This document shows positions 1 to 64,000 of a DNA stretch of 64,000 nt, piece after piece; the stretch's first letter is position 1, and every line of letters begins with the position of its first letter. The notes under the pieces were generated by a model that made no database searches, was not told where the DNA came from, and was given only the letters and a program-made list of their open reading frames with translations. Made by a program: the position numbers and the translations under genes. The DNA comes from Alphaproteobacteria bacterium (GTDB taxonomy: Bacteria > Pseudomonadota > Alphaproteobacteria > Rs-D84): contig JAFYXG010000011.1 of the NCBI GenBank assembly GCA_017546265.1, positions 64,221 to 128,220 on the forward strand. The letters run 5' to 3'.

Positions 1-2
1 CA

Positions 3-464
3 TACATGTTGTTAGCTGCGATATTAAATTCATTGGCACATCCGTTTACAATTGCCACGTCTATTTTGACTAGTTTTGCGGGTGTATTTGTGTTAATGTT
101 TTTATCTGGTGCGACATTGAATATTGGTGCGATGTTGGCATTTGTTATGTTGGTTGGGTTGGTGGTTAACAACAACATTTTGGTGTTGGAACCAACGATT
201 ATCCGTGTTAATAACGGAGAAAAACCATTTGAAGCCCTGTGGTCAGAATTGCAGTCTCGCCGCAACATGATATTAATGACATCTATTGCGGTTATGGCAG
301 GTATGGTACCCCAGTTATGGTCTATTGACGGCATGAAAGTCGCCATGGGTGCGGTAATGATAGGCGGTATGTTTGCCAGTCTGATATTTACATTCACCCT
401 GACGCCAGCATTGTTCTTTTTGATTGAACGGGCCCGTCATTGGAAACCACGTTGGCGTAAATAA
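3..464 (+). CDS. RND efflux permease, C-terminal end (partial)
   Basis: The reading frame is open at the left edge of the window, so only the last ~153 residues are present. They consist of hydrophobic helices with the motif pattern of AcrB/HAE-type permeases: a helix rich in G, A and M, the stretch VNNNILVLEP (usually VKNAILLVE), an arginine-containing loop with LQSRRNMILMTSIAVMAG, and a final helix ending in FFLIERARHWKPRW. Such proteins are inner-membrane proton-driven trimers that export drugs or other compounds with a periplasmic adaptor and an outer-membrane channel, expected upstream outside the window. The substrate cannot be told. A terminator shared with convergent pyk follows immediately. 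Confidence 0.85.
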   Translation, partial: YMLLAAILNSLAHPFTIATSILTSFAGVFVLMFLSGATLNIGAMLAFVMLVGLVVNNNILVLEPTIIRVNNGEKPFEALWSELQSRRNMILMTSIAVMAGMVPQLWSIDGMKVAMGAVMIGGMFASLIFTFTLTPALFFLIERARHWKPRWRK

Positions 465-490
465 AAAAATCCCCAAATGGGGATTTTTTT
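464..490. terminator. Bidirectional intrinsic terminator
   Basis: AAAAAATCCCC and GGGGATTTTTTT arms around a four-base loop, between the convergent RND gene and pyk. Confidence 0.85.
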
Positions 491-506
491 ATACAGATTT
501 TTTTAT

Positions 507-1877
507 TTAATCCAGTGTACGCAAACTGATTTTATCTTCATCCACGATAACCAGTTTACCAATGTTTATATGGAATGCCCGTGCTGCATTAAATCCATCA
601 CGCATGCCAAACAATTCAGGATCAAATATTGGAAATACTCCACGCAGCAGGCACAACTGATTTGCGATTACAGACTCATTACATACTGCGATAACAGGTA
701 TGTCTGGTTTTCTGCATGAAATCTGAGTTGCGGCGATTGTGTCGCGTGCAAACACAACGATTGCGGATGCACGGTTCAGGTATGCCATAGATGCGACAGA
801 CCGCGACCAGTCGTTTTCAGGGATATTTTCAACTCGCGACCAGTCATATGGATTTGCGATTGCGTCTGCGTCTGCGTGCGACAGGATATTTGCCATTGTT
901 TTAATTACATTGACTGGGTTGATACCAATGGTAGTTTCTTCACTGGTCATGGTAGAATCGGCACGCAGATATGCTGTGTTTGCCACATCAGTAATTTCTG
1001 CTCGTGTTGGGAATTCGCTGCACACCATAGACCCCAGCATTTGTGTTGCAACAATTACAGGTTTATTCATTTTTCTGCATTCGCGAATAATATATCGTGA
1101 AATTGCAGGTACTTCTGCATATGGCACCTCGACGGCCAAATCGCCACGTGCAATCATAATACCATCTGCGGCTGCGGCGATATCGGTAATGCGTTCAACT
1201 GCATTTGGTCGTTCGATTTTTGCAATAATTTTGATTGGGTGTGCACTGCGTTGTGTGATAAAGTCACGCACTTCGGCTACGTCTTCTGGTTTTTGTACAA
1301 AAGAAATCGCTACATAATCTGGTTTTTTTGTAATTGCATATTCCAAGTCTGCTCGGTCTTTGCCGGTCAGTACAGAAGTATTGATTTCTGTGTCGGGCAG
1401 ATTAAATCCACGTCTGGACCATATTTCATTTCCGCGAACAACAGTTGCATCGACTTTGCCTGGTTCTGTTTTTAAGACCTGCATTTCGATTTTACCATCA
1501 TTCAATAAAATTCTGTCTCCGACATTCAAAGAATCCAGAACATCAACGTCTGGCAATTGAACGCGAGTTTCATTACCTGGTGTTGGGTCAGAATCAAATG
1601 TAAAAGTCTGACCGATTGTTAGCGGATATTTATCTTCGGTTTCAAAGTTTCCTATACGATGCTTTGGTCCTTGCAGGTCAATCATAACTGCGACTGGCAT
1701 ATTCAGTTCTGCTGATAATTCGCGAATCATATCTATTTTTTTACCTTGGACATCACCGGTATCGTGGCTAAAATTCAGTCTGCACATATTTACACCGGCC
1801 AAAATCATTTTAGCCATTGTTTCGCGGTCTTCGCAGTTTGGACCAACAGATGCAGTAATTTTTGTAAATTTATTCAT
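507..1877 (-). CDS. pyk: Pyruvate kinase
   Basis: Converts phosphoenolpyruvate and ADP to pyruvate and ATP in glycolysis; cytosolic, normally tetrameric. It has 456 residues, near the usual ~470. Family landmarks are in order: CRLNFSH near residue 32, DLQGPKHRIG near 68, GFNLPDTE near 157, the signature KIIAKIERPN with catalytic Lys220, MIARGDLAVEVP near 241, ATQMLGSM near 277 and PTRAEITDVAN near 290. The usual GTDAVMLSGETA segment is replaced by RADSTMTSEETT, an unusual variant. The start is supported by AAGGAA six bases upstream. It is a single gene, divergent from gapR and convergent with the RND gene. Confidence 0.96.
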   Translation of the reverse strand: MNKFTKITASVGPNCEDRETMAKMILAGVNMCRLNFSHDTGDVQGKKIDMIRELSAELNMPVAVMIDLQGPKHRIGNFETEDKYPLTIGQTFTFDSDPTPGNETRVQLPDVDVLDSLNVGDRILLNDGKIEMQVLKTEPGKVDATVVRGNEIWSRRGFNLPDTEINTSVLTGKDRADLEYAITKKPDYVAISFVQKPEDVAEVRDFITQRSAHPIKIIAKIERPNAVERITDIAAAADGIMIARGDLAVEVPYAEVPAISRYIIRECRKMNKPVIVATQMLGSMVCSEFPTRAEITDVANTAYLRADSTMTSEETTIGINPVNVIKTMANILSHADADAIANPYDWSRVENIPENDWSRSVASMAYLNRASAIVVFARDTIAATQISCRKPDIPVIAVCNESVIANQLCLLRGVFPIFDPELFGMRDGFNAARAFHINIGKLVIVDEDKISLRTLD

Positions 1878-1908
1878 GATTTTCCTTCTGTTTTTTAATT
1901 TGTTTTTC

Positions 1909-1936
1909 TTGCAATTTTCGAATAATGATATATCAT
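1909..1936 (+). promoter_or_regulatory. Promoter for gapR-RNHCP pair
   Basis: TTGCAA (1909-1914), 16-base spacer, TATCAT (1931-1936), 33 bases before the gapR start. Confidence 0.5.
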
Positions 1937-1968
1937 AATTGGCATAAATAAAGCAAGGGGAAAACAGA

Positions 1969-2217
1969 ATGAAACAAGCAAATCATGGTGCAATCGACAA
2001 CGAACAGTTGTTAAGTGTTATCCAAAGAATTGAAAAGTTGAACGAAGATGCAGCGGCCATTGCTGCGGACATCAAAGAAATATACAGCGAAGCAAAATCC
2101 GCAGGATTTGATCCCAAGTACATTCGTCAGATGATACGTCTGCGTAAAATGGATCCAGATGAATTGGACGAAACTGACGAACTGACCCAGATGTATCGCA
2201 ACGCATTGGGGATATAA
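1969..2217 (+). CDS. gapR: GapR-family (DUF2312) nucleoid-associated protein
   Basis: An 82-residue, helix-rich protein of the DUF2312/GapR family, which in Caulobacter binds overtwisted DNA and assists replication and topoisomerases. The family core is visible: EKLNEDAAAIAADIKEIYSE, AKSAGFDPKYIRQMIRLRKM, and a C-terminal acidic segment ending in Y-R-N-A-L. The family is nearly restricted to alphaproteobacteria and their phages, so it is a useful taxonomic marker. AAGGGG lies upstream of the ATG. The stop overlaps the next ATG (TAATG), so translation is probably coupled to the RNHCP gene. The function here is inferred from family membership. Confidence 0.9.
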   Translation: MKQANHGAIDNEQLLSVIQRIEKLNEDAAAIAADIKEIYSEAKSAGFDPKYIRQMIRLRKMDPDELDETDELTQMYRNALGI

Positions 2218-2531
2218 TGAAGGTCTTTACAAAAACGGTTGAAGATTTTAACTGCACCCATTGTGGTGCAGTTGTACATGGTAATGGTTATACAAATCAT
2301 TGTCCTCATTGTCTGTGGTCGTGTCATGTAGATAATAATCCTGGCGACCGTGCATCCAGTTGTCGTGGTATGATGGAACCTGTATCTGTGGAATCGTCTG
2401 GTGATCGCTTTGTGATAACGCATCGTTGTGTTGTTTGTGGGCACACACGGCGTCAGCATACATCTGATAATGACAGTATGGATGCGATAATAGAGGTATC
2501 AAAAAATACCAGTTTTATATACGGGAAATAG
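2217..2531 (+). CDS. RNHCP domain protein (zinc-finger-like)
   Basis: A 104-residue protein with the RNHCP-type arrangement: FNCTHCG, then a degenerate form of the name motif (TNHCPHCLWSCHVD), then NPGDRASSC and a second C..C pair (CVVCGHTRR). The cysteines suggest one or two zinc ribbons. The biochemical role of this family is not established. It is translationally coupled to gapR by a one-base overlap, and a strong terminator follows, so the two genes form a bicistron. Confidence 0.85.
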   Translation: MKVFTKTVEDFNCTHCGAVVHGNGYTNHCPHCLWSCHVDNNPGDRASSCRGMMEPVSVESSGDRFVITHRCVVCGHTRRQHTSDNDSMDAIIEVSKNTSFIYGK

Positions 2532-2534
2532 TGT

Positions 2535-2556
2535 CACCCCACATGGGGTGTTTTTT
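2535..2556 (+). terminator. Intrinsic terminator of gapR-RNHCP
   Basis: CACCCC/GGGGTG stem with loop ACAT, followed by six T. Confidence 0.85.
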
Positions 2557-2561
2557 AATGA

Positions 2562-2591
2562 TTGACCCACACAGATAATTTTTACTATCAT
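2562..2591 (+). promoter_or_regulatory. Promoter for dacC-like gene, probably leaderless
   Basis: TTGACC (2562-2567), 18-base spacer, TATCAT (2586-2591). The -10 ends only seven bases before the ATG at 2599 and no Shine-Dalgarno sequence is present, so the transcript probably starts at or next to the start codon. Confidence 0.5.
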
Positions 2592-2598
2592 AGTACGT

Positions 2599-3807
2599 AT
2601 GAGAAGAATGTTCACCTTATTATTTGCGTGCACCATGTGTAGTTTTGCGAATGCGGCCCAATATCGTGCGGCCTTGGTTGCGGACATGGACACTGGGCGT
2701 GTTTTATTCCAGGAAAACGCCACCCAGTTAAATTATCCAGCCAGTTTAACGAAAATCATGACATTGTATCTGACGTTTGATGCGCTAGAGCACGGACGTC
2801 TGTCGTTGGACGATTATTTGATTGTATCTGCATCTGCCGCCAATGCCGAGCCTGTAAAACTTGGGTTGTCCGCGGGGTCTAAAATCCGTGTTGAAGATGC
2901 GATTAAGGCACTTGCGGTATACAGTGCGAACGATGTTGCACGTGTTTTGGCAGAAAACCTGAAAGGTGGCCAGGAAGAATCCTTTGCTGATTTAATGACT
3001 CGTGTTGCAAAACAGATTGGTTTAACCAACACAAACTTTGAAAATTCATCGGGTTTGCCGAACGATGACCACCTGTCAACGGCGCGTGATATTGCGTTGT
3101 TATCTATGGCGGTATATAAACACTTTCCCCAGTATTGGCATTTTTTTGGGATTAAAACTTGGACCTATAATGGCAAGACGTACACGAACGGTAATCGCCT
3201 GTTGTCATCGTTTAATGGTTGTGACGGGATGAAGACAGGCTATACCAAGAAATCAAAATATTCATTGGTTGCAACGGCACACCGTGATGGCATGCATTTA
3301 ATGTCGGTTGTGCTTGGTGCTGAAAACAAAGATGTTCGTGCCAATGTTGCTGCACAAATGTTAAACCGTGGATTTTCTATGTTGACTAATGGCGAGGCTC
3401 CGATTGCAACCGTATCTTATGTTCCCCCGGTAGAACGTACCACGGGTGAGTCTATATTATCATCTGCACCGACTGACCGCGATATGCCGCCTGCATCGTC
3501 CGCACCTGCGACAACATTTTCATCTGCGTATAATGCGGCGACATCGAATGCGATGCCCCAGTATCGTGGCGGTGCGATATCGGCTGGGACTGGTGGTACA
3601 GGGGTCCAGTTTGGTGCATTCTCGTCTGAGTCTGCGGCTCGTGCCCAGGTTGCAAATGTGAAAAATAAACTTGGGGTAAATGCAGTTGTAGAACCAACTG
3701 GAACGGGGTTGTATCGTGTTCGCGTTTATGGCCTGTCGGACAGTGCGGCAACACAACTGAAATCCTCTGCGGCATCAAACGGTATTGACAGTTATGTTTT
3801 TCACTAG
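2599..3807 (+). CDS. D-alanyl-D-alanine carboxypeptidase (PBP5/6 family) with SPOR domain
   Basis: A periplasmic penicillin-binding protein that trims the terminal D-Ala from peptidoglycan pentapeptides. After a short signal peptide (ending near FANA) come the serine active-site motifs: PASLTKIMT (SxxK) near residue 48, YSAND (SxN) near 113 and MKTGYT (KTG) near 212. A proline/alanine/serine-rich linker leads to a C-terminal SPOR domain (about residues 335-402, starting GVQFGAFSSESAARAQ), which binds denuded septal glycan. This domain order is common in alphaproteobacterial DacF/DacC-like enzymes and points to a role at the division site. No ribosome binding site precedes the ATG. It is followed by recR after 15 bases. 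Confidence 0.93.
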   Translation: MRRMFTLLFACTMCSFANAAQYRAALVADMDTGRVLFQENATQLNYPASLTKIMTLYLTFDALEHGRLSLDDYLIVSASAANAEPVKLGLSAGSKIRVEDAIKALAVYSANDVARVLAENLKGGQEESFADLMTRVAKQIGLTNTNFENSSGLPNDDHLSTARDIALLSMAVYKHFPQYWHFFGIKTWTYNGKTYTNGNRLLSSFNGCDGMKTGYTKKSKYSLVATAHRDGMHLMSVVLGAENKDVRANVAAQMLNRGFSMLTNGEAPIATVSYVPPVERTTGESILSSAPTDRDMPPASSAPATTFSSAYNAATSNAMPQYRGGAISAGTGGTGVQFGAFSSESAARAQVANVKNKLGVNAVVEPTGTGLYRVRVYGLSDSAATQLKSSAASNGIDSYVFH

Positions 3808-3822
3808 TATTTTATAATCATC

Positions 3823-4422
3823 ATGAATCCGAAAATTGAAAAGTTGATTAAGTTATTTGCCAAACTGCCACGCGTAGGAACTCGTGGTGGTCAACGTATA
3901 GCACTGTGTCTGCTTCAGGATAAAACGGGGCGTGGCACTGCATTGGCGGATGCGATTGTTGAGGCGTGTGAAAACATTGCACCATGTCCGATATGTGGTG
4001 TTTTAACGGATCGTGGTTCTGGCTCGTGCGAGTTTTGTCGCGACCACAACCGCTCTAATGGCCAGTTATGTATTGTTCGGGATTTGTCAGACGTTTGGAC
4101 ACTGGAAAAATCATCTGTATTTCATGGTCGTTATCATGTTATTGGTGGTCTGTTGTCTGGTGCATCTGGCACATTGCCCCAGGATTTAAATTTATTGACA
4201 TTGCCGAACAGAATTACATCTGAAAACGTGACCGAGGTTATATTTGCATTACCGAACACAGTCGAAGGCAAAACAACCCAGCACTATGTTATGTCTATAA
4301 TAGGTGCGGTTCCTGGTGTATCGTTTTCGGAATTGGCATCGGGTGTCCCGCTGGGTGGAGATTTAGATTATTTAGACGATGGGACGTTGTCATTGGCATT
4401 TGGGGGGCGTAAAACATTATGA
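3823..4422 (+). CDS. recR: Recombination mediator RecR
   Basis: A 199-residue DNA-repair protein that, with RecO and RecF, loads RecA onto SSB-coated gaps. It has the N-terminal helix-hairpin-helix region (KLPRVGTRGGQRIAL), the four-cysteine zinc finger (CPICGVLTDRGSGSCEFC, about residues 53-70) and the Toprim domain starting at LCIVRDLSD. The C-terminus ending FGGRKTL fits the family. There is no obvious Shine-Dalgarno sequence; TATAAT lies just four bases before the ATG, so either leaderless expression or readthrough from dacC is possible. The last four bases overlap rsmA. Confidence 0.95.
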   Translation: MNPKIEKLIKLFAKLPRVGTRGGQRIALCLLQDKTGRGTALADAIVEACENIAPCPICGVLTDRGSGSCEFCRDHNRSNGQLCIVRDLSDVWTLEKSSVFHGRYHVIGGLLSGASGTLPQDLNLLTLPNRITSENVTEVIFALPNTVEGKTTQHYVMSIIGAVPGVSFSELASGVPLGGDLDYLDDGTLSLAFGGRKTL

Positions 4423-5243
4423 CGGATATGGTATCATCTTTGCCACCTGTATCGGCTATGATGCGTGAAAGTGGTTTGGAACCGAAAAAGCAGTTTGGTC
4501 AGAACTTTTTATTTGATTTGAATTTGACGGGTCGCATAGCAAACAGTGTTCCCAACATAACGCACACTCCTGTGGTCGAAGTTGGGCCTGGTCCTGGCGG
4601 TCTGACCCGTGCGATATTGTTGGCGGGTGCTCCGCGTGTTATCGCCATAGAAAAGGATTTAACCACATCGCCTATATTATCTCAGATTGAATTTGCATCG
4701 AACGGTCGGTTATCTGTTGTTTACGATGACGCCCTGCGTGTTAATTTTGCCGATTTTGGTTTATCTGATTATGCGATATGTGCTAACTTACCATACAATG
4801 TTGGGACAGAGTTGTTAATTGGTTGGCTAAAGAAAATTGCAAATGGCGAACCGATATCGTCCCTGACTCTGATGTTCCAGCGCGAGGTTGCTTTGCGTAT
4901 TACATCGCGTCCAGGGGCCGAGCATTATGGTCGCTTGGCGGTATTGACATCTTTGATTGCGGACGCACGAATATTATTTGATGTTCCGAACACGGCATTT
5001 GTTCCGCGTCCACGTGTACAAAGTGCAGTTGTGCAAATTATACCAAATCCTGAAAAGATTGCATGTCTGCCGGACGTTTCAAAACTGGAACAGATAACTG
5101 CAACATTATTTGGTCAACGCCGTAAAATGATACGTTCTATTATGCCGGGTACAGACTGGGGGTTGTATGGTCTGACTGGTACTGAACGGGCCGAGGTTTT
5201 ATCTCCAGAAACATTTGCGTTATTATCAAAAAATTTGATATAA
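4419..5243 (+). CDS. rsmA: 16S rRNA dimethyladenosine transferase RsmA/KsgA
   Basis: A 274-residue SAM-dependent enzyme that dimethylates two adjacent adenosines near the 3' end of 16S rRNA, a late 30S maturation step. Visible motifs are KKQFGQNFLFD at the N-terminus, the SAM-binding motif VVEVGPGPGGLTRAIL, acidic motif II (VIAIEKD), and the catalytic CANLPYNVGTELL (N-L-P-Y). The C-terminal FVPRPRVQSAVV and FGQRRKMIRS are also characteristic. It overlaps recR by four bases (ATGA), indicating coupled translation. A promoter for the next gene lies inside its last codons. Confidence 0.96.
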   Translation: MTDMVSSLPPVSAMMRESGLEPKKQFGQNFLFDLNLTGRIANSVPNITHTPVVEVGPGPGGLTRAILLAGAPRVIAIEKDLTTSPILSQIEFASNGRLSVVYDDALRVNFADFGLSDYAICANLPYNVGTELLIGWLKKIANGEPISSLTLMFQREVALRITSRPGAEHYGRLAVLTSLIADARILFDVPNTAFVPRPRVQSAVVQIIPNPEKIACLPDVSKLEQITATLFGQRRKMIRSIMPGTDWGLYGLTGTERAEVLSPETFALLSKNLI

Positions 5244-5244
5244 T
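5215..5244 (+). promoter_or_regulatory. Promoter for antiporter gene
   Basis: TTGCGT (5215-5220), 18-base spacer, TATAAT (5239-5244), overlapping the rsmA stop; the antiporter ATG is at 5274. Confidence 0.55.
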
Positions 5245-5273
5245 ACCATCATAATAAGATCAAGAGAGAGAGT

Positions 5274-6983
5274 ATGTCATTATCCCTGCTTGCATTTTTT
5301 GCAATAGTGTTTGTGTTGGTTTATATGTTACGTGTTGCTCGCATTGGTGCACTGGTTGCGTTTTTATTTGCAGGTGTGTTATCTGGGCCCTATGTTTTCA
5401 ATTTTTTTCAGTTATCTGATACTTGGACATTTTTAGGTGATTTGGGCATTTTGTTTTTGTGGTTCAACATAGGTTTGGAAATCAACATGCGGCGGTTATG
5501 GCGTATGCGGCGAACGATATTTGGATTTGGTGCGACCCAGGTTTTAATGGTTGCGATAATGTTATTTCCATTACTGTTTGGTTTTACTCAGTGGTCTGTG
5601 ATGGGTTGCATAATGGTTTCATTGATGTTGGCCATGTCCAGTACATCTGCTGATTTACAGTTGTTGACCGACCGTAACCAGTTAAACACAGAAATGGGGC
5701 GGCATACATTTTCGATATTATTATTCCAGGATTTACTGTCTATTCCGTTATTGGCCATGTTGCCCGCATTTGCAGGTGCGTCTATCAGCATGGGTGCGAC
5801 TGCGATTGACGTAGTTGTAATATCTGTTGCGCTGGTTTTATCGGTTACGGTAATTGGTCGATTTGTAATGACACCGATATTTCATCATGTTGGCAAATTA
5901 AAATCCAAAGAGGCATTTTTACTGGCGGTAATGCTGAACATAATAGTTTGGGCGGCCCTGGTAGAGTTTATGGGACTTCCTGCTGGCTTGGGTGCATTTT
6001 TGGCGGGTATGTTAATGTCCGAAACGGTATACCGTCATCAGATTGCGGCCGAGATATCACCATATTCGATATTGTTTCTGGCGTTTTTCTTTATATCTTT
6101 GGGTATGGGGTTAAATCTACCATTATTGGGGGCAAATTGGTATATTATTTTGTTTGGTCTGCTGGGGTTTATGGCGATAAAGTTTGCGGCAATATTTATT
6201 GTTTCTCGTGTACGTGGCATAAATGTCCAGGACAGTTTTATGATTGCCTTGATTTTGGCCCAGGGGGGCGAGTTTGCATTGTTGATGTTGCAAACTATGA
6301 AGACCAGTGGCATTACCGCCATACCATCTGGCCACGAAGAGATTTTAACAGCGATAATAATTTTATCTATTATGATGACTCCGTTGTTGCTGTGGTTGCA
6401 TGATTATTTGCAACGCAGGGGATATATATCGTTGGGACGTGCGGCTCGCAATTTAGAACGTTCGGACAGCAGTGTTCGTTCGACTGTTCTTGTATGTGGG
6501 TTTGGTCGTGTTGGTCAGACGGTATGTCAAATGCTGGACGCACAGAATATTCCGTATTTGGCCATAGATTTGGATATAGATGCTGTGATGATGGGGCGTG
6601 AAATGGGCTTTAACGTGGTATATGGCAACACGACCAATCGCGATGTTTTGGTTGATTTGGGGTTGCGACCACGTGGGATAAAATCTGTGGTTGTTGCACT
6701 GGACAATGCATCCACCGCCCGGCAAACGATAATGACGATTAAAACAATTGCACCGCGTATTAAAATATTTGCCCGTGCCCGTAATTTGGCTGATGCTAAA
6801 ATGTTGATGTCCCAGGGGGTTGCATCGGCCATGCCTGAAACAATAGAATCATCATTGTTTCTGGGGTACAGTGTTTTAGATTTTCTGGGGGTACCCGAAC
6901 GCAAAATAGAAAAACTGCTATCAGAAATTCGTTCTGATGATTATGCATGTTTGTCTGCGATAATATCTGATAAACACGAATAA
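5274..6983 (+). CDS. CPA2-family cation:proton antiporter (KefB/KefC/YbaL type)
   Basis: A 569-residue inner-membrane transporter. The first ~380 residues form about twelve hydrophobic helices of the Na/H exchanger fold, with AMSSTSADLQLL and GLGAFLAGMLMS as typical inner motifs. A cytosolic RCK/TrkA-N domain follows (about residues 400-515), starting with the Rossmann motif VCGFGRVGQTVCQML and YGNTTNRDVL. Members exchange K+ or Na+ for H+; KefB/C are gated by glutathione adducts, YbaL is less well defined, and the sequence does not decide between them. GAGAGAGAG precedes the ATG. It has its own promoter and a terminator. Confidence 0.9.
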   Translation: MSLSLLAFFAIVFVLVYMLRVARIGALVAFLFAGVLSGPYVFNFFQLSDTWTFLGDLGILFLWFNIGLEINMRRLWRMRRTIFGFGATQVLMVAIMLFPLLFGFTQWSVMGCIMVSLMLAMSSTSADLQLLTDRNQLNTEMGRHTFSILLFQDLLSIPLLAMLPAFAGASISMGATAIDVVVISVALVLSVTVIGRFVMTPIFHHVGKLKSKEAFLLAVMLNIIVWAALVEFMGLPAGLGAFLAGMLMSETVYRHQIAAEISPYSILFLAFFFISLGMGLNLPLLGANWYIILFGLLGFMAIKFAAIFIVSRVRGINVQDSFMIALILAQGGEFALLMLQTMKTSGITAIPSGHEEILTAIIILSIMMTPLLLWLHDYLQRRGYISLGRAARNLERSDSSVRSTVLVCGFGRVGQTVCQMLDAQNIPYLAIDLDIDAVMMGREMGFNVVYGNTTNRDVLVDLGLRPRGIKSVVVALDNASTARQTIMTIKTIAPRIKIFARARNLADAKMLMSQGVASAMPETIESSLFLGYSVLDFLGVPERKIEKLLSEIRSDDYACLSAIISDKHE

Positions 6984-6990
6984 TATAAAG

Positions 6991-7010
6991 TCCCCAAAAT
7001 GGGGATTTTT
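6991..7010 (+). terminator. Intrinsic terminator of antiporter gene
   Basis: TCCCC, loop AAAAT, GGGGA, then TTTTT. Confidence 0.8.
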
Positions 7011-7070
7011 AATTGCAATTCTGATTGTATACTGTTATATTTCAACCTGTGCATTCTGGAAAGGATAAAA

Positions 7071-7607
7071 ATGAAAAAAACAGCAATTGCAATATCAGTA
7101 ATAATTGGTTCAATTCTTTTGGACCAGTTGACCAAGGGAACATTACTGTATCTGATAACGGGTGGGGTACCATTGTTTGGTGGTGCATGGGAATTGGTTC
7201 CTGTGCCGTATTTGATGGCCCACGTGTGTGATATTTTTAATTTTGTCTTTACATGGAATCCGGGCACATCGTTTTCCCTGTTTCGTTCATTGGGCGAATC
7301 TGCACCATTGGTGATTGTGATATTGACTGGATTTGTGATTGGTTTTATTCTGCATCATTTGTTTACTCGTGCCCGCCAGTACGAGGTTGTACCCCTGTCT
7401 TTGATTGCGGGTGGTGCGATTGGCAATTTGATTGACAGGGTTCGTTTTGGTGCGGTAATAGACTTTTTGGATTTTCACATTGGCGGATGGCATTGGCCTG
7501 CATTTAATGTGGCGGATATTTGCATAGTAGTTGGGGTTGGGTTGTATATACTGAATGTATATTTGGCTCGCCGCAAATGTATTCAAACAACAAAGGATGG
7601 TAAATAA
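7071..7607 (+). CDS. lspA: Lipoprotein signal peptidase II
   Basis: A 178-residue integral membrane aspartyl protease that cleaves signal peptides of prolipoproteins after lipidation. Four hydrophobic segments are visible. The family motifs are FVFTWNPGTSFSL (usually N-x-G-x-x-F), GGAIGNLIDR with the first catalytic Asp, and VIDFLDF with the second, followed by FNVADICI. The start at 7071 is chosen because GGAAAGGA lies just upstream and the protein begins with the usual basic-hydrophobic MKKTAIAIS; a start at 6999 would lie inside the preceding terminator. yidC begins two bases after the stop. Confidence 0.95.
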   Translation: MKKTAIAISVIIGSILLDQLTKGTLLYLITGGVPLFGGAWELVPVPYLMAHVCDIFNFVFTWNPGTSFSLFRSLGESAPLVIVILTGFVIGFILHHLFTRARQYEVVPLSLIAGGAIGNLIDRVRFGAVIDFLDFHIGGWHWPAFNVADICIVVGVGLYILNVYLARRKCIQTTKDGK

Positions 7608-7609
7608 AC

Positions 7610-9172
7610 ATGGTTCAGTATATGGATAATAAAAATTCCGGTTTTAATATGTGGAACGCGAACAGGGCGGCTGCTCAACAAAAAAAATCACCATTTTCTG
7701 GTTTTTTGTGGTGGACGGTTCTGTTTATTGCGGCCTGGTGGGCGATTGGTGCGATAATGGGGCCACGCAACACGGTTGACCAGTCTGACACCATAACGGT
7801 TGTCGAAGATTTATCTGCGGTACCGGTGTCCAATATTTCATCAGATGTCATATCTGCGGACGTTCAAGGTTTGCGTATATCGGACGTCCGTTTATCGCAA
7901 TATCTGGCGTCCCCAAATGGTGATGAAAATGTTGTGTTGCTGGGGGGGGATGGCAATTATATTGAATCAGGTTTTGTATCATCTGGCACAACTGGGCCAG
8001 TTGCAACCACTGTATGGAACAATAAAGGCGACACATATACATGGTCAAATTCTGATGGAGTTGTGTTTACTCGTACCGTATCGGCTGATGGCTATGTTAT
8101 AACAATCACTGACACGATTCAGAACAATTCTGGTCACGACATATCAGTTGCACCATATGTACGAATTGTTCGTGATAATGATATGGGTTCTGCATCAGGT
8201 GTATCAAATGGTGCGATTGTCTATGTAAACAGTGATGTCGAAGACATTGCCTGGACGAAATTGGATAAACAGTCATATGCATATTCGACCACAAATGGTT
8301 TTGCGGGTTTTGCGGACCAGTACTGGGAAACGGTTGCATCTATTTCATCGCCTGACCAAACAATTCGGATAAAGCACGGCGGTGAGAAGTATATTTCGGA
8401 CACGGCTGCTGCTGCCATGCCGATTGCAAACGGTGATACAGCAACGCTGACTACAAACATATTTACCGGTCCCCGCGACAACAGTATTTTGGATACAGTT
8501 GAATCTAAAATCCCTGGTATATCAGAAACAATTGACTATGGTTGGTTTTGGTTTTTAGCTCGTCCAATGTTGTGGATATTAAACGGAATTCATCATATTG
8601 TTATGAACTATGGTGTTGCGATAATAATCATGACGATATTGCTGCGTTTACTGATGTGGCCACTGACGCGTAAATCGTATGTTTCTATGGCCGCCATGCA
8701 AAAGATGCAGCCCGAAATGCAGCGTATCCAGAAACTGTACGCGAACGACAAGATGCGTTTGCAGATGGAAATGATGAAGCTGTATCAAACGCACAAGACA
8801 TCGCCCATGTCTGGGTGCTTGCCGATGTTGATTCAGATTCCAATATTTTTTGCATTGTACAAGGCTTTGTTGGTATCAGTAGCTATGCGTAATGCACACT
8901 TTTTATGGATAAGTGATTTATCTGCGATGGATCCGTATTTTATCCTGCCGATATTGATGGGATTGACCATGTACATTCAACAGCGTTTTCAGTCCCCATC
9001 ATCATCGAACGGGAACGATGCGGTTGCTCAGACGCAAAGAATGATGCGCTGGATGCCGATATTGTTTACAGTCATGTTTGCGTGGATGCCTGCAGGTTTA
9101 GTTCTGTATTGGACGGTATCGAACATCTTTGGTATAATCCAGATGCAGATAATCAAACGTCAGTCGAAATAA
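7610..9172 (+). CDS. yidC: Membrane protein insertase YidC
   Basis: A 520-residue inner-membrane insertase that folds and inserts membrane proteins, alone or with SecYEG. It has an N-terminal anchor (WWTVLFIAAWWAIGAIM), a large periplasmic beta-sandwich domain (about residues 60-300), and the conserved five-helix core. The core starts at GWFWFLARPMLWIL, includes the cytosolic helical hairpin (AMQKMQPEMQRIQKLYANDK) with conserved SPMSGCLPMLIQIPIFFALY, and ends in GLVLYWTVSNIFGIIQ. It is slightly shorter than the 560-600 residues common in the class. Spacing of two bases from lspA suggests one operon. Confidence 0.96.
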   Translation: MVQYMDNKNSGFNMWNANRAAAQQKKSPFSGFLWWTVLFIAAWWAIGAIMGPRNTVDQSDTITVVEDLSAVPVSNISSDVISADVQGLRISDVRLSQYLASPNGDENVVLLGGDGNYIESGFVSSGTTGPVATTVWNNKGDTYTWSNSDGVVFTRTVSADGYVITITDTIQNNSGHDISVAPYVRIVRDNDMGSASGVSNGAIVYVNSDVEDIAWTKLDKQSYAYSTTNGFAGFADQYWETVASISSPDQTIRIKHGGEKYISDTAAAAMPIANGDTATLTTNIFTGPRDNSILDTVESKIPGISETIDYGWFWFLARPMLWILNGIHHIVMNYGVAIIIMTILLRLLMWPLTRKSYVSMAAMQKMQPEMQRIQKLYANDKMRLQMEMMKLYQTHKTSPMSGCLPMLIQIPIFFALYKALLVSVAMRNAHFLWISDLSAMDPYFILPILMGLTMYIQQRFQSPSSSNGNDAVAQTQRMMRWMPILFTVMFAWMPAGLVLYWTVSNIFGIIQMQIIKRQSK

Positions 9173-9178
9173 AAAAGT

Positions 9179-9206
9179 TCCGCCCACATTGGGCGGATTT
9201 TTTTTT
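9179..9206. terminator. Bidirectional intrinsic terminator
   Basis: TCCGCCCA/TGGGCGGA eight-pair stem with a three-base loop and a nine-T run, between convergent yidC and the Stealth gene. Confidence 0.85.
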
Positions 9207-10194
9207 ACTTTTCGAATTGTGATTTATCTGGAAACTTTTTATTTAAAAATTCCCAGTTTTTTTGTCTGACCTTATCGGATGTATTTGCACTGTCGTTTAT
9301 GCAGAACAGTGGTGGGTTTACGTGCTGCATTGCCCGTTCCGCATTTTCGCAATACAGTGGTGCGTTTTTGCATTCGTGATGATGTGTAATATTATACAGA
9401 AAATGTCGTGCACGTTTAAAATGTCTGGCTCGTTTCAGTATTGCACGTCCGTGCACAAAGTCGTACAGATTAAAAATCCATCGTTGCAGTTCCCAGTTTG
9501 TTCTGAATTTATTTCTGATTTGCATATCAAAGTGTTGCACCAGCAAAGGATGATTTCTGCATTGTATCATTGAAGATTTGATATATGGGTCGATATTATG
9601 TGCAGGTGCCATTTGCAGTAATTTTTTTCCAAATATTTTATGCAATTTGTGTGCCGCCATCAGAATAGTTTTTCTGTAATCAGATTCAACCATTTCCATT
9701 GCGTATCCGACATTGCTGATTTTTTTATTTTGTGTATACCATACAATTGCTCGTCCTCGTTTGTCATAAAAGAAATCTGGTGTCAGTGGTTTGTTAAAGA
9801 ACATATCATCATTTGCCAACAGGAAATATTCACTCAGGTTTGGGATATTCATGATACACATTTCAATTGCAACTGAATTAAAGGTTGGCAGACTGTCTGC
9901 CGGCATAATTTGTTCATGTGAAACAATTGTGATTTTTCGATGGTTTGTGTTCAGCCATTTTGGTATCTGGCCAAATCCTGTTACGATAAAGATATGGTTT
10001 ATCCAAGGTGCGTATTTTTCTGCACTTCGCAGGGCGAATTTTAATTCATCATTATCCCTCCATCGGGCATCCACGGTTGAATCATGACAGACGGCGACCT
10101 GGTTTTTTATTTTTTGCAACCAGAAATTTTTTTCTGTTTGCCAATTTTTATCGCTGTCGTCAACCCACATGTACACTAAATCTATTTTTTTCAT
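9205..10194 (-). CDS. Stealth-family sugar-phosphate transferase
   Basis: Stealth proteins are hexose-1-phosphate transferases that assemble phosphodiester-linked capsule or surface polysaccharides. Conserved region 1 is seen at the N-terminus (KIDLVYMWVDDSDKNW). Region 2 follows with DNDELKFALRSAEKYAPWI, IFIVTGFGQIPKWL, LPTFNSVAIE and FLLANDDMFF. Weaker regions 3 and 4 include the segment around HNIDPY. The start at 10194 is chosen because AAGGGA lies eight bases upstream; an in-frame start at 10221 falls in the terminator hairpin. No other glycosyltransferase is adjacent. The gene is preceded by a structured RNA element and an intrinsic terminator, suggesting attenuation. The exact sugar is unknown. 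Confidence 0.9.
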   Translation of the reverse strand: MKKIDLVYMWVDDSDKNWQTEKNFWLQKIKNQVAVCHDSTVDARWRDNDELKFALRSAEKYAPWINHIFIVTGFGQIPKWLNTNHRKITIVSHEQIMPADSLPTFNSVAIEMCIMNIPNLSEYFLLANDDMFFNKPLTPDFFYDKRGRAIVWYTQNKKISNVGYAMEMVESDYRKTILMAAHKLHKIFGKKLLQMAPAHNIDPYIKSSMIQCRNHPLLVQHFDMQIRNKFRTNWELQRWIFNLYDFVHGRAILKRARHFKRARHFLYNITHHHECKNAPLYCENAERAMQHVNPPLFCINDSANTSDKVRQKNWEFLNKKFPDKSQFEK

Positions 10195-10219
10195 TTTTAT
10201 GTCCCTTTTAATTGCCAAC

Positions 10220-10242
10220 AAAAAACCGTCAATAAATGACGG
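10220..10242 (-). terminator. Intrinsic terminator upstream of the Stealth gene
   Basis: Read on the minus strand: CCGTCA, loop TTTAT, TGACGG, then six T. It lies between the structured element and the Stealth start codon, so it either ends a separate small RNA or acts as an attenuator. Confidence 0.7.
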
Positions 10243-10250
10243 CCGGGCAT

Positions 10251-10381
10251 TTTCAAGGTCATAAATCCAAATGACTCTGTGGGTTTCGGGAATCCCTGTT
10301 GTATAACCACAGATACCCGACCATAGTGGTCAGGTTAAATATCGACACGCATTGCGTGCCGTGGATTTATGGGTCTTGAAA
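10251..10381 (-). ncRNA. Multibranched structured RNA element (unassigned)
   Basis: The ends pair over 17 bases: TTTCAAG (10251-10257) with CTTGAAA (10375-10381) and CATAAATCCA (10260-10269) with TGGATTTATG (10362-10371). Inside are three further hairpins: CTGTGG/CCACAG (10277-10282 with 10307-10312), GACCA/TGGTC (10319-10331) and CACGC/GCGTG (10346-10358), giving a four-way junction. A separate hairpin at 10378-10403 (five C pairing with five G) would compete with the outer stem. The minus orientation is preferred because an intrinsic terminator follows on that strand. I do not recognise a known riboswitch, SRP, 6S or tmRNA core. It could be a leader of the Stealth gene or an independent RNA. 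Confidence 0.5.
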
Positions 10382-10434
10382 TCCCCCACCCCGGGGGTAT
10401 TTCACACAAACTAAAATAACAACAGGATAAAAAG

Positions 10435-10794
10435 ATGATAATTATTGGATTTTCAAACAAGACAAGTAAGATTATCCCAAGGCTGGTATGCAGAAAATTT
10501 AAGCATGTGGCACCAATTGTGCCAGATAAAAATAAACTGGTGATGTACCAATTTGTTCACCGCAAAAAAATTGAAAAAATCACACTGAAATATCGCGATT
10601 TAGAAATACTGAAAAAATATGGTTGGAAATTTATCTGTATAGACCCTGATGTAAAAAATAACTTTGAAGATATGCGTGCATTCTCGTGTGTGCAATTCAC
10701 AAAAAAAGCAATTGGAATAATAAATCCAACCATTCAGACCCCATGGGGGCTGTATAAAAAAATAAACCAATTTAATATGTTGAATTTTTTTTAA
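10435..10794 (+). CDS. Uncharacterised 119-residue protein, possibly permuted NlpC/P60-like
   Basis: I do not recognise a named family. AGGA lies seven bases before the ATG, and the protein is basic and compact. One His lies in FKHVAPIV (about residue 24) and one Cys in FSCVQFTKKAIGI (about residue 84), followed by TPWGLYK. A His followed later by a Cys at the head of a helix is the order seen in circularly permuted papain-like (YiiX/LRAT-type NlpC/P60) domains, so a thiol hydrolase or acyltransferase fold is conceivable; this is only an inference. There is no signal peptide. It is isolated, transcribed away from the structured RNA element. Confidence 0.6.
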   Translation: MIIIGFSNKTSKIIPRLVCRKFKHVAPIVPDKNKLVMYQFVHRKKIEKITLKYRDLEILKKYGWKFICIDPDVKNNFEDMRAFSCVQFTKKAIGIINPTIQTPWGLYKKINQFNMLNFF

Positions 10795-10842
10795 TACTGG
10801 GGCATAATGCCATCGACCTGATAATCAAAGGTCTGGGTTTTT

Positions 10843-11187
10843 TTACTCTATCCATCCGCGTTGTTTTGCGGCATCTTCCAGGACGCTCATGGCTATATTC
10901 CATTGTGCGGCTGCACGATTTTCTGCCCAAATATACTGGTGAGGTGCCCGTTTTTTGTCACCAAATTGTTTCATAATTTCTAATTGAGTATCGGTCAATT
11001 TCCCAGCCAAATATAATCTGGTAATCAGTGTTTCTACATCTAATACTTCGCACGGTCTGTGTGTTGGATTTCCGCCACGGTGTAGCATTCTGTTTGCTCG
11101 CATTTGTCGTGAATATAAAAACCAGAACCATAATTGTTCTGCACTTTGAAATTTTTCATTTGATACGATTGGGTTTGTTTGTGTCAT
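10843..11187 (-). CDS. Uncharacterised alphaproteobacterial small protein
   Basis: A 114-residue soluble, mostly helical protein with strong coding character and an AAGGAGAAAG ribosome binding site. Notable segments are SAEQLWFWFLYSRQMRANR, GNPTHRPCEVLDVETLITRL, and AENRAAAQWNIAMSVLEDA. The pattern recalls small conserved hypothetical proteins of alphaproteobacteria, with an N-terminal E-x-LWFWF helix and a middle region resembling a winged-helix core. I cannot name a function. It sits alone between the 119-residue gene and the VirB-like operon. Confidence 0.7.
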   Translation of the reverse strand: MTQTNPIVSNEKFQSAEQLWFWFLYSRQMRANRMLHRGGNPTHRPCEVLDVETLITRLYLAGKLTDTQLEIMKQFGDKKRAPHQYIWAENRAAAQWNIAMSVLEDAAKQRGWIE

Positions 11188-11472
11188 TTTCTTTCTCCTT
11201 TGGTTTTGTGTTCATAATCAGATATATAGCCTAAGAAAAGATTCCTGTGAATCAGTACAACCGATGGTTGAAAGTCGAATCAGAAAACAGATTCGGTTGT
11301 GTGATTTAAAAAATAAAATCGAATCGGTGTATTTTGCTTTTTTTTCCTGGTTTATATCCGTGTGTTTTTTATAAAAAAATGCACCACATGGTGCATTTTT
11401 TATTGTGAATCTTGGGGGGGCAATTGCAGTTTTTACATTTTTGATTCCTTTGTTTTGATATTGTTATTTAAT
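11188..11472 (+). ncRNA. Gene-free stretch with a possible small RNA
   Basis: No protein gene is seen. On the plus strand TTGGTT (11200-11205), a 17-base spacer and TATATA (11223-11228) resemble a promoter. Downstream are a small hairpin CAACC-GAT-GGTTG (about 11259-11271), a second hairpin with arms CGAATC and GATTCG, and then a palindrome with a T run at 11376-11400. GGTTG after the second hairpin could pair with the first CAACC instead, giving alternative folds. This layout fits a ~165-nt RNA, but the palindrome could equally be a backup terminator for the leftward VirB operon. Confidence 0.3.
11376..11402. terminator. Symmetrical intrinsic terminator
   Basis: AAAAATGCACC, loop ACAT, GGTGCATTTTT: a perfect 11-pair palindrome usable on either strand. 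Confidence 0.75.
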
Positions 11473-11496
11473 AAAAAATCCCGCCATTCGGCGGGA
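11473..11496 (-). terminator. Terminator of the VirB-like operon
   Basis: On the minus strand TCCCGCC and GGCGGGA arms around a four-base loop, followed by six T, directly after the virB10-like stop. Confidence 0.85.
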
Positions 11497-11501
11497 TGTA
11501 T

Positions 11502-13880
11502 TTATAATATTGGCGGGAAACAGTCACCACCACCTTCGGGGCAACAGTTAAACCCTTGTTCGCCCATATCGGTGTATATTTCACCCGGACAGCACCCATT
11601 TGCATCGGGGGTGATACCGCCTTCGCACAGTATCTGTTCAACCACATCTTCGGCTGGGGGTGGGGGACTGTCGTATGGGTTTTGTACTGTACCATCCGAA
11701 TTATATTTCACGCCCAGTATTTCTTCATTAAACTGTTGTGTGCCGACACCACCCAGGTCTTCTATTTTTTGCTGATACTGATGCTGTTGATCTCCGCGAT
11801 AGATATCGTATTGTAGCGCCTTTTTAGACTCGTAATTCAGCGATTTGCACCACAATAACAATGTGTTGTACGAATACCCGCCACAATCTCTCTTTCCATT
11901 TGCACAGTCTGGGTCGGCAGTAGTGATACCATTATCGTCTTCTACACAGTATTCTTCTGCCACAAAACTACGTGCCTGTCCGACCCATGATGGATCATTT
12001 GGATTTACTTTAATTGGATGCTCGCCTGTCCAATCACGGCGTTTCTCGCCAGTAAGACTTTTTTTAGATTCAAAATAACATGCTTTATCCTTGTCTATAC
12101 ACACAACACGCAAATCTTCTGGCGAATAGACGGTTATACGGGTCCCCGCTGCGATTGTAAATGGTGGTACATTATTATCCAACATATCGACCATTAACTT
12201 TTGTGCGACCTGATTCCATGCGGTGATAATTTCGTTTTTCGCCAGTTCTGATGAACGCATGGTTCCGCTTTGCACCACTGTATTGTTATCCAGGTCGATT
12301 TGATTCACAAACGCATCTGCAACCGGGTTAATCAGGTTGATTGCCGCCGGCACAAATGCGGTCAGCATCGGCATAAAGAACTGTTCCAGATAGTCCGAAC
12401 TGCCCCGTCCTGGCACCCCGACACGTCCCTGTGCATCTGCAGAAAAAGGATCATTGCTGCCGCTAAAATTAAATTCCACCCCATCTGGTCGGATAAATTG
12501 GTACCACTGTATTTGCATACGTCCAATTGTTTTATACGGCCCAGGAATTTCACCGGTAACATATCCCAACATCAGTGTGCCAGCCGGCAGAATAACCGTC
12601 CGCCCATTATCTGAATAGACATTTCTGTCCACGGTTGCACGGACAGGTAAAGACTTGCCGCTTTGTAATATTTTTGCATCTGCTTGAACGTCCGAAACGA
12701 TTGTCGCAGGAATTGGTTTATATTGACGTAAAACGAAACTGCGGTCATACGGCTGGGTGGATTCCACGTACGCCCCAGATGTCCCATATACAACATCTTT
12801 AACTGGTGCGGGCTTTAGTCCTCCCAACGTTTCTATCCCGTCTGCACCCAAGCGTCCAGCACCGCCACTGTCAGGCAGTTCGGACAATTCTAATTGTTCT
12901 GCCCGGTTTACGACCGCGATTGCTGGTGCGTTGGATAATTCAGGCAACACACCGCCGCTGATTGCGGCAAATCCGATATGGTCAGCATCAGTTCCGATTT
13001 TTTTACCACTGTTATCAGTAATTATACCATTGTCTGGATTGTACGTTCCGGCGGGTTTGGTACAGTCTGCGTCTGAAAATGGGTGAAAATAGTACGCGCC
13101 GCCACTTGGTTTGATCCAGCCGCTTTGGCGTCCCTGGTTGTTGTACGCAGGAAATGCAAAGTCCGAACAGCCATCTGGAATGGTAAAGGTTCGTTCTTTC
13201 ACCGTTTGTTTTGCCACAGGTTCAACAGTTTTTGATGGTGCAATCGATTCGATTTCTCTTTTAATTTCTTCTTTGACCGGAGTGAATATTGTTGGTTCAA
13301 CCACAGGTTCTGGTTCGTCTTCTATAACAGGGTCAAGTGTTTTAACGGGCTGTGAATTTGCTGGTTTTTTTTCGACCTGCGGTGCCACCGCTCCCAGTGT
13401 GACAACAATCTTTGCGGTTTTTGTCATTGCATCTGTTTCATCGGCATCGTGCCAGTCGATAAATACCGGTAAATTTTTTGTTGTCATAACGGCAGTTGGT
13501 GCATAGTCCAAATACACACCACATGCCAAAGTGTTGTCTATTTTTTTAATTTGTTTACACGTGTCCCGCAACGTCAGACCTGGTGTGTTTTCATGCAGTC
13601 TGACATCTACAACATTAACCGGGGCAGTTGCCGAGATTTTAACTGTTTCAGATTTTTTTTGTCCGACCAGTGTATCGGCCCAATTTATCATATCTGGCGA
13701 AATAACCAAATCGGTTGGTATGGCGTCAGTTGTCTCATCACCATTGTTATTTTTGTCACCCCCAATCAGTAACACCAACAAAATCAGCACCACAGTAAAT
13801 GCGGCAGCCAACAACAGCCACTGTACCCTTTTTGGGGTATTTTTACGCAAATCAAGAAATTGCTGTTTTATTTTACTCAT
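11502..13880 (-). CDS. VirB10/TrbI-like type IV secretion protein with Ig-like domain and Cys-rich tail
   Basis: The core-complex subunit that spans the inner and outer membranes in type IV secretion systems. After a cytosolic stretch, one membrane helix (VQWLLLAAAFTVVLILLVLL) leads to an extra Ig-like beta domain (about residues 55-160), a proline/glutamate-rich linker, and a cysteine-containing segment. The VirB10 domain follows (about residues 385-620): RATVDRNVYSDNGRTVILP, GRMQIQWYQFIRPDGVEF, GRVGVPGRG, an antenna-like hydrophobic stretch, then FTIAAGTRITVYSPEDL. About 170 more residues end in a tail with paired cysteines (GCCPGE, NCCPEGGGDC). At 792 residues it is about twice the usual length. 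ATG at 13880 is preferred over GTG at 13889. It is last in the virB8-virB9-virB10 order. Confidence 0.88.
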   Translation of the reverse strand: MSKIKQQFLDLRKNTPKRVQWLLLAAAFTVVLILLVLLIGGDKNNNGDETTDAIPTDLVISPDMINWADTLVGQKKSETVKISATAPVNVVDVRLHENTPGLTLRDTCKQIKKIDNTLACGVYLDYAPTAVMTTKNLPVFIDWHDADETDAMTKTAKIVVTLGAVAPQVEKKPANSQPVKTLDPVIEDEPEPVVEPTIFTPVKEEIKREIESIAPSKTVEPVAKQTVKERTFTIPDGCSDFAFPAYNNQGRQSGWIKPSGGAYYFHPFSDADCTKPAGTYNPDNGIITDNSGKKIGTDADHIGFAAISGGVLPELSNAPAIAVVNRAEQLELSELPDSGGAGRLGADGIETLGGLKPAPVKDVVYGTSGAYVESTQPYDRSFVLRQYKPIPATIVSDVQADAKILQSGKSLPVRATVDRNVYSDNGRTVILPAGTLMLGYVTGEIPGPYKTIGRMQIQWYQFIRPDGVEFNFSGSNDPFSADAQGRVGVPGRGSSDYLEQFFMPMLTAFVPAAINLINPVADAFVNQIDLDNNTVVQSGTMRSSELAKNEIITAWNQVAQKLMVDMLDNNVPPFTIAAGTRITVYSPEDLRVVCIDKDKACYFESKKSLTGEKRRDWTGEHPIKVNPNDPSWVGQARSFVAEEYCVEDDNGITTADPDCANGKRDCGGYSYNTLLLWCKSLNYESKKALQYDIYRGDQQHQYQQKIEDLGGVGTQQFNEEILGVKYNSDGTVQNPYDSPPPPAEDVVEQILCEGGITPDANGCCPGEIYTDMGEQGFNCCPEGGGDCFPPIL

Positions 13881-13913
13881 GCTCTCCACACCCGTGTCAT
13901 ATTGTGTTCGAAA

Positions 13914-15437
13914 TTATTGCATACGTACAACACTACAGCTGGTTCCGCTGAAACGCAGCAATTTATCGCACAGTGTTTGTGCTGTATCGATGTCTGCAAA
14001 TGGCCCGATTCTTAACCGATATTGGCGTGCTGTTGACGAAGTCGCCCCCAGTTCGCCAACCCCCTGTTCGTCAACTGCAAAGAACACCATGTCTTTATAT
14101 GGGGTCAGCAATCCTTGTCCGTCTTCGCCACTGAATTTGGCCATCAGTGTGTTCCAGTATTCGTCCAGTGCCGCCACAGATGTGTCGGATTTCAGTTCCA
14201 ATGCAACTCCGACCTGGTTGCTGGCAATCAGTGGAATATTTGTCTGTGGCAGATATGCACCCGCTGTATTGCGTTGCTGTGGCAGCATATTTACCACACT
14301 GCCAGATGATTGTGGCATGGTCTGTGGTACAGTAAACCCGGCCGGCATATAGTATCCTGCCCCTGTTGTTGGATTGACCGTCTGGGTGTTGCCAACATAC
14401 ATCGGGGTTCCGGTATAGTTCATACCCATACTCATTGCGGCCATACTGTCTGTGTACGCGATGTTATTCAACGATTGTCCTGACAGCATGCTTTGTGCGA
14501 CATTTGCCTCGGCCAGGGCCATAACAGATGCGGTATCTGCGATCAAGAATGGTTTTTCACGTTTTTTGATACAAACAATTCTTTGGCCACTGCGTAAAAC
14601 CATATCACCCACAGCTTCGACAATCAGCAGTCGGCCGTCTTCGCCATCTGTGCGGAATCCAACGGGTGATTCCCCACCTTCGACCAACAGTGATACAACC
14701 GGACGTTGTGTCATAGAAATCACCTTGTCGCCAAAGTCGATATAGGTAAAGATTCTGTCCCGCCATACGCGTTCCGGGGCGATTACATAGTCGTCTGGAT
14801 TAGGTACAAATATATCCAGGTCAAATCTGAATTCTGATGGGTCAATCTTCATAGATTTAATCCAGCCGTAATCTTCACCGTCTGCACCGACGACACTGTT
14901 TGCGGGTGCAGTCTTTTTGAATATAGAACTGGCCCCACCCGATGCTGTGGTATTTCCCGCCATTGGCAAAGTTCCATTTCCATCCAGCATAATATCTACC
15001 TGGGAATATGTGATTTCACTGGAATTAGATGGTTCGCTGCGTAAATAGAAAATGTATTTGTTTCCGGATTTTCCAGTTACAATCATGTTGGTATCTGAAC
15101 CCTGGTTATCTCCTGCTGGTGAAATAAACATGGTGCGATCACCCTGGGTTGCATCTATGGTAAACAGCCCTTGGTTCCCAACGACCGCATCAGTAATCTG
15201 CTCGCCATTGGGCAGTGTGATCATGGTAACCATGCCGTTTCGTAATTTGATTGGTAAAACCGAACCTGCAGACCATGTCAGCTGTGCATACCCAGGTTTA
15301 GTACTGCCGGCGGCCATATTGGCGGTCGGGTTATTCCATGCGTTTTGTACACCATACATCTCGGCATAGGCGGGCAGGCTTAAAATTCCAGCCAAACAAA
15401 ACACAGACATATTTAACTTTAATAATTTCGCCAGCAT
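13914..15437 (-). CDS. VirB9-like type IV secretion protein with C-terminal SPOR domain
   Basis: A predicted outer-membrane-complex subunit. A signal peptide ends near LPAYA. The N-terminal beta domain (from about residue 50: AGSVLPIKLRNGMVTMITLP) and the C-terminal VirB9 domain (about residues 200-300: RVWRDRIFTYIDFGDK, RPVVSLLV, LIVEAVGDMVLRSGQRIVCI) fit VirB9/TrbG/CagX. A Met/Thr/Asn-rich linker of ~130 residues follows. The last ~40 residues (YRLRIGPFADIDTAQTLCDK) form a SPOR-type domain, which in other proteins binds peptidoglycan. The usual VirB9 is ~290 residues; this one is 507. GGAAGG precedes the ATG. It is the middle gene of the trio. Confidence 0.87.
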   Translation of the reverse strand: MLAKLLKLNMSVFCLAGILSLPAYAEMYGVQNAWNNPTANMAAGSTKPGYAQLTWSAGSVLPIKLRNGMVTMITLPNGEQITDAVVGNQGLFTIDATQGDRTMFISPAGDNQGSDTNMIVTGKSGNKYIFYLRSEPSNSSEITYSQVDIMLDGNGTLPMAGNTTASGGASSIFKKTAPANSVVGADGEDYGWIKSMKIDPSEFRFDLDIFVPNPDDYVIAPERVWRDRIFTYIDFGDKVISMTQRPVVSLLVEGGESPVGFRTDGEDGRLLIVEAVGDMVLRSGQRIVCIKKREKPFLIADTASVMALAEANVAQSMLSGQSLNNIAYTDSMAAMSMGMNYTGTPMYVGNTQTVNPTTGAGYYMPAGFTVPQTMPQSSGSVVNMLPQQRNTAGAYLPQTNIPLIASNQVGVALELKSDTSVAALDEYWNTLMAKFSGEDGQGLLTPYKDMVFFAVDEQGVGELGATSSTARQYRLRIGPFADIDTAQTLCDKLLRFSGTSCSVVRMQ

Positions 15438-15474
15438 TGTACCATTCCTTCCGTTTTTCTTGTTTTATATCATT

Positions 15475-16146
15475 TTATTCAGTCGCCAAAAAGCCGGTAT
15501 TCAATGGGTCTCCATCGCCTTCGACAACTGTATACTCCTGCACTCTCAGTCCCAATGGATTTTCAATTCGGTCGGTCCATTTTATTTGAGGGGACTGGTC
15601 CGAGGTTAACTTTATCTTGATTGTATAATCTTTTGGCCATGTTCGTCCAGTACTATCTGCACAGAAATATCTAAATTTTACCTGATATCTGTCTTCGCTG
15701 GCCAGATAAATTGGTGCACCCTCGAAAACAACGGGGCATGTAAAGTCAAAATCTGGCATTTCGCTCATCAAAGCAGTAAACATAGTTGTTTTTGCAAAAT
15801 CTGCATAGACTTGGTCTGTTGACATGATGCGAACTTCGCCATTTTCGCTGTTCCAAGTTTTATGCATAGCATTTGCGTTTGTAAAGACTTCATTTCTTAA
15901 TCTGATATACTCACGCACAAAGGCACGTTTGTATCGATCCAGGTTTGCGTCACGTGGCTGCAGTTCAACCAATCTGACGTCTTGTTCTGCACGAACAGTT
16001 GTTGTTAAAAAGAATACCTGAGGTTTATTCAGCGGGAACAATTTTGCCAGTGTTATGACCAATACCCCCAACACAACCAGTGCTGTCGCCATAACAAAGG
16101 TCATCATTCTTGATATTAAAATTGGCGGTTCTACGCGGTTTTTCAC
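15475..16146 (-). CDS. VirB8-like type IV secretion protein
   Basis: The inner-membrane assembly factor of type IV secretion systems. A short cytosolic N-terminus precedes one membrane helix (MMTFVMATALVVLGVLVITL), then a periplasmic NTF2-like domain. Diagnostic pieces are FVREYIRLRNEVF, corresponding to the VirB8 helix region, a strand pair ending YQVKFRYFC, and the C-terminal RIENPLGLRVQEYTV, which matches the family NPLGF-x-V-x-x-Y motif. DotI/IcmL has the same fold but a different C-terminus. The GTG at 16146 is chosen because GGGAGA lies seven bases upstream; a start at 16182 would add an atypical segment. It is first gene of the leftward operon. Confidence 0.85.
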   Translation of the reverse strand: MKNRVEPPILISRMMTFVMATALVVLGVLVITLAKLFPLNKPQVFFLTTTVRAEQDVRLVELQPRDANLDRYKRAFVREYIRLRNEVFTNANAMHKTWNSENGEVRIMSTDQVYADFAKTTMFTALMSEMPDFDFTCPVVFEGAPIYLASEDRYQVKFRYFCADSTGRTWPKDYTIKIKLTSDQSPQIKWTDRIENPLGLRVQEYTVVEGDGDPLNTGFLATE

Positions 16147-16262
16147 GCAATCTCTCCCTTTGATTAGAATGATTGTAGACAAAAAACAGGTGCGGGTGCA
16201 AGAAAAAATTGCAAAAACAAAAAATTAAAGTTTTTTATTAAAGTTTTACATTGAAATTTTTC

Positions 16263-16291
16263 TTGCACGAAAATGATAAAAATATTATAAT
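16263..16291 (+). promoter_or_regulatory. Promoter for tRNA-Trp-secE-nusG
   Basis: TTGCAC (16263-16268), 17-base spacer, TATAAT (16286-16291). A second possible promoter, TTGATT (16300-16305), 16 bases, TATCCT (16322-16327), lies closer to the tRNA. Confidence 0.65.
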
Positions 16292-16385
16292 AATTCCGCT
16301 TGATTTTTTGTAAAGGTGTGCTATCCTGTCGCAGACTATGGTTTGGTACACGGTACAATCCAAGCGGTTTGGTACGGTTCATTAC

Positions 16386-16459
16386 AGGGGCATAGTTCAA
16401 CGGTAGAATATCGGTCTCCAAAACCGCGGATGAGGGTTCGATTCCTTCTGCCCCTGCCA
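16386..16459 (+). tRNA. trnW: tRNA-Trp (CCA anticodon)
   Basis: A full cloverleaf is visible: acceptor arms AGGGGCA and TGCCCCT, D-arm GTTC-AACGGTA-GAAT, anticodon loop CTCCAAA with anticodon CCA, T-arm AGGGTTCGATTCCTT, discriminator G and encoded CCA (16457-16459). It is placed just upstream of secE, as in many bacteria, and is probably processed from the secE-nusG transcript. Confidence 0.96.
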
Positions 16460-16499
16460 AATTGATAGTTGTGGTAAAACGTATACGTAGGCGATTTTT

Positions 16500-16679
16500 A
16501 TGAAGAAAATACTGGATTTTTTTAAGTCTGTTCGCAGTGAGTGGTTCAAGATTGTATGGCCATCTCGCGATACTGTTATTCGTGCAACAATAATGATATT
16601 GGTGTTTTCTGGTGCTGCGGCGTTATTCTTTTTTATTGTGGACAGCATATTAAACGCGATAGTTGGTTGGATTTTCTAA
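16500..16679 (+). CDS. secE: Preprotein translocase subunit SecE
   Basis: A 59-residue single-span inner-membrane protein that clamps SecY in the Sec translocon. Conserved features are visible: the amphipathic N-terminal helix with SVRSEWFKIVWPSRD (the family K-V-x-WP-x-R motif) followed by one membrane helix ending at GWIF. The short form with one transmembrane segment is usual outside enterobacteria. It lies between tRNA-Trp and nusG, the standard gene order, with 24 bases to nusG. Confidence 0.95.
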   Translation: MKKILDFFKSVRSEWFKIVWPSRDTVIRATIMILVFSGAAALFFFIVDSILNAIVGWIF

Positions 16680-16703
16680 AAAAACGGACTAAGGGGAACT
16701 TAA

Positions 16704-17237
16704 ATGGAAAAAGAAATGCAGTGGTTTGTTGTCAATGTTCATGCCGGGTGCGAGGATAAGGTTGTACGTGGTTTGCGTGAACAGATTGACAGACGTAAAT
16801 TGAATGCCATGTTTGGTGAGATTATTGCCCCAACACGCGAAGTGATAGAGATTAAACGTGGCAAACGAGTCAAGGCTGAACGCAAATTCTTTCCTGGTTA
16901 CATTGTTGTTCAGATGGTTATGGACAATGAAACATTTACATTGGTAAAAAGCAATCCTCAGGTTGTGATGTTTTTGGGTGCCCGCAACAAACCGATTCCT
17001 GTCAGCGAGGCACAGGCTCGCCGTCTGTTAAAGCAAATAGAAGAAAGTGTAATCACGGAAGAAGAATTGACTTACGAAGTTGGGCAAGAAGTTCGTATTA
17101 TTGATGGTCCGTTCAACAGTTTTAACGGTATCGTGTCCGAGGTTGATAATGTGAAGCAGCGTATGACTGCAACCATATTGGTATTTGATCGTGAAACCAG
17201 TGTCGAGTTGGAATTCAACCAGGTAGAAAGGGTGTAA
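16704..17237 (+). CDS. nusG: Transcription termination/antitermination factor NusG
   Basis: A 177-residue elongation factor that binds RNA polymerase and couples it to Rho and to the ribosome. The NGN domain starts with QWFVVNVHAGCEDKV and contains FFPGYIVVQM. The KOW domain near residue 125 has VRIIDGPFNSFNGIVSEVD and the end FDRETSVELEFNQVERV. AAGGGGAA precedes the ATG. It is part of the secE-nusG-rpl cluster. Confidence 0.97.
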   Translation: MEKEMQWFVVNVHAGCEDKVVRGLREQIDRRKLNAMFGEIIAPTREVIEIKRGKRVKAERKFFPGYIVVQMVMDNETFTLVKSNPQVVMFLGARNKPIPVSEAQARRLLKQIEESVITEEELTYEVGQEVRIIDGPFNSFNGIVSEVDNVKQRMTATILVFDRETSVELEFNQVERV

Positions 17238-17352
17238 GCAAAGAAAACAAGATTTTTGTGGTTTTCTGAAAAATATCATGTAAAATCACAGCTAACCGTG
17301 GTAGATACGCCATATCGTACCACGACACAAACGAAAAAAAACGGAGTGAAAA
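17238..17352 (+). promoter_or_regulatory. nusG-rplK spacer with hairpin (possible L1 operator)
   Basis: A hairpin CGTGGTA/TACCACG (17298-17325) sits just before rplK. In E. coli, L1 represses translation by binding the rplK leader, so this is the expected place for such a site; equivalence is inferred from position only. A weak promoter-like TTGTGG...TAAAAT (17257-17287, spacer 19) is also present. Confidence 0.35.
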
Positions 17353-17784
17353 ATGGCAAAGAAAGAAGTTAAGGGATTGGTCAAGTTGGTCGTCCCTGCA
17401 AAACAGGCGAATCCTGCGCCACCAATTGGTCCGGCGTTGGGTGCTGCTGGTGTAAACATTGCAGAATTCTGCAAACAGTTTAATGATAAAACATCTGATA
17501 AAGAACCTGGAATGCCAATTCCATGCATTATCACTGTTTACACAGATCGCAGTTTCGAATTCATTATGAAATTGCCACCTGTATCATACTATATCAAGAA
17601 AGCATTAAAATTGAAAATCGGTTCTCACAAACCGGGGCGTGACTTTGTTGGCACTATTTCCCAGGCACAGATTCGTGAAATTGCCGAAGCGAAAATGCCG
17701 GATTTAAATTGCTCTACCATTGAATCTGCGATGAACATTGTTGCGGGTCAGTGTCGTTCTATGGGCGTAAAGGTGGGGGAATAA
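17353..17784 (+). CDS. rplK: 50S ribosomal protein L11
   Basis: A 143-residue protein of the GTPase-associated centre of the large subunit that binds 23S rRNA with L10. The N-terminal domain shows [20 protein letters not shown] and [12 protein letters not shown]; the C-terminal RNA-binding domain has [20 protein letters not shown] and ends in [10 protein letters not shown]. The N-terminal M-A-K start with GGAG upstream is clear. rplA begins four bases after the stop, and L1 from that gene is the known repressor of this pair in other bacteria. Confidence 0.98.
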
Positions 17785-17788
17785 TATC

Positions 17789-18463
17789 ATGAAACTGACA
17801 AAGAAACAGCAAACTTGGAAAAATTTGGACGCAGACAAAGTGTATACATTGGCTGATGCAATCGAGGCATTGCGTGAATATACGTCCAAGAAATTTGATG
17901 AAACATTGGAAATCGCTATCCGTTTGGGTATCGATGTGACCAAGGCCGACCAGAACATTCGTGGTATGTTGTCATTGCCGAACGGCACAGGCAAAACGGT
18001 TCGTGTTGCAGTATTTACTGAAAATGCCCAGGACGCTGCGAAGCAGGCTGGTGCAGACGTTGTTGGTGGTGCGGAATTGATTGATTCTGTTGCTGCTGGT
18101 AACATCAACTTTGACCGTGTAATTGCGACACCTGACATGATGCCAAAGATGTCAAAAATCGCACGTGTATTGGGGCCTAAGGGTCTGATGCCGAATCCAA
18201 AATTGGGTACTGTTACAAACAACGTTGCAGATGCGGTTAAAACAGCCAAGGCAGGTCAGATTGAATACCGTGCAGAAAAGAAGGGTATTATCCACGCGGG
18301 TATTGGTAAAATGTCTTTTACAACCGACAAACTGGTTGAAAATGCAGTCGCCTTGATTGACCAATTGAAAAAGGTTAAACCAGCATCATCTAAGGGGCAG
18401 TATATCTTGGGTATTTCCGTTGCGACCACCCAGGGGCCTGGCTTAAAGGTAGATGCGAAATAA
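17789..18463 (+). CDS. rplA: 50S ribosomal protein L1
   Basis: A 224-residue protein of the L1 stalk, involved in E-site tRNA release and, in other bacteria, a translational repressor of rplK-rplA. Visible family segments are FDETLEIAIRLGIDVTKADQ, IRGMLSLPNGTGKTVRVAVF, IATPDMMPKMSKIARVLGPK followed by GLMPNPKLGTVT, and GIGKMSF near the C-terminus. It is slightly shorter than the usual ~230 residues. It lies four bases after rplK. Confidence 0.98.
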   Translation: MKLTKKQQTWKNLDADKVYTLADAIEALREYTSKKFDETLEIAIRLGIDVTKADQNIRGMLSLPNGTGKTVRVAVFTENAQDAAKQAGADVVGGAELIDSVAAGNINFDRVIATPDMMPKMSKIARVLGPKGLMPNPKLGTVTNNVADAVKTAKAGQIEYRAEKKGIIHAGIGKMSFTTDKLVENAVALIDQLKKVKPASSKGQYILGISVATTQGPGLKVDAK

Positions 18464-18651
18464 ATGAACACTGCGACTGTGTATGAAAATACTCAGTCGC
18501 ACAACAGATTTCTGTCCAAGACTGATGGTGTGGCGACACTTAATTTCCATCATAGACAAAGAAAAGATTCTTTGGGGCAGGAACCAAAGGCCCCACCCGA
18601 GGAAAACTCGGATGGAAAGTTAACAAAAACAGAAGCTTGAAGGAAAAACAG
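18464..18651 (+). promoter_or_regulatory. Ribosomal protein L10 leader
   Basis: A 188-base leader before rplJ with strong secondary structure: TGCGACTG/CAGTCGCA stem near 18471-18501, and a second paired region around GGGGC...GCCCC (about 18573-18594) followed by a CCGAGG/CTCGG hairpin. In other bacteria the L10-L7/L12 complex binds such a leader to repress rplJL translation. The assignment rests on position and folding. Confidence 0.6.
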
Positions 18652-19131
18652 ATGAAACGCGAAGAAAAATCAGATTTGATTTCAGCGTTGCAGTCGTCCC
18701 TGAAAGATGCGAACGGTGTTTTCGTAATTGAAAACAATGGTTTGACAGTAAAAGAGTTCGAAACCTTGCGCAACGAATTGCGTCCATTGGTTTCTGTATT
18801 CAAGGTTGTCAAGAACCGTTTGATGAAGTTGGCATTAAAAGACACCAGCTTTGAACCTGTATCTGATATGCTGAAGCGTCCAACTGCGGTTGCGGTTGCT
18901 ACAGATGGTTTGGCTGTTACAAAAGTATTGGCGAAATTTGCCGAAGAACACCAGAATTTAACAATTTTGGGTGGTAAAATGGATGCCGATGTATTGGATG
19001 CAGAGGGCGTATTGCAATTATCCAAGCTTCCTTCCCTGTTGGAAATCCGTGGCACTATTGCACGTATCTTGGTTGAACCAGCGTCACGTTTGGCCCGCGT
19101 TTCCGCAGAGTATGGAAAAAAAGAACAATAA
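18652..19131 (+). CDS. rplJ: 50S ribosomal protein L10
   Basis: The base of the L7/L12 stalk, 159 residues. N-terminal MKREEKSDLISALQSSLKDA and the RNA-binding part (FKVVKNRLMKLAL) match the family; the C-terminal helix carries L7/L12 dimers. The ATG at 18652 is chosen because AAGGA lies seven bases upstream; a TTG at 18637 would add five residues and overlap that site. rplL starts 50 bases later. Confidence 0.96.
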   Translation: MKREEKSDLISALQSSLKDANGVFVIENNGLTVKEFETLRNELRPLVSVFKVVKNRLMKLALKDTSFEPVSDMLKRPTAVAVATDGLAVTKVLAKFAEEHQNLTILGGKMDADVLDAEGVLQLSKLPSLLEIRGTIARILVEPASRLARVSAEYGKKEQ

Positions 19132-19181
19132 AATCAGAATAGCGATATTCTGACCTAAAACAAAAAATTAGGAGTAAGAAA

Positions 19182-19547
19182 ATGGCAGACATTCAGAAAT
19201 TAGTTGAAGAATTGTCACAATTGACTGTTTTGGAAGCAGTAGAACTATCCAAAGCATTAGAAGAAACATGGGGCGTAAGTGCTGCTGCTGCTGTTGCAGT
19301 TGCTGCTGGTCCTGTTGCTGCTGCTGCAGAAGAAAAGACAGAATTTGATGTTGTATTGGCCGAAGTTGGTGCCAACAAATTGGCAGTTATCAAGGCAGTA
19401 AAAGACATCACAGGTTTAGGTTTGGGCGAAGCCAAGGCTTTGGTCGAATCTGCACCAAAGGCTGTCAAAGAAGGTGTTGCAAAAGACGAAGCAGAAAAGT
19501 TGAAAGCAACATTAGAAGCAGCTGGTGCCAAAGTCGAAATGAAATAA
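19182..19547 (+). CDS. rplL: 50S ribosomal protein L7/L12
   Basis: A 121-residue acidic stalk protein that recruits translation GTPases. It shows the N-terminal dimerisation helices, an Ala/Val-rich hinge ([19 protein letters not shown]) and the C-terminal domain with [20 protein letters not shown] and [21 protein letters not shown] precedes the ATG. A strong hairpin separates it from rpoB. Confidence 0.98.
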
Positions 19548-19606
19548 TTCATTTTTGATTTGGACCGCATGGTTCGCTATTCGTCATATTGAAATATGAC
19601 AAAAAC

Positions 19607-19649
19607 CGCAGCCCGCACAGGACAAAATCCTGTGCGGGCACAGCGGCGA
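19607..19649 (+). promoter_or_regulatory. rplL-rpoB intergenic hairpin (attenuator or processing site)
   Basis: GCCCGCACAGGA and TCCTGTGCGGGC form a perfect 12-pair stem around CAAAA, with CCGC/GCGG extending it outward. No T run follows, so it is a poor terminator on its own. Its position matches the E. coli rplL-rpoB attenuator and RNase III site, which sets the ratio of ribosomal protein to polymerase. Confidence 0.7.
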
Positions 19650-19727
19650 AAAATACAAAACAAAAATAAAACGGTATAAAAATATCGTTTGTTTGCACAA
19701 AACGCGTAAAAAAAAGGATTAAAACCG

Positions 19728-22700
19728 ATGGCAGTTATCCAGAAACTAAGAAAATCTTTTGGTAAAAGTTTTTTGCAAACTCCGCTTCCCGATTTAGTTG
19801 AAATTCAGCATAATTCCTACAAGGATTTTTTACAAAAAGATGTTAATCCCCAAGAACGCGAGAACAAGGGGCTGCAAAGCGTATTCTCATCTATGTTCCC
19901 GATTAAGGACAAAGATGAAAACGTAGAGTTGGAATTTGTTGAATATACATTGGACGAACCTGTTTACAATGTAAAAGAATGTATGTTGCGTAACATGACG
20001 TACGCCAGCAAATTGAAACTGAAGCTGAGATTGATTTTATGGGATGTCGCAGAAGATGGTAAAAAGACGCTGCGTGACATCAAAGAACAAGAAGTATTTA
20101 TGGGCGAAGTGCCGTTAATGACAGAGCGCGGCAGTTTTATCGCATCTGGTGTAGAGCGTGTAATTGTATCTCAGATGCATCGTGCCCAGGGTGTTGTGTT
20201 TGCAACAACCAAAGAATCCAAGGTTGCTGGAAATCCAATTACATATACTGCACGTATAATCCCAGAACATGGCTCTTGGATTGACTTTGAAGAATCCAAG
20301 GGGGTTATTTATGTTCGTATTGACCGCCGCCGCAAAGTGCCTGCGACTGTACTGTTGCGTTGCTTACCTGCGGCCGAAGATGAAAAGAAATGGGAATCTG
20401 ATCCATTTAAGCCTTCGATAAACGGTATGTCAGACACAGAAATTCTGTCTGCATTCTACAAACGTATCCCATTATCATTGAAGAAAGACATGTGGGTTGG
20501 CGAGACTGCGTCTTTTGAAGGGCTGCCAAAATATCGTTTGAACTATGATTTGTTGTCAACTAAGGGCAAATCAGCTTTGTTGTCCAAGGGGGATCGTCTG
20601 AACAAAAAGAATGCCAAGAAACTGTCGGAAGTAAAAGAATTTGGTATTTTACCAGAATCTTTGATTGGCGAATATTTGTTTGATCCGATTATGTCAGGCG
20701 AAGAAGTCATTTATCCAGCGGGGACCGAGATTACTGCTGAATTACTGGATGAATTGGATGCAAAGAACATCAAAGAAATCAGTATTATTTCTATTGACAA
20801 CACGACAATCAGTTCCCACATGCGTAACACATTGATGGCGGACAAGACGACAAATCGTGAAGAAGCACTGATTGAAATTTATAACATTATCCGTCCAGGT
20901 GAACGTCCAACGTTAGAAGCCGCAATAAAACTGTTCCAACGTCAGGGCTTTGACAAAGACTATTATGATTTGTCGGCTGTTGGTCGTTTCAAGATGAACA
21001 AACGCCTGAAAATTGAATCTGATAAGAAGCCAGAAGATGAAACATTGTTAAGCAAGGGTGACTTCTTGGCTGTATTGCAGACACTGACGAACATCATCGA
21101 TCACAAAGATTCTGTTGATGACATTGACAATCTGTCAAATCGCCGTGTTCGTACGGTTGGCGAATTATTGGAACAGACTTTCCGCACAGGTATGTTGCGT
21201 ATTGACCGCTTGGTTCGTGAAAGTTTGACATCTCCAAAAATTTCAGAACTGCAACCTCAGGACGTTTTGAATGTAAAGCCTTTGATGTCATTGGTATCTG
21301 AATTTTTGGGCACGTCCCAGTTGTCTCAGTTTATGGACGCATATAATCCATTGGCGGAATTGGAACACAAGCGTTTGATTTCGGCATTGGGGCCAGGCGG
21401 TTTGAACCGTGAACGTGCGGGTATTGACGTACGTGACGTTCATCCGACACACTATGGTCGTCTGTGTCCAATTCATACTCCCGAAGGTGCGAATATCGGT
21501 TTGATTAATCATTTGTCAACATATGCACGTGTGAACCCGTACGGTTTTATTGAAACGCCATATTATGTTGTCCAGGACAGCAAGATTACCGACAAAAAGG
21601 TATATTTGACTGCTGACGAAGAATTGGGTCATAAAATTGCCCAGGGTAATACACCAACAGAAAACGGCATGTTATCAGAAGAAATGGTAACTGCTCGAGT
21701 TGATGGTGAATTTACGATGGTTCCTAAGGATGAAATTGACTTGATCGACGTAGAACCACGTCAGGTGGTGTCCATTGCTACTGGTTTGATACCGTTTGTT
21801 GAAAACGATGACGCGAACCGTGCATTAATGGGATCCAACATGCAGCGTCAGGCTGTTCCATTATTGCGTGTTCAGGCACCATTGGTTGGTACGGGTATTG
21901 AGCACGAAGTGGCACGTGATTCTCGTACTGGCAAGGTTGTTCCAACCGAAGACAAAGTCAATCACAGTGGTATTGTTGAATCAGTTGATGCGAACCGTAT
22001 TGTGGTTAAATGTATGAACAGTCGCAACGTTGTGACGGGTGTTGACATTTACAATTTGGAAAAATTCGAACGTTCCAACAGTGAAACAATCGTGCATCAA
22101 AAACCATTGGTCAAAGTTGGCGACCGCGTATCATCTGGCGATATTATTGCGGACGGTTCATCTATGAACTATGGAGAATTGGCATTGGGCCGCAACGTGT
22201 TGGTTGCCTTTATGCCATGGCGTGGATATAACTATGAAGACTCTATTGTTATTTCAGAAAAGATTTCACGTGATGACGTATTTACATCCATCAAAATTGT
22301 TGAAAAGGAATTCAAGGTTCGCGACACCCAGTTAGGGCCAGAATCGTTAACACGTGACATTCCAAACGTTGGCGAAGAGGCATTAAAGAATCTGGACGAA
22401 TCTGGTATTATTTATGTTGGTGCCCGCGTGAAACAGGGGGATATATTGGTTGGTCGTGTGACGCCAAAAACAGAAACCTTGTTAAGTCCCGAAGAAAACC
22501 TGTTGCGTAATATCTTTGGTGAAAAGGCATCGAACGTAAAAGATACATCTTTGCGTGTTGGTCCGAACGAAGAAGGAACCGTAATTGGTGTAAACGTATT
22601 GACTCGTCATGGTGTAAAGAAAGACGAACGCACCCAGATGATTGAATTGCAGAAAATCGAAAAGATTAAAAGCAATCGTGACGAAGAAATCGCAATTATT

Positions 22701-23876
22701 GAAAAGGGCTTTGCGGATCAGGTATTCCAACTGGCTGAAGGTCAGGTTATTGAAGCTGCCGCTGCATCGAACAAAAGTTTTGTTGGCAAGAAATTGACCG
22801 CTGAGGTGTTTGAAGGCATCAAACCATCGGATATCAAGAAATTGGTAGTCAAGGACAAAGAAGTTCAGGCAAAACTGAATGAATTGACCGAACAACATTC
22901 GATTAAGTTAAAGATGTTGAATGACAAGGCCGATGCTGCGATACAAAAGGCAAAAGAAAGCAATTCTTTGAATGCTGGCGTATTGAAAGAGGTCAAGGTT
23001 TACATTGCACACAAGATGAAATTACAGCCTGGTGATAAAATGGCTGGTCGTCACGGGAACAAGGGTATTGTATCCAAGGTTGTTCCTGTTGAAGACATGC
23101 CGCACTTGGCGGATGGAACCCCTGTTGACATTGTGTTGAATCCATTGGGTGTGCCATCACGTATGAACATTGGCCAGATATTGGAAACTCACCTTGGTAT
23201 GGCTGCCCGCACATTGGGGACCCAGATTGGTGCGGTTCTGGACGAGGTCAAGGCCAAACGTGCAGTAACAGATGATTTGCGTAATATCATGGGCAAGATT
23301 TATGGTCCAGATGTTGCGGAAAAATTGGAAAAAATGACAGACAAAGACGTCCGTGCCCATGCTGCATTATTGCGTGATGGCGTACCGATGGCGACACCGA
23401 CCTTTGACGGTGCATCATCTGAAGACATTCGCGAAATGCTGAAGTTGGCGGGTCTGCCGGAAACTGGTCAGTTTGACTTGTACGATGGTATGACCGGTGA
23501 AAAGTTTGCACGTCCTGTAACAGTTGGAATTATGTACATGCTGAAACTGCATCACTTTGTTGATGAAAAGATTCACGCACGTTCGATTGGAAACTATTCC
23601 TTGGTAACCCAGCAGCCGCTGTCTGGTAAGGCCCACATGGGTGGTCAGCGTCTGGGTGAAATGGAGGTTTGGGCACTTGAGGCCCACGGTGCCGCCCATC
23701 TGTTGCGTGAAATGTTGACAGTAAAATCTGACGACATTGCAGGTCGTGACAAGATGTACAACGCCATCATAAATGGCAGCAACGACATTCAAACTGGCAC
23801 ACCCGAGGCCTTTAACGTATTCGTCCGCGAATTGCGTGGTCTGGGTCTGGCCATGACACCCAAGAAAGTAGATTAG
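19728..23876 (+). CDS. rpoB: RNA polymerase beta subunit
   Basis: The 1382-residue beta subunit of RNA polymerase, full length for the class. Landmarks include the N-terminal RKSFGKSF, the rifampicin-pocket region GTSQLSQFMDAYNPLAELEH, GPGGLNRERAG and HPTHYGRLCPIHTPEG, and the catalytic-region PWRGYNYEDSIVISEKIS and KLQPGDKMAGRHGNKG. The C-terminus has SLVTQQPLSGKAHMGGQRLG and MEVWALEAHGAAHLL. At the position equivalent to E. coli Arg529 there is Leu (HKRLIS instead of HKRRIS). It follows rplL and a hairpin, and precedes rpoC by 90 bases. Confidence 0.99.
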   Translation: MAVIQKLRKSFGKSFLQTPLPDLVEIQHNSYKDFLQKDVNPQERENKGLQSVFSSMFPIKDKDENVELEFVEYTLDEPVYNVKECMLRNMTYASKLKLKLRLILWDVAEDGKKTLRDIKEQEVFMGEVPLMTERGSFIASGVERVIVSQMHRAQGVVFATTKESKVAGNPITYTARIIPEHGSWIDFEESKGVIYVRIDRRRKVPATVLLRCLPAAEDEKKWESDPFKPSINGMSDTEILSAFYKRIPLSLKKDMWVGETASFEGLPKYRLNYDLLSTKGKSALLSKGDRLNKKNAKKLSEVKEFGILPESLIGEYLFDPIMSGEEVIYPAGTEITAELLDELDAKNIKEISIISIDNTTISSHMRNTLMADKTTNREEALIEIYNIIRPGERPTLEAAIKLFQRQGFDKDYYDLSAVGRFKMNKRLKIESDKKPEDETLLSKGDFLAVLQTLTNIIDHKDSVDDIDNLSNRRVRTVGELLEQTFRTGMLRIDRLVRESLTSPKISELQPQDVLNVKPLMSLVSEFLGTSQLSQFMDAYNPLAELEHKRLISALGPGGLNRERAGIDVRDVHPTHYGRLCPIHTPEGANIGLINHLSTYARVNPYGFIETPYYVVQDSKITDKKVYLTADEELGHKIAQGNTPTENGMLSEEMVTARVDGEFTMVPKDEIDLIDVEPRQVVSIATGLIPFVENDDANRALMGSNMQRQAVPLLRVQAPLVGTGIEHEVARDSRTGKVVPTEDKVNHSGIVESVDANRIVVKCMNSRNVVTGVDIYNLEKFERSNSETIVHQKPLVKVGDRVSSGDIIADGSSMNYGELALGRNVLVAFMPWRGYNYEDSIVISEKISRDDVFTSIKIVEKEFKVRDTQLGPESLTRDIPNVGEEALKNLDESGIIYVGARVKQGDILVGRVTPKTETLLSPEENLLRNIFGEKASNVKDTSLRVGPNEEGTVIGVNVLTRHGVKKDERTQMIELQKIEKIKSNRDEEIAIIEKGFADQVFQLAEGQVIEAAAASNKSFVGKKLTAEVFEGIKPSDIKKLVVKDKEVQAKLNELTEQHSIKLKMLNDKADAAIQKAKESNSLNAGVLKEVKVYIAHKMKLQPGDKMAGRHGNKGIVSKVVPVEDMPHLADGTPVDIVLNPLGVPSRMNIGQILETHLGMAARTLGTQIGAVLDEVKAKRAVTDDLRNIMGKIYGPDVAEKLEKMTDKDVRAHAALLRDGVPMATPTFDGASSEDIREMLKLAGLPETGQFDLYDGMTGEKFARPVTVGIMYMLKLHHFVDEKIHARSIGNYSLVTQQPLSGKAHMGGQRLGEMEVWALEAHGAAHLLREMLTVKSDDIAGRDKMYNAIINGSNDIQTGTPEAFNVFVRELRGLGLAMTPKKVD

Positions 23877-23934
23877 TTGTTAGCATTGGTGTGGGGGGTA
23901 GAACTCCACACCTCTAACCACTAGCCACTAACAA
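23877..23934 (+). promoter_or_regulatory. rpoB-rpoC spacer hairpin
   Basis: Nested pairing between TTGTTAG (23877-23883) and CTAACAA (23928-23934), with an inner GGTGTGG/CCACACC stem (23888-23912). There is no T run; it may be a processing or stability element. AGGAG before rpoC lies downstream and outside the fold. Confidence 0.45.
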
Positions 23935-23966
23935 CTAAGAACTATTTTATTAAGGAGCAAAAAATA

Positions 23967-26900
23967 ATGAGCAATATGTTGCAAACGATTTTTGGACAAA
24001 TAGACACCAAGGAACAATTTGATGCCCTGCGGATTACAATTGCATCCCCAGAAGAGATATTGTCCTGGTCCCATGGCGAGGTAAAAAAACCAGAAACCAT
24101 CAACTATCATACCATGAAACCCGAAGACGATGGTCTGTTTTGTCAGGTTATCTTTGGGCCGATCAAGGATTATGAATGTAAATGCGGCAAATACAAGCGG
24201 GTCAAGCAAAAGCATTTGTTCTGTGAACGTTGTCATGTTGAAATTTGTGCATCGTCTGTTCGGCGTGAACGTATGGGGCACATTAAATTGGCGATACCTG
24301 TTGCACATACATGGTTTCTGCGAGAAGGCAAAATTGCGACTTTGTTAAATAACTTGCCGCAAAAAAAGCTGGAACAGGTTATTTCATACGATGCCTATAT
24401 TGTTATTGAGCCAGGTTTAACCAACTTGAAACAGTACGATGTTATCAGCGAAGATGATTATCAAAGGGCTGTTGAAAACTTTGGTGAAGATGCGTTCCGT
24501 GTAGGGATTGGTGCCGAAGGTATTCGTTCAATTATTGCAGGTTTGGACATGGGTGATGAACGCACCCGTCTGCGTGAAGAGTTAGCCGGAGTTAAATCTG
24601 AAACTAAACGCAAGGCATTGGTAAAACAGTTGAAATTGGACGAAGCATTTTTAGATTCAGAGACCAAACCAGAATGGATGTTGCCGGATGTTTTACCGGT
24701 TATCCCACCAGATATGCGTCCTTTGGTGACATTGGATGCGGGGCATGTTGCGGCATCTGACCTGAATGATTTGTATCGCCGAGTAATTATCCGTAACAAT
24801 CGTTTGAAAAAGTTTATGGAATTACATGCACCTGACATTATTATTCGCAATGAAAAACGCATGTTACAAGAAGCGGTTGATTCATTGTTTGATAATGGGC
24901 ACAAGGCACGTCCAATGGTATCCCAGAATCGCCGTCCATTGAAATCATTGTCTGATTCATTGCGTGGTAAATCTGGTCGTTTCCGTATGAACATGTTAGG
25001 TAAACGTGTAGACTATTCGGGGCGTTCTGTTATTGTATCTGGTCCAACATTGAAACTGCATCAGGTTGGTTTGCCAAAGACAATGGCATTGGAATTATTT
25101 AAACCATTTGTATTTGCAGAATTGATGGCGGGCGATTATGCGACCACATTGAAATATGCACGTAAAATGGTTGAAAATGGCGAAGATATTGTATGGGAAA
25201 TACTGGAAAAGGTTATTCATGAACATCCTGTATTGTTGAACCGTGCACCAACATTGCACCGTCTGTCATTGTTGGCATTTGAACCTGTTTTAATCGAAGG
25301 CAAGGCAATCCGTCTGCATCCATTGGTATGTTCGGGATTCAATGCTGACTTTGACGGTGACCAGATGTCTGTTCACGTTCCAATTTCATTAGAGGCTCAG
25401 TTAGAAGCACGCACACTGATGTTGTCGTCAAACAACGTGTTGTCGCCTGCAAACGGTGCCCCAATGATTGTACCGTCCCAGGACATGGTGTTGGGGGTTT
25501 ACTATATTTCCTTGATTAACGGTGAACACGATGAAAAATCGCCACGTTTTGCAAATATGGACGAAGTGCAATTGGCATTGGACAATAAAACAATCACATT
25601 GCATACACCAATTGTTGCACGTATCAACGGCAAAAACTATAAAACAACAGCTGGTCGTATGATTTTAGGTGAACTGTTGCCAAAATCAGGCGAGGTTGAA
25701 TTTGACCAAGTGAACAAAGTTATGCCCCGCAGTGCGATTAAGTCATTGTTATCTATGACATACGAACGTTGCGGTGACAAAGCAATGATTCTGTTGGCAG
25801 ACGCTTTGAAAGACACAGGTTTCGAACAGGCTGCACGCAGTGGTATTTCAATTGGTTACGATGACATTGTAATTCCTGCGGAAAAGGAAAAAATGATTGC
25901 AGAATCAGAAGCCGCCGCCAATGAAATCGAAGAACAGTATCAAAACGGTTTGTTATCAGGTGGCGAACGTCATAATAAACTGATTGACTTGTGGCATAAA
26001 ACCACAGACAAGCTGGGTGACATGGCATACGCAGCATTGGGCAAATCGACTGGTGACAATTGGAATTCTATCCACATGATGGCGTTGTCCGAGGCTCGTG
26101 GTTCCAAACGTCAGATTCAGCAGTTGGCGGGTATGCGTGGTATGATGCAGAAACCAGACGGTTCTATTATCGAAGTTCCAATTATTTCGAACTTTAAAGA
26201 AGGTCTGACCATGTCTGAATACTTTACATCCACCCACGGTGCACGTAAAGGTATGTCGGACACGGCGTTGAAAACGGCTGACGCTGGTTATTTGACACGC
26301 CGCTTGGTTGAATTGGCCCAGAACACAGTTATTACAGAACACGACTGTGGCACAACAGAATCTATCGAGGCAAAACCCGTTTACACAGGTTCCACACTGT
26401 CTGTTGCATTGGGTGATGTTGTATTGGGACGTACCGCGGCCCAGGACATTGTGCATCCAATCAGCAAGGAGGTTATTGTCCCCGCTGGTGAACTGATTAC
26501 CAAGGCTGCGGCCAAGGCGATTAACGAATCTGGTCTGCCATCTGTGAATGTCCGCAGTGTACTGACATGTTGCAGTGACGGTCTGTGTGCAAAATGCTAT
26601 GGTATGGACCTGTCGCGTAACGCATTGGTACACGTAGGCGAAGCGGTTGGTGTTATCGCGGGTCAGTCGATTGGCGAACCTGGTACCCAGTTGACGTTGC
26701 GTACCTTCCACATTGGTGGTGTTGCATCGGGTGGTGCAGAAAGTCACTTTATCGAAGTCCCTGTTGCGGGTCGTGTCAAACTGATTGACGTTAACACAAT
26801 TACAAATACGGCTGGTCGAGTTGTGGTATTAAGCCGCAATGGAAAATTGGCCATTGTTGATGACAAAGACAATGAATTGTTCAGCAGCAAATTGCCATAC

Positions 26901-28076
26901 GCATCTATGCTGATTGTTAACGATGGTGAATCGGTTGAAAAGGGTGCCAAGGTTGCAGAATGGGATCCATATTCCAACACAATCATCGCGGAAACGGATG
27001 GTACAGTGAACTATTGCGATTTGGACGAAAACGTATCGTTCCAAGAAGAAGTAGATTCCATGACAGGTATTGTTTCTCGCAAGGTTATCAACTGGAAGAC
27101 AAACACGAAAAAGGCATTAAAGCCTGCAATCGCATTGGTTGATGCATCGGGAAATATTATTTCCTTGGGTGGCAAAAAGATTGCAGAATATCTGTTACCG
27201 GTATATTCAGTTCTGACTGTTGCTAACGGTGATAAGGTTCGTGCTGGTGATGTAATTGCACGTATTCCTGTTCAGACCAAGCGTACAGGCGACATTACTG
27301 GTGGTTTGCCACGTGTTAATGAATTGCTGGAAGTACGCCGTCCAACCAATCCTGCGATATTGGCAGAAGAAGATGGAACTGTTGAACTGGAAGATGCGAA
27401 GTCAAAAATCATTATTCGCATTTTACCGGACAATGGTACGGCTCCTGTTGAATACGCTGTACCAAAGGGGACAAATCTGTTGGTTCGCACAGGTGACGTT
27501 GTGAAAAAGGCAGAAAAACTGGTTGATGGTGACGAAGTTCCTCAGGATATCTTGCGTATTTTGGGTCAGAAAGCATTGGCGACCTTTATGGTTGACAAGA
27601 TTCAGCAGGTTTATCGTCTGCAGGGTGTGGTAATTAACGACAAGCATATTGAAATCTTGATACGTGAAATGACTCGCCGTGTTGAAATCACAAATCCTGG
27701 TGATACAGGATTCTTGATGGGTGCGGTTGTTGACCGTGTAGATTTTGATGAAGAAAATGCACGTGTTGCACGTTCAGGTGGTGTCCTGGCCGAGGCCTCT
27801 CAGGTTTTGGTTGGATTGACCCGTGCGTCATTGACATCACGTTCATTTATTTCAAACGCATCGTTCCAGCAGACAACCAAAGTACTGGTTGACGCGGCCA
27901 TCAGTGGTGCGACTGACAGACTGGTTGGTATAAACGAAAACTTAATTGTTGGTCGTTTGATACCGATTGGTACAGGTGCGTACGTACGCCGTGTCCGTGA
28001 AATCGCTCGTGCAGAAGAACGTGCAGAACGTTTGGCTCGCGAAGGTGGCGATAAACAACAAATGTTGGACTTTTAA
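23967..28076 (+). CDS. rpoC: RNA polymerase beta' subunit
   Basis: The 1369-residue beta' subunit. The N-terminal zinc ribbon ([19 protein letters not shown], about residues 71-89), the clamp segment with [19 protein letters not shown], and the magnesium-binding active-site motif NADFDGDQM near residue 460 are present. The bridge helix/trigger-loop region has [20 protein letters not shown]. The second zinc site ([10 protein letters not shown]) follows, with [26 protein letters not shown] precedes the ATG. It is followed by a hairpin and T run, and then rpmF rather than the rpsL-rpsG group often found there. Confidence 0.99.
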   Translation: [1369 protein letters not shown]

Positions 28077-28083
28077 TATAAAA

Positions 28084-28126
28084 TCACCATCCGGGGTATA
28101 TCTCTGGATGGTGAGATAAGTTTTTT
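28084..28126 (+). terminator. Terminator after rpoC
   Basis: TCACCATCC/GGATGGTGA nine-pair stem; the six-T run is offset by six bases, so efficiency may be moderate. Confidence 0.6.
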
Positions 28127-28127
28127 C

Positions 28128-28155
28128 TTGCAAATTGTAATGATTTGACTAGAAT
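28128..28155 (+). promoter_or_regulatory. Promoter for rpmF
   Basis: TTGCAA (28128-28133), 16-base spacer, TAGAAT (28150-28155), 30 bases before the rpmF ATG. Confidence 0.55.
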
Positions 28156-28185
28156 AGGACAGTTATAAAATAAAAAGGATAAAAA

Positions 28186-28335
28186 ATGGCAACGCCAAAA
28201 AGTAAAACAAGTAAAGCACGTTCCGCACAACGCCGTTCACATGACGCATTGTCTGTAATGCCATGCGGTGTATGCAAGACATGTGGCGAAAAGAAACGTC
28301 CACATCACATTTGTCCTGCATGCGGTGCAAAATAA
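28186..28335 (+). CDS. rpmF: 50S ribosomal protein L32
   Basis: A 49-residue zinc-ribbon ribosomal protein. It begins MATPKSKTSKARSAQRRSHD and carries two cysteine pairs (CGVCKTCG and HICPACGAK), typical of the zinc-binding form of L32. AAGGAT lies before the ATG. It has its own promoter and a terminator overlapping the plsX start region. The neighbouring plsX reflects the common rpmF-plsX order. Confidence 0.97.
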   Translation: MATPKSKTSKARSAQRRSHDALSVMPCGVCKTCGEKKRPHHICPACGAK

Positions 28336-28356
28336 TTTAACCAACCAATGGATTAA

Positions 28357-28403
28357 GGCAGAAAGGGCAGGGCATACATTGTTGTGCCTTTTCTGCTTTT
28401 TTT
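28357..28403 (+). terminator. Terminator after rpmF
   Basis: GCAGAAAGGGCA and TGCCTTTTCTGC arms (one wobble pair) followed by seven T, ending only ten bases before the plsX ATG. Confidence 0.75.
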
Positions 28404-28413
28404 ACTATATACA

Positions 28414-29475
28414 ATGTCAGACGAAAAAAAAGTAATTGCAATAGATGCTATGGGCGGCGACAAGGGGCCGAACGCGGTTCTTGGTGGCATGAACCAGTAT
28501 TTGTATCAACATGGCGAAGGGCATGTGTTCTTTCGTTTGTTTGGTGATGAAAAACAGTTGCGTAAACTGTTGGGCAAATATCCCCGTGTTTCCCGTAATG
28601 TAGAGGTTATACATGCCCCGAACGTTATTCGTGGCACAGACAAGGTTATGGATGTTCTGCGTCATGCCCAGGATACGTCTATGTACATGGCGATTAAGGA
28701 TGTTCGCGAAGGTAAATCGGCCGCGGTCATCAGTGCGGGCAATACCGGTATTTTGATGTCTTTGTCAAAATTGGCGTTAAAGACCATAGATGGTATTTCG
28801 CGTCCTGCGATTACTACAATGTTGCCATCTGGGGCGGGGGACAGTCGTGTGGTTGTCTTGGACCTGGGGGCAAATGTCCATTGTGATGAAACGATATTGT
28901 TTGACTTTGCTGTTTTGGGCAGTGTCTATGCTGAGGTTGTTGGCAAGATGCCAAAACCGAAACTAGGGGTACTAAACATTGGTTCCGAAGAAACCAAGGG
29001 TAATGAAACTCTGGTTCATTTGAACAAGATTTTAACTGCCCACAAAGACGAATTGCCATATGAATACATCGGTTTTGTCGAAGGAACAGATATCAGTGCC
29101 GGTCGTGTCCAGGTTGTTGTGACGGACGGCTTTACTGGCAACATTGTGTTAAAGACGGTTGAAGGAACGGCGAAACTGATTAAACGCGTAGTGGTTGAAA
29201 ATTTCAAGAAATCAGTATTGGCGATAATAGGTGCGTTTTTCTTGGTTCATGTTTTCAAACGGTTAAAGCATAAAATAGATCCGCGTTCGTATGCTGGTGC
29301 AACGTTTTTGGGGTTGCGTGGATTTTCTGTTAAAACCCACGGTAACAGTGATGCGTTGGCTTTTGCGAATTCGATTAAATATACTGCCGAATTGACCAAG
29401 GCGAATTTGAACGGTTTGATTGCAGAGCGGGCTCGTGCATTAGCTGACATACGTGCCACGATCAAGGACGAGTAA
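28414..29475 (+). CDS. plsX: Phosphate acyltransferase PlsX
   Basis: Converts acyl-ACP to acyl-phosphate, the donor for the first step of phospholipid synthesis; a peripheral membrane enzyme. It has 353 residues with family motifs VIAIDAMGGDKGPNAVLGG at the N-terminus, AVISAGNTGILM, the segment DLGANVHCDE, LGVLNIGSEETKGNE and VTDGFTGNIVLKTVEG. The ATG at 28414 is preferred over an in-frame GTG at 28384, which lies in the terminator stem. No ribosome binding site is seen. A possible promoter TTGTTG-18-TACTAT ends five bases before the ATG, suggesting a leaderless message. fabH, often next, is absent. Confidence 0.96.
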   Translation: MSDEKKVIAIDAMGGDKGPNAVLGGMNQYLYQHGEGHVFFRLFGDEKQLRKLLGKYPRVSRNVEVIHAPNVIRGTDKVMDVLRHAQDTSMYMAIKDVREGKSAAVISAGNTGILMSLSKLALKTIDGISRPAITTMLPSGAGDSRVVVLDLGANVHCDETILFDFAVLGSVYAEVVGKMPKPKLGVLNIGSEETKGNETLVHLNKILTAHKDELPYEYIGFVEGTDISAGRVQVVVTDGFTGNIVLKTVEGTAKLIKRVVVENFKKSVLAIIGAFFLVHVFKRLKHKIDPRSYAGATFLGLRGFSVKTHGNSDALAFANSIKYTAELTKANLNGLIAERARALADIRATIKDE

Positions 29476-29487
29476 TACTTTGAAATT

Positions 29488-29513
29488 TCCCGCCGGATGG
29501 CGGGATTATTTTT
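29488..29513 (+). terminator. Terminator of plsX
   Basis: TCCCGCC/GGCGGGA stem with loop GGAT followed by a T-rich run. Confidence 0.85.
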
Positions 29514-29522
29514 ATTTATTAT

Positions 29523-29553
29523 AAAAAACACCGTGGGGAATTACTTCCCCACG
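29523..29553 (-). terminator. Terminator of the 111-residue gene
   Basis: On the minus strand CGTGGGGAA, GTAA, TTCCCCACG, then GTG and six T. Confidence 0.85.
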
Positions 29554-29630
29554 ATGGCTCCCTTCCTTCTGGATAACCAGAAACTGTGTGTCCGGAAAAA
29601 TGTCGCACATGTTGTCCGGAGTTATCTGTT

Positions 29631-29966
29631 TTATGCGGCCATTGCGATGCCAGACTGAACTGAATTATCTGCGGTGTCCATAATCTTTTTTGCTTCGGCA
29701 AAGACCATTTCTTTTACACGCAGTGCCAAATCTTTTGTTTCCATGCTTTCTGCTGCGATGTCAAAGTTGTCTGTACGAATCTGTAATGAAACATATGCAC
29801 CAATCAGTGATGGTCTTGATAAGTCTTCGATGGAACGAGGTGTGTTGTTATGTCCTATTTTCAATTCGTCTGCCAGTGATACGATTTGGCGGTCTGCATT
29901 AACCCAAACTGTTGTTGTTAAAACCTGGTTCAAAGCGATCATAATTTGTTTAATGTTTTTTGTCAT
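29631..29966 (-). CDS. Uncharacterised 111-residue protein
   Basis: I do not recognise a family. The start at 29966 is supported by a near-perfect GGAGGG seven to eight bases upstream, which argues for real and efficient translation. The product is soluble, with an N-terminal segment TKNIKQIMIALNQVLTTTVW, a short D-E-L-K-I-G-H-N-N-T-P segment and a likely C-terminal helix (DLALRVKEMVFAEAKKIMD). There is no signal peptide or metal motif. About 78 bases of spacer with small hairpins separate its stop from a strong terminator. It is monocistronic between plsX and mraZ. Confidence 0.65.
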   Translation of the reverse strand: MTKNIKQIMIALNQVLTTTVWVNADRQIVSLADELKIGHNNTPRSIEDLSRPSLIGAYVSLQIRTDNFDIAAESMETKDLALRVKEMVFAEAKKIMDTADNSVQSGIAMAA

Positions 29967-30263
29967 GTGCGTTCCCTCCTTACTGGGCATATGCTATTAA
30001 AATTATCAGTTTTTTATGTAAATACGATTGTGTTTACAAATCTGCCAGATAATTTTTTGTTATTGTTTTTGTTTTTCCCAAAATACCGCAGTTTTCGCGG
30101 TTTTCTGGGGTTTTTATTTCTGTTTCCCTTGTCTATACAACTATCTTAGAACAAAAACGAATCGCAGGTCAAGCACAAAATGTAATTATTTTAATTTTAT
30201 TTAAATTTTTTTGATTTTATTTGTTTGGGCCATAAAATCCCATGAAATATTTATAAAATGTCA
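29967..30263. other. AT-rich spacer upstream of mraZ
   Basis: No protein gene is seen. It contains an imperfect hairpin with arms CCGC and GCGG flanked by A and T tracts near 30076-30118, followed by TTTTTATTT, resembling a plus-strand terminator without an identified gene before it. Otherwise it holds AT-rich sequence leading into the mraZ promoter. Confidence 0.5.
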
Positions 30264-30292
30264 TTGACAACCATAAAATACCGTGCTACATT
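30264..30292 (+). promoter_or_regulatory. Promoter for mraZ
   Basis: TTGACA (30264-30269), 17-base spacer, TACATT (30287-30292) preceded by TG, giving an extended -10. It lies downstream of an in-frame ATG at 30258, which supports the mraZ start at 30351. Confidence 0.7.
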
Positions 30293-30350
30293 CCGAATGA
30301 AGCAAGGAAAGGGAACCGGAAAAGCCTCGAATAATATAAGAGTTCATAAA

Positions 30351-30800
30351 ATGTCATTGTTTCTCTCATCTTATGAAAATCGTTTGGATACCAAGGGGCG
30401 AATCTCTGTACCGGCCTCTTTCCGGGCTTCGGTGTCCAGTGACAGATTTGCGGGTGTTGTGTTATATCGTTCTTTTACCAACAATTGTATTGAAGGTATG
30501 ACGATGTCTCGTATGGAACAGATGGCTGCTGCGACTGATAAAATGGGTGCGTTTGACAGTGAATTGGACGATTTGTCGGCGATATTGTTTGCGGATGCAC
30601 GTCCGTTAAGTTTTGATGTTACGGGGCGTATAGTAATACCGGCTGATTTATTAAAGCACGCGGGCATTACGGACAGTGCGGTGTTTGTTGGTCGTGGTAA
30701 CAGTTTTCAGATATGGCATCCGGATGCATTCCGTGCGGCCCAGGAACGTTCTTTGAACAATTTGCGTCAGTCGCGTCCGAACATAAAAATTGGTGAATAA
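30351..30800 (+). CDS. mraZ: Transcriptional regulator MraZ
   Basis: A 149-residue protein with two AbrB/SpoVT-like halves that form a ring and bind repeats upstream of the division and cell-wall (dcw) operon. The N-terminal SYENRLDTKGRISVPASFR and second-half FDVTGRIVIPADLLKHAGI carry the family signature; FVGRGNSFQIWHP is also typical. The start at 30351 matches the usual MSLFLSxYE N-terminus and lies after the promoter. Normally rsmH (mraW) follows; here the gene ends in a terminator and meets ihfA head-on, so mraZ is detached from its usual targets. Confidence 0.95.
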   Translation: MSLFLSSYENRLDTKGRISVPASFRASVSSDRFAGVVLYRSFTNNCIEGMTMSRMEQMAAATDKMGAFDSELDDLSAILFADARPLSFDVTGRIVIPADLLKHAGITDSAVFVGRGNSFQIWHPDAFRAAQERSLNNLRQSRPNIKIGE

Positions 30801-30826
30801 CCTTAAAACAGTTTTCTTTCTTAATC

Positions 30827-30858
30827 AAAAATCCCCCGATTGGGGGATTTGTTGTTTT
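30827..30858. terminator. Bidirectional terminator between mraZ and ihfA
   Basis: AAAATCCCCC/GGGGGATTT arms with T runs on both strands. Confidence 0.85.
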
Positions 30859-30860
30859 TT

Positions 30861-31151
30861 TTACTTATGGTTTGCCACGCGTTCGCGGAATTCGTTGCTG
30901 GGGCGGAAGGTCGCGACCCGTCTGGCAGATATAACTGCGGATTCACCAGTCTTTGGGTTGCGTCCCATACGAGCATTTTTTTTCAAGATTTTAAAACTGC
31001 CAAAACCTGCAAATTTAACTTCTTCGCCGTTAATCAGCGATTGGGCAATTTCATCGAACACCACATCTACCAGTTTATATGCATCTGCGGTTGTTATTCC
31101 AAAACGTTCACGCAGTCTGTCTGCAAAATCACTTCTTGTAATAGTCGCCAT
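30861..31151 (-). CDS. ihfA: Integration host factor alpha subunit
   Basis: A 96-residue DNA-bending HU/IHF-family protein. The beta-arm region has VKFAGFGSFKILKKNARMGR and NPKTGE, followed by SARRVATFRPSNEFRERV; the FRPS ending and R-M-G-R-N-P are more like IhfA than HU. It partners with IhfB to bend DNA at specific sites in recombination and transcription. AGGGGA lies seven bases before the ATG. It is a single gene. Confidence 0.9.
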   Translation of the reverse strand: MATITRSDFADRLRERFGITTADAYKLVDVVFDEIAQSLINGEEVKFAGFGSFKILKKNARMGRNPKTGESAVISARRVATFRPSNEFRERVANHK

Positions 31152-31218
31152 TATTTTCCCCTGTTATATAATTCTATTGCTTATCAGATTAACGCATTAT
31201 ACAGACGCAGATTAAAAC

Positions 31219-31247
31219 TTGCAATATTATTTTGATATGAATAAAAT
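31219..31247 (+). promoter_or_regulatory. Promoter for tRNA-Arg
   Basis: TTGCAA (31219-31224), 17-base spacer, TAAAAT (31242-31247), 14 bases before the tRNA. Confidence 0.6.
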
Positions 31248-31261
31248 AGCATTTATGTCTC

Positions 31262-31337
31262 GTCCCCATAGTTCAACAGGATAGAACAAGTTCCTCCTAA
31301 GAATTAGATGCAGGTTCAAGTCCTGCTGGGGATGCCA
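31262..31337 (+). tRNA. tRNA-Arg (CCT anticodon)
   Basis: Acceptor arms GTCCCCA/TGGGGAT, D-arm GTTC-AACAGGATA-GAAC, anticodon stem AGTTC/GAATT with loop CTCCTAA (anticodon CCT, reading AGG), T-arm GCAGGTTCAAGTCCTGC, discriminator G and encoded CCA at 31335-31337. Confidence 0.94.
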
Positions 31338-31402
31338 AGGATTATTGTCGCAGTGCATTTAGTTTTGCGGTTGTGTATATTAAAGAAACAGGATAATTGT
31401 AT

Positions 31403-31738
31403 ATGAAAAACAAAGCGGTTCAGGTTGGTATAATTGCAACGATTTTGCCTCACATTTTTTGCTGTGGTGTGCCAATGCTGTTGGCGGTTATTGGGCTGAT
31501 TGCTCCGGACGTGGCACACTTTCACATTTTGCCACATTGGTTAGAGCCGTGGTTGTTTGTGTTTTCTGGATTGATGTTAGTACTGTCATGGTATTTGGTT
31601 TTGCGTGATTGCAGATGTTTCTGTGAACATTGTGGTGGGGATAAATCGCACCGCACACAACGGATTGTTGTTGGTGTTATAACTGTTATTTTTGCAATCA
31701 GTTTGCTGTTGCATATATTATCGCATCATGGTCATTAA
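31403..31738 (+). CDS. Small cysteine-rich membrane protein (MerT/MerC-like features)
   Basis: A 111-residue protein with about four hydrophobic segments. The first contains a vicinal cysteine pair (PHIFCCGVPMLLAVIG), as in the first helix of mercuric transporters MerT and MerC. A loop after the third segment has four cysteines (RDCRCFCEHCGG), and the C-terminus is His-rich (HILSHHGH). These features suggest handling of a soft metal ion across the inner membrane, but no merA, merR or merP is nearby, so mercury specificity is not supported. The ATG at 31403 follows AGGATA. The gene is monocistronic with its own terminator. Confidence 0.65.
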   Translation: MKNKAVQVGIIATILPHIFCCGVPMLLAVIGLIAPDVAHFHILPHWLEPWLFVFSGLMLVLSWYLVLRDCRCFCEHCGGDKSHRTQRIVVGVITVIFAISLLLHILSHHGH

Positions 31739-31764
31739 AAAATCCCCAGATTGGGGATTTTTTT
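31739..31764. terminator. Bidirectional terminator
   Basis: AAAATCCCC, loop AGAT, GGGGATTTTTTT, between the convergent membrane protein and PLD lipoprotein genes. Confidence 0.85.
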
Positions 31765-33352
31765 ACACAAATTTTTCTGGTACCAGGTTGCTGATGTTTT
31801 TCCAGATTCGCCGCAGTACGCCTGTGTCTGGTGCGTATTTATATACGCGTGGTGCGGTATCCCCCGGTCGGCTACCTGTCCATATTGGTTTGTCGTTTTT
31901 ATCCAGTGTAACCCGCCAAGATGTTTGTGTGTCTTTTATAATCATTTTTCTCAGTTTGTCTGCAAAGTCGCGACTTTCAAATATGGCTACATTTTCTGTG
32001 TTGTAATACGCACTTCGTGGGTCCAGATTAAAACTGCCTATCCATGAAATATCATCATCAAATACCATGGTCTTGCTGTGCAGGACGGAAAAGCTGGATT
32101 GTTTACGTTCACGATCATGTTCTTTGCCTCTCAGGTTTTCTGCGGACACCATGAATTCATATACTTCTGCACCAGATTTAATCAGGTGTTTTCTGTATTT
32201 TTCCCATTTTGCATATACTGTCGGAGCATTGGTTGACGCCAACGAGTTTGTAACAATAGTCATATGGACCCCAGACTTTTCTTCGTTCAGCATGTGTTCC
32301 AGTCCCCCCTGACCAGGTACAAAGTATGCGGCGGACATGTACACGGAATCATTTGTGTGGCTCCACAGATGTTGCAAGGCCTTGATAATATCGCCGCGAT
32401 ATGCTTCTTTTTCAGTCATTGTCATTTCTATTTTTTCTGGTGGGTCTGCCAAGAATTTTCCACGTCCCCAACTGAAATCAAATTTTCTGTGTTTATACTC
32501 GTGCTGGGCCATAGAAATAATATCATTGTATCGTTGTATTCCATCGGAACTTTTTTCTTCCAGGTCTGCGAAATCGCGTTCCAGTTTTTTTAGTGCTGTT
32601 TTAGATTTTGCTTTTGGGAAAACGGACGCAGGGATTGAACGATGATAGTTCCAGTATTCATTAAAACTGTTTGTTGCATATTGTGTCATATTTCCTATGA
32701 ACAATACGTCTGTATCGGAAAAATTTGATGCCGTTTCTGGATAGAAATAGTTACTGCCTACATTTCGTCCGCCTGTTATGTATGCAAAGTTATCAACGAT
32801 AAACAATTTGTTGTGCATGCGAGAGTTCAATCTGCTGAAATCCGTTAAGAACTGGGGATAGTACAACAACTTTGAACGATTGCTGACGGTATTGAAAACC
32901 TTGACCTCGATATTTGGGTGCTGGTTTAACAGCATGACGTCTACGATGTCGGAATTTGTGCCATAGTCGTCCAGCAGGATGCGTACCTTGACCCCACGAT
33001 CTGCGGCCCGTTTCAGTTCGCCAATTAAAACCTTGGATGAAAAATCATTACTGTAAATATACGTTTGCAGGTCTATTGTTTTTGTTGCCATTCGTGCAAA
33101 AGCAGAACGGATAACAAATGCGGACAGTCCATCTTCGATAAGTGTAGCACCTGATATGTCTGTGTTTGCGGACAATTTGTCTTGATAGCATTGTGCGATT
33201 GGGGTCCGGTATGGGTCGTAATCAAAGTCGCGCACAGTCACTTTTGGGCGATATTGTTCCAAACGTGTGTCCGATGTGGTTGTTGGCACGGTTGTGCATC
33301 CCAGTAACGGCAAAGCCAAAATCCACATAGAAACTTTTTTAAGTATCGACAA
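31763..33352 (-). CDS. Phospholipase D-family lipoprotein (ClsC/YmdC-like)
   Basis: A phosphatidyltransferase-type protein with two HKD motifs: HNKLFIVD (followed by GGRNVGSNYF) and HSKTMVFDDD (followed by GSFNLDPRS). Related ClsC-type enzymes make cardiolipin from phosphatidylglycerol and phosphatidylethanolamine; nuclease or phospholipase activity is also possible in this superfamily. The N-terminus has a lipobox (LPLLGC), so the mature protein is a lipidated envelope protein. The TTG at 33352 is chosen because AAAGGA sits eight bases upstream and it yields a normal lipoprotein signal; an ATG at 33376 without a ribosome binding site is the alternative. It is monocistronic, divergent from galE. 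Confidence 0.87.
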   Translation of the reverse strand: MSILKKVSMWILALPLLGCTTVPTTTSDTRLEQYRPKVTVRDFDYDPYRTPIAQCYQDKLSANTDISGATLIEDGLSAFVIRSAFARMATKTIDLQTYIYSNDFSSKVLIGELKRAADRGVKVRILLDDYGTNSDIVDVMLLNQHPNIEVKVFNTVSNRSKLLYYPQFLTDFSRLNSRMHNKLFIVDNFAYITGGRNVGSNYFYPETASNFSDTDVLFIGNMTQYATNSFNEYWNYHRSIPASVFPKAKSKTALKKLERDFADLEEKSSDGIQRYNDIISMAQHEYKHRKFDFSWGRGKFLADPPEKIEMTMTEKEAYRGDIIKALQHLWSHTNDSVYMSAAYFVPGQGGLEHMLNEEKSGVHMTIVTNSLASTNAPTVYAKWEKYRKHLIKSGAEVYEFMVSAENLRGKEHDRERKQSSFSVLHSKTMVFDDDISWIGSFNLDPRSAYYNTENVAIFESRDFADKLRKMIIKDTQTSWRVTLDKNDKPIWTGSRPGDTAPRVYKYAPDTGVLRRIWKNISNLVPEKFV

Positions 33353-33414
33353 TTGAAAAATCCTTTGTTTACGCATTGGCGATTATAGAACAAAGAATAT
33401 CATACCTGCAACTA

Positions 33415-33440
33415 AAATTCATTATAATTTTTAATGAATT
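33415..33440. repeat. AT-rich palindrome upstream of galE
   Basis: AATTCATTA/TAATGAATT nine-pair arms around a six-base loop, between the divergent PLD and galE genes; a possible operator. Confidence 0.4.
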
Positions 33441-33454
33441 GGGAAAAATTACCT

Positions 33455-33482
33455 TTGCATATGGTAAAAGTGTGCTTATAAT
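33455..33482 (+). promoter_or_regulatory. Promoter for galE
   Basis: TTGCAT (33455-33460), 16-base spacer, TATAAT (33477-33482), followed by AAAGGA and ATG at 33515. Confidence 0.65.
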
Positions 33483-33514
33483 TCATATGACAACTTAAAA
33501 AAAGGATTTTGCCG

Positions 33515-34540
33515 ATGGTGCAACAAAAAATTATTGTGACTGGTGGTGCGGGGTATATTGGGTCGCACACGACTGTTGCGTTGCAAAATGCGGGATATCG
33601 TGTTGTGATTTTGGATAACCTGTCAAATTCAGACAAAGATTCCATGGACGGTATTGTGCGTATTACGGGCGTTCGTCCTGAGTTCGAGCATATTGATTGT
33701 ACGGACCGTACGGCCATGCATCGTATTTTTGAGCGTCACCGTGATGCGATTGGTGTGATACATTTTGCTGCGTTAAAGGCTGTTGGCGAATCCGTGGAAA
33801 AGCCTTTGTTGTATTACCGTAATAATCTGGGTGGATTGATGAATGTGTTGGATATGATGACAGAGTTCAAGATACCGTATTTAGTTTTTTCGTCATCTGC
33901 GACCGTTTACGGTGTTCCGGACAAATTGCCTGTGACCGAAGATACGCCATTACAGCCTGCGACATCTCCCTATGGTCAGACCAAGGTGATGGGTGAAAAC
34001 ATAATCGCCGATACTGTTGTGGCAAATTCAGGACTTAGTGCGACACTGTTGCGTTATTTTAATCCGATTGGTGCTCACCCGTCTGGCGAGATTGGTGAAC
34101 GTCCAAATGGTGTTCCTAATAATCTGATGCCGTATATATGTCAGGCTGCTGCGGGTGTACGCGAGTGTTTATGTGTTTTTGGTGATGACTATGATACACC
34201 GGATGGTTTTTGTATTCGCGACTACATAGACATCAACGATTTGGCAAATGCTCACGTTGCTGCGATGCGTCATTTGCAGTCTGGTGCGACTGGGGTTAAT
34301 GTGTTTAACCTGGGGACGGGCTGTGGTCAGTCTGTTATGCAATTGATACGTGCATTTGAAAAAGCGACTGGCGTGACCATTCCGCACAAGATAACTTCCC
34401 GCCGTGCGGGTGATGTTCCTGCGATATACGCGAATGCCTGTCGTGCTGAACAAATATTGGGGTGGCGTGCGGTTGTGCCACTGCATGAAACATTGGCATC
34501 GGCATGGCGGTGGCAGCAAAAAATAACAAAAAGCAAATAA
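33515..34540 (+). CDS. galE: UDP-glucose 4-epimerase
   Basis: A 341-residue short-chain dehydrogenase-type enzyme interconverting UDP-glucose and UDP-galactose, feeding surface polysaccharide synthesis. It shows the NAD-binding motif VTGGAGYIGSHTTVAL, VIHFAALKAVGES, the catalytic region VFSSSATVYG and SPYGQTKVMGE (Tyr and Lys of the YxxxK pair), and RYFNPIGAHPSG. The C-terminal RRAGDVPAIYANACRAEQIL, continuing GWRA, is typical of GalE. The ATG at 33515 has AAAGGA at ideal distance. It may supply sugar donors relevant to the Stealth transferase, though the genes are not linked. Confidence 0.95.
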   Translation: MVQQKIIVTGGAGYIGSHTTVALQNAGYRVVILDNLSNSDKDSMDGIVRITGVRPEFEHIDCTDRTAMHRIFERHRDAIGVIHFAALKAVGESVEKPLLYYRNNLGGLMNVLDMMTEFKIPYLVFSSSATVYGVPDKLPVTEDTPLQPATSPYGQTKVMGENIIADTVVANSGLSATLLRYFNPIGAHPSGEIGERPNGVPNNLMPYICQAAAGVRECLCVFGDDYDTPDGFCIRDYIDINDLANAHVAAMRHLQSGATGVNVFNLGTGCGQSVMQLIRAFEKATGVTIPHKITSRRAGDVPAIYANACRAEQILGWRAVVPLHETLASAWRWQQKITKSK

Positions 34541-34541
34541 A

Positions 34542-34566
34542 ACACCCCGATTGGGGTGATTTTTTA
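34542..34566 (+). terminator. Terminator of galE
   Basis: CACCCC, loop GATT, GGGGTG, then a T run. Confidence 0.85.
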
Positions 34567-34567
34567 T

Positions 34568-34596
34568 TTGTAATAAACCAAGCAGTGTGATAAAAT
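34568..34596 (+). promoter_or_regulatory. Promoter for the cysteine-rich protein gene
   Basis: TTGTAA (34568-34573), 17-base spacer, TAAAAT (34591-34596) preceded by TGA (extended -10). Confidence 0.5.
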
Positions 34597-34624
34597 TGAC
34601 TTAATAGAAGGGAAGAATATAGCC

Positions 34625-36745
34625 ATGAAAAGATTTATTGCCGTACTAAGTGGATTATTGGTTTTGCCCGCATTTGCCGAGGTTGCACCGCTGTACTACG
34701 ATGAAATTATCGAGTTCAGCGAAGAAGAAACTGCCCCTGCCGAAGATGCGGCAATCGAAGAAGATGCAACCGTTGTTGCACCGATTGTGGTTCAATCATC
34801 GCGTGTAAATCCACGTGGTTCGGTGGCGGCATCTGGTCGTGCGGCATCGCGTGCGGTTCCCAGTAATGCCGGCACAAACGTTTCTACACGTGGTGCAACC
34901 GCACGAAATACTGTAACATCGCGTTCAACTGCGGCGAATGCGGCACGCACAACACGTGCTGCGACAAATGTATCCCAACGTGGGACGGTTTCGCGTAATG
35001 TTGCACGTTCTGGTGCGGCGAATCAAATTGCGACCACACGCCGTCAGATGGCGGCGACAACACCCGGTGTTACGGCCCGTGCATCCATTGTTCAAACGGA
35101 TACGGTAAACACGCCATTGTACACCGGTCGTGTCAGTACACGTGCCAGTGCGGCCCGTGCCCGTATCCCGACAATTTCTACGATATCAAGTGCGACAACA
35201 ACAGCTACGGAAACGGCGGCGGAAACAACTGCGTCCATGGATGAATTGGCCCAGATTACCGATTTTTGCAAGGCCCAGTATACCCAGTGTATGGATAATT
35301 TCTGTAATGTTCTGGACGACAACCAGGGCCGTTGTTCATGTTCCAAGAATCTAAAGAACTATGCCAAAACAGAAGAGGCCTTAAAACAGGCGACCGAAGA
35401 TTTGCAAGAGGTTGCCCAGCAGATTCAATATATTGGTTTAGCTGCAGATGAGATAGAAACCTTGTTTACTCAGACCGAGGCAGAATTGCAAATGCAGAAG
35501 ACCACTGATAATACCCAATTAAAGCATTCTTTGGACAATGTTCGGAATCTGATTGTTGATGTAAAAACTGGTACGGCGACATCGACTGACACAGGGTTGA
35601 ATTTTGATTTGTCTGGTTTGCTGGACTTCAACATCAGCAGTACTGGTTTTGATTTGTCTGCACTGTTTGGTAATCAGACGAACACGGAATCTATCAGCAA
35701 TCAACGCGGTGAACAGTTGTATAAAACAGCAACGGCTCGGTGCAAGGCATCTGTATTAACAGAATGTCAGGCCCAGGGTGTTGATGTGTCCATTATAACG
35801 AATGCGTATGACCTGGAAATTGACAAGCAGTGTATTGCATATGAACGTGAATTGACCGATACGAACGCAGAAATGGTTCAAACGGTTCGCAATGCAAAAA
35901 GTGTACTGCAACGTGCACGTTTGCTGGTTGCACAGCAGAAAAATGCATATGATTTGCGTGGCTGTGTAAATGCACTGGATGCATGTATGCAGGATGATTA
36001 TGTCTGTGGTACAGATTATGAAAACTGTTTGGATCCATCTGGCAAATATATCGTAAATGGCGAAGTTGTGGTTGGTTCTACCCCGGGGCAGGCCATATCT
36101 GATACAATGTCTGGCGGTTATACATACAGTACGGACAACCTGTATGCAACATGGAATTATACACCATCGAACGGCACTGCAACAAATGCCTGGGGCGATG
36201 GGACGCTGTCGGACTACATAGATGCAACGGTAAAAGAAACATATCCAACCAAGACCAGTACTGGTATGTCCGGATATCTGCAGTATAAAATTGGGTATCA
36301 TGATACAACCACGGGCAAAAACTTTGGTATGTGCATGTCTGTTTTGAACAAGTGTCAGGATATTACCTATAAGGGTAAGACTGCGGGTGATAAAACCTAT
36401 GATCCGGCAAATAACGTGATTAAGGAATACTTGCAACGCACCATGACCCAGATTAAAGCACAACAGGATACAATCCTGGCTGATTATGCGGAAAACTGTA
36501 TGGCTGATGTTATGTCTTGCCTGGGACAGAATAATTTTGACGAAGACAACGTAACAGCAAAGTCAGATGGCAGTTACTCCTTGACCACGCAAAATAAAAT
36601 TGCAATCAAGGCATGTAATTCAATTGTTACAACGTGTATGAGTGTTAATGGTATTACGCCAGAGGCAGCCGGTACCGCTATCAAGCAATACGAATGGATT
36701 GCTAATATGTACGGCGTAGATGAAAAAACAGGTAATACAAATTAA
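34625..36745 (+). CDS. Large secreted cysteine-rich protein of unknown function
   Basis: A 706-residue protein that I do not recognise. A signal peptide (MKRFIAVLSGLLVLPAFAE) is followed by an acidic segment, then ~130 residues rich in Arg, Ala, Thr and Ser (about 58-190) with repeated S/T-R-x-A-x-R patterns, probably disordered and strongly basic. A cysteine module follows (FCKAQYTQCMDNFCNVLD, then GRCSCSKNL) and a long predicted coiled-coil segment. Further cysteines occur in ARCKASVLTECQ, GCVNALDACMQDDYVCGTDY and MCMSVLNKCQD. The many cysteines imply disulfides formed outside the cytoplasm. It has its own promoter and terminator. A cell-surface or matrix role is a guess. Confidence 0.75.
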   Translation: MKRFIAVLSGLLVLPAFAEVAPLYYDEIIEFSEEETAPAEDAAIEEDATVVAPIVVQSSRVNPRGSVAASGRAASRAVPSNAGTNVSTRGATARNTVTSRSTAANAARTTRAATNVSQRGTVSRNVARSGAANQIATTRRQMAATTPGVTARASIVQTDTVNTPLYTGRVSTRASAARARIPTISTISSATTTATETAAETTASMDELAQITDFCKAQYTQCMDNFCNVLDDNQGRCSCSKNLKNYAKTEEALKQATEDLQEVAQQIQYIGLAADEIETLFTQTEAELQMQKTTDNTQLKHSLDNVRNLIVDVKTGTATSTDTGLNFDLSGLLDFNISSTGFDLSALFGNQTNTESISNQRGEQLYKTATARCKASVLTECQAQGVDVSIITNAYDLEIDKQCIAYERELTDTNAEMVQTVRNAKSVLQRARLLVAQQKNAYDLRGCVNALDACMQDDYVCGTDYENCLDPSGKYIVNGEVVVGSTPGQAISDTMSGGYTYSTDNLYATWNYTPSNGTATNAWGDGTLSDYIDATVKETYPTKTSTGMSGYLQYKIGYHDTTTGKNFGMCMSVLNKCQDITYKGKTAGDKTYDPANNVIKEYLQRTMTQIKAQQDTILADYAENCMADVMSCLGQNNFDEDNVTAKSDGSYSLTTQNKIAIKACNSIVTTCMSVNGITPEAAGTAIKQYEWIANMYGVDEKTGNTN

Positions 36746-36760
36746 TAAAACAATTAAAAT

Positions 36761-36790
36761 GCCCCATGCGTTTGTATGGGGTGTTTTTTT
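36761..36790 (+). terminator. Terminator of the cysteine-rich protein gene
   Basis: CCCCAT/ATGGGG stem followed by GTG and a seven-T run. Confidence 0.8.
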
Positions 36791-36831
36791 GTTTTTCAAT
36801 ACTTTATTTCGTATGTTTCTTACTAACAACG

Positions 36832-36864
36832 AAAAAATCCCCCTTATGGCAGGGGGTGTTTTTT
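36832..36864. terminator. Terminator after the M13 peptidase gene
   Basis: CCCCC/GGGGG arms with A and T runs on both sides; it mainly serves the leftward peptidase transcript. Confidence 0.75.
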
Positions 36865-38848
36865 ACCACAACTTCACGCGTTCCCCAACCAGCAGATACA
36901 TCTTGTCATCTGCTTGTATATCAAACGCGTCATACCATGCGTTTACATGTGGCAAAATGCCATTGACACGATTTTTTCCCAGTGAATGTTCATCAACCTT
37001 GGTCAGTCTTAATTCTTCGGCGGGACGAATGTTTTGTGCCCATGCACCCGCGTATGCGATAAAGAATCGTCTGTCTGCACTGATGTCTTGGGCATCTGTT
37101 GACGGTGTGCCAAAGTTTTTATACGCATCAAATGCGATTGTGACGCCACCATAGTCCGCCAGGTTTTCGCCCAGTGTAAATGCTCCGTTTGCATTGACTT
37201 CGTCATTTATTTTGATTGTGTCAAAATAATCCCGCATAACGCCGGCTCGTTCATCAAATCTGGCAGCATCTTCTGCGGTCCACCAGTCCTTCATGTTTCC
37301 GTCTTTATCAAAATGTCGCCCAGAATCGTCAAATCCGTGCGTCATTTCGTGTCCAATAACGGCCCCGATTGCTCCATAGTTAAACGCGTCATCTGCACCC
37401 ATGTCAAAGAAAGGATACTGTAAAATGCCTGCTGGGAAACAGATTTCATTTGTTGATGGGTCATAGTATGCATTGACTTCGTGTGCATTCATATACCAAA
37501 TTGTTGGATCTTTTTTCTGGCCGATTTTGTTCATCCAGAACGCATCTTCGAATTGTGCGACCCGCATCATATTATTCCACAGTGAATCGTTTTTTATTTC
37601 CAGTCCATTGTAATCACGCCACTTATCGGGATATCCAATTTTTGCCCGGAAAGTTGACAGTTTTTCCAGTGCTTTTTCTCGTGTTTTATCTGACAGCCAT
37701 TCCAGTTTTTCGATACGCATTGCGTACGCACGCTGAAGATTTTTCACCAGTGTCTGCATACGGTCTTTTGCGTCTGCGGAAAAATATTTATTTACATACA
37801 GTCGTCCAACTTCTTCGCCCAGTGAACCATCAATCATTGCGACCGCCCGTTTCCATCGTGGTTTAGGCTCTTTTTGTCCGGCCATTGTACGGTTATAAAA
37901 ATCAAACGATATATCATATGTTTTGTCGTCCAGTACGGTATCTGCCCCGCTGATTATGCGATATTTCAGATATGCTTTAATCAGTTCCATATCTGTATCG
38001 TTCATAATTGCGATAGATTCTGCGATTGCTTCGGGTTGTGCGATATTTATAAACTTGGCATTTTCTGCACCGCGTGCAGTCAGGTATGTATCCCAGTCAA
38101 ACCCTGGAAATTCGGATTTAATTTGCTCAATGCTTTTTTTATGATAGTTTGCATGTGGGTCGCGTAATTTTTCCTTAGGATAGAACGATTTTGCCATTCT
38201 TTCTTCTAACGCGTAAAGTTTTTCGGTATCCACGTCTATGCCAAAGTTTTTCATCTGTTTGGTAATAAACTCTTTATACTTTTTGCGAATTTCCACGGAC
38301 TTTGCATCTGTATCGAAATAGTAATCGCGTGACAGTCCCAATCCGCCCTGACCAATATTATACAAGAAATGTTCACTGTCCATTTCGTCCAGTGCCACCC
38401 CATCGCTCCAGAAAGCACCTGAAAAACGATGCACTAATCCCAAATATCTGGGCAAATTTGCCCGCATCAGTGTGTTTATTTCAGCCAGTTGTGGCATAAC
38501 TGGGACGATTCCATCCGCGTTTAATTTTTTTTCATCCATTGCGATTTTATACAGCATACCGATTTTGCCGGTATCGTTTTCTGCGATTTCGCGTGTACGT
38601 TCCAGGTTTGTATTGCGTAAAACATCGAATGCACCATATCTGGCATAGTCATCTGGAATCGGGTTCTTTTTCTGCCAGCCTCCATTTGCATATGTATAAA
38701 AATCATTTCCAGGATTTACACTTGTGTCCATATTTTCTAATTTAATACCTGCATTCACGACATTCTCCTTGTGTGTGTATTTATAGGCCCATACGACTGT
38801 TGCGATAACCGCGACAATACCGACAAAGTTCCAAAACTTACTTTCCAT
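36863..38848 (-). CDS. M13-family zinc metallopeptidase (neprilysin/PepO-like)
   Basis: A 661-residue endopeptidase with an N-terminal membrane anchor (FVGIVAVIATVVWAY) and an extracytoplasmic catalytic domain. The zinc site is complete: VIGHEMTHGFDD (HExxH) and GENLADYGG carrying the third ligand Glu. NEICFPAGILQYPFF, before the zinc site, is the conserved substrate-cleft region, and the C-terminus ends in V-K-L-W like other M13 enzymes. Bacterial members cut peptides in the periplasm. The ATG lies two to three bases after the hemW stop, so the two are co-transcribed, although no functional link is known. Confidence 0.93.
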   Translation of the reverse strand: MESKFWNFVGIVAVIATVVWAYKYTHKENVVNAGIKLENMDTSVNPGNDFYTYANGGWQKKNPIPDDYARYGAFDVLRNTNLERTREIAENDTGKIGMLYKIAMDEKKLNADGIVPVMPQLAEINTLMRANLPRYLGLVHRFSGAFWSDGVALDEMDSEHFLYNIGQGGLGLSRDYYFDTDAKSVEIRKKYKEFITKQMKNFGIDVDTEKLYALEERMAKSFYPKEKLRDPHANYHKKSIEQIKSEFPGFDWDTYLTARGAENAKFINIAQPEAIAESIAIMNDTDMELIKAYLKYRIISGADTVLDDKTYDISFDFYNRTMAGQKEPKPRWKRAVAMIDGSLGEEVGRLYVNKYFSADAKDRMQTLVKNLQRAYAMRIEKLEWLSDKTREKALEKLSTFRAKIGYPDKWRDYNGLEIKNDSLWNNMMRVAQFEDAFWMNKIGQKKDPTIWYMNAHEVNAYYDPSTNEICFPAGILQYPFFDMGADDAFNYGAIGAVIGHEMTHGFDDSGRHFDKDGNMKDWWTAEDAARFDERAGVMRDYFDTIKINDEVNANGAFTLGENLADYGGVTIAFDAYKNFGTPSTDAQDISADRRFFIAYAGAWAQNIRPAEELRLTKVDEHSLGKNRVNGILPHVNAWYDAFDIQADDKMYLLVGERVKLW

Positions 38849-38849
38849 T

Positions 38850-39909
38850 TTACAGTACCATTTTTGTGATTAAGTCATCTAAAATCATCATTCCCGCATC
38901 TGTTGCCCAAACGCGTTCATTGTTCATCTGGACCAGTTGCGGATTAGATTTTATCCAGTCTGAATTTATAACGTTTTTTACATGTTCTGTCAATTGGCAA
39001 CCGCGTTTGGTTCGCATTCCTGTGATAATCAGTTCTGTTGCCCGTGTTTCGTTAGAAATAGGGGTAAATATTTCGTGGTTACCCATTTGTTCATACCATT
39101 GACCGTCTAAAAATATTCGTCCGGCCGCCCCAGTTCCGATTCCGATATACGGCATGCCGCTCCATACATTTTGATTATGTCTGCATTCGTGTCCGTGTGC
39201 AGCATAGTTTGAAACCTCGTACCGGGGCAGGTTCAGATTGTCTGCAATTGCCGTGTACATCTGAGCCATGCATTCGTTATCTGGCATACTCAGGTTCATT
39301 TTACCAAAGGGGGTATCTGGTTCAATGGTCAGTTCATACATAGAACAGTGCGAAATTCCCATTTGATTTACCGCATGACACATTTGAATCACATCATCAA
39401 CTGTATCGTTCGGTATTCCGTATATCAGGTCTGCCGATACTTGGATTCCGATTTTTTTTTGCGGATTCCAGCAATCTGTACGCATCTGCAACGCAGTGTT
39501 TTCGCCCCAAGAAACGTAACTGATCATCATTTATTCTTTGAACCCCTGTAGACAGTCTGTTGATGCCCAATTGAACAAAGTCATTCAATTTTGCGTAGTT
39601 CAGTGTTCCTGGGTTTGATTCCAGTGTAATTTCTGCATCTGGCACCAGGTAAAATGATTGTCGAATTGTATCCATAATTTTTTCAAAAGATTTTACGGGC
39701 ATCAGTGATGGTGTGCCCCCACCGAAAAATACGGTTGGGACATCTGGCGACATCAGTTTTTTACACCAGTATTTAATTTCATCGCATATTTTATTTGTAA
39801 AACCATCCCAGTCAGGGGTGGCACAGGGGCGTGAAAAAAACGCACAGTAATTACACTTGGACATGCAAAACGGGACATGAATATATATATTGTGTGATGT
39901 TGCTTTCAT
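38850..39909 (-). CDS. hemW: Radical SAM heme chaperone HemW, frameshifted at an A9 tract
   Basis: A radical-SAM protein related to coproporphyrinogen oxidase HemN but acting as a heme-transfer chaperone. The N-terminal part (39909 leftward) has IYIHVPFCMSKCNYCAFFS with CxxxCxxC, FFGGGTPSLM and ESNPGTL. The C-terminal part, in another frame (ending 38850), begins QVSADLIYGIPNDT and contains SMYELTIEPDTPFG, YEVSNYA and GIGTGAAGR. The frames meet at a run of nine A on the coding strand (T at 39452-39460). With eight A the protein reads AKKIGIQVSADLIYG without a break (~352 residues). It is therefore a recent pseudogene, an assembly error, or a gene rescued by slippage. Confidence 0.85.
39452..39460 (-). 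other. A9 homopolymer at the hemW frame break
   Basis: Nine T on the plus strand (nine A in the coding sense). Removing one base restores hemW. Confidence 0.85.
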
Positions 39910-39983
39910 AATACGTGCATTTTACCCCGTGAATTCATTCATGCAAGTAATAAATGAAAACACTTTTATATAAAAAAAATTTG

Positions 39984-39992
39984 TGATATAAT
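39984..39992 (+). promoter_or_regulatory. Extended -10 promoter for the outer-membrane protein gene
   Basis: TGATATAAT (TG at 39984-39985, TATAAT 39987-39992); there is no convincing -35. The ATG at 40009 follows 16 bases later. Confidence 0.5.
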
Positions 39993-40008
39993 ACACACAA
40001 CAAAATAT

Positions 40009-41532
40009 ATGATGAAGGCAGGGAAATTCGCATTTTTATCACTGTTTTATACTTCATTTGCTGCGTTTGCTGCAAACGAAGGTGTGCCGTCATATTATCA
40101 ACAGGCAACCACGCCCACCGCGAACCAGACGGCATATGCTAAATATGCAAATCAGGGTTATACAAAATATGTTGGTAAATCGGGCAGCAAACAGGTTGTT
40201 GGTTCACGTTCATATTCGTACCAGGTTCCACGTACCGTGGCGGCCCCTGTTTTGACTGGGGACATGACCGCCAACGGTATTGCCGTCCCATTCGATGCCC
40301 AACCATCAACGTTTTTATATGCGGGCTATACACGGCGATTTGCGGACTTTGAATTTGAAACTGGTGTGAATTCTATTTTGGAATGGGACGACATGATTTG
40401 GAATGAAATCTATGTTGGTGCCCGTCATAATTTCAGTCTGCGTGATTTTGATTTATCTGTTTATGGTGAATATACCTATGGTGATATGTCGCATGGTGGT
40501 TTGTCCATGGACTATGACCTGAAACCGTTCGAGGCTGCATACCCAGAATACGGTATTTTCACGATATCCATGGGTGATCAGTCTGGTCGCAGCAATCATT
40601 TCCGTTTTGGATTATCTGCTCATCATGTATGGGATATTGGCGGTTGGAAACTGTCTCCCACTTTTGGGTACGAGATTTTTAAGCATAATCTGGAAATGTC
40701 CGACCATTACTATCCGAATCCCGGCATTTATCTGCCACTGATGACGGACCAGGGGCACTATGTATATGGAAATGAATTGGGTGAATACTTTTCGGTTCCT
40801 GTGGGCACGACACCGCCTGATGATTGGTACCAGGTTTGTATGTCCCCCGAAGATATCAAGATTGTAACGAATACCGCATCTGGTACCGGCATAGACGGCT
40901 TTCCGTATTTGGGGGACAGTCTGACAACCGGCGACTATGAAATATCGATGGGTACGATTCCGTGGGGTGTTGATGCGAACGAGTGCGTAATTATTGGTGG
41001 AGATGGCCCCATTATTGTCGAGGGTACAACCCATATCTATAACACAACCTGGTCTGGGTTCTATATTGGTCTGGAAATTGAAAAGCAGATGACGTTAAAG
41101 GATAAACTGCGTGTCTATATGCAGGTTGGTCTACCCAAATATTCATCTGAAGGTATCTGGCCAAATCGAACCGATTGGCAGCAGAACCCCAGTTTTCTGG
41201 ACGAGGGCAGCAATGGTGCATATTCCTATGCTGCAGAAATGGAGTATAATTATAAATTGTCAGACCGTGTACAATTGGCATTAAAGGTTGATATGAACCT
41301 GTTCCATGTTGGCAAAATCCCGGGCGAGTTGTATGTTGCCGAATACAGTCAGTATGTAATTGACGAAAACGGTCAATATGTAATGCAGGAAGTTATTGAC
41401 GAGCTTGGTAATAAATACTATGTTCCATTATTAGAGACGGTACCAGCACACACAGAAAAGGTTAACGACTCGTTAAAGCGTGCGACCTGGCAATCATTTG
41501 GATTGCATCTTGGTATCAAGTATTCATTCTAA
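40009..41532 (+). CDS. Predicted outer-membrane beta-barrel protein
   Basis: A 507-residue protein with a signal peptide (ending near AAFA) and a ~60-residue Tyr/Gln/Thr-rich N-terminal segment. A long region of alternating hydrophobic strands then follows, rich in Tyr, Trp, Gly and Asp (for example FRFGLSAHHVWDIGGWKLSP and SGFYIGLEIEKQM). It ends in LHLGIKYSF, the terminal phenylalanine signature recognised by the BAM machinery. I do not recognise the family; the sequence is not a clear porin, and a distant omptin-like barrel is possible. mltB-like starts 15 bases later, so it is probably co-transcribed with a cell-wall enzyme. Confidence 0.75.
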   Translation: MMKAGKFAFLSLFYTSFAAFAANEGVPSYYQQATTPTANQTAYAKYANQGYTKYVGKSGSKQVVGSRSYSYQVPRTVAAPVLTGDMTANGIAVPFDAQPSTFLYAGYTRRFADFEFETGVNSILEWDDMIWNEIYVGARHNFSLRDFDLSVYGEYTYGDMSHGGLSMDYDLKPFEAAYPEYGIFTISMGDQSGRSNHFRFGLSAHHVWDIGGWKLSPTFGYEIFKHNLEMSDHYYPNPGIYLPLMTDQGHYVYGNELGEYFSVPVGTTPPDDWYQVCMSPEDIKIVTNTASGTGIDGFPYLGDSLTTGDYEISMGTIPWGVDANECVIIGGDGPIIVEGTTHIYNTTWSGFYIGLEIEKQMTLKDKLRVYMQVGLPKYSSEGIWPNRTDWQQNPSFLDEGSNGAYSYAAEMEYNYKLSDRVQLALKVDMNLFHVGKIPGELYVAEYSQYVIDENGQYVMQEVIDELGNKYYVPLLETVPAHTEKVNDSLKRATWQSFGLHLGIKYSF

Positions 41533-41547
41533 CCCAGGGGGAATTTG

Positions 41548-42594
41548 ATGCATCGTTTTGTTGTGTGGCTGTTTGCCGCGATGATTGTCTTACCATTTAA
41601 CGCCCACGCAGACCGTGGCGAATTCGATTTAGAACGCTGGTACGGGATAATGGATTCGGTGCGTTCGCGTGCGGCGACATCTGGGGTATCGGAAACGGTC
41701 ATAGATTCTACGTTGCGTAATGTTGCGTTTATCCCATCTATTGTAAAAAGTGATAAAAACCAGGCCGAGTTTAAGTTGACGTTGGATGGATATTTGGAAC
41801 GCACGGTCAATTCCACGCGTATTGCCAACGGGCAAAGGATGCGTGCAAAATATCCGACCTTGTTATCTCGTGTTGATGCAAAGTATGGTGTTCCGCCGCA
41901 TATTATGTTGGCTTTTTGGGGTATGGAATCTAACTATGGTGCGGTAAAATCGCGTCATAAATTAGTTGATGCATTTTTAACTCTTATGTATGACGGTCGC
42001 CGCGAGACATTTTTTGGGAATCAGTTAATTGCCCTGATGCAGATTGCGGATAAAAACGGGTTGGATATATCAGAAATTCAGGGGTCTTGGGCTGGTGCGA
42101 TGGGGCATTTTCAGTTTATTCCAACCACTCTTGCACAGTATGGGACAGACGGCAATGGTGACGGTCGCACAGACATCATCAACAACATCAGTGATGCGAT
42201 GTTCAGTGCGGGGAATTATCTGAACAAATTGGGTTGGGACAAGAACCAGCGTATTGTTCGCCGTGTTATTTTACCTGCTGATTTTGATATTTCGTTATTG
42301 GACGGCAAAACCAAGTTATCGTTACCCCAGTGGTCTGGTATGGGTGTATTAAATCCGGACGGTTCACCGATACCAGAAACTGAAATGGTTGCGGGTTTGG
42401 TTGCGGATGTGTCTGCGATTGACTTGGCCCGTTCTGTAGCGTCATCTACGGCGGCTGTCTCTGACACAGATGTTGCACCTATGCCTGTGATAACTGCATA
42501 TTTAACATACCCGAATTTTTATAGAATTAAGAAGTGGAACAATTCGAATTGGTATGCAATTGCGATATCTGAATTGGCAGATAAACTGCATTGA
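41548..42594 (+). CDS. mltB: Lytic murein transglycosylase (MltB/SltB family)
   Basis: A periplasmic glycosidase (GH103 type) that cleaves peptidoglycan glycan chains to 1,6-anhydro ends. A signal peptide ends near NAHA. The catalytic glutamate lies in MLAFWGMESNYGAVK, and GSWAGAMGHFQFIPTTLAQY and DGNGDGRTDIINNISDA are conserved substrate-cleft segments; the C-terminal region ends with NFYRIKKWNNSNWYAIAI. There is no lipobox, so it appears soluble, unlike E. coli MltB. The ATG at 41548 is supported by GGGGGA. The gene follows the outer-membrane protein and ends in a terminator. Confidence 0.92.
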   Translation: MHRFVVWLFAAMIVLPFNAHADRGEFDLERWYGIMDSVRSRAATSGVSETVIDSTLRNVAFIPSIVKSDKNQAEFKLTLDGYLERTVNSTRIANGQRMRAKYPTLLSRVDAKYGVPPHIMLAFWGMESNYGAVKSRHKLVDAFLTLMYDGRRETFFGNQLIALMQIADKNGLDISEIQGSWAGAMGHFQFIPTTLAQYGTDGNGDGRTDIINNISDAMFSAGNYLNKLGWDKNQRIVRRVILPADFDISLLDGKTKLSLPQWSGMGVLNPDGSPIPETEMVAGLVADVSAIDLARSVASSTAAVSDTDVAPMPVITAYLTYPNFYRIKKWNNSNWYAIAISELADKLH

Positions 42595-42596
42595 CT

Positions 42597-42622
42597 AAAA
42601 CGCACGCAAAGTGCGTTTTTTT
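42597..42622 (+). terminator. Terminator of mltB-like gene
   Basis: ACGCAC/GTGCGT stem followed by a seven-T run. Confidence 0.85.
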
Positions 42623-42640
42623 ATAATATAAATAAAATCG

Positions 42641-42669
42641 TTGAATGTTGGGCGTTTGTTTGATATTCT
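42641..42669 (+). promoter_or_regulatory. Promoter for olsB-plsC pair
   Basis: TTGAAT (42641-42646), 17-base spacer, TATTCT (42664-42669) with TGA before it. Confidence 0.5.
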
Positions 42670-42700
42670 TTTCCCATATATTGAATACAAAGGATTATTT

Positions 42701-43663
42701 ATGGCCATTAAAATTCGTGATTACGAAGTACGATTAACCCGCAACAAAGAAGAACGCAAACAGGTTCGTCAGCTGCGATATGCTGTCTTTGTCCAGGAAG
42801 AAGGTGCCTCTGCTACGGCCGAGCAGCATGCTCTTGGCGAAGAATATGATGCCTATGACAGATTTGCTGAATACATGGCTGTATTTCACAATGGCCGTGT
42901 TGTTGGTACATATCGTATCATTGATCGCAATGCGGCGGAAAAGATGGGTGGATTTTATACAGAATCAGAATTTAATATTTCCAAGATTAAAAAGTTCAAT
43001 GGCAACATTGCAGAAATGTCGCGTGCATGTGTTGAAAAATCGTATCGTGAAAATGCACTTGTGATGCGTATGTTGTGGGCGGGGTTGGGCGAATTGATAC
43101 TTCGCCGCAAGATAGAGGTTTTATTTGGTGTTGCATCGTTTGTTGGGATAAAGCCTGCACGTTCTGCCCAGGCGATATCATATTTGTACTATAATCATTT
43201 ATCACCATTGCGTCTGCGTGCCACTGTATTGACTGACCGGTTTGCGGACGGTGTAAATCCAAAGTTGGGTCGCATGAACATTTTGCCACCTGAATTTGTG
43301 GATGAATCCGATGCTCGATCTGAAATGACACCGCTGATTAAGGGGTATCTGCGTCTGGGTGCAACATTTGGTCGTGGTGTATTTGTTGATAAACCGTTTA
43401 ATACCTATGACGTGTTTGTAATGATGGAAACCCGCAAAATGAATGCCACTTATCAAAAGCATTTCCTGGGTCGTGAAAACGCATTGGGCGAACCATCGGA
43501 TGACAAAGATAATATTATCAAGACTGTTGGCAAAATAATAACATTCCCTGTGGTTGGTCCGTTCCGTGTTGTGCGTGCGATTGTAGAATTTCTGTTGCAC
43601 GAAGATGCGGCCGATGCAGAGTATATCGAAGACACAGAAAAAAACGAAACCGAAGAACAGTAA
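42701..43663 (+). CDS. OlsB-like N-acyltransferase (GNAT fold)
   Basis: A 320-residue member of the ornithine-acyl-ACP/hemolysin-like acyltransferase group. Family features are the N-terminal YEVRLTRNKEERKQVRQLRY then AVFVQEEG, DRFAEYMAVF with VVGTYRI, AEMSRACVEKSYREN, VEVLFGVASFVG-like segment (IEVLFGVASFVG) and a downstream ILPPEF. OlsB makes lyso-ornithine lipid from ornithine and 3-hydroxyacyl-ACP. The start at 42701 is set by AAGGA close upstream. An acidic tail (EDTEKNETEEQ) ends the protein. The plsC-like gene begins two bases after the stop, as in olsBA operons, which strengthens the assignment. Confidence 0.8.
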   Translation: MAIKIRDYEVRLTRNKEERKQVRQLRYAVFVQEEGASATAEQHALGEEYDAYDRFAEYMAVFHNGRVVGTYRIIDRNAAEKMGGFYTESEFNISKIKKFNGNIAEMSRACVEKSYRENALVMRMLWAGLGELILRRKIEVLFGVASFVGIKPARSAQAISYLYYNHLSPLRLRATVLTDRFADGVNPKLGRMNILPPEFVDESDARSEMTPLIKGYLRLGATFGRGVFVDKPFNTYDVFVMMETRKMNATYQKHFLGRENALGEPSDDKDNIIKTVGKIITFPVVGPFRVVRAIVEFLLHEDAADAEYIEDTEKNETEEQ

Positions 43664-43665
43664 TC

Positions 43666-44484
43666 ATGGCAAAATTGCGTAAACAGAACATTTTTAACAC
43701 GACCGCTGCTGCGATTAAGTTTGTATTATTCTGGGTAATGGTTGTTGTCCAGTTGCCTATAATTGTATTTATGCCACATCGTATGGCTGTGAATTATATG
43801 CCTGTATTCATGTGGTTTTTGGTCAAATTGGGCGGGATAAAGATTGTGGTGCATGGAAAACTGACAGATGCACGTCCGTTAATGGTTGTATCCAATCACA
43901 TATCCGTGTTCGAGATTGCAACATTTCCATTTGCATTTCGCGGCAGTTTTATTGCCAAAAAGGAAATGGAGAATTGGCCATTGGTTGGTTGGGTTGCCAA
44001 ATGTTTTGGGGTTATTTTTGTCGATCGCCGTCCATCGCATGCACGTGATGCATTGGCGGTTGTGCAAAAAACAGTACAATCTGTTAAATACCCGATGATT
44101 TTATTTCCCGAAGGAACCACAACAAACGGTGCATATGTAAAACCGTTCAAAAGTTCATTGTTTAATTTTGTAGAAAATTCGAACGTCACGGTCCAGCCTA
44201 TGGCGATGCATTATCGATACAAAGATGGTTCTGTAATTGACGAGCAAACGATGGCCGACCACTTTGCGTACTTTGATAACAAAAAAATGGATGCTGGCCC
44301 CAAATGCAAACGTGAACGCAGTGCCTTTGGCCAGGTGTTTCACATTATGATGCTTGGTGGCTTTACGGTTGAAATTACATTATTGCCACCACCGCCCTTG
44401 GCGGGTATGGACAGAAAGCAGATTGCCGAAACACTGCACAAAATCGTGTCGGACAAATACATGGAATTAAAAGATAAAAAATAA
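43666..44484 (+). CDS. Lysophospholipid/lyso-ornithine-lipid acyltransferase (PlsC/OlsA-like)
   Basis: A 272-residue membrane-associated acyltransferase. After one or two hydrophobic N-terminal segments come the four blocks of the family: block I VVSNHISVFEIA, block II GSFIAKKEMENWPLVG, block III LFPEGTTTNG, and block IV with VQPMAMHYR. In block I the catalytic H-x4-D is H-x4-E (HISVFE), a conservative but uncommon change. Together with the upstream OlsB-like gene it could complete ornithine lipid synthesis; acylation of lysophosphatidate cannot be excluded. proS follows after 31 bases. Confidence 0.83.
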   Translation: MAKLRKQNIFNTTAAAIKFVLFWVMVVVQLPIIVFMPHRMAVNYMPVFMWFLVKLGGIKIVVHGKLTDARPLMVVSNHISVFEIATFPFAFRGSFIAKKEMENWPLVGWVAKCFGVIFVDRRPSHARDALAVVQKTVQSVKYPMILFPEGTTTNGAYVKPFKSSLFNFVENSNVTVQPMAMHYRYKDGSVIDEQTMADHFAYFDNKKMDAGPKCKRERSAFGQVFHIMMLGGFTVEITLLPPPPLAGMDRKQIAETLHKIVSDKYMELKDKK

Positions 44485-44515
44485 AAACGAAATTAAGAAT
44501 AAAAGAGATTAAAAG

Positions 44516-45952
44516 ATGAAAACAGCAATTACACCAACACGTGCTGAAAATTTCAGCGAATGGTACCAGAACTTAATCGTTGCCGCAGATTTGGCGGAAA
44601 ATGCCCCTGTGCGTGGTTGTATGACGATTAAGCCATATGGTTGGGCGATATGGGAACTGATGCGTGATGAAATGGACAGACGCATAAAATCACATGGTGT
44701 CCAGAACGCAAACTTTCCATTACTGATACCGATTGACTTTTTCAATAAAGAGGCCGAACATGTTGCTGGCTTTGCCAAAGAATGTGCGGTTGTGACGCAT
44801 CATCGCCTGAAAATGATTGACGGCACGTTGCAGCCCGACCCAGATTCCAAATTGACCGAGCCATACATTATTCGTCCGACATCTGAAACCATTATCGGCG
44901 AAGCGATGTCGCGCTGGGTCCAGTCTTATCGTGATTTGCCATTGAAATTGAACCAGTGGGTCAACGTAATGCGTTGGGAAATGCGTCCACGCATGTTCTT
45001 GCGTACATCTGAATTTAACTGGCAAGAGGGCCACAACGTTTTCGCCACCCATGAAGAGGCAAACGCAGATGCACGTAAAATGCACAAAATGTACGGCGAC
45101 TATATGCGTGATGTTTTGGCGATTCCATCTATTATGGGCGAAAAGACCCCCGAAGAACGCTTTGCCGGTGCCGACCACACATACACATTGGAACACATTA
45201 TGCAGGATGGACGTGCTTTACAGGCGGGTACATCGCATGACCTGGGCCAGCATTTTTCAAAATCCTTTGGCATCCAGTTCTTGGGTAATGATGGTAAACT
45301 GCAGCATGGTTGGACGACCAGTTGGGGGACGACAACTCGTATGATGGGGTCAATGTTTATGGTTCATTCTGATGACGATGGTCTGATTTTGCCACCATCT
45401 GTTGCTCCATACCAGGTTGTAATTATTCCAATCACCCGCGAAGATACAGCGGCACAATTAAACGCGTATGCTGATGAATTGGGTGACAAACTGCGTGCTG
45501 CGGGTGTGCGTGTCTTGGTTGATACGTCTGATATGCGCGCGCCGGACAAAATGTGGAAATGGATTAAACGTGGTGTGCCATTGCGTGTTGAAATTGGTGC
45601 CCGTGAAATGGAATCTGGCAATGTGACGATTACACGCCGTGATTTGGGCCGTGAATCCAAGCGTACAATCACAACCGATGAACTGATTGCCAGTGTAAAT
45701 GACATAATGCACGATATTCATGACACGATGGTATCGCGTGTTGAAAAACGCAACGCGGAAATGATACATGATGTTGCAGATTTGACTGCATTGGACGCTG
45801 CTTTGGCGAACGGTGAAATTGGATTTTTCCGTATTAAATACGATATGACCACAAATGAGGGGTTTGATGGCTTGATGGAGAAATACAAAATCACCCGCCG
45901 TTGTCTGGACGACAACGACCCAACGTATGTGTTCGTTGCAAAGTCATATTAA
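44516..45952 (+). CDS. proS: Prolyl-tRNA synthetase, archaeal/eukaryotic type
   Basis: Charges tRNA-Pro with proline. The 478-residue protein has class II motifs in the archaeal/eukaryotic-type arrangement: GCMTIKPYGWAIWELM near residue 34, motif 2 RPRMFLRTSEFNWQEGHNVF, the binding-pocket GTSHDLGQHF, and motif 3 TTTRMMGSMFMVHSDDDGL. An anticodon-binding domain (YQVVIIPITRED onward) is followed by a C-terminal extension ending in an aromatic residue (VFVAKSY), as typical of this type. It lacks the ~180-residue editing insertion of bacterial-type ProRS. This form in a proteobacterium suggests horizontal transfer. It is downstream of the acyltransferase pair. Confidence 0.94.
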   Translation: MKTAITPTRAENFSEWYQNLIVAADLAENAPVRGCMTIKPYGWAIWELMRDEMDRRIKSHGVQNANFPLLIPIDFFNKEAEHVAGFAKECAVVTHHRLKMIDGTLQPDPDSKLTEPYIIRPTSETIIGEAMSRWVQSYRDLPLKLNQWVNVMRWEMRPRMFLRTSEFNWQEGHNVFATHEEANADARKMHKMYGDYMRDVLAIPSIMGEKTPEERFAGADHTYTLEHIMQDGRALQAGTSHDLGQHFSKSFGIQFLGNDGKLQHGWTTSWGTTTRMMGSMFMVHSDDDGLILPPSVAPYQVVIIPITREDTAAQLNAYADELGDKLRAAGVRVLVDTSDMRAPDKMWKWIKRGVPLRVEIGAREMESGNVTITRRDLGRESKRTITTDELIASVNDIMHDIHDTMVSRVEKRNAEMIHDVADLTALDAALANGEIGFFRIKYDMTTNEGFDGLMEKYKITRRCLDDNDPTYVFVAKSY

Positions 45953-45953
45953 A

Positions 45954-45981
45954 ACACGGGGCATGCACCCCGTGTTTTTTT
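45954..45981 (+). terminator. Terminator of proS
   Basis: ACACGGGG/CCCCGTGT eight-pair stem followed by a T run. Confidence 0.85.
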
Positions 45982-46014
45982 CTTTTTATACTCATATCAT
46001 TTATTGTGATTTTA

Positions 46015-46023
46015 TGATATAAT
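46015..46023 (+). promoter_or_regulatory. Extended -10 promoter for ldh
   Basis: TGATATAAT at 46015-46023; the -35 is weak. GAGAGAG precedes the ATG at 46051. Confidence 0.5.
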
Positions 46024-46050
46024 ATCCGCAACAGGAATAAGAGAGAGAAT

Positions 46051-46980
46051 ATGAAAATAGCAATCATAGGTATTGGCTCGGTTGGTTCTGCGGTTGCGAC
46101 ATCTGTTGCGAACACTGGGCTGGCCCATGAAATAGTATTATTTGACCGTGACGGCATTCGTGCCCGTGCTGCGGCCGAAGATTTGGGGCATGCAGCGGCA
46201 TTTTCATATGATATAAAAATTACTGCGGTAAACACATATCGTGCAATTCGTGGTTCTGACATTGTAATAATTGCGGCGGGTGCGAACCAGCGTCCTGGTC
46301 AAACCCGCACAGATTTACTGCACGCGAATGCTGCGGTTATATCAGATATTATTCCGCGTGTTATGGCGAATGTGGATTCAAAGACGGTGCGTTTAATTAT
46401 CGTCACTAATCCATTGGATGTGATGGTAATGTTGGCCCAGAAAATATCAAAATTACCGCCATCACGTGTCATTGGTACGGGCACAATGTTGGATTCTGCT
46501 CGTTTGCGTACGATATTGTCGCGTCAGTTAGCTGTATCGACCCAGTCTGTCAATGCCTATGTCCTGGGCGAGCATGGTGACAGCAGCATGATTGTATGGT
46601 CATCTGCGTGTATTGGTGGTGTTGATTTGAATTCGTTTTGTCGTCAGACGAAAATCAGTCTGCCTCAGACGACTCGCCGCACAATCGAGCATCGCGTACA
46701 TAATGCCGCCTATGAAATAATTCAGGGCCGTGGTGCTACCTGGGATGGTATTGCTGGTGCGGTTGCGGACTTGGTTCGTTGTATTGTAAATGATGAACAC
46801 CGGATTTTAACAGTGTCGATTACAGACGGTATTGGGGACAGGGTGCTGGCCATGTCGCTGCCTCGCATTGTGGGGGCGTCTGGAGTTATTGCGACATTGT
46901 CACCGCGTATGGATTCGACCGAATCCGCATCGCTTCGCCGCAGTGGTCGCATTATCCGCAAGAACTTTGATTTGCTATAA
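46051..46980 (+). CDS. ldh: L-lactate dehydrogenase
   Basis: A 309-residue NAD-dependent enzyme of the lactate/malate dehydrogenase family. It shows the N-terminal Rossmann motif IAIIGIGSVGSAVA, IIAAGANQRPGQTR, VTNPLDVMV, LDSARLR with the Asp-Arg pair, and LGEHGDSSM with the catalytic His. The residue that separates lactate from malate specificity is Gln (GANQRPG), which favours lactate dehydrogenase, and the LGEHGDS signature agrees. It would regenerate NAD+ from pyruvate produced by pyruvate kinase. It is monocistronic with its own promoter and terminator. Confidence 0.9.
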   Translation: MKIAIIGIGSVGSAVATSVANTGLAHEIVLFDRDGIRARAAAEDLGHAAAFSYDIKITAVNTYRAIRGSDIVIIAAGANQRPGQTRTDLLHANAAVISDIIPRVMANVDSKTVRLIIVTNPLDVMVMLAQKISKLPPSRVIGTGTMLDSARLRTILSRQLAVSTQSVNAYVLGEHGDSSMIVWSSACIGGVDLNSFCRQTKISLPQTTRRTIEHRVHNAAYEIIQGRGATWDGIAGAVADLVRCIVNDEHRILTVSITDGIGDRVLAMSLPRIVGASGVIATLSPRMDSTESASLRRSGRIIRKNFDLL

Positions 46981-46990
46981 TGATTATCTG

Positions 46991-47016
46991 TCCCGCCACC
47001 TGCGGGATATTTTTTT
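46991..47016 (+). terminator. Terminator of ldh
   Basis: TCCCGC/GCGGGA stem followed by TAT and a seven-T run. Confidence 0.8.
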
Positions 47017-47065
47017 GGAATACAGTCGTATAACAATTTTGTTTTTTACATGATATATTTTGTTT

Positions 47066-47365
47066 ATGGTAGATGACATTCAGTATTTTATATCAGAATC
47101 CGGGGACGCATTTCATGCGGTCTTGCACGGTCATAAAATTGGCGAGATTACCTTTGTTCGCATTGGTTCTGACAAACTTATCATAGACTATACATGTGTC
47201 GACCCCACATATCGCAATCGGCACGTTGGGTTGTCATTGGTTCGACGTGTTGCCGCCATGGCACGAAGCCAGCGTTTACATGTTTTGGCCTTGTGTCCAT
47301 TTGCTCGTGCTATGTTCAATCGTTTTTCAGAATTTGATGATATTCGTTTATTAAATGCTCACTAA
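47066..47365 (+). CDS. Small GNAT-type acetyltransferase (YjdJ-like)
   Basis: A 99-residue minimal GNAT domain of the small Gcn5-related group. The core DYTCVDPTYRNRHVGLSLVR matches the acetyl-CoA-binding V-x-P-x-x-R-G/H-x-G/x-G arrangement, and LALCPFARAMF carries the C-P-F segment characteristic of this small family. The substrate is unknown. The ATG at 47066 is preferred over TTG at 47060. The gene converges on sodB across a palindromic terminator. Confidence 0.8.
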   Translation: MVDDIQYFISESGDAFHAVLHGHKIGEITFVRIGSDKLIIDYTCVDPTYRNRHVGLSLVRRVAAMARSQRLHVLALCPFARAMFNRFSEFDDIRLLNAH

Positions 47366-47370
47366 AAACA

Positions 47371-47390
47371 GGGGGCGATCGCCCCCCTCA
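47371..47390. terminator. Bidirectional terminator with GCGATCGC palindrome
   Basis: GGGGGCGATCGCCCCC perfect palindrome flanked by A and T runs, between the convergent GNAT gene and sodB. Confidence 0.7.
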
Positions 47391-47409
47391 AAAAATTAAA
47401 GTGCCTGAA

Positions 47410-48000
47410 TTATTGTTTCAAATTTTCTGCCACAAAATCCCAGTCGACTAAATCGTTCAGAAAAGAATCTATGAAATCGGCTCGTTTATTTTTATAGTCC
47501 AAGTAATACGCATGTTCCCACACATCTAATGCCAAAACAGGTTTCATATTATGTGCGATTGGTGTATCTGCATTTGCGGTGTTAATGATTTTCAGAACGT
47601 TATCGTTGTCGCGTACCAGCCATGTATATCCACTGCCAAACAGCGATGTTGCGGCGGATTTAAATTGTTCTTTGAATTGTTGTTCTGTGCCAAAACTGTT
47701 AATAATTTCATCTGGGATTTTTGCTTCGCACTTTGGGCACATTCCATGAAAGAAAAAGTCGTGGTTATAAACCTGGGCGGCATTGTTAAAGATTTTTTGT
47801 TCATTTGTTTTTCCTGCGGACTGCTCTATAATTTCGACCAAAGACACGTTTTCGTACGGAGTATTTTGAATCAGTTTATTCAGATTGTCTATATAGGTTG
47901 CGACATGTTTTCCGTGGTGAGTTTCCAACGTTTGTGTAGAAATATAAGGTGTCAATGCATCGGTTGGGTATGGTAAAGGGAATTCAGACAGTGTGAACAT
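47410..48000 (-). CDS. sodB: Superoxide dismutase, iron type
   Basis: A 196-residue dismutase converting superoxide to oxygen and peroxide. The metal ligands are present: His in LETHHGKH, His in AQVYNHDFFF, Asp and His in LDVWEHAYY. Gln in NNAAQ and Ala in NTANADTP favour the iron form over the manganese form. Two usually conserved aromatic sites differ: the Trp after NHxFY is Phe, and GSGW is GSGY. A CPKC pair (GMCPKCEAKIP) replaces the usual Gly-rich loop. The ATG at 48000 is supported by AAGGAGG eight bases upstream. Confidence 0.93.
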   Translation of the reverse strand: MFTLSEFPLPYPTDALTPYISTQTLETHHGKHVATYIDNLNKLIQNTPYENVSLVEIIEQSAGKTNEQKIFNNAAQVYNHDFFFHGMCPKCEAKIPDEIINSFGTEQQFKEQFKSAATSLFGSGYTWLVRDNDNVLKIINTANADTPIAHNMKPVLALDVWEHAYYLDYKNKRADFIDSFLNDLVDWDFVAENLKQ

Positions 48001-48081
48001 ATTGTTTAACCTCCTTGTTGTATTTTTTATCATGTGTTGAAAGTGTAAATATATCAACAGGAAAGATTTATTAAAAAGCAC

Positions 48082-48111
48082 TTGCACGATTTATAAAATA
48101 TTTTCTATAAT
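48082..48111 (+). promoter_or_regulatory. Promoter for the periplasmic thiol protein gene
   Basis: TTGCAC (48082-48087), 18-base spacer, TATAAT (48106-48111); GAAAGGAG precedes the ATG. Confidence 0.65.
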
Positions 48112-48133
48112 CGGAACATCGAAAGGAGTAAAC

Positions 48134-48706
48134 ATGAAAAAAACATCATTATTATCGGCCATTATGGGTCTGTCATTCATTGGTTCTGCATCTGCAGCGG
48201 ACATTACGGTATTTTATTCACCAACATGCCCGCACTGTCATCATGCACGTGAATTTATTTCCAGTACACTGATTTATGAATACCCAGAATTAAAGGTAAC
48301 CGAAGTAAACGTTATGGAACCATCGACACAGGAACTGTTCCAGGAAACATTGACCAAATGTGGTTTTGAATCTGGTGGTGTTCCTGTAATTGTAGTTGGT
48401 GACAAATGCGAACAGGGTTATGCTGAATTTATGAAGGATACATTGCGTGAACATGTCGAAGTTGACATGACGGATGAACAAAAGGCTGTTGCGGCAGAAA
48501 ATAAAAAAGCTTTGGCCGAAGATGCAGTAAAGTTCAAATCGGAACATGCTGATCGCACATCTGCGATTTCTGAATACACAGCAGCTGCTGCTGAAAATGT
48601 TGAAAAAAAAAATGAGCAGGGCAGCGTAGTTTGGTTCTGGGGATTGTTGATAGTATTGGTTGCGGGCTTAGGCTATGTATTGGTTCGCAAAGACAAAAAG
48701 AAATAA
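48134..48706 (+). CDS. Membrane-anchored periplasmic thioredoxin-like protein
   Basis: A 190-residue protein with a signal peptide (ending near ASAA), then a glutaredoxin/thioredoxin-like domain starting DITVFYSPTCPHCHHAREF with a CPHC active site, the same dipeptide as DsbA. GGVPVIVVGD supplies the cis-proline loop. A charged Lys/Glu/Ala-rich segment (about residues 110-160) leads to a C-terminal membrane helix (VVWFWGLLIVLVAGLGYVLV) and a basic end. It probably acts on disulfides in the periplasm. A run of ten A lies just before the membrane helix; slippage there would release a soluble form. cvpA follows after 34 bases. Confidence 0.82.
   Translation: MKKTSLLSAIMGLSFIGSASAADITVFYSPTCPHCHHAREFISSTLIYEYPELKVTEVNVMEPSTQELFQETLTKCGFESGGVPVIVVGDKCEQGYAEFMKDTLREHVEVDMTDEQKAVAAENKKALAEDAVKFKSEHADRTSAISEYTAAAAENVEKKNEQGSVVWFWGLLIVLVAGLGYVLVRKDKKK
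48603..48612 (+). other. A10 homopolymer before the membrane anchor
   Basis: Ten A in frame (VEKKNE). Loss of one A gives a stop after six more codons, and gain of one A gives an immediate TGA, so either slip removes the anchor. Confidence 0.8.
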
Positions 48707-48740
48707 TTACCTTTGAATCAACGATTAAATCGGAAAGAGT

Positions 48741-49523
48741 ATGTTTGATTTAACAACACTTGATTATATTTACGTGGGCGTCATTTTGGCGTCCACGGTA
48801 TGGGCTACGATACGCGGCGGTGTTTATGAAACGATTGCGACACTGTCGTGGGTTGTTGCGGCGATTTCTGCTCGATTTGCATCACCATGGTTGGATAAAT
48901 TGCTTCAGTTATGGTTTGATTTGCCTGATTCAACCGTTGGCACATTGGTGGCGTCCTACTTTATCGTGTTCTTTGCGATATTGTTATTGGTTGGATTTTT
49001 GAATCAAAAACTGCGTGACAAAATCCAGGACAGCATAATGAATGTCACGGACAAGACCTTGGGGGTAATATTTGGTATTATCCGCGGTATTGTTGTGATG
49101 GGCATATTTTATTGGGGTGCATTGTGGTACTATTCAGACATGCCGTTTTTGCCAAAGTGGTTATCGGAATCACGGACGCGTCCTATTATGCAAATTACTG
49201 CGGTAAAATTGGACGAGTGGTTTTTTCCTGGGCCTGAAAATAAATTATTGGCTCGTGACATGGCTGGGACTTACGAAGCCCTTGAAATATACAAGAATTT
49301 GATAAATCCTGCGATTTCCGATGGAGAGGCTGCGAACGATGGTAATGAAACCGGTACGATAGAACCTGAAACGGAAACAGGCTATAAATCATCCGAGCGT
49401 GCAGCCCTTGAGAATCAACTGTTGCAAATAGAAACGGTTGCCCGTGCGATAGAGCGGCATGCAGACACCGACTCGGGCACGTCTGCCCCCGCATTGAACG
49501 AAGACGTTCCAGCAGCCGAATAA
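48741..49523 (+). CDS. cvpA: CvpA family membrane protein
   Basis: A 260-residue inner-membrane protein of the CvpA family, required for colicin V production in E. coli and linked to envelope stress tolerance; the molecular role is not settled. The N-terminal DLTTLDYIYVGVILASTVWA and GGVYETIATLSWVVAAISAR, and a later GVIFGIIRGIVVMGIFYW are characteristic, giving four membrane segments in ~160 residues. An acidic, low-complexity C-terminal tail follows. GGAAAGAG precedes the ATG. purF, a frequent neighbour, is not present. A terminator follows. Confidence 0.88.
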   Translation: MFDLTTLDYIYVGVILASTVWATIRGGVYETIATLSWVVAAISARFASPWLDKLLQLWFDLPDSTVGTLVASYFIVFFAILLLVGFLNQKLRDKIQDSIMNVTDKTLGVIFGIIRGIVVMGIFYWGALWYYSDMPFLPKWLSESRTRPIMQITAVKLDEWFFPGPENKLLARDMAGTYEALEIYKNLINPAISDGEAANDGNETGTIEPETETGYKSSERAALENQLLQIETVARAIERHADTDSGTSAPALNEDVPAAE

Positions 49524-49527
49524 ACCA

Positions 49528-49550
49528 AATCCCCAAACGGGGATTTTTTT
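49528..49550 (+). terminator. Terminator of cvpA
   Basis: AATCCCC, loop AAAC, GGGGATT and an eight-T run. Confidence 0.85.
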
Positions 49551-49614
49551 TAAAAAAATTATGGAAATCTGTTTTTGTCAATATTATAATAGGTATATAA
49601 CAAAGGTGTAAATA

Positions 49615-50700
49615 TTGGCAAAGTTTTGTATTTTTTGTGGTAATAAACCGCAAAACAAGAACATGGAACATGTTATCCCCCAGTGGTTAATTAAAATGAC
49701 TGGCGGTTTATCACGTCCGTGTCATTTACCGAATATCGCTCCAAATGGACAAAGTGTCGCGTTTGGTGCGTTCAAGTTTCCAGCCTGTGAAAAATGTAAT
49801 TCTGAATTTTCAGTGATGGAGGCTCGTATAAAACCAATTGTAATCAAAGTTCTGGAATCTCAGCCATTAAACGCAACCGAAATCAGTTTGTTATTGGATT
49901 GGTTTGACAAGGTGCGTATAGGTGTATGGTTGGGTGATATATACATGTCGCGTACGGTTGATGACATTGACCCACACATGCACATTGCCAGTCGTACAGG
50001 TCTAAAAGACAGAATGTTAATTGTCGAGCGTGTTGATTCATCTGTGCCTGGACGAGACAAGTGTATAAACTTTTGTGGGCCTGGTTCTTTTCAGTTTCGT
50101 CACCTGCCCAGTGTACTTCAAATGCATATAAATAACTATACGTTTACGAGTGTATCAGACTACTGTTTGGTTGCCCGCCGTGTTGGTTTCCCGTATTGTG
50201 ACAAGATGTTGCGTTATGATATGGAAGATGTGCGTTTAAATACAATACAAAAGGGAAAAAACAAAATTCAAACACCGGTTGTTCGAACTTATACACCGAC
50301 ACGTTATCAGACTGTTATTTATCAACCGATTTATAAATACTGGAACGTTGTTTCGCCTGATTTGTACAATACCCAGTATGTATTGAATCACAGTTTGGAC
50401 ACCCAAAATGGTATTGGTGGCATATTCTATCAGAAAAACGCCAGTCCGACTAAGTATCTGGATACTAAATCAACATTAAATTTAACGCCGCCCATTTCGA
50501 ATTTGGATATGTATGATATGGGGCTAAAGTATTTTGATTTGCATGATTACATTACGCAAAACACATATATAAACTGTTGTCCTGATACGGAAATCCACGA
50601 ATCCATAGACAAAATGAACAAATACATATTGGAATGTAATCGCAAGAACCGGGAATATTGGCTGGCCACCCAGCGTGCATATCGGGCGAATCAACGCTAA
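49615..50700 (+). CDS. HNH-nuclease-like protein with CxxC zinc pairs
   Basis: A 361-residue protein starting with TTG (AAAGGTG six bases upstream). The N-terminal ~60 residues have the layout of an HNH/treble-clef module: CIFCG, then NMEHVIPQWL (E-H-x-I-P), then ACEKCNSEF. The remaining ~290 residues are unlike anything I recognise and include HxH-containing DIDPHMHIASR. HNH domains cut DNA or RNA in mobile and defence genes, but the second half may set a different role. A TATAAT (49585-49590) lies upstream. The next start lies 87 bases beyond the stop, with an overlapping alternative start at 50701. Confidence 0.6.
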   Translation: MAKFCIFCGNKPQNKNMEHVIPQWLIKMTGGLSRPCHLPNIAPNGQSVAFGAFKFPACEKCNSEFSVMEARIKPIVIKVLESQPLNATEISLLLDWFDKVRIGVWLGDIYMSRTVDDIDPHMHIASRTGLKDRMLIVERVDSSVPGRDKCINFCGPGSFQFRHLPSVLQMHINNYTFTSVSDYCLVARRVGFPYCDKMLRYDMEDVRLNTIQKGKNKIQTPVVRTYTPTRYQTVIYQPIYKYWNVVSPDLYNTQYVLNHSLDTQNGIGGIFYQKNASPTKYLDTKSTLNLTPPISNLDMYDMGLKYFDLHDYITQNTYINCCPDTEIHESIDKMNKYILECNRKNREYWLATQRAYRANQR

Positions 50701-50787
50701 ATGTATTTGTTGGAATTCATACCTGATGACATTTGTGGTGTATTTCTGTACTCTGTTAGATATCCAGAGAAGAGAGAGGACCCAAAA

Positions 50788-51297
50788 ATGTTATTAAAGT
50801 CAAAAGTATGTTTAACCGTATTGGCCATTTATGAAATGGTTGCGGTATCTGTGCTGCATTTTCAGCGTATTTGCGATGCCATGTTCGCCACCCCGTTTTG
50901 CGACAGTTGGTATCGATATTTTTTATTTTGCATCATAGTGCCATTGGTTGTGCTACTGATATTAATGTGGGTACGCGAATTGGTTCGCGGTGTCCGTCGC
51001 CGCAGATTCATTCGCCGTGCCAAAAGTACCGTTAACGGGATTATGTCCGGCATTCGTGGCAAGATATCAGAAAACATAAATACTGCGGACCTGGAACGTG
51101 TTATAACGGCTGCGATTTTGGTTGGCATAAAAAAGTACGCAGACCGTCATCCAAACCTGCGTCATAATGTAAATCATATTATGGATGTTGCAGATGGTAA
51201 TGTTACGGTCGACCTGATGTCCGCATCGGAAATGGTCAAACCATCTCGCCGCCGTCCGTCCCCACCTAAGCGGCCAACGCGTTCTCGAAAAAAATAG
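50788..51297 (+). CDS. Small membrane protein of unknown function
   Basis: A 169-residue protein with two hydrophobic segments (VCLTVLAIYEMVAVSVL and YFLFCIIVPLVVLLILMWV) followed by a strongly basic stretch (VRRRRFIRRAK), a helical region and a basic proline-rich end (RRRPSPPKRPTRSRKK). The basic regions should lie in the cytosol and may bind nucleic acid or phospholipid heads. The start at 50788 is chosen for the AGAGAGGA seven bases upstream; an ATG at 50701 adjoining the previous stop would add 29 residues. It is probably co-transcribed with the HNH-like gene. Confidence 0.6.
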   Translation: MLLKSKVCLTVLAIYEMVAVSVLHFQRICDAMFATPFCDSWYRYFLFCIIVPLVVLLILMWVRELVRGVRRRRFIRRAKSTVNGIMSGIRGKISENINTADLERVITAAILVGIKKYADRHPNLRHNVNHIMDVADGNVTVDLMSASEMVKPSRRRPSPPKRPTRSRKK

Positions 51298-51311
51298 TTT
51301 CACACCCCATG

Positions 51312-51333
51312 ACCCCATATTTATGGGGTTTTT
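51312..51333 (+). terminator. Terminator of the HNH-membrane protein pair
   Basis: ACCCCATA/TATGGGGT stem followed by a T-rich run. Confidence 0.8.
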
Positions 51334-51345
51334 AATTTTTTTATG

Positions 51346-51354
51346 TGATATAAT
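51346..51354 (+). promoter_or_regulatory. Extended -10 promoter for the solenoid protein gene
   Basis: TGATATAAT at 51346-51354; no clear -35. The ATG is at 51379. Confidence 0.5.
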
Positions 51355-51378
51355 GTTTTGTGTTTATAGGGACATACT

Positions 51379-53371
51379 ATGCCAAAATCTATGTACGACA
51401 TTATAAAAAATCAAAATGGCGAACGTTTTGCCAAGGCCATTCGAAACTATGACAATGGCATATTTGATATTCCAAATTTAGACAAAATTGTTCGTTATGC
51501 GGGGCGTGATGCCGAACCGATAATGCAGTATTTAATATCGTTAAAGGGCGTTAAAATCCAGGAACATGCCGTACACATGGACCCAATCGCATTATTAAGT
51601 CGTGCGGGCTATGATGCGTATGTTGCGGACACGTTAAGTAAACAAAACGCAATTCGGCAATATTTTGCCGCGGGTGAAGAACTGTGTACATTTCACGATG
51701 ACATGCGTTTCAGGCGTTATCATATCATTAACGCGGTTCGCAAAGACGTGGATAAAATCCGCCGCGAAAATTTTCCAACCCCACAACGCGAAGACGAATA
51801 TGGTACATCCGTTTTGTCCATCCAGGTTCTAAAGTCTGGCGGATTTATCAGTATTAAAAATCGTTATAACCATTCTGTTTCAAACCCCGACAACACATAT
51901 AATTCCAATCCGGATAATATTATTCCGGGGTTGTCTGACGCGATTAAACACTATTTTGACGTTGATTTCTCGGCCCAGCACATAGAACTGCCGGATGAAT
52001 ATGTTGTGATTGACGACCGAATTTTTAAGTATATTTGTGAAATTAACAACACCTATGTTGGGGCGGACTTTTATGTCAAAGACGGCATTGTCACACCATT
52101 AAATCCTGGGCATCAGTTAATGTTGGGCGGCGGGTTAATGCTGGATTTGCAAACAAAAACTGTCAAAAACATTGCGGGTGGTCGGGCCAATGGTGATTTT
52201 ATTACAAACGCGATTGCGGGGAAAAGTGTTCAGTTGGTTCGCGAACCCAATGGCGGAAAAAGTCTGATGGTTGATGGGAAAAGATTCTTGACGGTTTGTG
52301 ATGGGCTGATGACTGCACTGGATGTGCCGTGTACAGATACGGTAAAATTAGAATTCATGAATTTTACAGACAGTGTTGATTTTGGTCGTGTTAAAAACCT
52401 TGATTTACGGCATTGTATTTTTAATTCTGGATTCAGTGTGAATCCGAATGCGGAATCTGTACAACTTGAAGATGTTTCTGCACCTGGTAAAATAAACCTC
52501 AGGAATGTAGACCGTATTGAATTAACAGACAATGACGATTTGAAAATATCAAACATAAATCCGAATGCATCGGTCGTACATATATTTGGCATGGATTTAT
52601 CATGTGATACATTGGATTTTAGTAATGTGAAATCATTGAAATTGCGTGGTGACAGTTGGACACCGATAATGATAAAGAATCTGACACTGAATCCAAATGC
52701 AGATAATATAAATTTGGGGAACGTTCGCACAGACGGTGTGCTGGATTGTGGCAACGTGGCAAGCCTGGATATGTCAAATGTTCGTACTGGTGGCATTATT
52801 GTAAATCCGTCTGCCAACCACATCCGCATGTCCGAGGTGTCTGGTCTGTCAGGCACGGTTGATTTTTCAAATGTTGACGAATTATTCCTGTATCAGATAG
52901 ATTTTTCAAAAGTGGATAATGTCATCTGGAATCGCAACAGGCTGCATATTGGTGTTGCCCCCTGCCATCCAATGCCGGCAATACAAAACTTTGATTTCAG
53001 TCGGGTTCAGTACCTGGAATTATCCAGTTTGGATTTTGCTGACCAAAATGTGCGTTTTAATCCGAATGCACGCGAATTGGTGTTTCATTGGTGCACAGGT
53101 TTGTCTGGTGAACTGGATTTCAGCGGCGTCCAGGATTTGCGGTTGGGAACATCAAACTTGAATGATGTAACGAATATTAAATTAAATCCAAATGGTCGTG
53201 TCGAGCCATCGCCACCAACGATACAACAAAAATTGAAAAAAAAATCGTGCAAAACGCAGTCGTGCCGATTTGACGCGGGCCCAACATGAACTGGATTCTG
53301 GACGTTTGGACGATATGATGATACCCGATATTGCGAATGACATGATTGGTCCAAACGGTCGGGATTCATAA
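51379..53371 (+). CDS. Repeat-solenoid protein, frameshifted at an A9 tract
   Basis: There is no signal peptide. Residues ~1-210 form a helical/mixed domain (NGERFAKAIRNYDNGIFDIP, SGGFISIKNRYNHSV, NPDNTYNSNPDNIIPGLSDA). From about residue 315 two short motifs alternate every ~20 residues: x-NPNA-x-x-V-x-L (for example VNPNAESVQLEDV) and x-DFSNV-x-x-L-x-L (for example LDFSNVKSLKLRG), which suggests a leucine-rich or beta-helix solenoid. The frame as read stops at 53289. Dropping one A from the run at 53236-53244 extends it through LKKNRAKRSRADLTRAQHEL to 53371 (~663 residues), a more natural basic helical end. The function is unknown. Confidence 0.7.
53236..53244 (+). other. A9 homopolymer at the solenoid-gene frame break
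   Basis: Nine A in the coding strand; eight A would join the main frame to a 42-codon continuation ending at 53371. Confidence 0.75.
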
Positions 53372-53386
53372 ACACACACTAACCAA

Positions 53387-53857
53387 ATGGAAAAAACAAT
53401 GGAAAAATTGAAATTAAATCTTGGTACTGGCACGGTGATAATAGAAATGTTGTCTGAAGTTGCCCCACGGCACACGGCACGAATTGCGGAATTGGTACGC
53501 AGTGGTTTTTATAATGGTCTGCCATTTCATCGTGTCATAGATGGTTTTATGGCCCAAACGGGATGTCCACGTGGTGATGGTACTGGGGGCAGTGGAGTTA
53601 AAATCCCTGCCGAGTTTTCATCTGTTACATTTGCCCGCGGCACAGTTGGCATGGCTCGCACATCGGATAAAAATTCTGCGGATTCCCAATTTTTTATTTG
53701 TTTTGCAGATTGTCCGTTTTTGGACGGAAATTATACAGTATGGGGTCGCGTCATATCGGGCATGGAAAATGTGGATAAAATCACCCGTGGTGATGAATGG
53801 TTAAATGGCCATGTTGACAATCCTGACATAATAATTTCTGCGGAAATGATTGACTAA
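53387..53857 (+). CDS. ppiB: Cyclophilin-type peptidyl-prolyl isomerase
   Basis: A 156-residue cytosolic cyclophilin that speeds proline cis/trans isomerisation in folding proteins. It has FYNGLPFHRVIDGFMAQTGC, where R is the catalytic arginine, GTVGMARTSDKNSADSQFFI, PFLDGNYTVWGRVISGMENV and no signal peptide. The His usually near the C-terminal end of the active site is replaced by the N-Y-T-V-W-G-R-V form common in bacterial short cyclophilins. Starts at 53387 or 53399 are both possible. It follows the solenoid gene by 15 bases if the longer frame is used. Confidence 0.93.
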   Translation: MEKTMEKLKLNLGTGTVIIEMLSEVAPRHTARIAELVRSGFYNGLPFHRVIDGFMAQTGCPRGDGTGGSGVKIPAEFSSVTFARGTVGMARTSDKNSADSQFFICFADCPFLDGNYTVWGRVISGMENVDKITRGDEWLNGHVDNPDIIISAEMID

Positions 53858-53964
53858 GATTGTGGAACAGGAAAATTTTTTTGCATTTTGTATTGGTGTG
53901 GACCAATTTTGTCCTGGGGCCGTGGTTATAATATAAAAGTTCCATATAACCAAGGGAGTTTAAA

Positions 53965-54147
53965 ATGGCAATCGGAACTGTAAAACAAAATGGCAACATG
54001 ATATATGTCTATGATGAACGTGGTCATTTGAAATTCACACAAAGTGGTGAACTGGTTGGCTATACCGGCGGCACAGTCAGCATTCGCCGTGGTGGCAGCA
54101 CCGTCTATGTCTATGACGACAGTGGTCATCTCAGCTTTACACGCTAA
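53965..54147 (+). CDS. 60-residue tandem-repeat beta protein
   Basis: A tiny protein with AAGGGAG before the ATG and consistent codon use. It consists of two copies of a motif: MIYVYDERGHLKFTQ near residue 12 and TVYVYDDSGHLSFTR at the C-terminus, each preceded by a V-x-x-x-x-G turn. Between them lies GELVGYTGGTVSIRRGG. The pattern implies short beta hairpins, perhaps a small barrel. I have no named family or function for it. A TATAAT lies at 53927-53932. It is likely monocistronic, with a terminator ~90 bases downstream. Confidence 0.65.
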   Translation: MAIGTVKQNGNMIYVYDERGHLKFTQSGELVGYTGGTVSIRRGGSTVYVYDDSGHLSFTR

Positions 54148-54232
54148 CGTGATGTTATTTCATAGTTCCTTTTTGTTTGGTTGATATGGTTTCGGGATAC
54201 ATTTTTCACCTCCTTTAATTTATCCTGAAATC

Positions 54233-54261
54233 AAAAATCCCCGCATGTCGGGGATTTTTTT
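54233..54261 (+). terminator. Terminator before the autotransporter
   Basis: AAAAATCCCCG/CGGGGATTTTT 11-pair stem, with a T run. Confidence 0.85.
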
Positions 54262-54343
54262 ACCAAGAATACGAACCTAGTTATTTTTAATTTAATTCAT
54301 TGTATACATGTTCATATGTAAACAAACCAAAGGGGGAAAACAC

Positions 54344-57300
54344 ATGAAATTTTCATTTCACAATACATTAATTGGTGTTTCTGTATTACCGGCATTATTT
54401 ATTATGCCGGCCATGGCGGAAACCATAACGGGTCGCAGTGTTATTACTGAAAACACAACCTACACAGATGCAGTTGCCGAAAACATTGCATCAACCACGG
54501 CGAATAATGGCGGTGTATTTTATATGCAGGACGTTCCAAATGTTGTTTTGACGTTTGATGGTACCAGTACATTTACAGGAAATTCGTTAAACGATGGTGG
54601 TATGGGCGGCGTTATTGGTAATGGTTGGTTGTCATCAACCAGTGGCAGTGGTTATACCCAGGGGGGCAAGATAGTCTTTGTTGGTTCGACAACATTTGAC
54701 GGTAATGGTACAAATAATGCCAACGGTGGCGGTGCGATATTTAACTATGGCATGGGCAACGCAACATCGCCAGATATTATTTTTTATGATTCTGCCAACT
54801 TTTCTGACAACAGTGTATCAGATTCTATGAATAGTGTATATGCGGGCGGTGGTGCCATCAACCACAGAAATGGTATGATAGTGTTTGATAAAACGGCCAA
54901 TTTTTTTGGCAACGAATCTGCATCCCAGGGTGGTGCGATTATAGCGGCCGGCGACATGATATTTAATGGCACAGCAAACTTTTCTGACAATGTTGCGGCC
55001 AAGAACGGCGGTGCCTTGGCGATTATGGGAGGCGACACCACATTCGAAGGTGCCGCGACTTTCAGTAAAAATTCAGCCGCAGGTGCATCTGCGATATTTT
55101 TAGGCGAATCTGCTGGCACAGTTGCGTTTCGTGACTCTGCGACATTTAGTGAAAATACTGGTGTTGGCACAGTGTTAAATAATACGGCCACCACGACAGT
55201 TTTTTTTGACAATGGTGCAACATTTACCAAGAATACAAACAATCTGAACGGTGCATTGGTAAATGCGGGGAATGTATCTGTATCAGGTGGGAACTTTACC
55301 TTTGTCAACAATACAGGCAGCAATGGTGGTGGCCTGAAAAATGCAGGTACAGTTTCTGTAAATACCACCGGCAATGTATTGTTTGACACGAACAAGACAA
55401 CCAGTTCAGCGGGTGCGTTCGATAACGGTGGCACATCTACACTGACTGCATCGAACATTTCCTTTTTGCGTAATACGGCAGACGCGGGTTATGGTGGTGC
55501 TATATTTAACTCGGGCGATTTGACCATAGGCGGCACTCGGAATACGTTTTCTGCGAATACTGCATCGGATAGTGGCACGACCAAAAGTGGAGGTGGTGCA
55601 ATCCACAATCGTGGCAACACTGATACAGCGACACTGATTATCGGCACCGGCACCAGCACGAATATCTTTAACGCGAATACGTCTGGTGCGTACGGTGGTG
55701 CGATTGTATCGCGTGCATTTAATGGTGCGGACAATGATTCTGAAGTAATAATTACCGGTACAACAACGTTTTCAAATAATAAATCAACGTTGGATGGCGG
55801 CGCGATATGGAACTTTGCAGCACCAGATAATGGAACAACGGGGACCGCAACTATAACCTTTAACGGGCGAACAGCATTTAATAATAACACCGCAGGTGGC
55901 ATGGGTGGTGCAGTGTATAATAACGACACCATCACGTTTAATGATGTTGCCACGTTCAGTGGTAATACTGCGAATGGGATATCCAACGATATTCACAACG
56001 ATGGTGCTGTAAATTTTAATGCTGATGTGACATTAAATGGCGGTATCACTGGGAATGGCACGTTAAACATCGCATCTGGCACGACCATGAACATAGGAAC
56101 GTCCAGTATAACCCAGGGGGCGATTGCACTGGATGGCACAATGTTGGCGACATTACGCAGTGGTGACACGGCCCAGATTATGGTTAGCAATGACGGTGGT
56201 TTTACTGGTTCAGGCACAATGAAATTATCTGTTGAAGGTGCGGGCACATACCACGTCTTTGGCGACCAGACCTTTGATAATGTGGACATCAGCAGTCCTG
56301 TGTATAACCTGACATGGAATGGTGGCGATGTGATTGCCATGACCAAGTCAGTATCAGAAATTGCCACCGACAATGGTTTGTCTGATAATGCGGCCCGAGT
56401 AGTGTCTGGTGTATCGACATCTTCATCGGCGGGTCTAAATGATTTGTCGATACGATTCCAAGATGCCCTGGCATCGGACACAGCCGCTGCACGTGATGCA
56501 GTTGAATCTGCGGCTGCTGCAATTAATCCCGAACACTCATCGGTGCACCAGGCTTCGGGCGTATCGGTCCAGCATACAATTTCTTCGCTGGCATCTAACC
56601 GTATGATTATGTCTGGTTTGGGACGCAGTGGCGGAGATATGAGCATTGACTTTGGTGGTGTTTGGGCCACTGGTCTGTATAACAAGACCAAATTAAACGG
56701 TTCGTTTAACGGTTATACACGCGGTATGTCGGCCGGTATAGATGCCAGTGTAAATAACATCTGGACATTTGGTGCGGGCTATGCCTATACCCGTTCAGAC
56801 ATCAGCAGTCTCAGCCGTGATACAGACATAGACTCGTCCAGTATCTTTGTCTATGGCCAGTATCAACCATCTGCATGGTATGCGAACGCAGTTGTGAATT
56901 ACACCATGTCTGACTATGCCGAAGACGGTTCTGCCTTGGGTGTTGCAGTATCATCTGATTATGATATTGATATGTATGGTGCACGGGTTGCCACTGGGTA
57001 CGAGTTTATTGGTGGTCTGACACCTGAATTATCCATGCAGTATTTGCGTATCAACTCGACTGATTACAGGAATTCGTTGGGTATTCGCAATCACATTGAC
57101 GCATCAGATTACCTGACAGCATCATTAGGGACCAAATATGCTGTTGATTTGTTGTTGAACAATGGTTGGATAATACGTCCCCAGATTCACTATGCGGTAA
57201 AATATGACCTGATATCGGACGACAATAACATCGCGGTTGCGATGCCTGGTGTAGAGGCATATGTATTAAATGGCGAACGTTTATCACGCATAGCGAACGA

Positions 57301-57421
57301 ATTGGGCATTGGTATTGGTATGAACCTGATGGGATTAGAAGTGTCATTAAACTATGATATATCTGCCCGTGCAGACTATACCTCTCAAACCGGTCGTTTG
57401 AACTTCAGGTACGAGTTCTAG
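54344..57421 (+). CDS. Autotransporter (type V secretion) with repeat passenger
   Basis: A 1025-residue surface protein. A signal peptide ends near MPAMAE. The passenger (about residues 25-650) is a long series of beta-helix-like repeats of the polymorphic outer-membrane type: GGAI-x-N, F-x-G-N-x, TFSGNTA, for example GGAVYNNDTITFNDVATF and similar units with Asn/Gly/Thr. A linker with conserved ISSLASNRMIMSGLGRS leads to a C-terminal ~270-residue barrel (VWATGLYNKTKL to LNFRYEF) ending in Phe. The barrel inserts in the outer membrane and exports the passenger, which probably mediates adhesion. The ATG at 54344 is set by AGGGGGA; an upstream in-frame start at 54308 lacks this. Confidence 0.92.
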   Translation: MKFSFHNTLIGVSVLPALFIMPAMAETITGRSVITENTTYTDAVAENIASTTANNGGVFYMQDVPNVVLTFDGTSTFTGNSLNDGGMGGVIGNGWLSSTSGSGYTQGGKIVFVGSTTFDGNGTNNANGGGAIFNYGMGNATSPDIIFYDSANFSDNSVSDSMNSVYAGGGAINHRNGMIVFDKTANFFGNESASQGGAIIAAGDMIFNGTANFSDNVAAKNGGALAIMGGDTTFEGAATFSKNSAAGASAIFLGESAGTVAFRDSATFSENTGVGTVLNNTATTTVFFDNGATFTKNTNNLNGALVNAGNVSVSGGNFTFVNNTGSNGGGLKNAGTVSVNTTGNVLFDTNKTTSSAGAFDNGGTSTLTASNISFLRNTADAGYGGAIFNSGDLTIGGTRNTFSANTASDSGTTKSGGGAIHNRGNTDTATLIIGTGTSTNIFNANTSGAYGGAIVSRAFNGADNDSEVIITGTTTFSNNKSTLDGGAIWNFAAPDNGTTGTATITFNGRTAFNNNTAGGMGGAVYNNDTITFNDVATFSGNTANGISNDIHNDGAVNFNADVTLNGGITGNGTLNIASGTTMNIGTSSITQGAIALDGTMLATLRSGDTAQIMVSNDGGFTGSGTMKLSVEGAGTYHVFGDQTFDNVDISSPVYNLTWNGGDVIAMTKSVSEIATDNGLSDNAARVVSGVSTSSSAGLNDLSIRFQDALASDTAAARDAVESAAAAINPEHSSVHQASGVSVQHTISSLASNRMIMSGLGRSGGDMSIDFGGVWATGLYNKTKLNGSFNGYTRGMSAGIDASVNNIWTFGAGYAYTRSDISSLSRDTDIDSSSIFVYGQYQPSAWYANAVVNYTMSDYAEDGSALGVAVSSDYDIDMYGARVATGYEFIGGLTPELSMQYLRINSTDYRNSLGIRNHIDASDYLTASLGTKYAVDLLLNNGWIIRPQIHYAVKYDLISDDNNIAVAMPGVEAYVLNGERLSRIANELGIGIGMNLMGLEVSLNYDISARADYTSQTGRLNFRYEF

Positions 57422-57445
57422 TTTTGCAAGTGTTTCCACGCCCCG

Positions 57446-57473
57446 CACCGCCCATCTGGGCGGTGTGATTTTT
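57446..57473 (+). terminator. Terminator of the autotransporter
   Basis: CACCGCCCA/TGGGCGGTG nine-pair stem followed by TGATTTTT. Confidence 0.8.
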
Positions 57474-57478
57474 GGCAA

Positions 57479-57503
57479 TAAAAAAATCCCCCATTCGGGG
57501 GAA
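57479..57503 (-). terminator. Terminator of the small HTH gene
   Basis: On the minus strand CCCCC/GGGGG arms around a short loop followed by six T. Confidence 0.8.
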
Positions 57504-57504
57504 A

Positions 57505-57741
57505 TTATACTACTGTCTGTCGAAAGCATTGGATAAAGTCATTTATATTTGAACCCGTTGCTTCCAGAATTTTGGCAATACTGTTTGTAGAAGGCCAGCG
57601 TGGTTGTCCGTATTTTGAATGACGCTTGCTGCGGTTAAATGTCGTTGGATCCAGACCGCTGAATCTTGCCAGTCCTGAACAAGACATATTGTGATTTTTT
57701 GCAAATTTATCTATTGCTGTCCATACTTCATTGTGTGTCAT
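57505..57741 (-). CDS. Small HTH regulator (Cro/CI-like DNA-binding domain alone)
   Basis: A 78-residue protein that matches the N-terminal helix-turn-helix domain common in alphaproteobacterial CI/LexA-like repressors: VWTAIDKFAKNHNMSCSGLA, RFSGLDPTTFNRSKR and the turn ending RWPSTNSIAKILEATG. In many relatives this domain is followed by an S24 peptidase/dimerisation domain; here the protein stops ~14 residues later and a terminator follows, so the domain stands alone. AAGGAGT lies near the ATG. It may regulate itself or the neighbouring autotransporter, which converges on it. Confidence 0.8.
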   Translation of the reverse strand: MTHNEVWTAIDKFAKNHNMSCSGLARFSGLDPTTFNRSKRHSKYGQPRWPSTNSIAKILEATGSNINDFIQCFRQTVV

Positions 57742-58015
57742 TTTTTTACTCCTTGGGTTGGTATTTGTTTGTTATTTTTCTTAACACGCAACAATTATAA
57801 AATGACTTTATTGAAATTTTTTTATACCTTTTTTATGCGAAATAGTGTATAAAAAGGGAGTGGAGTCAGCAAAAAGTCCCATTTTTCGGGAAAAATTGAC
57901 TGAATCAGCATAAAAATCTAAGTTTTTATTCACAGTTTTTGGCATTTGTTCTCTTTTTGTAATGTCATTTGTTGGGAATAAAGTCCTAAAAATACATAAC
58001 ACCAGGAGAGTGCCA

Positions 58016-58918
58016 ATGCCTACAATCAAGACAAAAACGACACTTTTACGTGAATTATTTGCATTAAAAGAGGTGATAGACCTGGGCCAGATTCAGGCCG
58101 CTGCTGAACGTAATGGTATTAAATATTCTAATATGTCAAAAATGATTGCAGATTTGGAATCCAGATTAAAGACTACATTGTTGATTCGCAGTTCTACGGG
58201 CAGTGTACCTACCAACGCTACGCGACAACTGTATGCAGACATAGAATCTATTTCTAATATATTAAACAATATAATGGCAAATATATCTGAACCAGAAGAA
58301 TTAACCGGGGATATTTCTATATGGAGCGAGGAGGGTTTTGCAGGCAGTGGGCTTTTATCAGGTTTGTCTAAGCTATATGCAAAATATCCCAAGGTTCGAT
58401 TGGATATATTAACGAATCATCATATGAATATGTCAAATCCTGATATTACTATATTGGATACGCGTTTGCTCAGCAAATTACCCGGCAAGGCATTATTTAA
58501 ATTCAAGACCAAGGCTAAATTTTATGGGACACCCGAATTTTTCGGGAAATATGGCATGCCAAAAGATATGAACGACATGCTGGAAAATTATGACATATGC
58601 ATTCGTCAAAAATTCTTACAGATGCCAGAATTGAATTTCCTTTTAAAGCGTGCCAAAAAACTAAATACCACGGCAGATTCTGCATCTATTATACATCAGT
58701 TGGTTTGCGATGGGGCAGGTATTGGATTGATGCCAGAATGGTGTACAAACAAAAATAAAAAATTAGCAGAGGTTCCAAATGTTGATTTTGAATACGAATA
58801 CGTATTAACGGGTGTTGGCAATCCTCTAACGGTCAAAAGTGGCAAGGTCCAAGCCTTTCTTGAGTATTTTTATGAATTCTGTCGCGACTATGACATTGTT
58901 TTGGAAATGTTTGACTAG
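58016..58918 (+). CDS. LysR-family transcriptional regulator
   Basis: A 300-residue regulator with an N-terminal winged helix (LRELFALKEVIDLGQIQAAA, NMSKMIADLESRL, LIRSSTGSVPT) and a periplasmic-binding-like effector domain (from LTGDISIWSEEGFAGSGLLS). The helix-turn-helix is somewhat divergent from typical LysR proteins, but ending IHQLVCDGAGIGLMPEW is characteristic of the effector domain. The effector is unknown. The start at 58016 is chosen for AGGAGAG eight bases upstream; the frame extends to 57962. LysR proteins often regulate a divergent neighbour, which here would be the small HTH gene. Confidence 0.85.
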   Translation: MPTIKTKTTLLRELFALKEVIDLGQIQAAAERNGIKYSNMSKMIADLESRLKTTLLIRSSTGSVPTNATRQLYADIESISNILNNIMANISEPEELTGDISIWSEEGFAGSGLLSGLSKLYAKYPKVRLDILTNHHMNMSNPDITILDTRLLSKLPGKALFKFKTKAKFYGTPEFFGKYGMPKDMNDMLENYDICIRQKFLQMPELNFLLKRAKKLNTTADSASIIHQLVCDGAGIGLMPEWCTNKNKKLAEVPNVDFEYEYVLTGVGNPLTVKSGKVQAFLEYFYEFCRDYDIVLEMFD

Positions 58919-59361
58919 GCTATCATGTCCCACCGTCCAGCATAAAATCGTCACGATTGCCTTGCGTGCGTTTATGCCAAGGAAAAAACGCATCGTTTGG
59001 TGCGTTTAAAAACGGTTAGCCTTTGTCGGGATGCCAAGGCGAGTCCAAAGTCCAAGATTTCCAATAGTTTCAGACAGTTGATTTATCAGCCTGCGTCACA
59101 CATCGCATCACATGATGCTGCGTTTCTAATTTTTTACATTCATATTGTTTCCTTACTTTTTATTCATGTTCGTATGAAACTGCTGTGATGATTTATTGCT
59201 TGTCGTTCTACGACCATATGTATGGTCGGTGTTTTCATTGTGATAAAATTGCTGGTGTAAAAAAAGTTAAATAAAATTTTTGTTTTTTATTTCTGGCATT
59301 TTAATTGTGATTTTCTATCTGCCATTAATGCTTATCGTATGTGCTGTGCTCAGACAACGTG
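58919..59361. other. 443-base stretch without a recognised gene
   Basis: It holds a hairpin AAACGCA/TGCGTTT (58986-59007) with a T run on the minus strand, which may be a distant terminator for the leftward BspA-like gene. A repeated word ATGCCAAGG occurs at about 58974 and 59031, and a GACCATA/TATGGTC palindrome near 59210. A 63-codon frame (58997-59188) has no ribosome binding site or familiar composition. The right-hand part is very AT-rich. It may be degenerate sequence. Confidence 0.4.
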
Positions 59362-61008
59362 TTATTGTTTCCATTGGATTGGCATATCGGCATAGTCACT
59401 AAGTCCTGTTGTGCCTTCATACGCTTTGCCGACTTGTGCATTGGTTGCGTCTGGCCAAATTTCATACAGGTATTTACCATTGCTTTTTGCAGAATACCCC
59501 GTCAAGCCATAGTTTCTATAGAATGTTTCACTGAACATTTGTGGCTGTGCATTGCCCCCCAGTATTCCGAAAGCACCGTCTTGGATGCCTTTTAAGTTTT
59601 GGCAGTTATAAAATGTTCTATAAAACATTTGTGATGCGGCATCGCCTGATATTTTTGCAAACAGTCCTGCTGGGATTTCGCCATCCAAATTGGAGCAACC
59701 TGCGAATGTATTATAAAACATTTTTTCTGCTGGCGTTCCTTCTATTTCTGCGAACAGTTCTGCTGGGATAAATCCGTCCAGTCCAGAGCATGAGTTAAAT
59801 GTGCCTTCAAACATACGTTTTGCTGGCTGTCCATGTATTCCCATAAACAGATTTGATGGAATGTGGCCTGTTAAACCGATGCAAGAAAATAGTGTGTTGC
59901 CAAACATCAATTCTTGGGGTTGTCCATCAAAATGTCCAAACAGTGCATCGGGAATGTCACCAGTCAGTCCCGAACATTCAGAAAAAGTGGCATTGTACAT
60001 ACGCTGTGCTGGTGCACCGCGAATACCAGCGAACAAATTACTTGGGATACTGCCAGTCAGTCCTGTGCATCCTTCAAATGTCGAATGAAACATATCTCGT
60101 GCTGGTGCACCGCGAATACCGGCGAACAAATTACTTGGGATACTGCCAGTCAGTCCTGAACAGTTTTGAAATGTGCGATAAAAAATACCTTCGGTTGGTT
60201 CGCCTTCGATTACTGCGAACAAATTATCTGGGATGCTGCCAGTTATATTTTTTGCCCCGTGAAATGTGCCGTAAAACATATTCTTTATTGGTTTGCCAGA
60301 TAGTCCAACAAACAGTGATGGTGGTATCTGGCCACTTAGATTCGGTGTGTCTGCAAAGGTATAATAAAACTTTGGCTGATTTCCATTTGCGAGTGTTGGA
60401 AAAATAATTCCTAAACTTCCACTAATTTCTGCAATGTTTGGATTCTCTTTAAAACTGATTGCAGGTACCAAACTTTCATTGCTATATGCGGTTGCTCTCC
60501 CATCCAATTTTATTGTGTAATGTCCTTCTTCATCGTATGTATGGGTATAAACGGTTTCTGTTGTATTTGTTCGTTCTATGACATCTTCTTTACCATCGCC
60601 CCAGTTTACATAAAATGTTCCTTTGGCCGACAAAGAGAATTGAAAATCTTTCGTTGTACCTGTTGTCTTTAAGTTGAACGGATATTTTATGTGTTTTATT
60701 AAATTTTCCACGACATATTGTGCGGCAATTGTATCTGCAGCTTGTAATGTTGCATACTTACTGTTTGCCCAGTTTGTTGGAGACCATCCATTGATTTTAT
60801 AGTTTGCTATATCAACCGCAGCCAGAAGATATTTCATATTTGCGATATTGTGAATTTGTCCTTCGTTTGCGTATGTTATATCAACATCCCAGTTGTTTTT
60901 AATCAGTTTGTGGATATATTCAACGTTTACCGCCTGTGCACCACAGGCAACATTGCCGACAAAAATGAGACTAAATAATACGATAAAAATTCTTCGTATG
61001 TATTCCAT
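59362..61008 (-). CDS. BspA-like leucine-rich-repeat surface protein
   Basis: A 548-residue secreted protein. A signal peptide ends near ACGA. A domain with the motif GTFYVNWGDGKEDVIE and the Y-x-H-T-Y-x-x-x-G-x-Y pattern (about residues 125-175) resembles the beta domain that begins many BspA-like proteins. From about residue 225 there are nine to ten 31-residue repeats of the form MFYxTFxxCSGLTGxIPxxLFAxIxG, and it ends WPDATNAQVGKAYEGTTGLSD then YADMPIQWKQ. Related proteins bind host or bacterial surfaces. The ATG at 61008 lies 11 bases after the small upstream gene's stop. Confidence 0.85.
   Translation of the reverse strand: MEYIRRIFIVLFSLIFVGNVACGAQAVNVEYIHKLIKNNWDVDITYANEGQIHNIANMKYLLAAVDIANYKINGWSPTNWANSKYATLQAADTIAAQYVVENLIKHIKYPFNLKTTGTTKDFQFSLSAKGTFYVNWGDGKEDVIERTNTTETVYTHTYDEEGHYTIKLDGRATAYSNESLVPAISFKENPNIAEISGSLGIIFPTLANGNQPKFYYTFADTPNLSGQIPPSLFVGLSGKPIKNMFYGTFHGAKNITGSIPDNLFAVIEGEPTEGIFYRTFQNCSGLTGSIPSNLFAGIRGAPARDMFHSTFEGCTGLTGSIPSNLFAGIRGAPAQRMYNATFSECSGLTGDIPDALFGHFDGQPQELMFGNTLFSCIGLTGHIPSNLFMGIHGQPAKRMFEGTFNSCSGLDGFIPAELFAEIEGTPAEKMFYNTFAGCSNLDGEIPAGLFAKISGDAASQMFYRTFYNCQNLKGIQDGAFGILGGNAQPQMFSETFYRNYGLTGYSAKSNGKYLYEIWPDATNAQVGKAYEGTTGLSDYADMPIQWKQ
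60008..60159 (-). repeat. Near-identical 93-base repeat units in the BspA-like gene
   Basis: Two adjacent units starting at 60008 and 60101 (offset 93 bases, 31 codons) share about 58 bases with a single mismatch, showing recent duplication within the repeat array. Confidence 0.85.
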
Positions 61009-61019
61009 TCTATGGCATC

Positions 61020-61217
61020 CTAATCTTTGGGCGGTAATTCAGGTGTTGGAACGATCAAGGTGCCTGTCACAGTATATGTTCCAGCCATCTGTTGACTAGA
61101 ATTTGCGGATGTATCAACCTTGGTTTTAGTCTGATTTTCGACATGCTGAACAGATGCGATGTCCGCAAATGCCGATATCGGCAACATCAATGTCAAAAAA
61201 ACAATCAGACACCTCAT
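61020..61217 (-). CDS. Small secreted protein paired with the BspA-like gene
   Basis: A 65-residue protein with a clear signal peptide (MRCLIVFLTLMLPISAFA) followed by a short mature region: DIASVQHVENQTKTKVDTSA and QMAGTYTVTGTLIVPTPELP. I do not recognise a domain; the TYTVTGTLIVPTP ending resembles the beta-strand start of larger surface proteins, so it may be a detached N-terminal module. It lies 11 bases upstream of the BspA-like gene, in the same operon. Confidence 0.6.
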   Translation of the reverse strand: MRCLIVFLTLMLPISAFADIASVQHVENQTKTKVDTSANSSQQMAGTYTVTGTLIVPTPELPPKD

Positions 61218-61548
61218 ATGTTGGTTTTTATATAAAACGCATTGATATCAGAGGGCTTTTTTGCGTTTTCTTTTTTCTCCCATTCTTTCAAAAAGAATTA
61301 TATATAAAGATAAAATTTTAATCAAATGTATTTTACAACAATTTGTATTAATTATTTTATAAAAAAATAGATTTATATCGGTGTGATATATTGCATATTT
61401 ATTATTGATATTAAAGCCTAAAATCGCAGGCACGAAATAAAATATGCAATAAAAAATAAACAAGCATAAAAATGTTTTTTAGCTTGTGCCAGTTAAATTT
61501 GTCAGTCTGGCATCACACTTAGCTTCACATAGCATTTTGATAAAAATA
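61218..61548. other. Very AT-rich spacer between divergent genes
   Basis: It separates the leftward BspA-like operon and the rightward GNAT operon. No gene, tRNA or strong hairpin is seen; a 71-codon minus frame (61248-61463) has only AT-driven composition. Confidence 0.5.
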
Positions 61549-61557
61549 TGATATAAT
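61549..61557 (+). promoter_or_regulatory. Extended -10 promoter for the GNAT-GNAT-phosphatase operon
   Basis: TGATATAAT at 61549-61557, followed by AAAGGA and ATG at 61583; no clear -35. Confidence 0.5.
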
Positions 61558-61582
61558 ACATAAGATAATTAAAGGAATAATG

Positions 61583-62167
61583 ATGACAAATCCTATAAAA
61601 CAATTACCAAAAATTATCAAAACCGCACGACTTGAAATGCGTCAGTTAGAACCAACGCCAGAAAACGCACAGTTGGTTTTTGATGCGGTAAAAAATGAAA
61701 GCCCAGCAGATTTTTATTTTAATCGAATTTGTAACACCAATCTTGTGCCTGTATCAGCGAACGAAATGCTAAAACAAATGCAAATTGAATCACAGTGGAT
61801 TGCGGACAATGGGGTAAATCTGTATATTTTTCATAATGGAAATTTGATTGGGTATCGCCGATTGTATTTTCACGATGACCCAACAAAAACATTGCAAATG
61901 GCGGCGGTTTGGCTGGTTCGTTCAGCATGGGGGCGTGGTTTTGCACGTGAAACATCCGATGCGGTTGAAAAGATAGCGTTTGAAACACTGGGGGCAAATC
62001 GTATCACACGCCAATGCAGTGTTGATAATGTGCGCAGTGCAAATTCTATCCGTTCGTCTGGTTTTCACTTGGACGGTATCGCACGTCAGGGTGGGATATA
62101 TCATGATGACAAGCTTTATGACAATATGATATGGTCCAAACTGAAATCAGAATATAAGGGCAAGTAA
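61583..62167 (+). CDS. GNAT acetyltransferase (RimJ/RimL-like), first of pair
   Basis: A 194-residue acetyltransferase of the RimJ/RimL group. The N-terminal TARLEMRQLEPTPENAQLVF has the usual T-x-R-L-x-L-R opening. The acetyl-CoA-binding part is AAVWLVRSAWGRGFARETSD (R-G-x-G-F-A form), followed by ANRITRQCSVDNVRSANSIR then SSGF, typical of this group. The substrate may be a protein N-terminus or a small molecule. AAAGGA lies before the second of two adjacent ATGs. The stop overlaps the next ATG (TAATG), indicating translational coupling. Confidence 0.87.
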   Translation: MTNPIKQLPKIIKTARLEMRQLEPTPENAQLVFDAVKNESPADFYFNRICNTNLVPVSANEMLKQMQIESQWIADNGVNLYIFHNGNLIGYRRLYFHDDPTKTLQMAAVWLVRSAWGRGFARETSDAVEKIAFETLGANRITRQCSVDNVRSANSIRSSGFHLDGIARQGGIYHDDKLYDNMIWSKLKSEYKGK

Positions 62168-62694
62168 TGAAAAAAATTCCACGTATTATTGATATGTCTG
62201 ATTTTTGCCTTGTGAAATTGGAACCAACGGCAGAAAATGCCGAACGATTGTTGTCGGTTATCAATGACAATCGTGAATTCTTGGGTGAGTTTTTGGAATG
62301 GGTGGATAGCTATACTACAACCGATAAAACATTGGCGAATATTGAAAAATCATACGGCGATGATAAATGCGCTTACTTTATTATGGCAGATGGTGAAATT
62401 GCTGGCAAGATTGGCTTTGTGGATACAGACGACAATATGGGCGAAATCAGTTATTGGCTGGCGCACGGTTTTAATGGTCGTGGCATAATGACACGTGCAT
62501 TAAATAAACTGACCGAAATAGGGTTTGCCAATATGGGCCTGCAACGCATACAATTGACCCTGGATAAGCATAATATTCGTTCTGCGGCGGTGGCCCTGCG
62601 TTGTGGTTATGAGTGCGAAGGAGTCTTACGTAAATACTTTGTCCTGCGTGGACAGCCGCGTGATATGAAAATGTTTTCAAAGGTCGTGGAATAA
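62167..62694 (+). CDS. GNAT acetyltransferase (RimJ/RimL-like), second of pair
   Basis: A 175-residue acetyltransferase closer to RimL: GEFLEWVDSYTTTDKTLANI, then ISYWLAHGFNGRGIMTRALN (acetyl-CoA loop) and IQLTLDKHNIRSAAVALRCG, ending FVLRGQPRDMKMFSKV. The YWLAHGFNGRG segment is highly typical of RimL-like enzymes. It shares little sequence with the neighbouring GNAT, so the pair is not a recent duplicate. One-base overlaps with both neighbours show tight coupling. Confidence 0.9.
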   Translation: MKKIPRIIDMSDFCLVKLEPTAENAERLLSVINDNREFLGEFLEWVDSYTTTDKTLANIEKSYGDDKCAYFIMADGEIAGKIGFVDTDDNMGEISYWLAHGFNGRGIMTRALNKLTEIGFANMGLQRIQLTLDKHNIRSAAVALRCGYECEGVLRKYFVLRGQPRDMKMFSKVVE

Positions 62695-63365
62695 TGAAAA
62701 AGACGTTATATATCTTTCGTCATGGCGAAACAGACGCAAACGTCCAAAAACGTATGCAGGGGTGGTTGGATGTGCCATTAAACGCAAATGGCGTGGCACA
62801 AGCACAATCCTTGGCACAAAAACTGTCGGGTGTTTCATTTGATTGTGTTTATTCTTCGCCATTATTGCGTGCGTTGGATACGGCGCATGCGGTGGTCGGC
62901 AGTGATACAAAAATCGCAACGCATGACGATTTGCGCGAATGGAATATGGGTGATTTCTGTGGCCATGTTGTAAAATTGACCGATAGCCCTGCAGATACAC
63001 CGATTGATATGTCAAACGATGTAATTTATGCACCGTTTGCATTGTTATCTAATGACGACTATGTCCCACCAAACGGTGAAAGTTATAATATGTTTATTGC
63101 ACGTGTGCGTAAAGCAATGTTGGATATAGTAAAGAACTCAGACGGCAAAACAATCGCCATTGCAACACATACGGGGGTGGCGAAAAATATAATCAAACAA
63201 TTCACAGATGTAAAATGGCCACGTGGCGGTATGCCAAATGCTGAATTTTTCAAACTGGAATATGATGGCGAAAATTTTACGCTGATTGACATGCCAGATT
63301 GGTTATCACCAGTGTTGTTGGGGACAGATGGCAAACCATTAACCGTGCAAATTCACGCGTGCTGA
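62694..63365 (+). CDS. Histidine phosphatase family protein
   Basis: A 223-residue phosphoglycerate-mutase-like phosphatase. The catalytic motif is LYIFRHGETDANVQKRMQGW, followed by LTDSP-containing insert, the second arginine in YSSPLLRALDTAH, the acidic residue in DDLREWNMGDFCG, and the second histidine in IAIATHTGVAKNII. Such enzymes remove phosphate from sugars, nucleotides or cofactor precursors; the specificity is not evident. It is the last gene of a three-gene operon with two acetyltransferases, suggesting a common small-molecule modification or detoxification task. Confidence 0.9.
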   Translation: MKKTLYIFRHGETDANVQKRMQGWLDVPLNANGVAQAQSLAQKLSGVSFDCVYSSPLLRALDTAHAVVGSDTKIATHDDLREWNMGDFCGHVVKLTDSPADTPIDMSNDVIYAPFALLSNDDYVPPNGESYNMFIARVRKAMLDIVKNSDGKTIAIATHTGVAKNIIKQFTDVKWPRGGMPNAEFFKLEYDGENFTLIDMPDWLSPVLLGTDGKPLTVQIHAC

Positions 63366-63372
63366 AAAGGAA

Positions 63373-63477
63373 ATGCTTTTGTCTGAACTGATTGGGGTTG
63401 CAGAATTTCGATTTGATGAAATGCGTTCGGTTGCACAAAAGTCCTGGGCAAAAAACTGTAATACCCCCGACAGATAA
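63373..63477 (+). CDS. Possible 32-34-residue peptide
   Basis: A short frame follows the phosphatase gene: the ATG at 63373 lies too close to AAGGA, but a TTG at 63379 sits seven bases from it. It would read LSELIGVAEFRFDEMRSVAQ and end in NTPDR just before a terminator. It may be a small protein, a remnant, or chance. Confidence 0.25.
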   Translation: MLLSELIGVAEFRFDEMRSVAQKSWAKNCNTPDR

Positions 63478-63480
63478 CCT

Positions 63481-63505
63481 CCGCCCCTCTGGGCGGTTTG
63501 TTTTT
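63481..63505 (+). terminator. Terminator of the GNAT-phosphatase operon
   Basis: CCGCCC/GGGCGG stem followed by TTTGTTTTT. Confidence 0.85.
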
Positions 63506-63532
63506 GCCTACGTTATCGCATTGTGGTATAAT
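63504..63532 (+). promoter_or_regulatory. Promoter for the ABC transporter gene
   Basis: TTGCCT (63504-63509), 17-base spacer, TATAAT (63527-63532), 23 bases before the ATG. Confidence 0.7.
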
Positions 63533-63555
63533 GACAAGGTTATCATGGGGGGGGC

Positions 63556-64000
63556 ATGGCGAAAAAAAGTGATTACGGTTCGTTACGCAGTTTTTATTGG
63601 CAGGTTATCAAAAAGTTTCCTGTTTATTTTACAACAATTTTTATTTGTGGGATTGTTGGGAATGTTCTGCAAATGGTTTTTGGGCCGCTAACGTCAAAAT
63701 GGATGATGCAGATTTTTGAAAGTGCGGGCAATCCAGATTGGCAACATATAGTAAATGTATTTATACTGTTGGGCACTATGTATTTTTTTACACCGGTGTT
63801 AAATTCCTTCATATCTTGGTTGAATGGTAAATATGAACAAAGGTTTGTCAGATACAAAATGTATTTACTGTATAAGCGGATTACCGCCAATGATATTTCT
63901 TTTTTTCTTGAAATACCCAGCGGGCAAATTGTTTCTAATGCCCAGGAAGTGTCAATGCGATTAAAGTATTTGATGAACGAATTTTGGGTGACGTTGATTG
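63556..64000 (+). CDS. ABC transporter membrane domain, N-terminal part (partial)
   Basis: The first 148 codons of a protein open at the right edge of the window. They start MAKKSDYGSLRSFYWQVIKK and contain at least two hydrophobic segments (VYFTTIFICGIVGNVLQMVF and VFILLGTMYFFTPVL), then an amphipathic stretch with YEQRFVRYKMYLLYKRI and FLEIPSGQIVSNAQEV. The arrangement (F-x-x-x-P-S-G-x-I-x-S/N before the next helix) is that of exporter-type ABC transmembrane domains, normally followed by an ATPase domain. Eight G precede the ATG, and an out-of-frame ATG at 63545 lies before that run. The substrate is unknown. Confidence 0.75.
   Translation, partial: MAKKSDYGSLRSFYWQVIKKFPVYFTTIFICGIVGNVLQMVFGPLTSKWMMQIFESAGNPDWQHIVNVFILLGTMYFFTPVLNSFISWLNGKYEQRFVRYKMYLLYKRITANDISFFLEIPSGQIVSNAQEVSMRLKYLMNEFWVTLI

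What the first reader, a model, noticed from the sequence alone, without database searches (positions are those of the whole stretch)
10220..10403. Four-way-junction RNA with competing hairpin and terminator ahead of the Stealth gene
A 17-pair closing helix (with one small asymmetric loop) encloses three separate hairpins within 131 bases. On the minus strand it is followed by a clean intrinsic terminator, then a ribosome binding site and the Stealth gene. A GC-rich hairpin at 10378-10403 shares bases with the closing helix, so two folds exclude each other. This is riboswitch- or attenuator-like, and I cannot match it to a known class.
Basis: partly seen in the sequence, partly recalled or inferred. 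Interest (0 to 1): 0.72.

Follow-up and report, generated by a model that had tools for sequence, protein, structure and literature searches.

The report
Multi-copy C4-type self-antisense attenuator leader
The RNA ahead of this surface-sugar gene is one of a large, previously unrecognised family of two-way RNA switches, up to about 50 per one-megabase gut bacterium and mostly ahead of exported-protein genes, each carrying its own private antisense 'address', and it appears to be built like a phage antisense RNA (C4) that has been fused to a transcription terminator.

Summary
The 17-pair closing helix is two antisense segments, a1·a' (7 bp) and b1·b' (10 bp). It encloses hairpins P2, P3 and P4, and a terminator follows, 20-odd bases before the Stealth gene. 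There is no gathering-level Rfam hit, but 12 of 20 sampled copies match RF02221 (sRNA-Xcc1) below threshold.

A covariance model finds the element in 185 of 201 genomes of the order, at 18-51 copies per genome in four genomes searched fully. Covariation supports two mutually exclusive folds. In one, a1·a', b1·b', P3 and the terminator form (OFF). In the other, helix P6 encloses P4 and P7 and destroys the terminator (ON).

RF02221 loci elsewhere in Pseudomonadota show the same a1-b1-core layout. Their a/b sequence is repeated at the ribosome site of phage antirepressor-type genes, which is the layout of phage P1 C4 antisense RNA.

In the window's group the ribosome-site target is largely replaced by a terminator. 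81% of downstream genes look exported, against 23-27% of controls. Near-identical leaders differ mainly in their a/b arms.

New variant of a known kind; trigger unknown.

The parts
10375..10381 (-). a1: 5' antisense segment UUUCAAG, pairs with a' (10251-10257)
   Evidence: a1.a' helix found in nearly all copies, locus-specific
10362..10371 (-). b1: 5' antisense segment CAUAAAUCCA, pairs with b' (10260-10269)
10343..10361 (-). P2 hairpin (variable region)
10315..10335 (-). P3 hairpin (ACCUGACCA/UGGUCGGGU); its 3' arm is also the 5' strand of P6
   Evidence: helix 1, 5 of 7 pairs with compensatory change
10276..10313 (-). P4 hairpin with conserved internal loop UAUACAACA / AAA and inner stem P5 (10288-10296)
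   Evidence: helices 2 and 3, all 10 pairs with compensatory change
10258..10275 (-). P7 hairpin (GUCAU/AUGAC) whose loop is b'; alternative to b1.b'
   Evidence: same position as the second hairpin of RF02221
10260..10269 (-). b' antisense loop UGGAUUUAUG
10251..10257 (-). a' antisense strand CUUGAAA
10241..10322 (-). P6, the RF02221-like closing helix: 10313-10322 pairs with 10241-10250; encloses P4 and P7; acts as antiterminator because its 3' strand overlaps the terminator's 5' arm
   Evidence: 7 of 10 pairs with compensatory change, including pairs outside P3
10219..10244 (-). intrinsic terminator GGCCGUCA-UUUAU-UGACGGUU plus U run
   Evidence: helix 4, 7 of 8 pairs with compensatory change
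10233..10322 (-). core matching Rfam RF02221 sRNA-Xcc1 over its full length at 30.6 bits (below the 53-bit cut-off)
9205..10194 (-). downstream gene: Stealth-family protein (329 aa)
10378..10403 (.).
10797..10837 (+). displaced promoter (CATAAT at 10803-10808) and 5' hairpin that in relatives L016 and L295 lie directly in front of this leader

Best explanation
It is the 5' leader of the Stealth gene and a member of a large family of self-antisense attenuators built on the plan of phage C4 antisense RNA. SHOWN by sequence and covariation: the leader carries an upstream target (a1, b1) and a downstream core (RF02221-like: closing helix P6, hairpin P4 with an invariant internal loop, hairpin P7). 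The P7 loop (b') and 3' flank (a') are complementary to that same target. When a1.a' and b1.b' pair, P3 and the terminator can form. When P6 forms around P4 and P7, its 3' strand takes the terminator's 5' arm. COMPUTED: the full leader strongly prefers the paired, terminated fold (OFF); with a1/b1 masked, the fold just before the terminator is completed tips towards P6 (ON); the core alone folds almost entirely as P6/P4/P7. INFERRED: transcription ends by default at the terminator, giving a short RNA. Something that occupies a1/b1 or stabilises P6/P4/P7 lets polymerase read into the gene. The likeliest candidate is the matching core RNA acting in trans, as C4 does, because paralogous leaders diverge mainly in their a/b arms, which matters only if molecules could otherwise cross-react. 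A protein bound to the invariant P4 loop is the alternative trigger.
For: Covariation: 22 of 25 OFF pairs and 7 of 10 P6 pairs change on both sides, 0 of 500 shuffles. Joint a1.a' + b1.b' helix in 112 of 121 copies from five genomes, 105 distinct b1 among 109 leaders; z 16 and 23 against permuted partners. Two-state energetics in 109 of 109 leaders; P6 3' strand overlaps the terminator arm in 94%; masking and core-only results. Conservation: 175/183 genomes of the family, 185/201 of the order. RF02221 relation in 12 of 20 copies, up to 48.3 bits. In RF02221 loci the a/b sequence recurs at the RBS (z 7.4) of Bro-N, KilA-N, P22_AR_N, Rha and SymE genes. C4 plan from PMC5320573. Close paralogs differ 30-38% in a/b arms against 1-8% elsewhere. 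Self duplex -16.9 against non-self -4.8 kcal/mol.
Against: No expression data. Rfam's C4 models (RF01695, RF02944) gave no match to any of these leaders, so descent from C4 proper is not shown. The RBS target of C4 is weak here (z 2.1). Even with a1/b1 masked, the finished terminator still beats P6 by about 4 kcal/mol on average, so switching would have to be kinetic or assisted. In this assembly the Stealth copy is separated from its promoter, so this particular copy may be silent. Fast a/b divergence could partly be compensatory drift in an otherwise tightly constrained RNA.
Confidence: 0.7

Rival explanations
1. A metabolite- or ion-sensing riboswitch. P4's invariant internal loop is the aptamer, the P3/P6/terminator set is the expression platform, and a1.a' plus b1.b' is merely a long closing helix that drifts by compensatory change.
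For: Bistable platform with terminator; P4 loop UAUACAACA...AAA is nearly invariant; default OFF fold.
Against: Downstream genes share export, not a pathway; the closing helix diverges several-fold faster than P2 or linkers in close paralogs; RF02221 relatives repeat the a/b sequence at the RBS, which is an antisense layout; subtype B lacks much of the P4 loop.
Confidence: 0.15
2. Mainly a trans-acting small RNA gene that happens to lie upstream of genes: the core is released and regulates unlinked mRNAs, as proposed for sRNA-Xcc1.
For: Sub-threshold RF02221 match; sRNA-Xcc1 is an 88-nt RNA with RACE-mapped ends in Xanthomonas (PMC2996969); each leader ends in its own terminator.
Against: Across copies the loops match their own upstream a1/b1. 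In the window's genome no other site matches a1-b1 closely (best 2 mismatches). RBS and ATG lie within 75 nt of the terminator in 102 of 121 copies.
Confidence: 0.1
3. A DNA-level element: a mobile promoter-leader cassette or single-stranded recombination site (integron attC-like), the RNA fold being incidental.
For: Near-identical promoter-leader blocks precede different genes (L020/L023/L024/L031; L002/L014/L015); sRNA-Xcc1 is known in integron cassettes (PMC12444791).
Against: Terminator with U run, RBS spacing and covariation of two alternative RNA folds point to RNA; no attC core sites recognised by eye.
Confidence: 0.05

Closest known systems
sRNA-Xcc1 (Rfam RF02221)
   Same: Core secondary structure: closing helix, hairpin with AUACAA...GAA internal loop and inner stem, second hairpin; full-length matches up to 48.3 bits; a1/b1 upstream in both
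   Different: Below the 53-bit gathering score; extra P3 hairpin complementary to the closing helix; intrinsic terminator directly after the core; RBS target largely absent; many copies per genome ahead of exported-protein genes
C4 antisense RNA of phages P1/P7 (Rfam RF01695; c4-2 RF02944)
   Same: Leader-encoded antisense with a'/b' segments complementary to a1/b1, pairing specificity carried by short variable segments, GG(U) at the 5' end of the closing helix
   Different: No covariance-model match; downstream genes are not antirepressors; terminator instead of RBS blocking; not in an evident prophage
C4-like Group 1 sRNAs of Acinetobacter baumannii (PMC5320573)
   Same: Large multi-copy chromosomal family of C4-type RNAs with variation concentrated in the antisense region
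   Different: Those are described as free sRNAs processed from longer transcripts; here each copy is a leader with its own terminator and coding gene
Classical transcription attenuators and antisense-driven attenuators (pT181 type)
   Same: Mutually exclusive antiterminator and terminator helices, antisense pairing to the leader
   Different: Antisense strand lies in the same transcript and strand; about 50 orthogonal copies in one genome

Membership tests
RF02221 sRNA-Xcc1 | Score at or above the gathering cut-off (53 bits) | tested here: not met
   Window 30.6 bits; best copy 48.3 bits
RF02221 sRNA-Xcc1 | Three-way core: closing helix + internally looped hairpin + second hairpin | tested here: met
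   Full-length alignment 1-87; P6 and P4 covariation
RF02221 sRNA-Xcc1 | About 88-nt RNA starting at the closing helix | not testable with these tools
   Needs RACE or RNA-seq; known for Xanthomonas only (PMC2996969)
C4 antisense RNA (RF01695) | Match to the C4 covariance model | tested here: not met
   No RF01695 or RF02944 match to the window at E<=10 or to sampled copies at E<=1
C4 antisense RNA (RF01695) | a' and b' segments complementary to a1/b1 in the same leader | tested here: met
C4 antisense RNA (RF01695) | Second target a2/b2 at the RBS of the downstream gene | tested here: inconclusive
   z 2.1 in the window's group (a subset shows it), z 7.4 in RF02221 loci
C4 antisense RNA (RF01695) | Downstream gene is an antirepressor | tested here: not met
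   Stealth gene; true of several RF02221 loci
C4 antisense RNA (RF01695) | RNase P cut at the 5' end of the closing helix | not testable with these tools
   GGU present at the P6 5' end (window 10322); cleavage needs an experiment
Terminator-based attenuator | Mutually exclusive antiterminator and terminator, both conserved | tested here: met
Metabolite riboswitch | Downstream genes linked to one metabolite | tested here: not met
   Exported proteins, glycosyltransferases, PLD nuclease, methyltransferases
Metabolite riboswitch | Ligand binding | not testable with these tools
   Needs in-line probing or similar

The most novel reading that the evidence does not exclude
Reduced-genome gut alphaproteobacteria domesticated a phage antisense-immunity module into an addressable control network: dozens of exported-protein genes each carry the same switch but a private antisense address under diversifying selection. 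Matching core RNAs act in trans so that each gene can be set on or off individually, comparable to antigenic variation but run by RNA addresses. The known sRNA-Xcc1 family would then be the phage-side form of the same device rather than a free virulence sRNA.
Probability: 0.3. Interest if true: 0.92.

Novelty: new variant of a known kind. Interest (0 to 1): 0.77.

Why it matters
If right, (1) up to about 50 structured leaders per one-megabase genome give a single handle on how a large uncultured group of gut bacteria controls its exported proteins. (2) It recasts Rfam's sRNA-Xcc1, so far discussed as a trans-acting virulence or integron sRNA, as a C4-type antisense leader of phage regulator genes. 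(3) It supplies a natural library of over 100 orthogonal antisense address pairs on one scaffold, with a direct transcription read-out, which makes trans against cis action and selection for RNA orthogonality testable.

Tried and rejected
A housekeeping RNA in Rfam: no gathering-level hit other than tRNAs in the window. Group-specific chance matches: 25 non-alphaproteobacterial contigs that carry the short core pattern do not score as the element (best 20.5 bits, partial), so the short motif alone is not enough. The GC-rich hairpin as part of the switch: rejected after comparison with L016 and L295. Trans targets of this copy's a'/b' in its own genome: nothing closer than 2 mismatches apart from itself; nothing notable in the window. 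Avoidance of cross-pairing within a genome beyond chance: not seen, within-genome and between-genome non-self duplexes are equally weak (-4.8 against -4.9 kcal/mol), so addresses are unrelated rather than actively repelled. RBS pairing as the general mechanism in the window's group: weak (z 2.1). Retron, bridge RNA, attC and self-splicing ideas were considered because of the repeated a/b segments and dropped for lack of partner genes or core motifs (judged by eye only). The original sRNA-Xcc1 paper (PMC3256417) is not held.

Full report
CHECK. On the minus strand the described fold is present. One search's minimum-energy structure contains two helices, 10375-10381 with 10251-10257 and 10362-10371 with 10260-10269 (17 pairs, one 3/2 internal loop, 131 bases). 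They enclose P2, P3 and P4 and are followed by the terminator at 10224-10244. The region folds 4.7 sd better than shuffles, none of 200 as good. Rfam at its own thresholds lists only two tRNAs in the window. A permissive search gives sRNA-Xcc1 RF02221, full length, 30.6 bits, E 0.0038 for the 901 bases searched.

FAMILY. The window's own genome (0.96 Mb, 80% complete) holds three further clear copies by DNA similarity, each in the order hairpins, core, terminator, RBS and gene. A covariance model from these four finds eight strong copies and weaker ones in the own genome. It matches 175 of 183 genomes of the family and 185 of 201 of the order. In full single-genome searches it found 34, 35, 51 and 18 copies. 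Scattered families elsewhere in the class also carry it (22 of 385 sampled genomes, four of them from the window's genus). Named records are gut Alphaproteobacteria including Candidatus Enterousia, and Rickettsiales-labelled MAGs. Candidatus Enterousia belongs to GTDB order Rs-D84, with reduced genomes and a suspected partner-dependent life (PMC12306168). I infer that the window comes from this group. Non-alphaproteobacterial contigs with the bare core pattern do not score.

TWO FOLDS, BOTH REAL. On 93 distinct matches the OFF helices (P3, P4, P5, terminator) pair in 96% of cells. 22 of 25 pairs show changes on both sides, 0 of 500 shuffles as good; sliding partners destroys the signal. The alternative helix P6 pairs in 94% of cells with 7 of 10 pairs compensated; its last three pairs lie outside P3, so it is supported independently. 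The alignment was fitted to the P3/P4/terminator structure, so leans towards it; P6 was not part of that fit. The closing helix is the most striking part. A joint two-segment helix a1.a' + b1.b' is found in 112 of 121 copies from five genomes, with 105 distinct b1 sequences among 109 leaders. Against partners permuted among copies the pairing is 16 and 23 standard errors above expectation.

ENERGETICS. In all 109 leaders tested, forcing the terminator is better than forcing P6, by 12.6 kcal/mol on average, and the a+b fold is essentially the minimum-energy fold. The P6 3' strand and the terminator's 5' arm share at least 3 nt in 94%. With a1/b1 masked the difference shrinks to about 4 kcal/mol. 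For RNA that has not yet made the terminator's 3' arm, P6 is then within 0.5 kcal/mol of the best fold in 61%, and is the best fold for the window. The isolated core folds as P6/P4/P7 with mean probability 0.96. These are nearest-neighbour computations without pseudoknots or kinetics.

RELATION TO KNOWN RNAs. RF02221 matches 12 of 20 sampled copies (up to 48.3 bits, cut-off 53). Across Pseudomonadota RF02221 passes its cut-off in 39 of 398 sampled genomes and in none of 14 controls. Reading 30 of those loci shows the same upstream a1-b1 segments, complementary to the core's second loop and 3' flank, and the same sequence again at the RBS of the next gene. For example, L221 has CCTAAGAAACGCCTTAAACCAGAGCGG upstream and CCCTAAGAAGCGACCAGAGGTAATGG at the RBS. 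Statistically the upstream pairing has z 8.6 and the RBS pairing z 7.4. Of ten downstream genes tested, seven had a Pfam match: Bro-N twice, KilA-N, P22 antirepressor N-domain, Rha twice and SymE. This is the published plan of the C4 antisense RNA: processed from a longer transcript by RNase P at the 5' end of its first stem, with a' and b' loops that bind the target and partly cover the ribosome site (summarised in PMC5320573). Rfam's C4 models did not match, so I claim 'works like C4', not 'is RF01695'. The papers I read do not connect sRNA-Xcc1 with C4; one lists both side by side as separate families (PMC12189769).

WHAT DIFFERS HERE. In the window's group an intrinsic terminator follows the core immediately, a P3 hairpin sequesters the P6 5' strand, and RBS complementarity is weak (z 2.1). 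The arrangement is thus an attenuator rather than a ribosome-site blocker. A second subtype keeps all helices but has a short P4 loop. Downstream genes look exported in 83 of 102 cases, against 14 of 51 window ORFs and 53 of 227 flanking ORFs (Fisher p 1e-10 and 2e-23; a simple hydrophobicity rule, not a trained predictor). The window's gene is a Stealth protein, so cell-surface in theme though not itself exported-looking.

ADDRESSES. Leaders at least 92% identical elsewhere differ by 30% and 38% in the a and b arms, while P2, core, 5' hairpin and P6 3' strand differ by 1-8%. In 13 of 14 independent close pairs the arms are the faster part (table). Pairs were chosen for similarity outside the arms, which lowers the comparison value by construction, but P2, which contains loops, is still four to five times slower. 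Own-partner duplexes average -16.9 kcal/mol against -4.8 for non-partners. I read this as selection for new pairing specificity. That is an inference, and it would make sense only if the RNAs can meet in trans.

THIS COPY. In L016 and L295 the order is gene X, terminator, 119-aa ORF, promoter with 5' hairpin, leader, Stealth, all on one strand. In the window the block of about 10387-10842 is inverted, with breakpoints AAAAAAA|TCCCCC and GGTCTGGG|TTTTCAAG. Whether this is phase variation, a fixed inversion or an assembly effect cannot be told here.

VERDICT. Real, conserved and functional by covariation: a new terminator-coupled, multi-copy variant of the C4/sRNA-Xcc1 kind. The switch anatomy is well supported. 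Default termination is computed. The trigger and its sign are open.

Noticed in passing
window 10387-10842: Block with the 119-aa ORF and the leader's promoter is inverted relative to L016 and L295, cutting the Stealth leader from its promoter; short inverted repeat AAAACCC/GGGTTTT at the breakpoints. Possible phase variation or assembly effect.
   Followed up: partly
L206-L235 (RF02221 loci): sRNA-Xcc1 outside the window's group is followed by a gene whose RBS repeats the upstream a1-b1 sequence; Bro-N, KilA-N, P22_AR_N, Rha and SymE genes follow. sRNA-Xcc1 looks like a C4-type antisense leader.
   Followed up: partly
L165-L169, L194-L204: Second subtype of the leader with a short P4 loop (UAUAUUGAA(U)A) and CCUCCUGACC-type P3/P6, also ahead of mostly exported small proteins.
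   Followed up: partly
L020, L023, L024, L031; L002, L014, L015, L111: Near-identical leader blocks precede unrelated genes, with similarity ending near the -35 region and in the terminator: leaders seem to be copied or moved between genes as units.
   Followed up: no
L265-L293 (G025): Large paralogous family of exported proteins with a conserved start (ASIVSRGFFDE...YATTTALDLKANQSDL), many of them with their own leader; no Pfam match for two members tested.
   Followed up: no
own genome G000 C9:2174-3094 and C1:6154-6661: Leader copies in close pairs: two in tandem with an exported PLD-nuclease gene between them, and two divergent about 265 bp apart.
   Followed up: no
L220 24-1193: CRISPR-DR4 repeat array about 300 bp upstream of an RF02221 match.
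   Followed up: no
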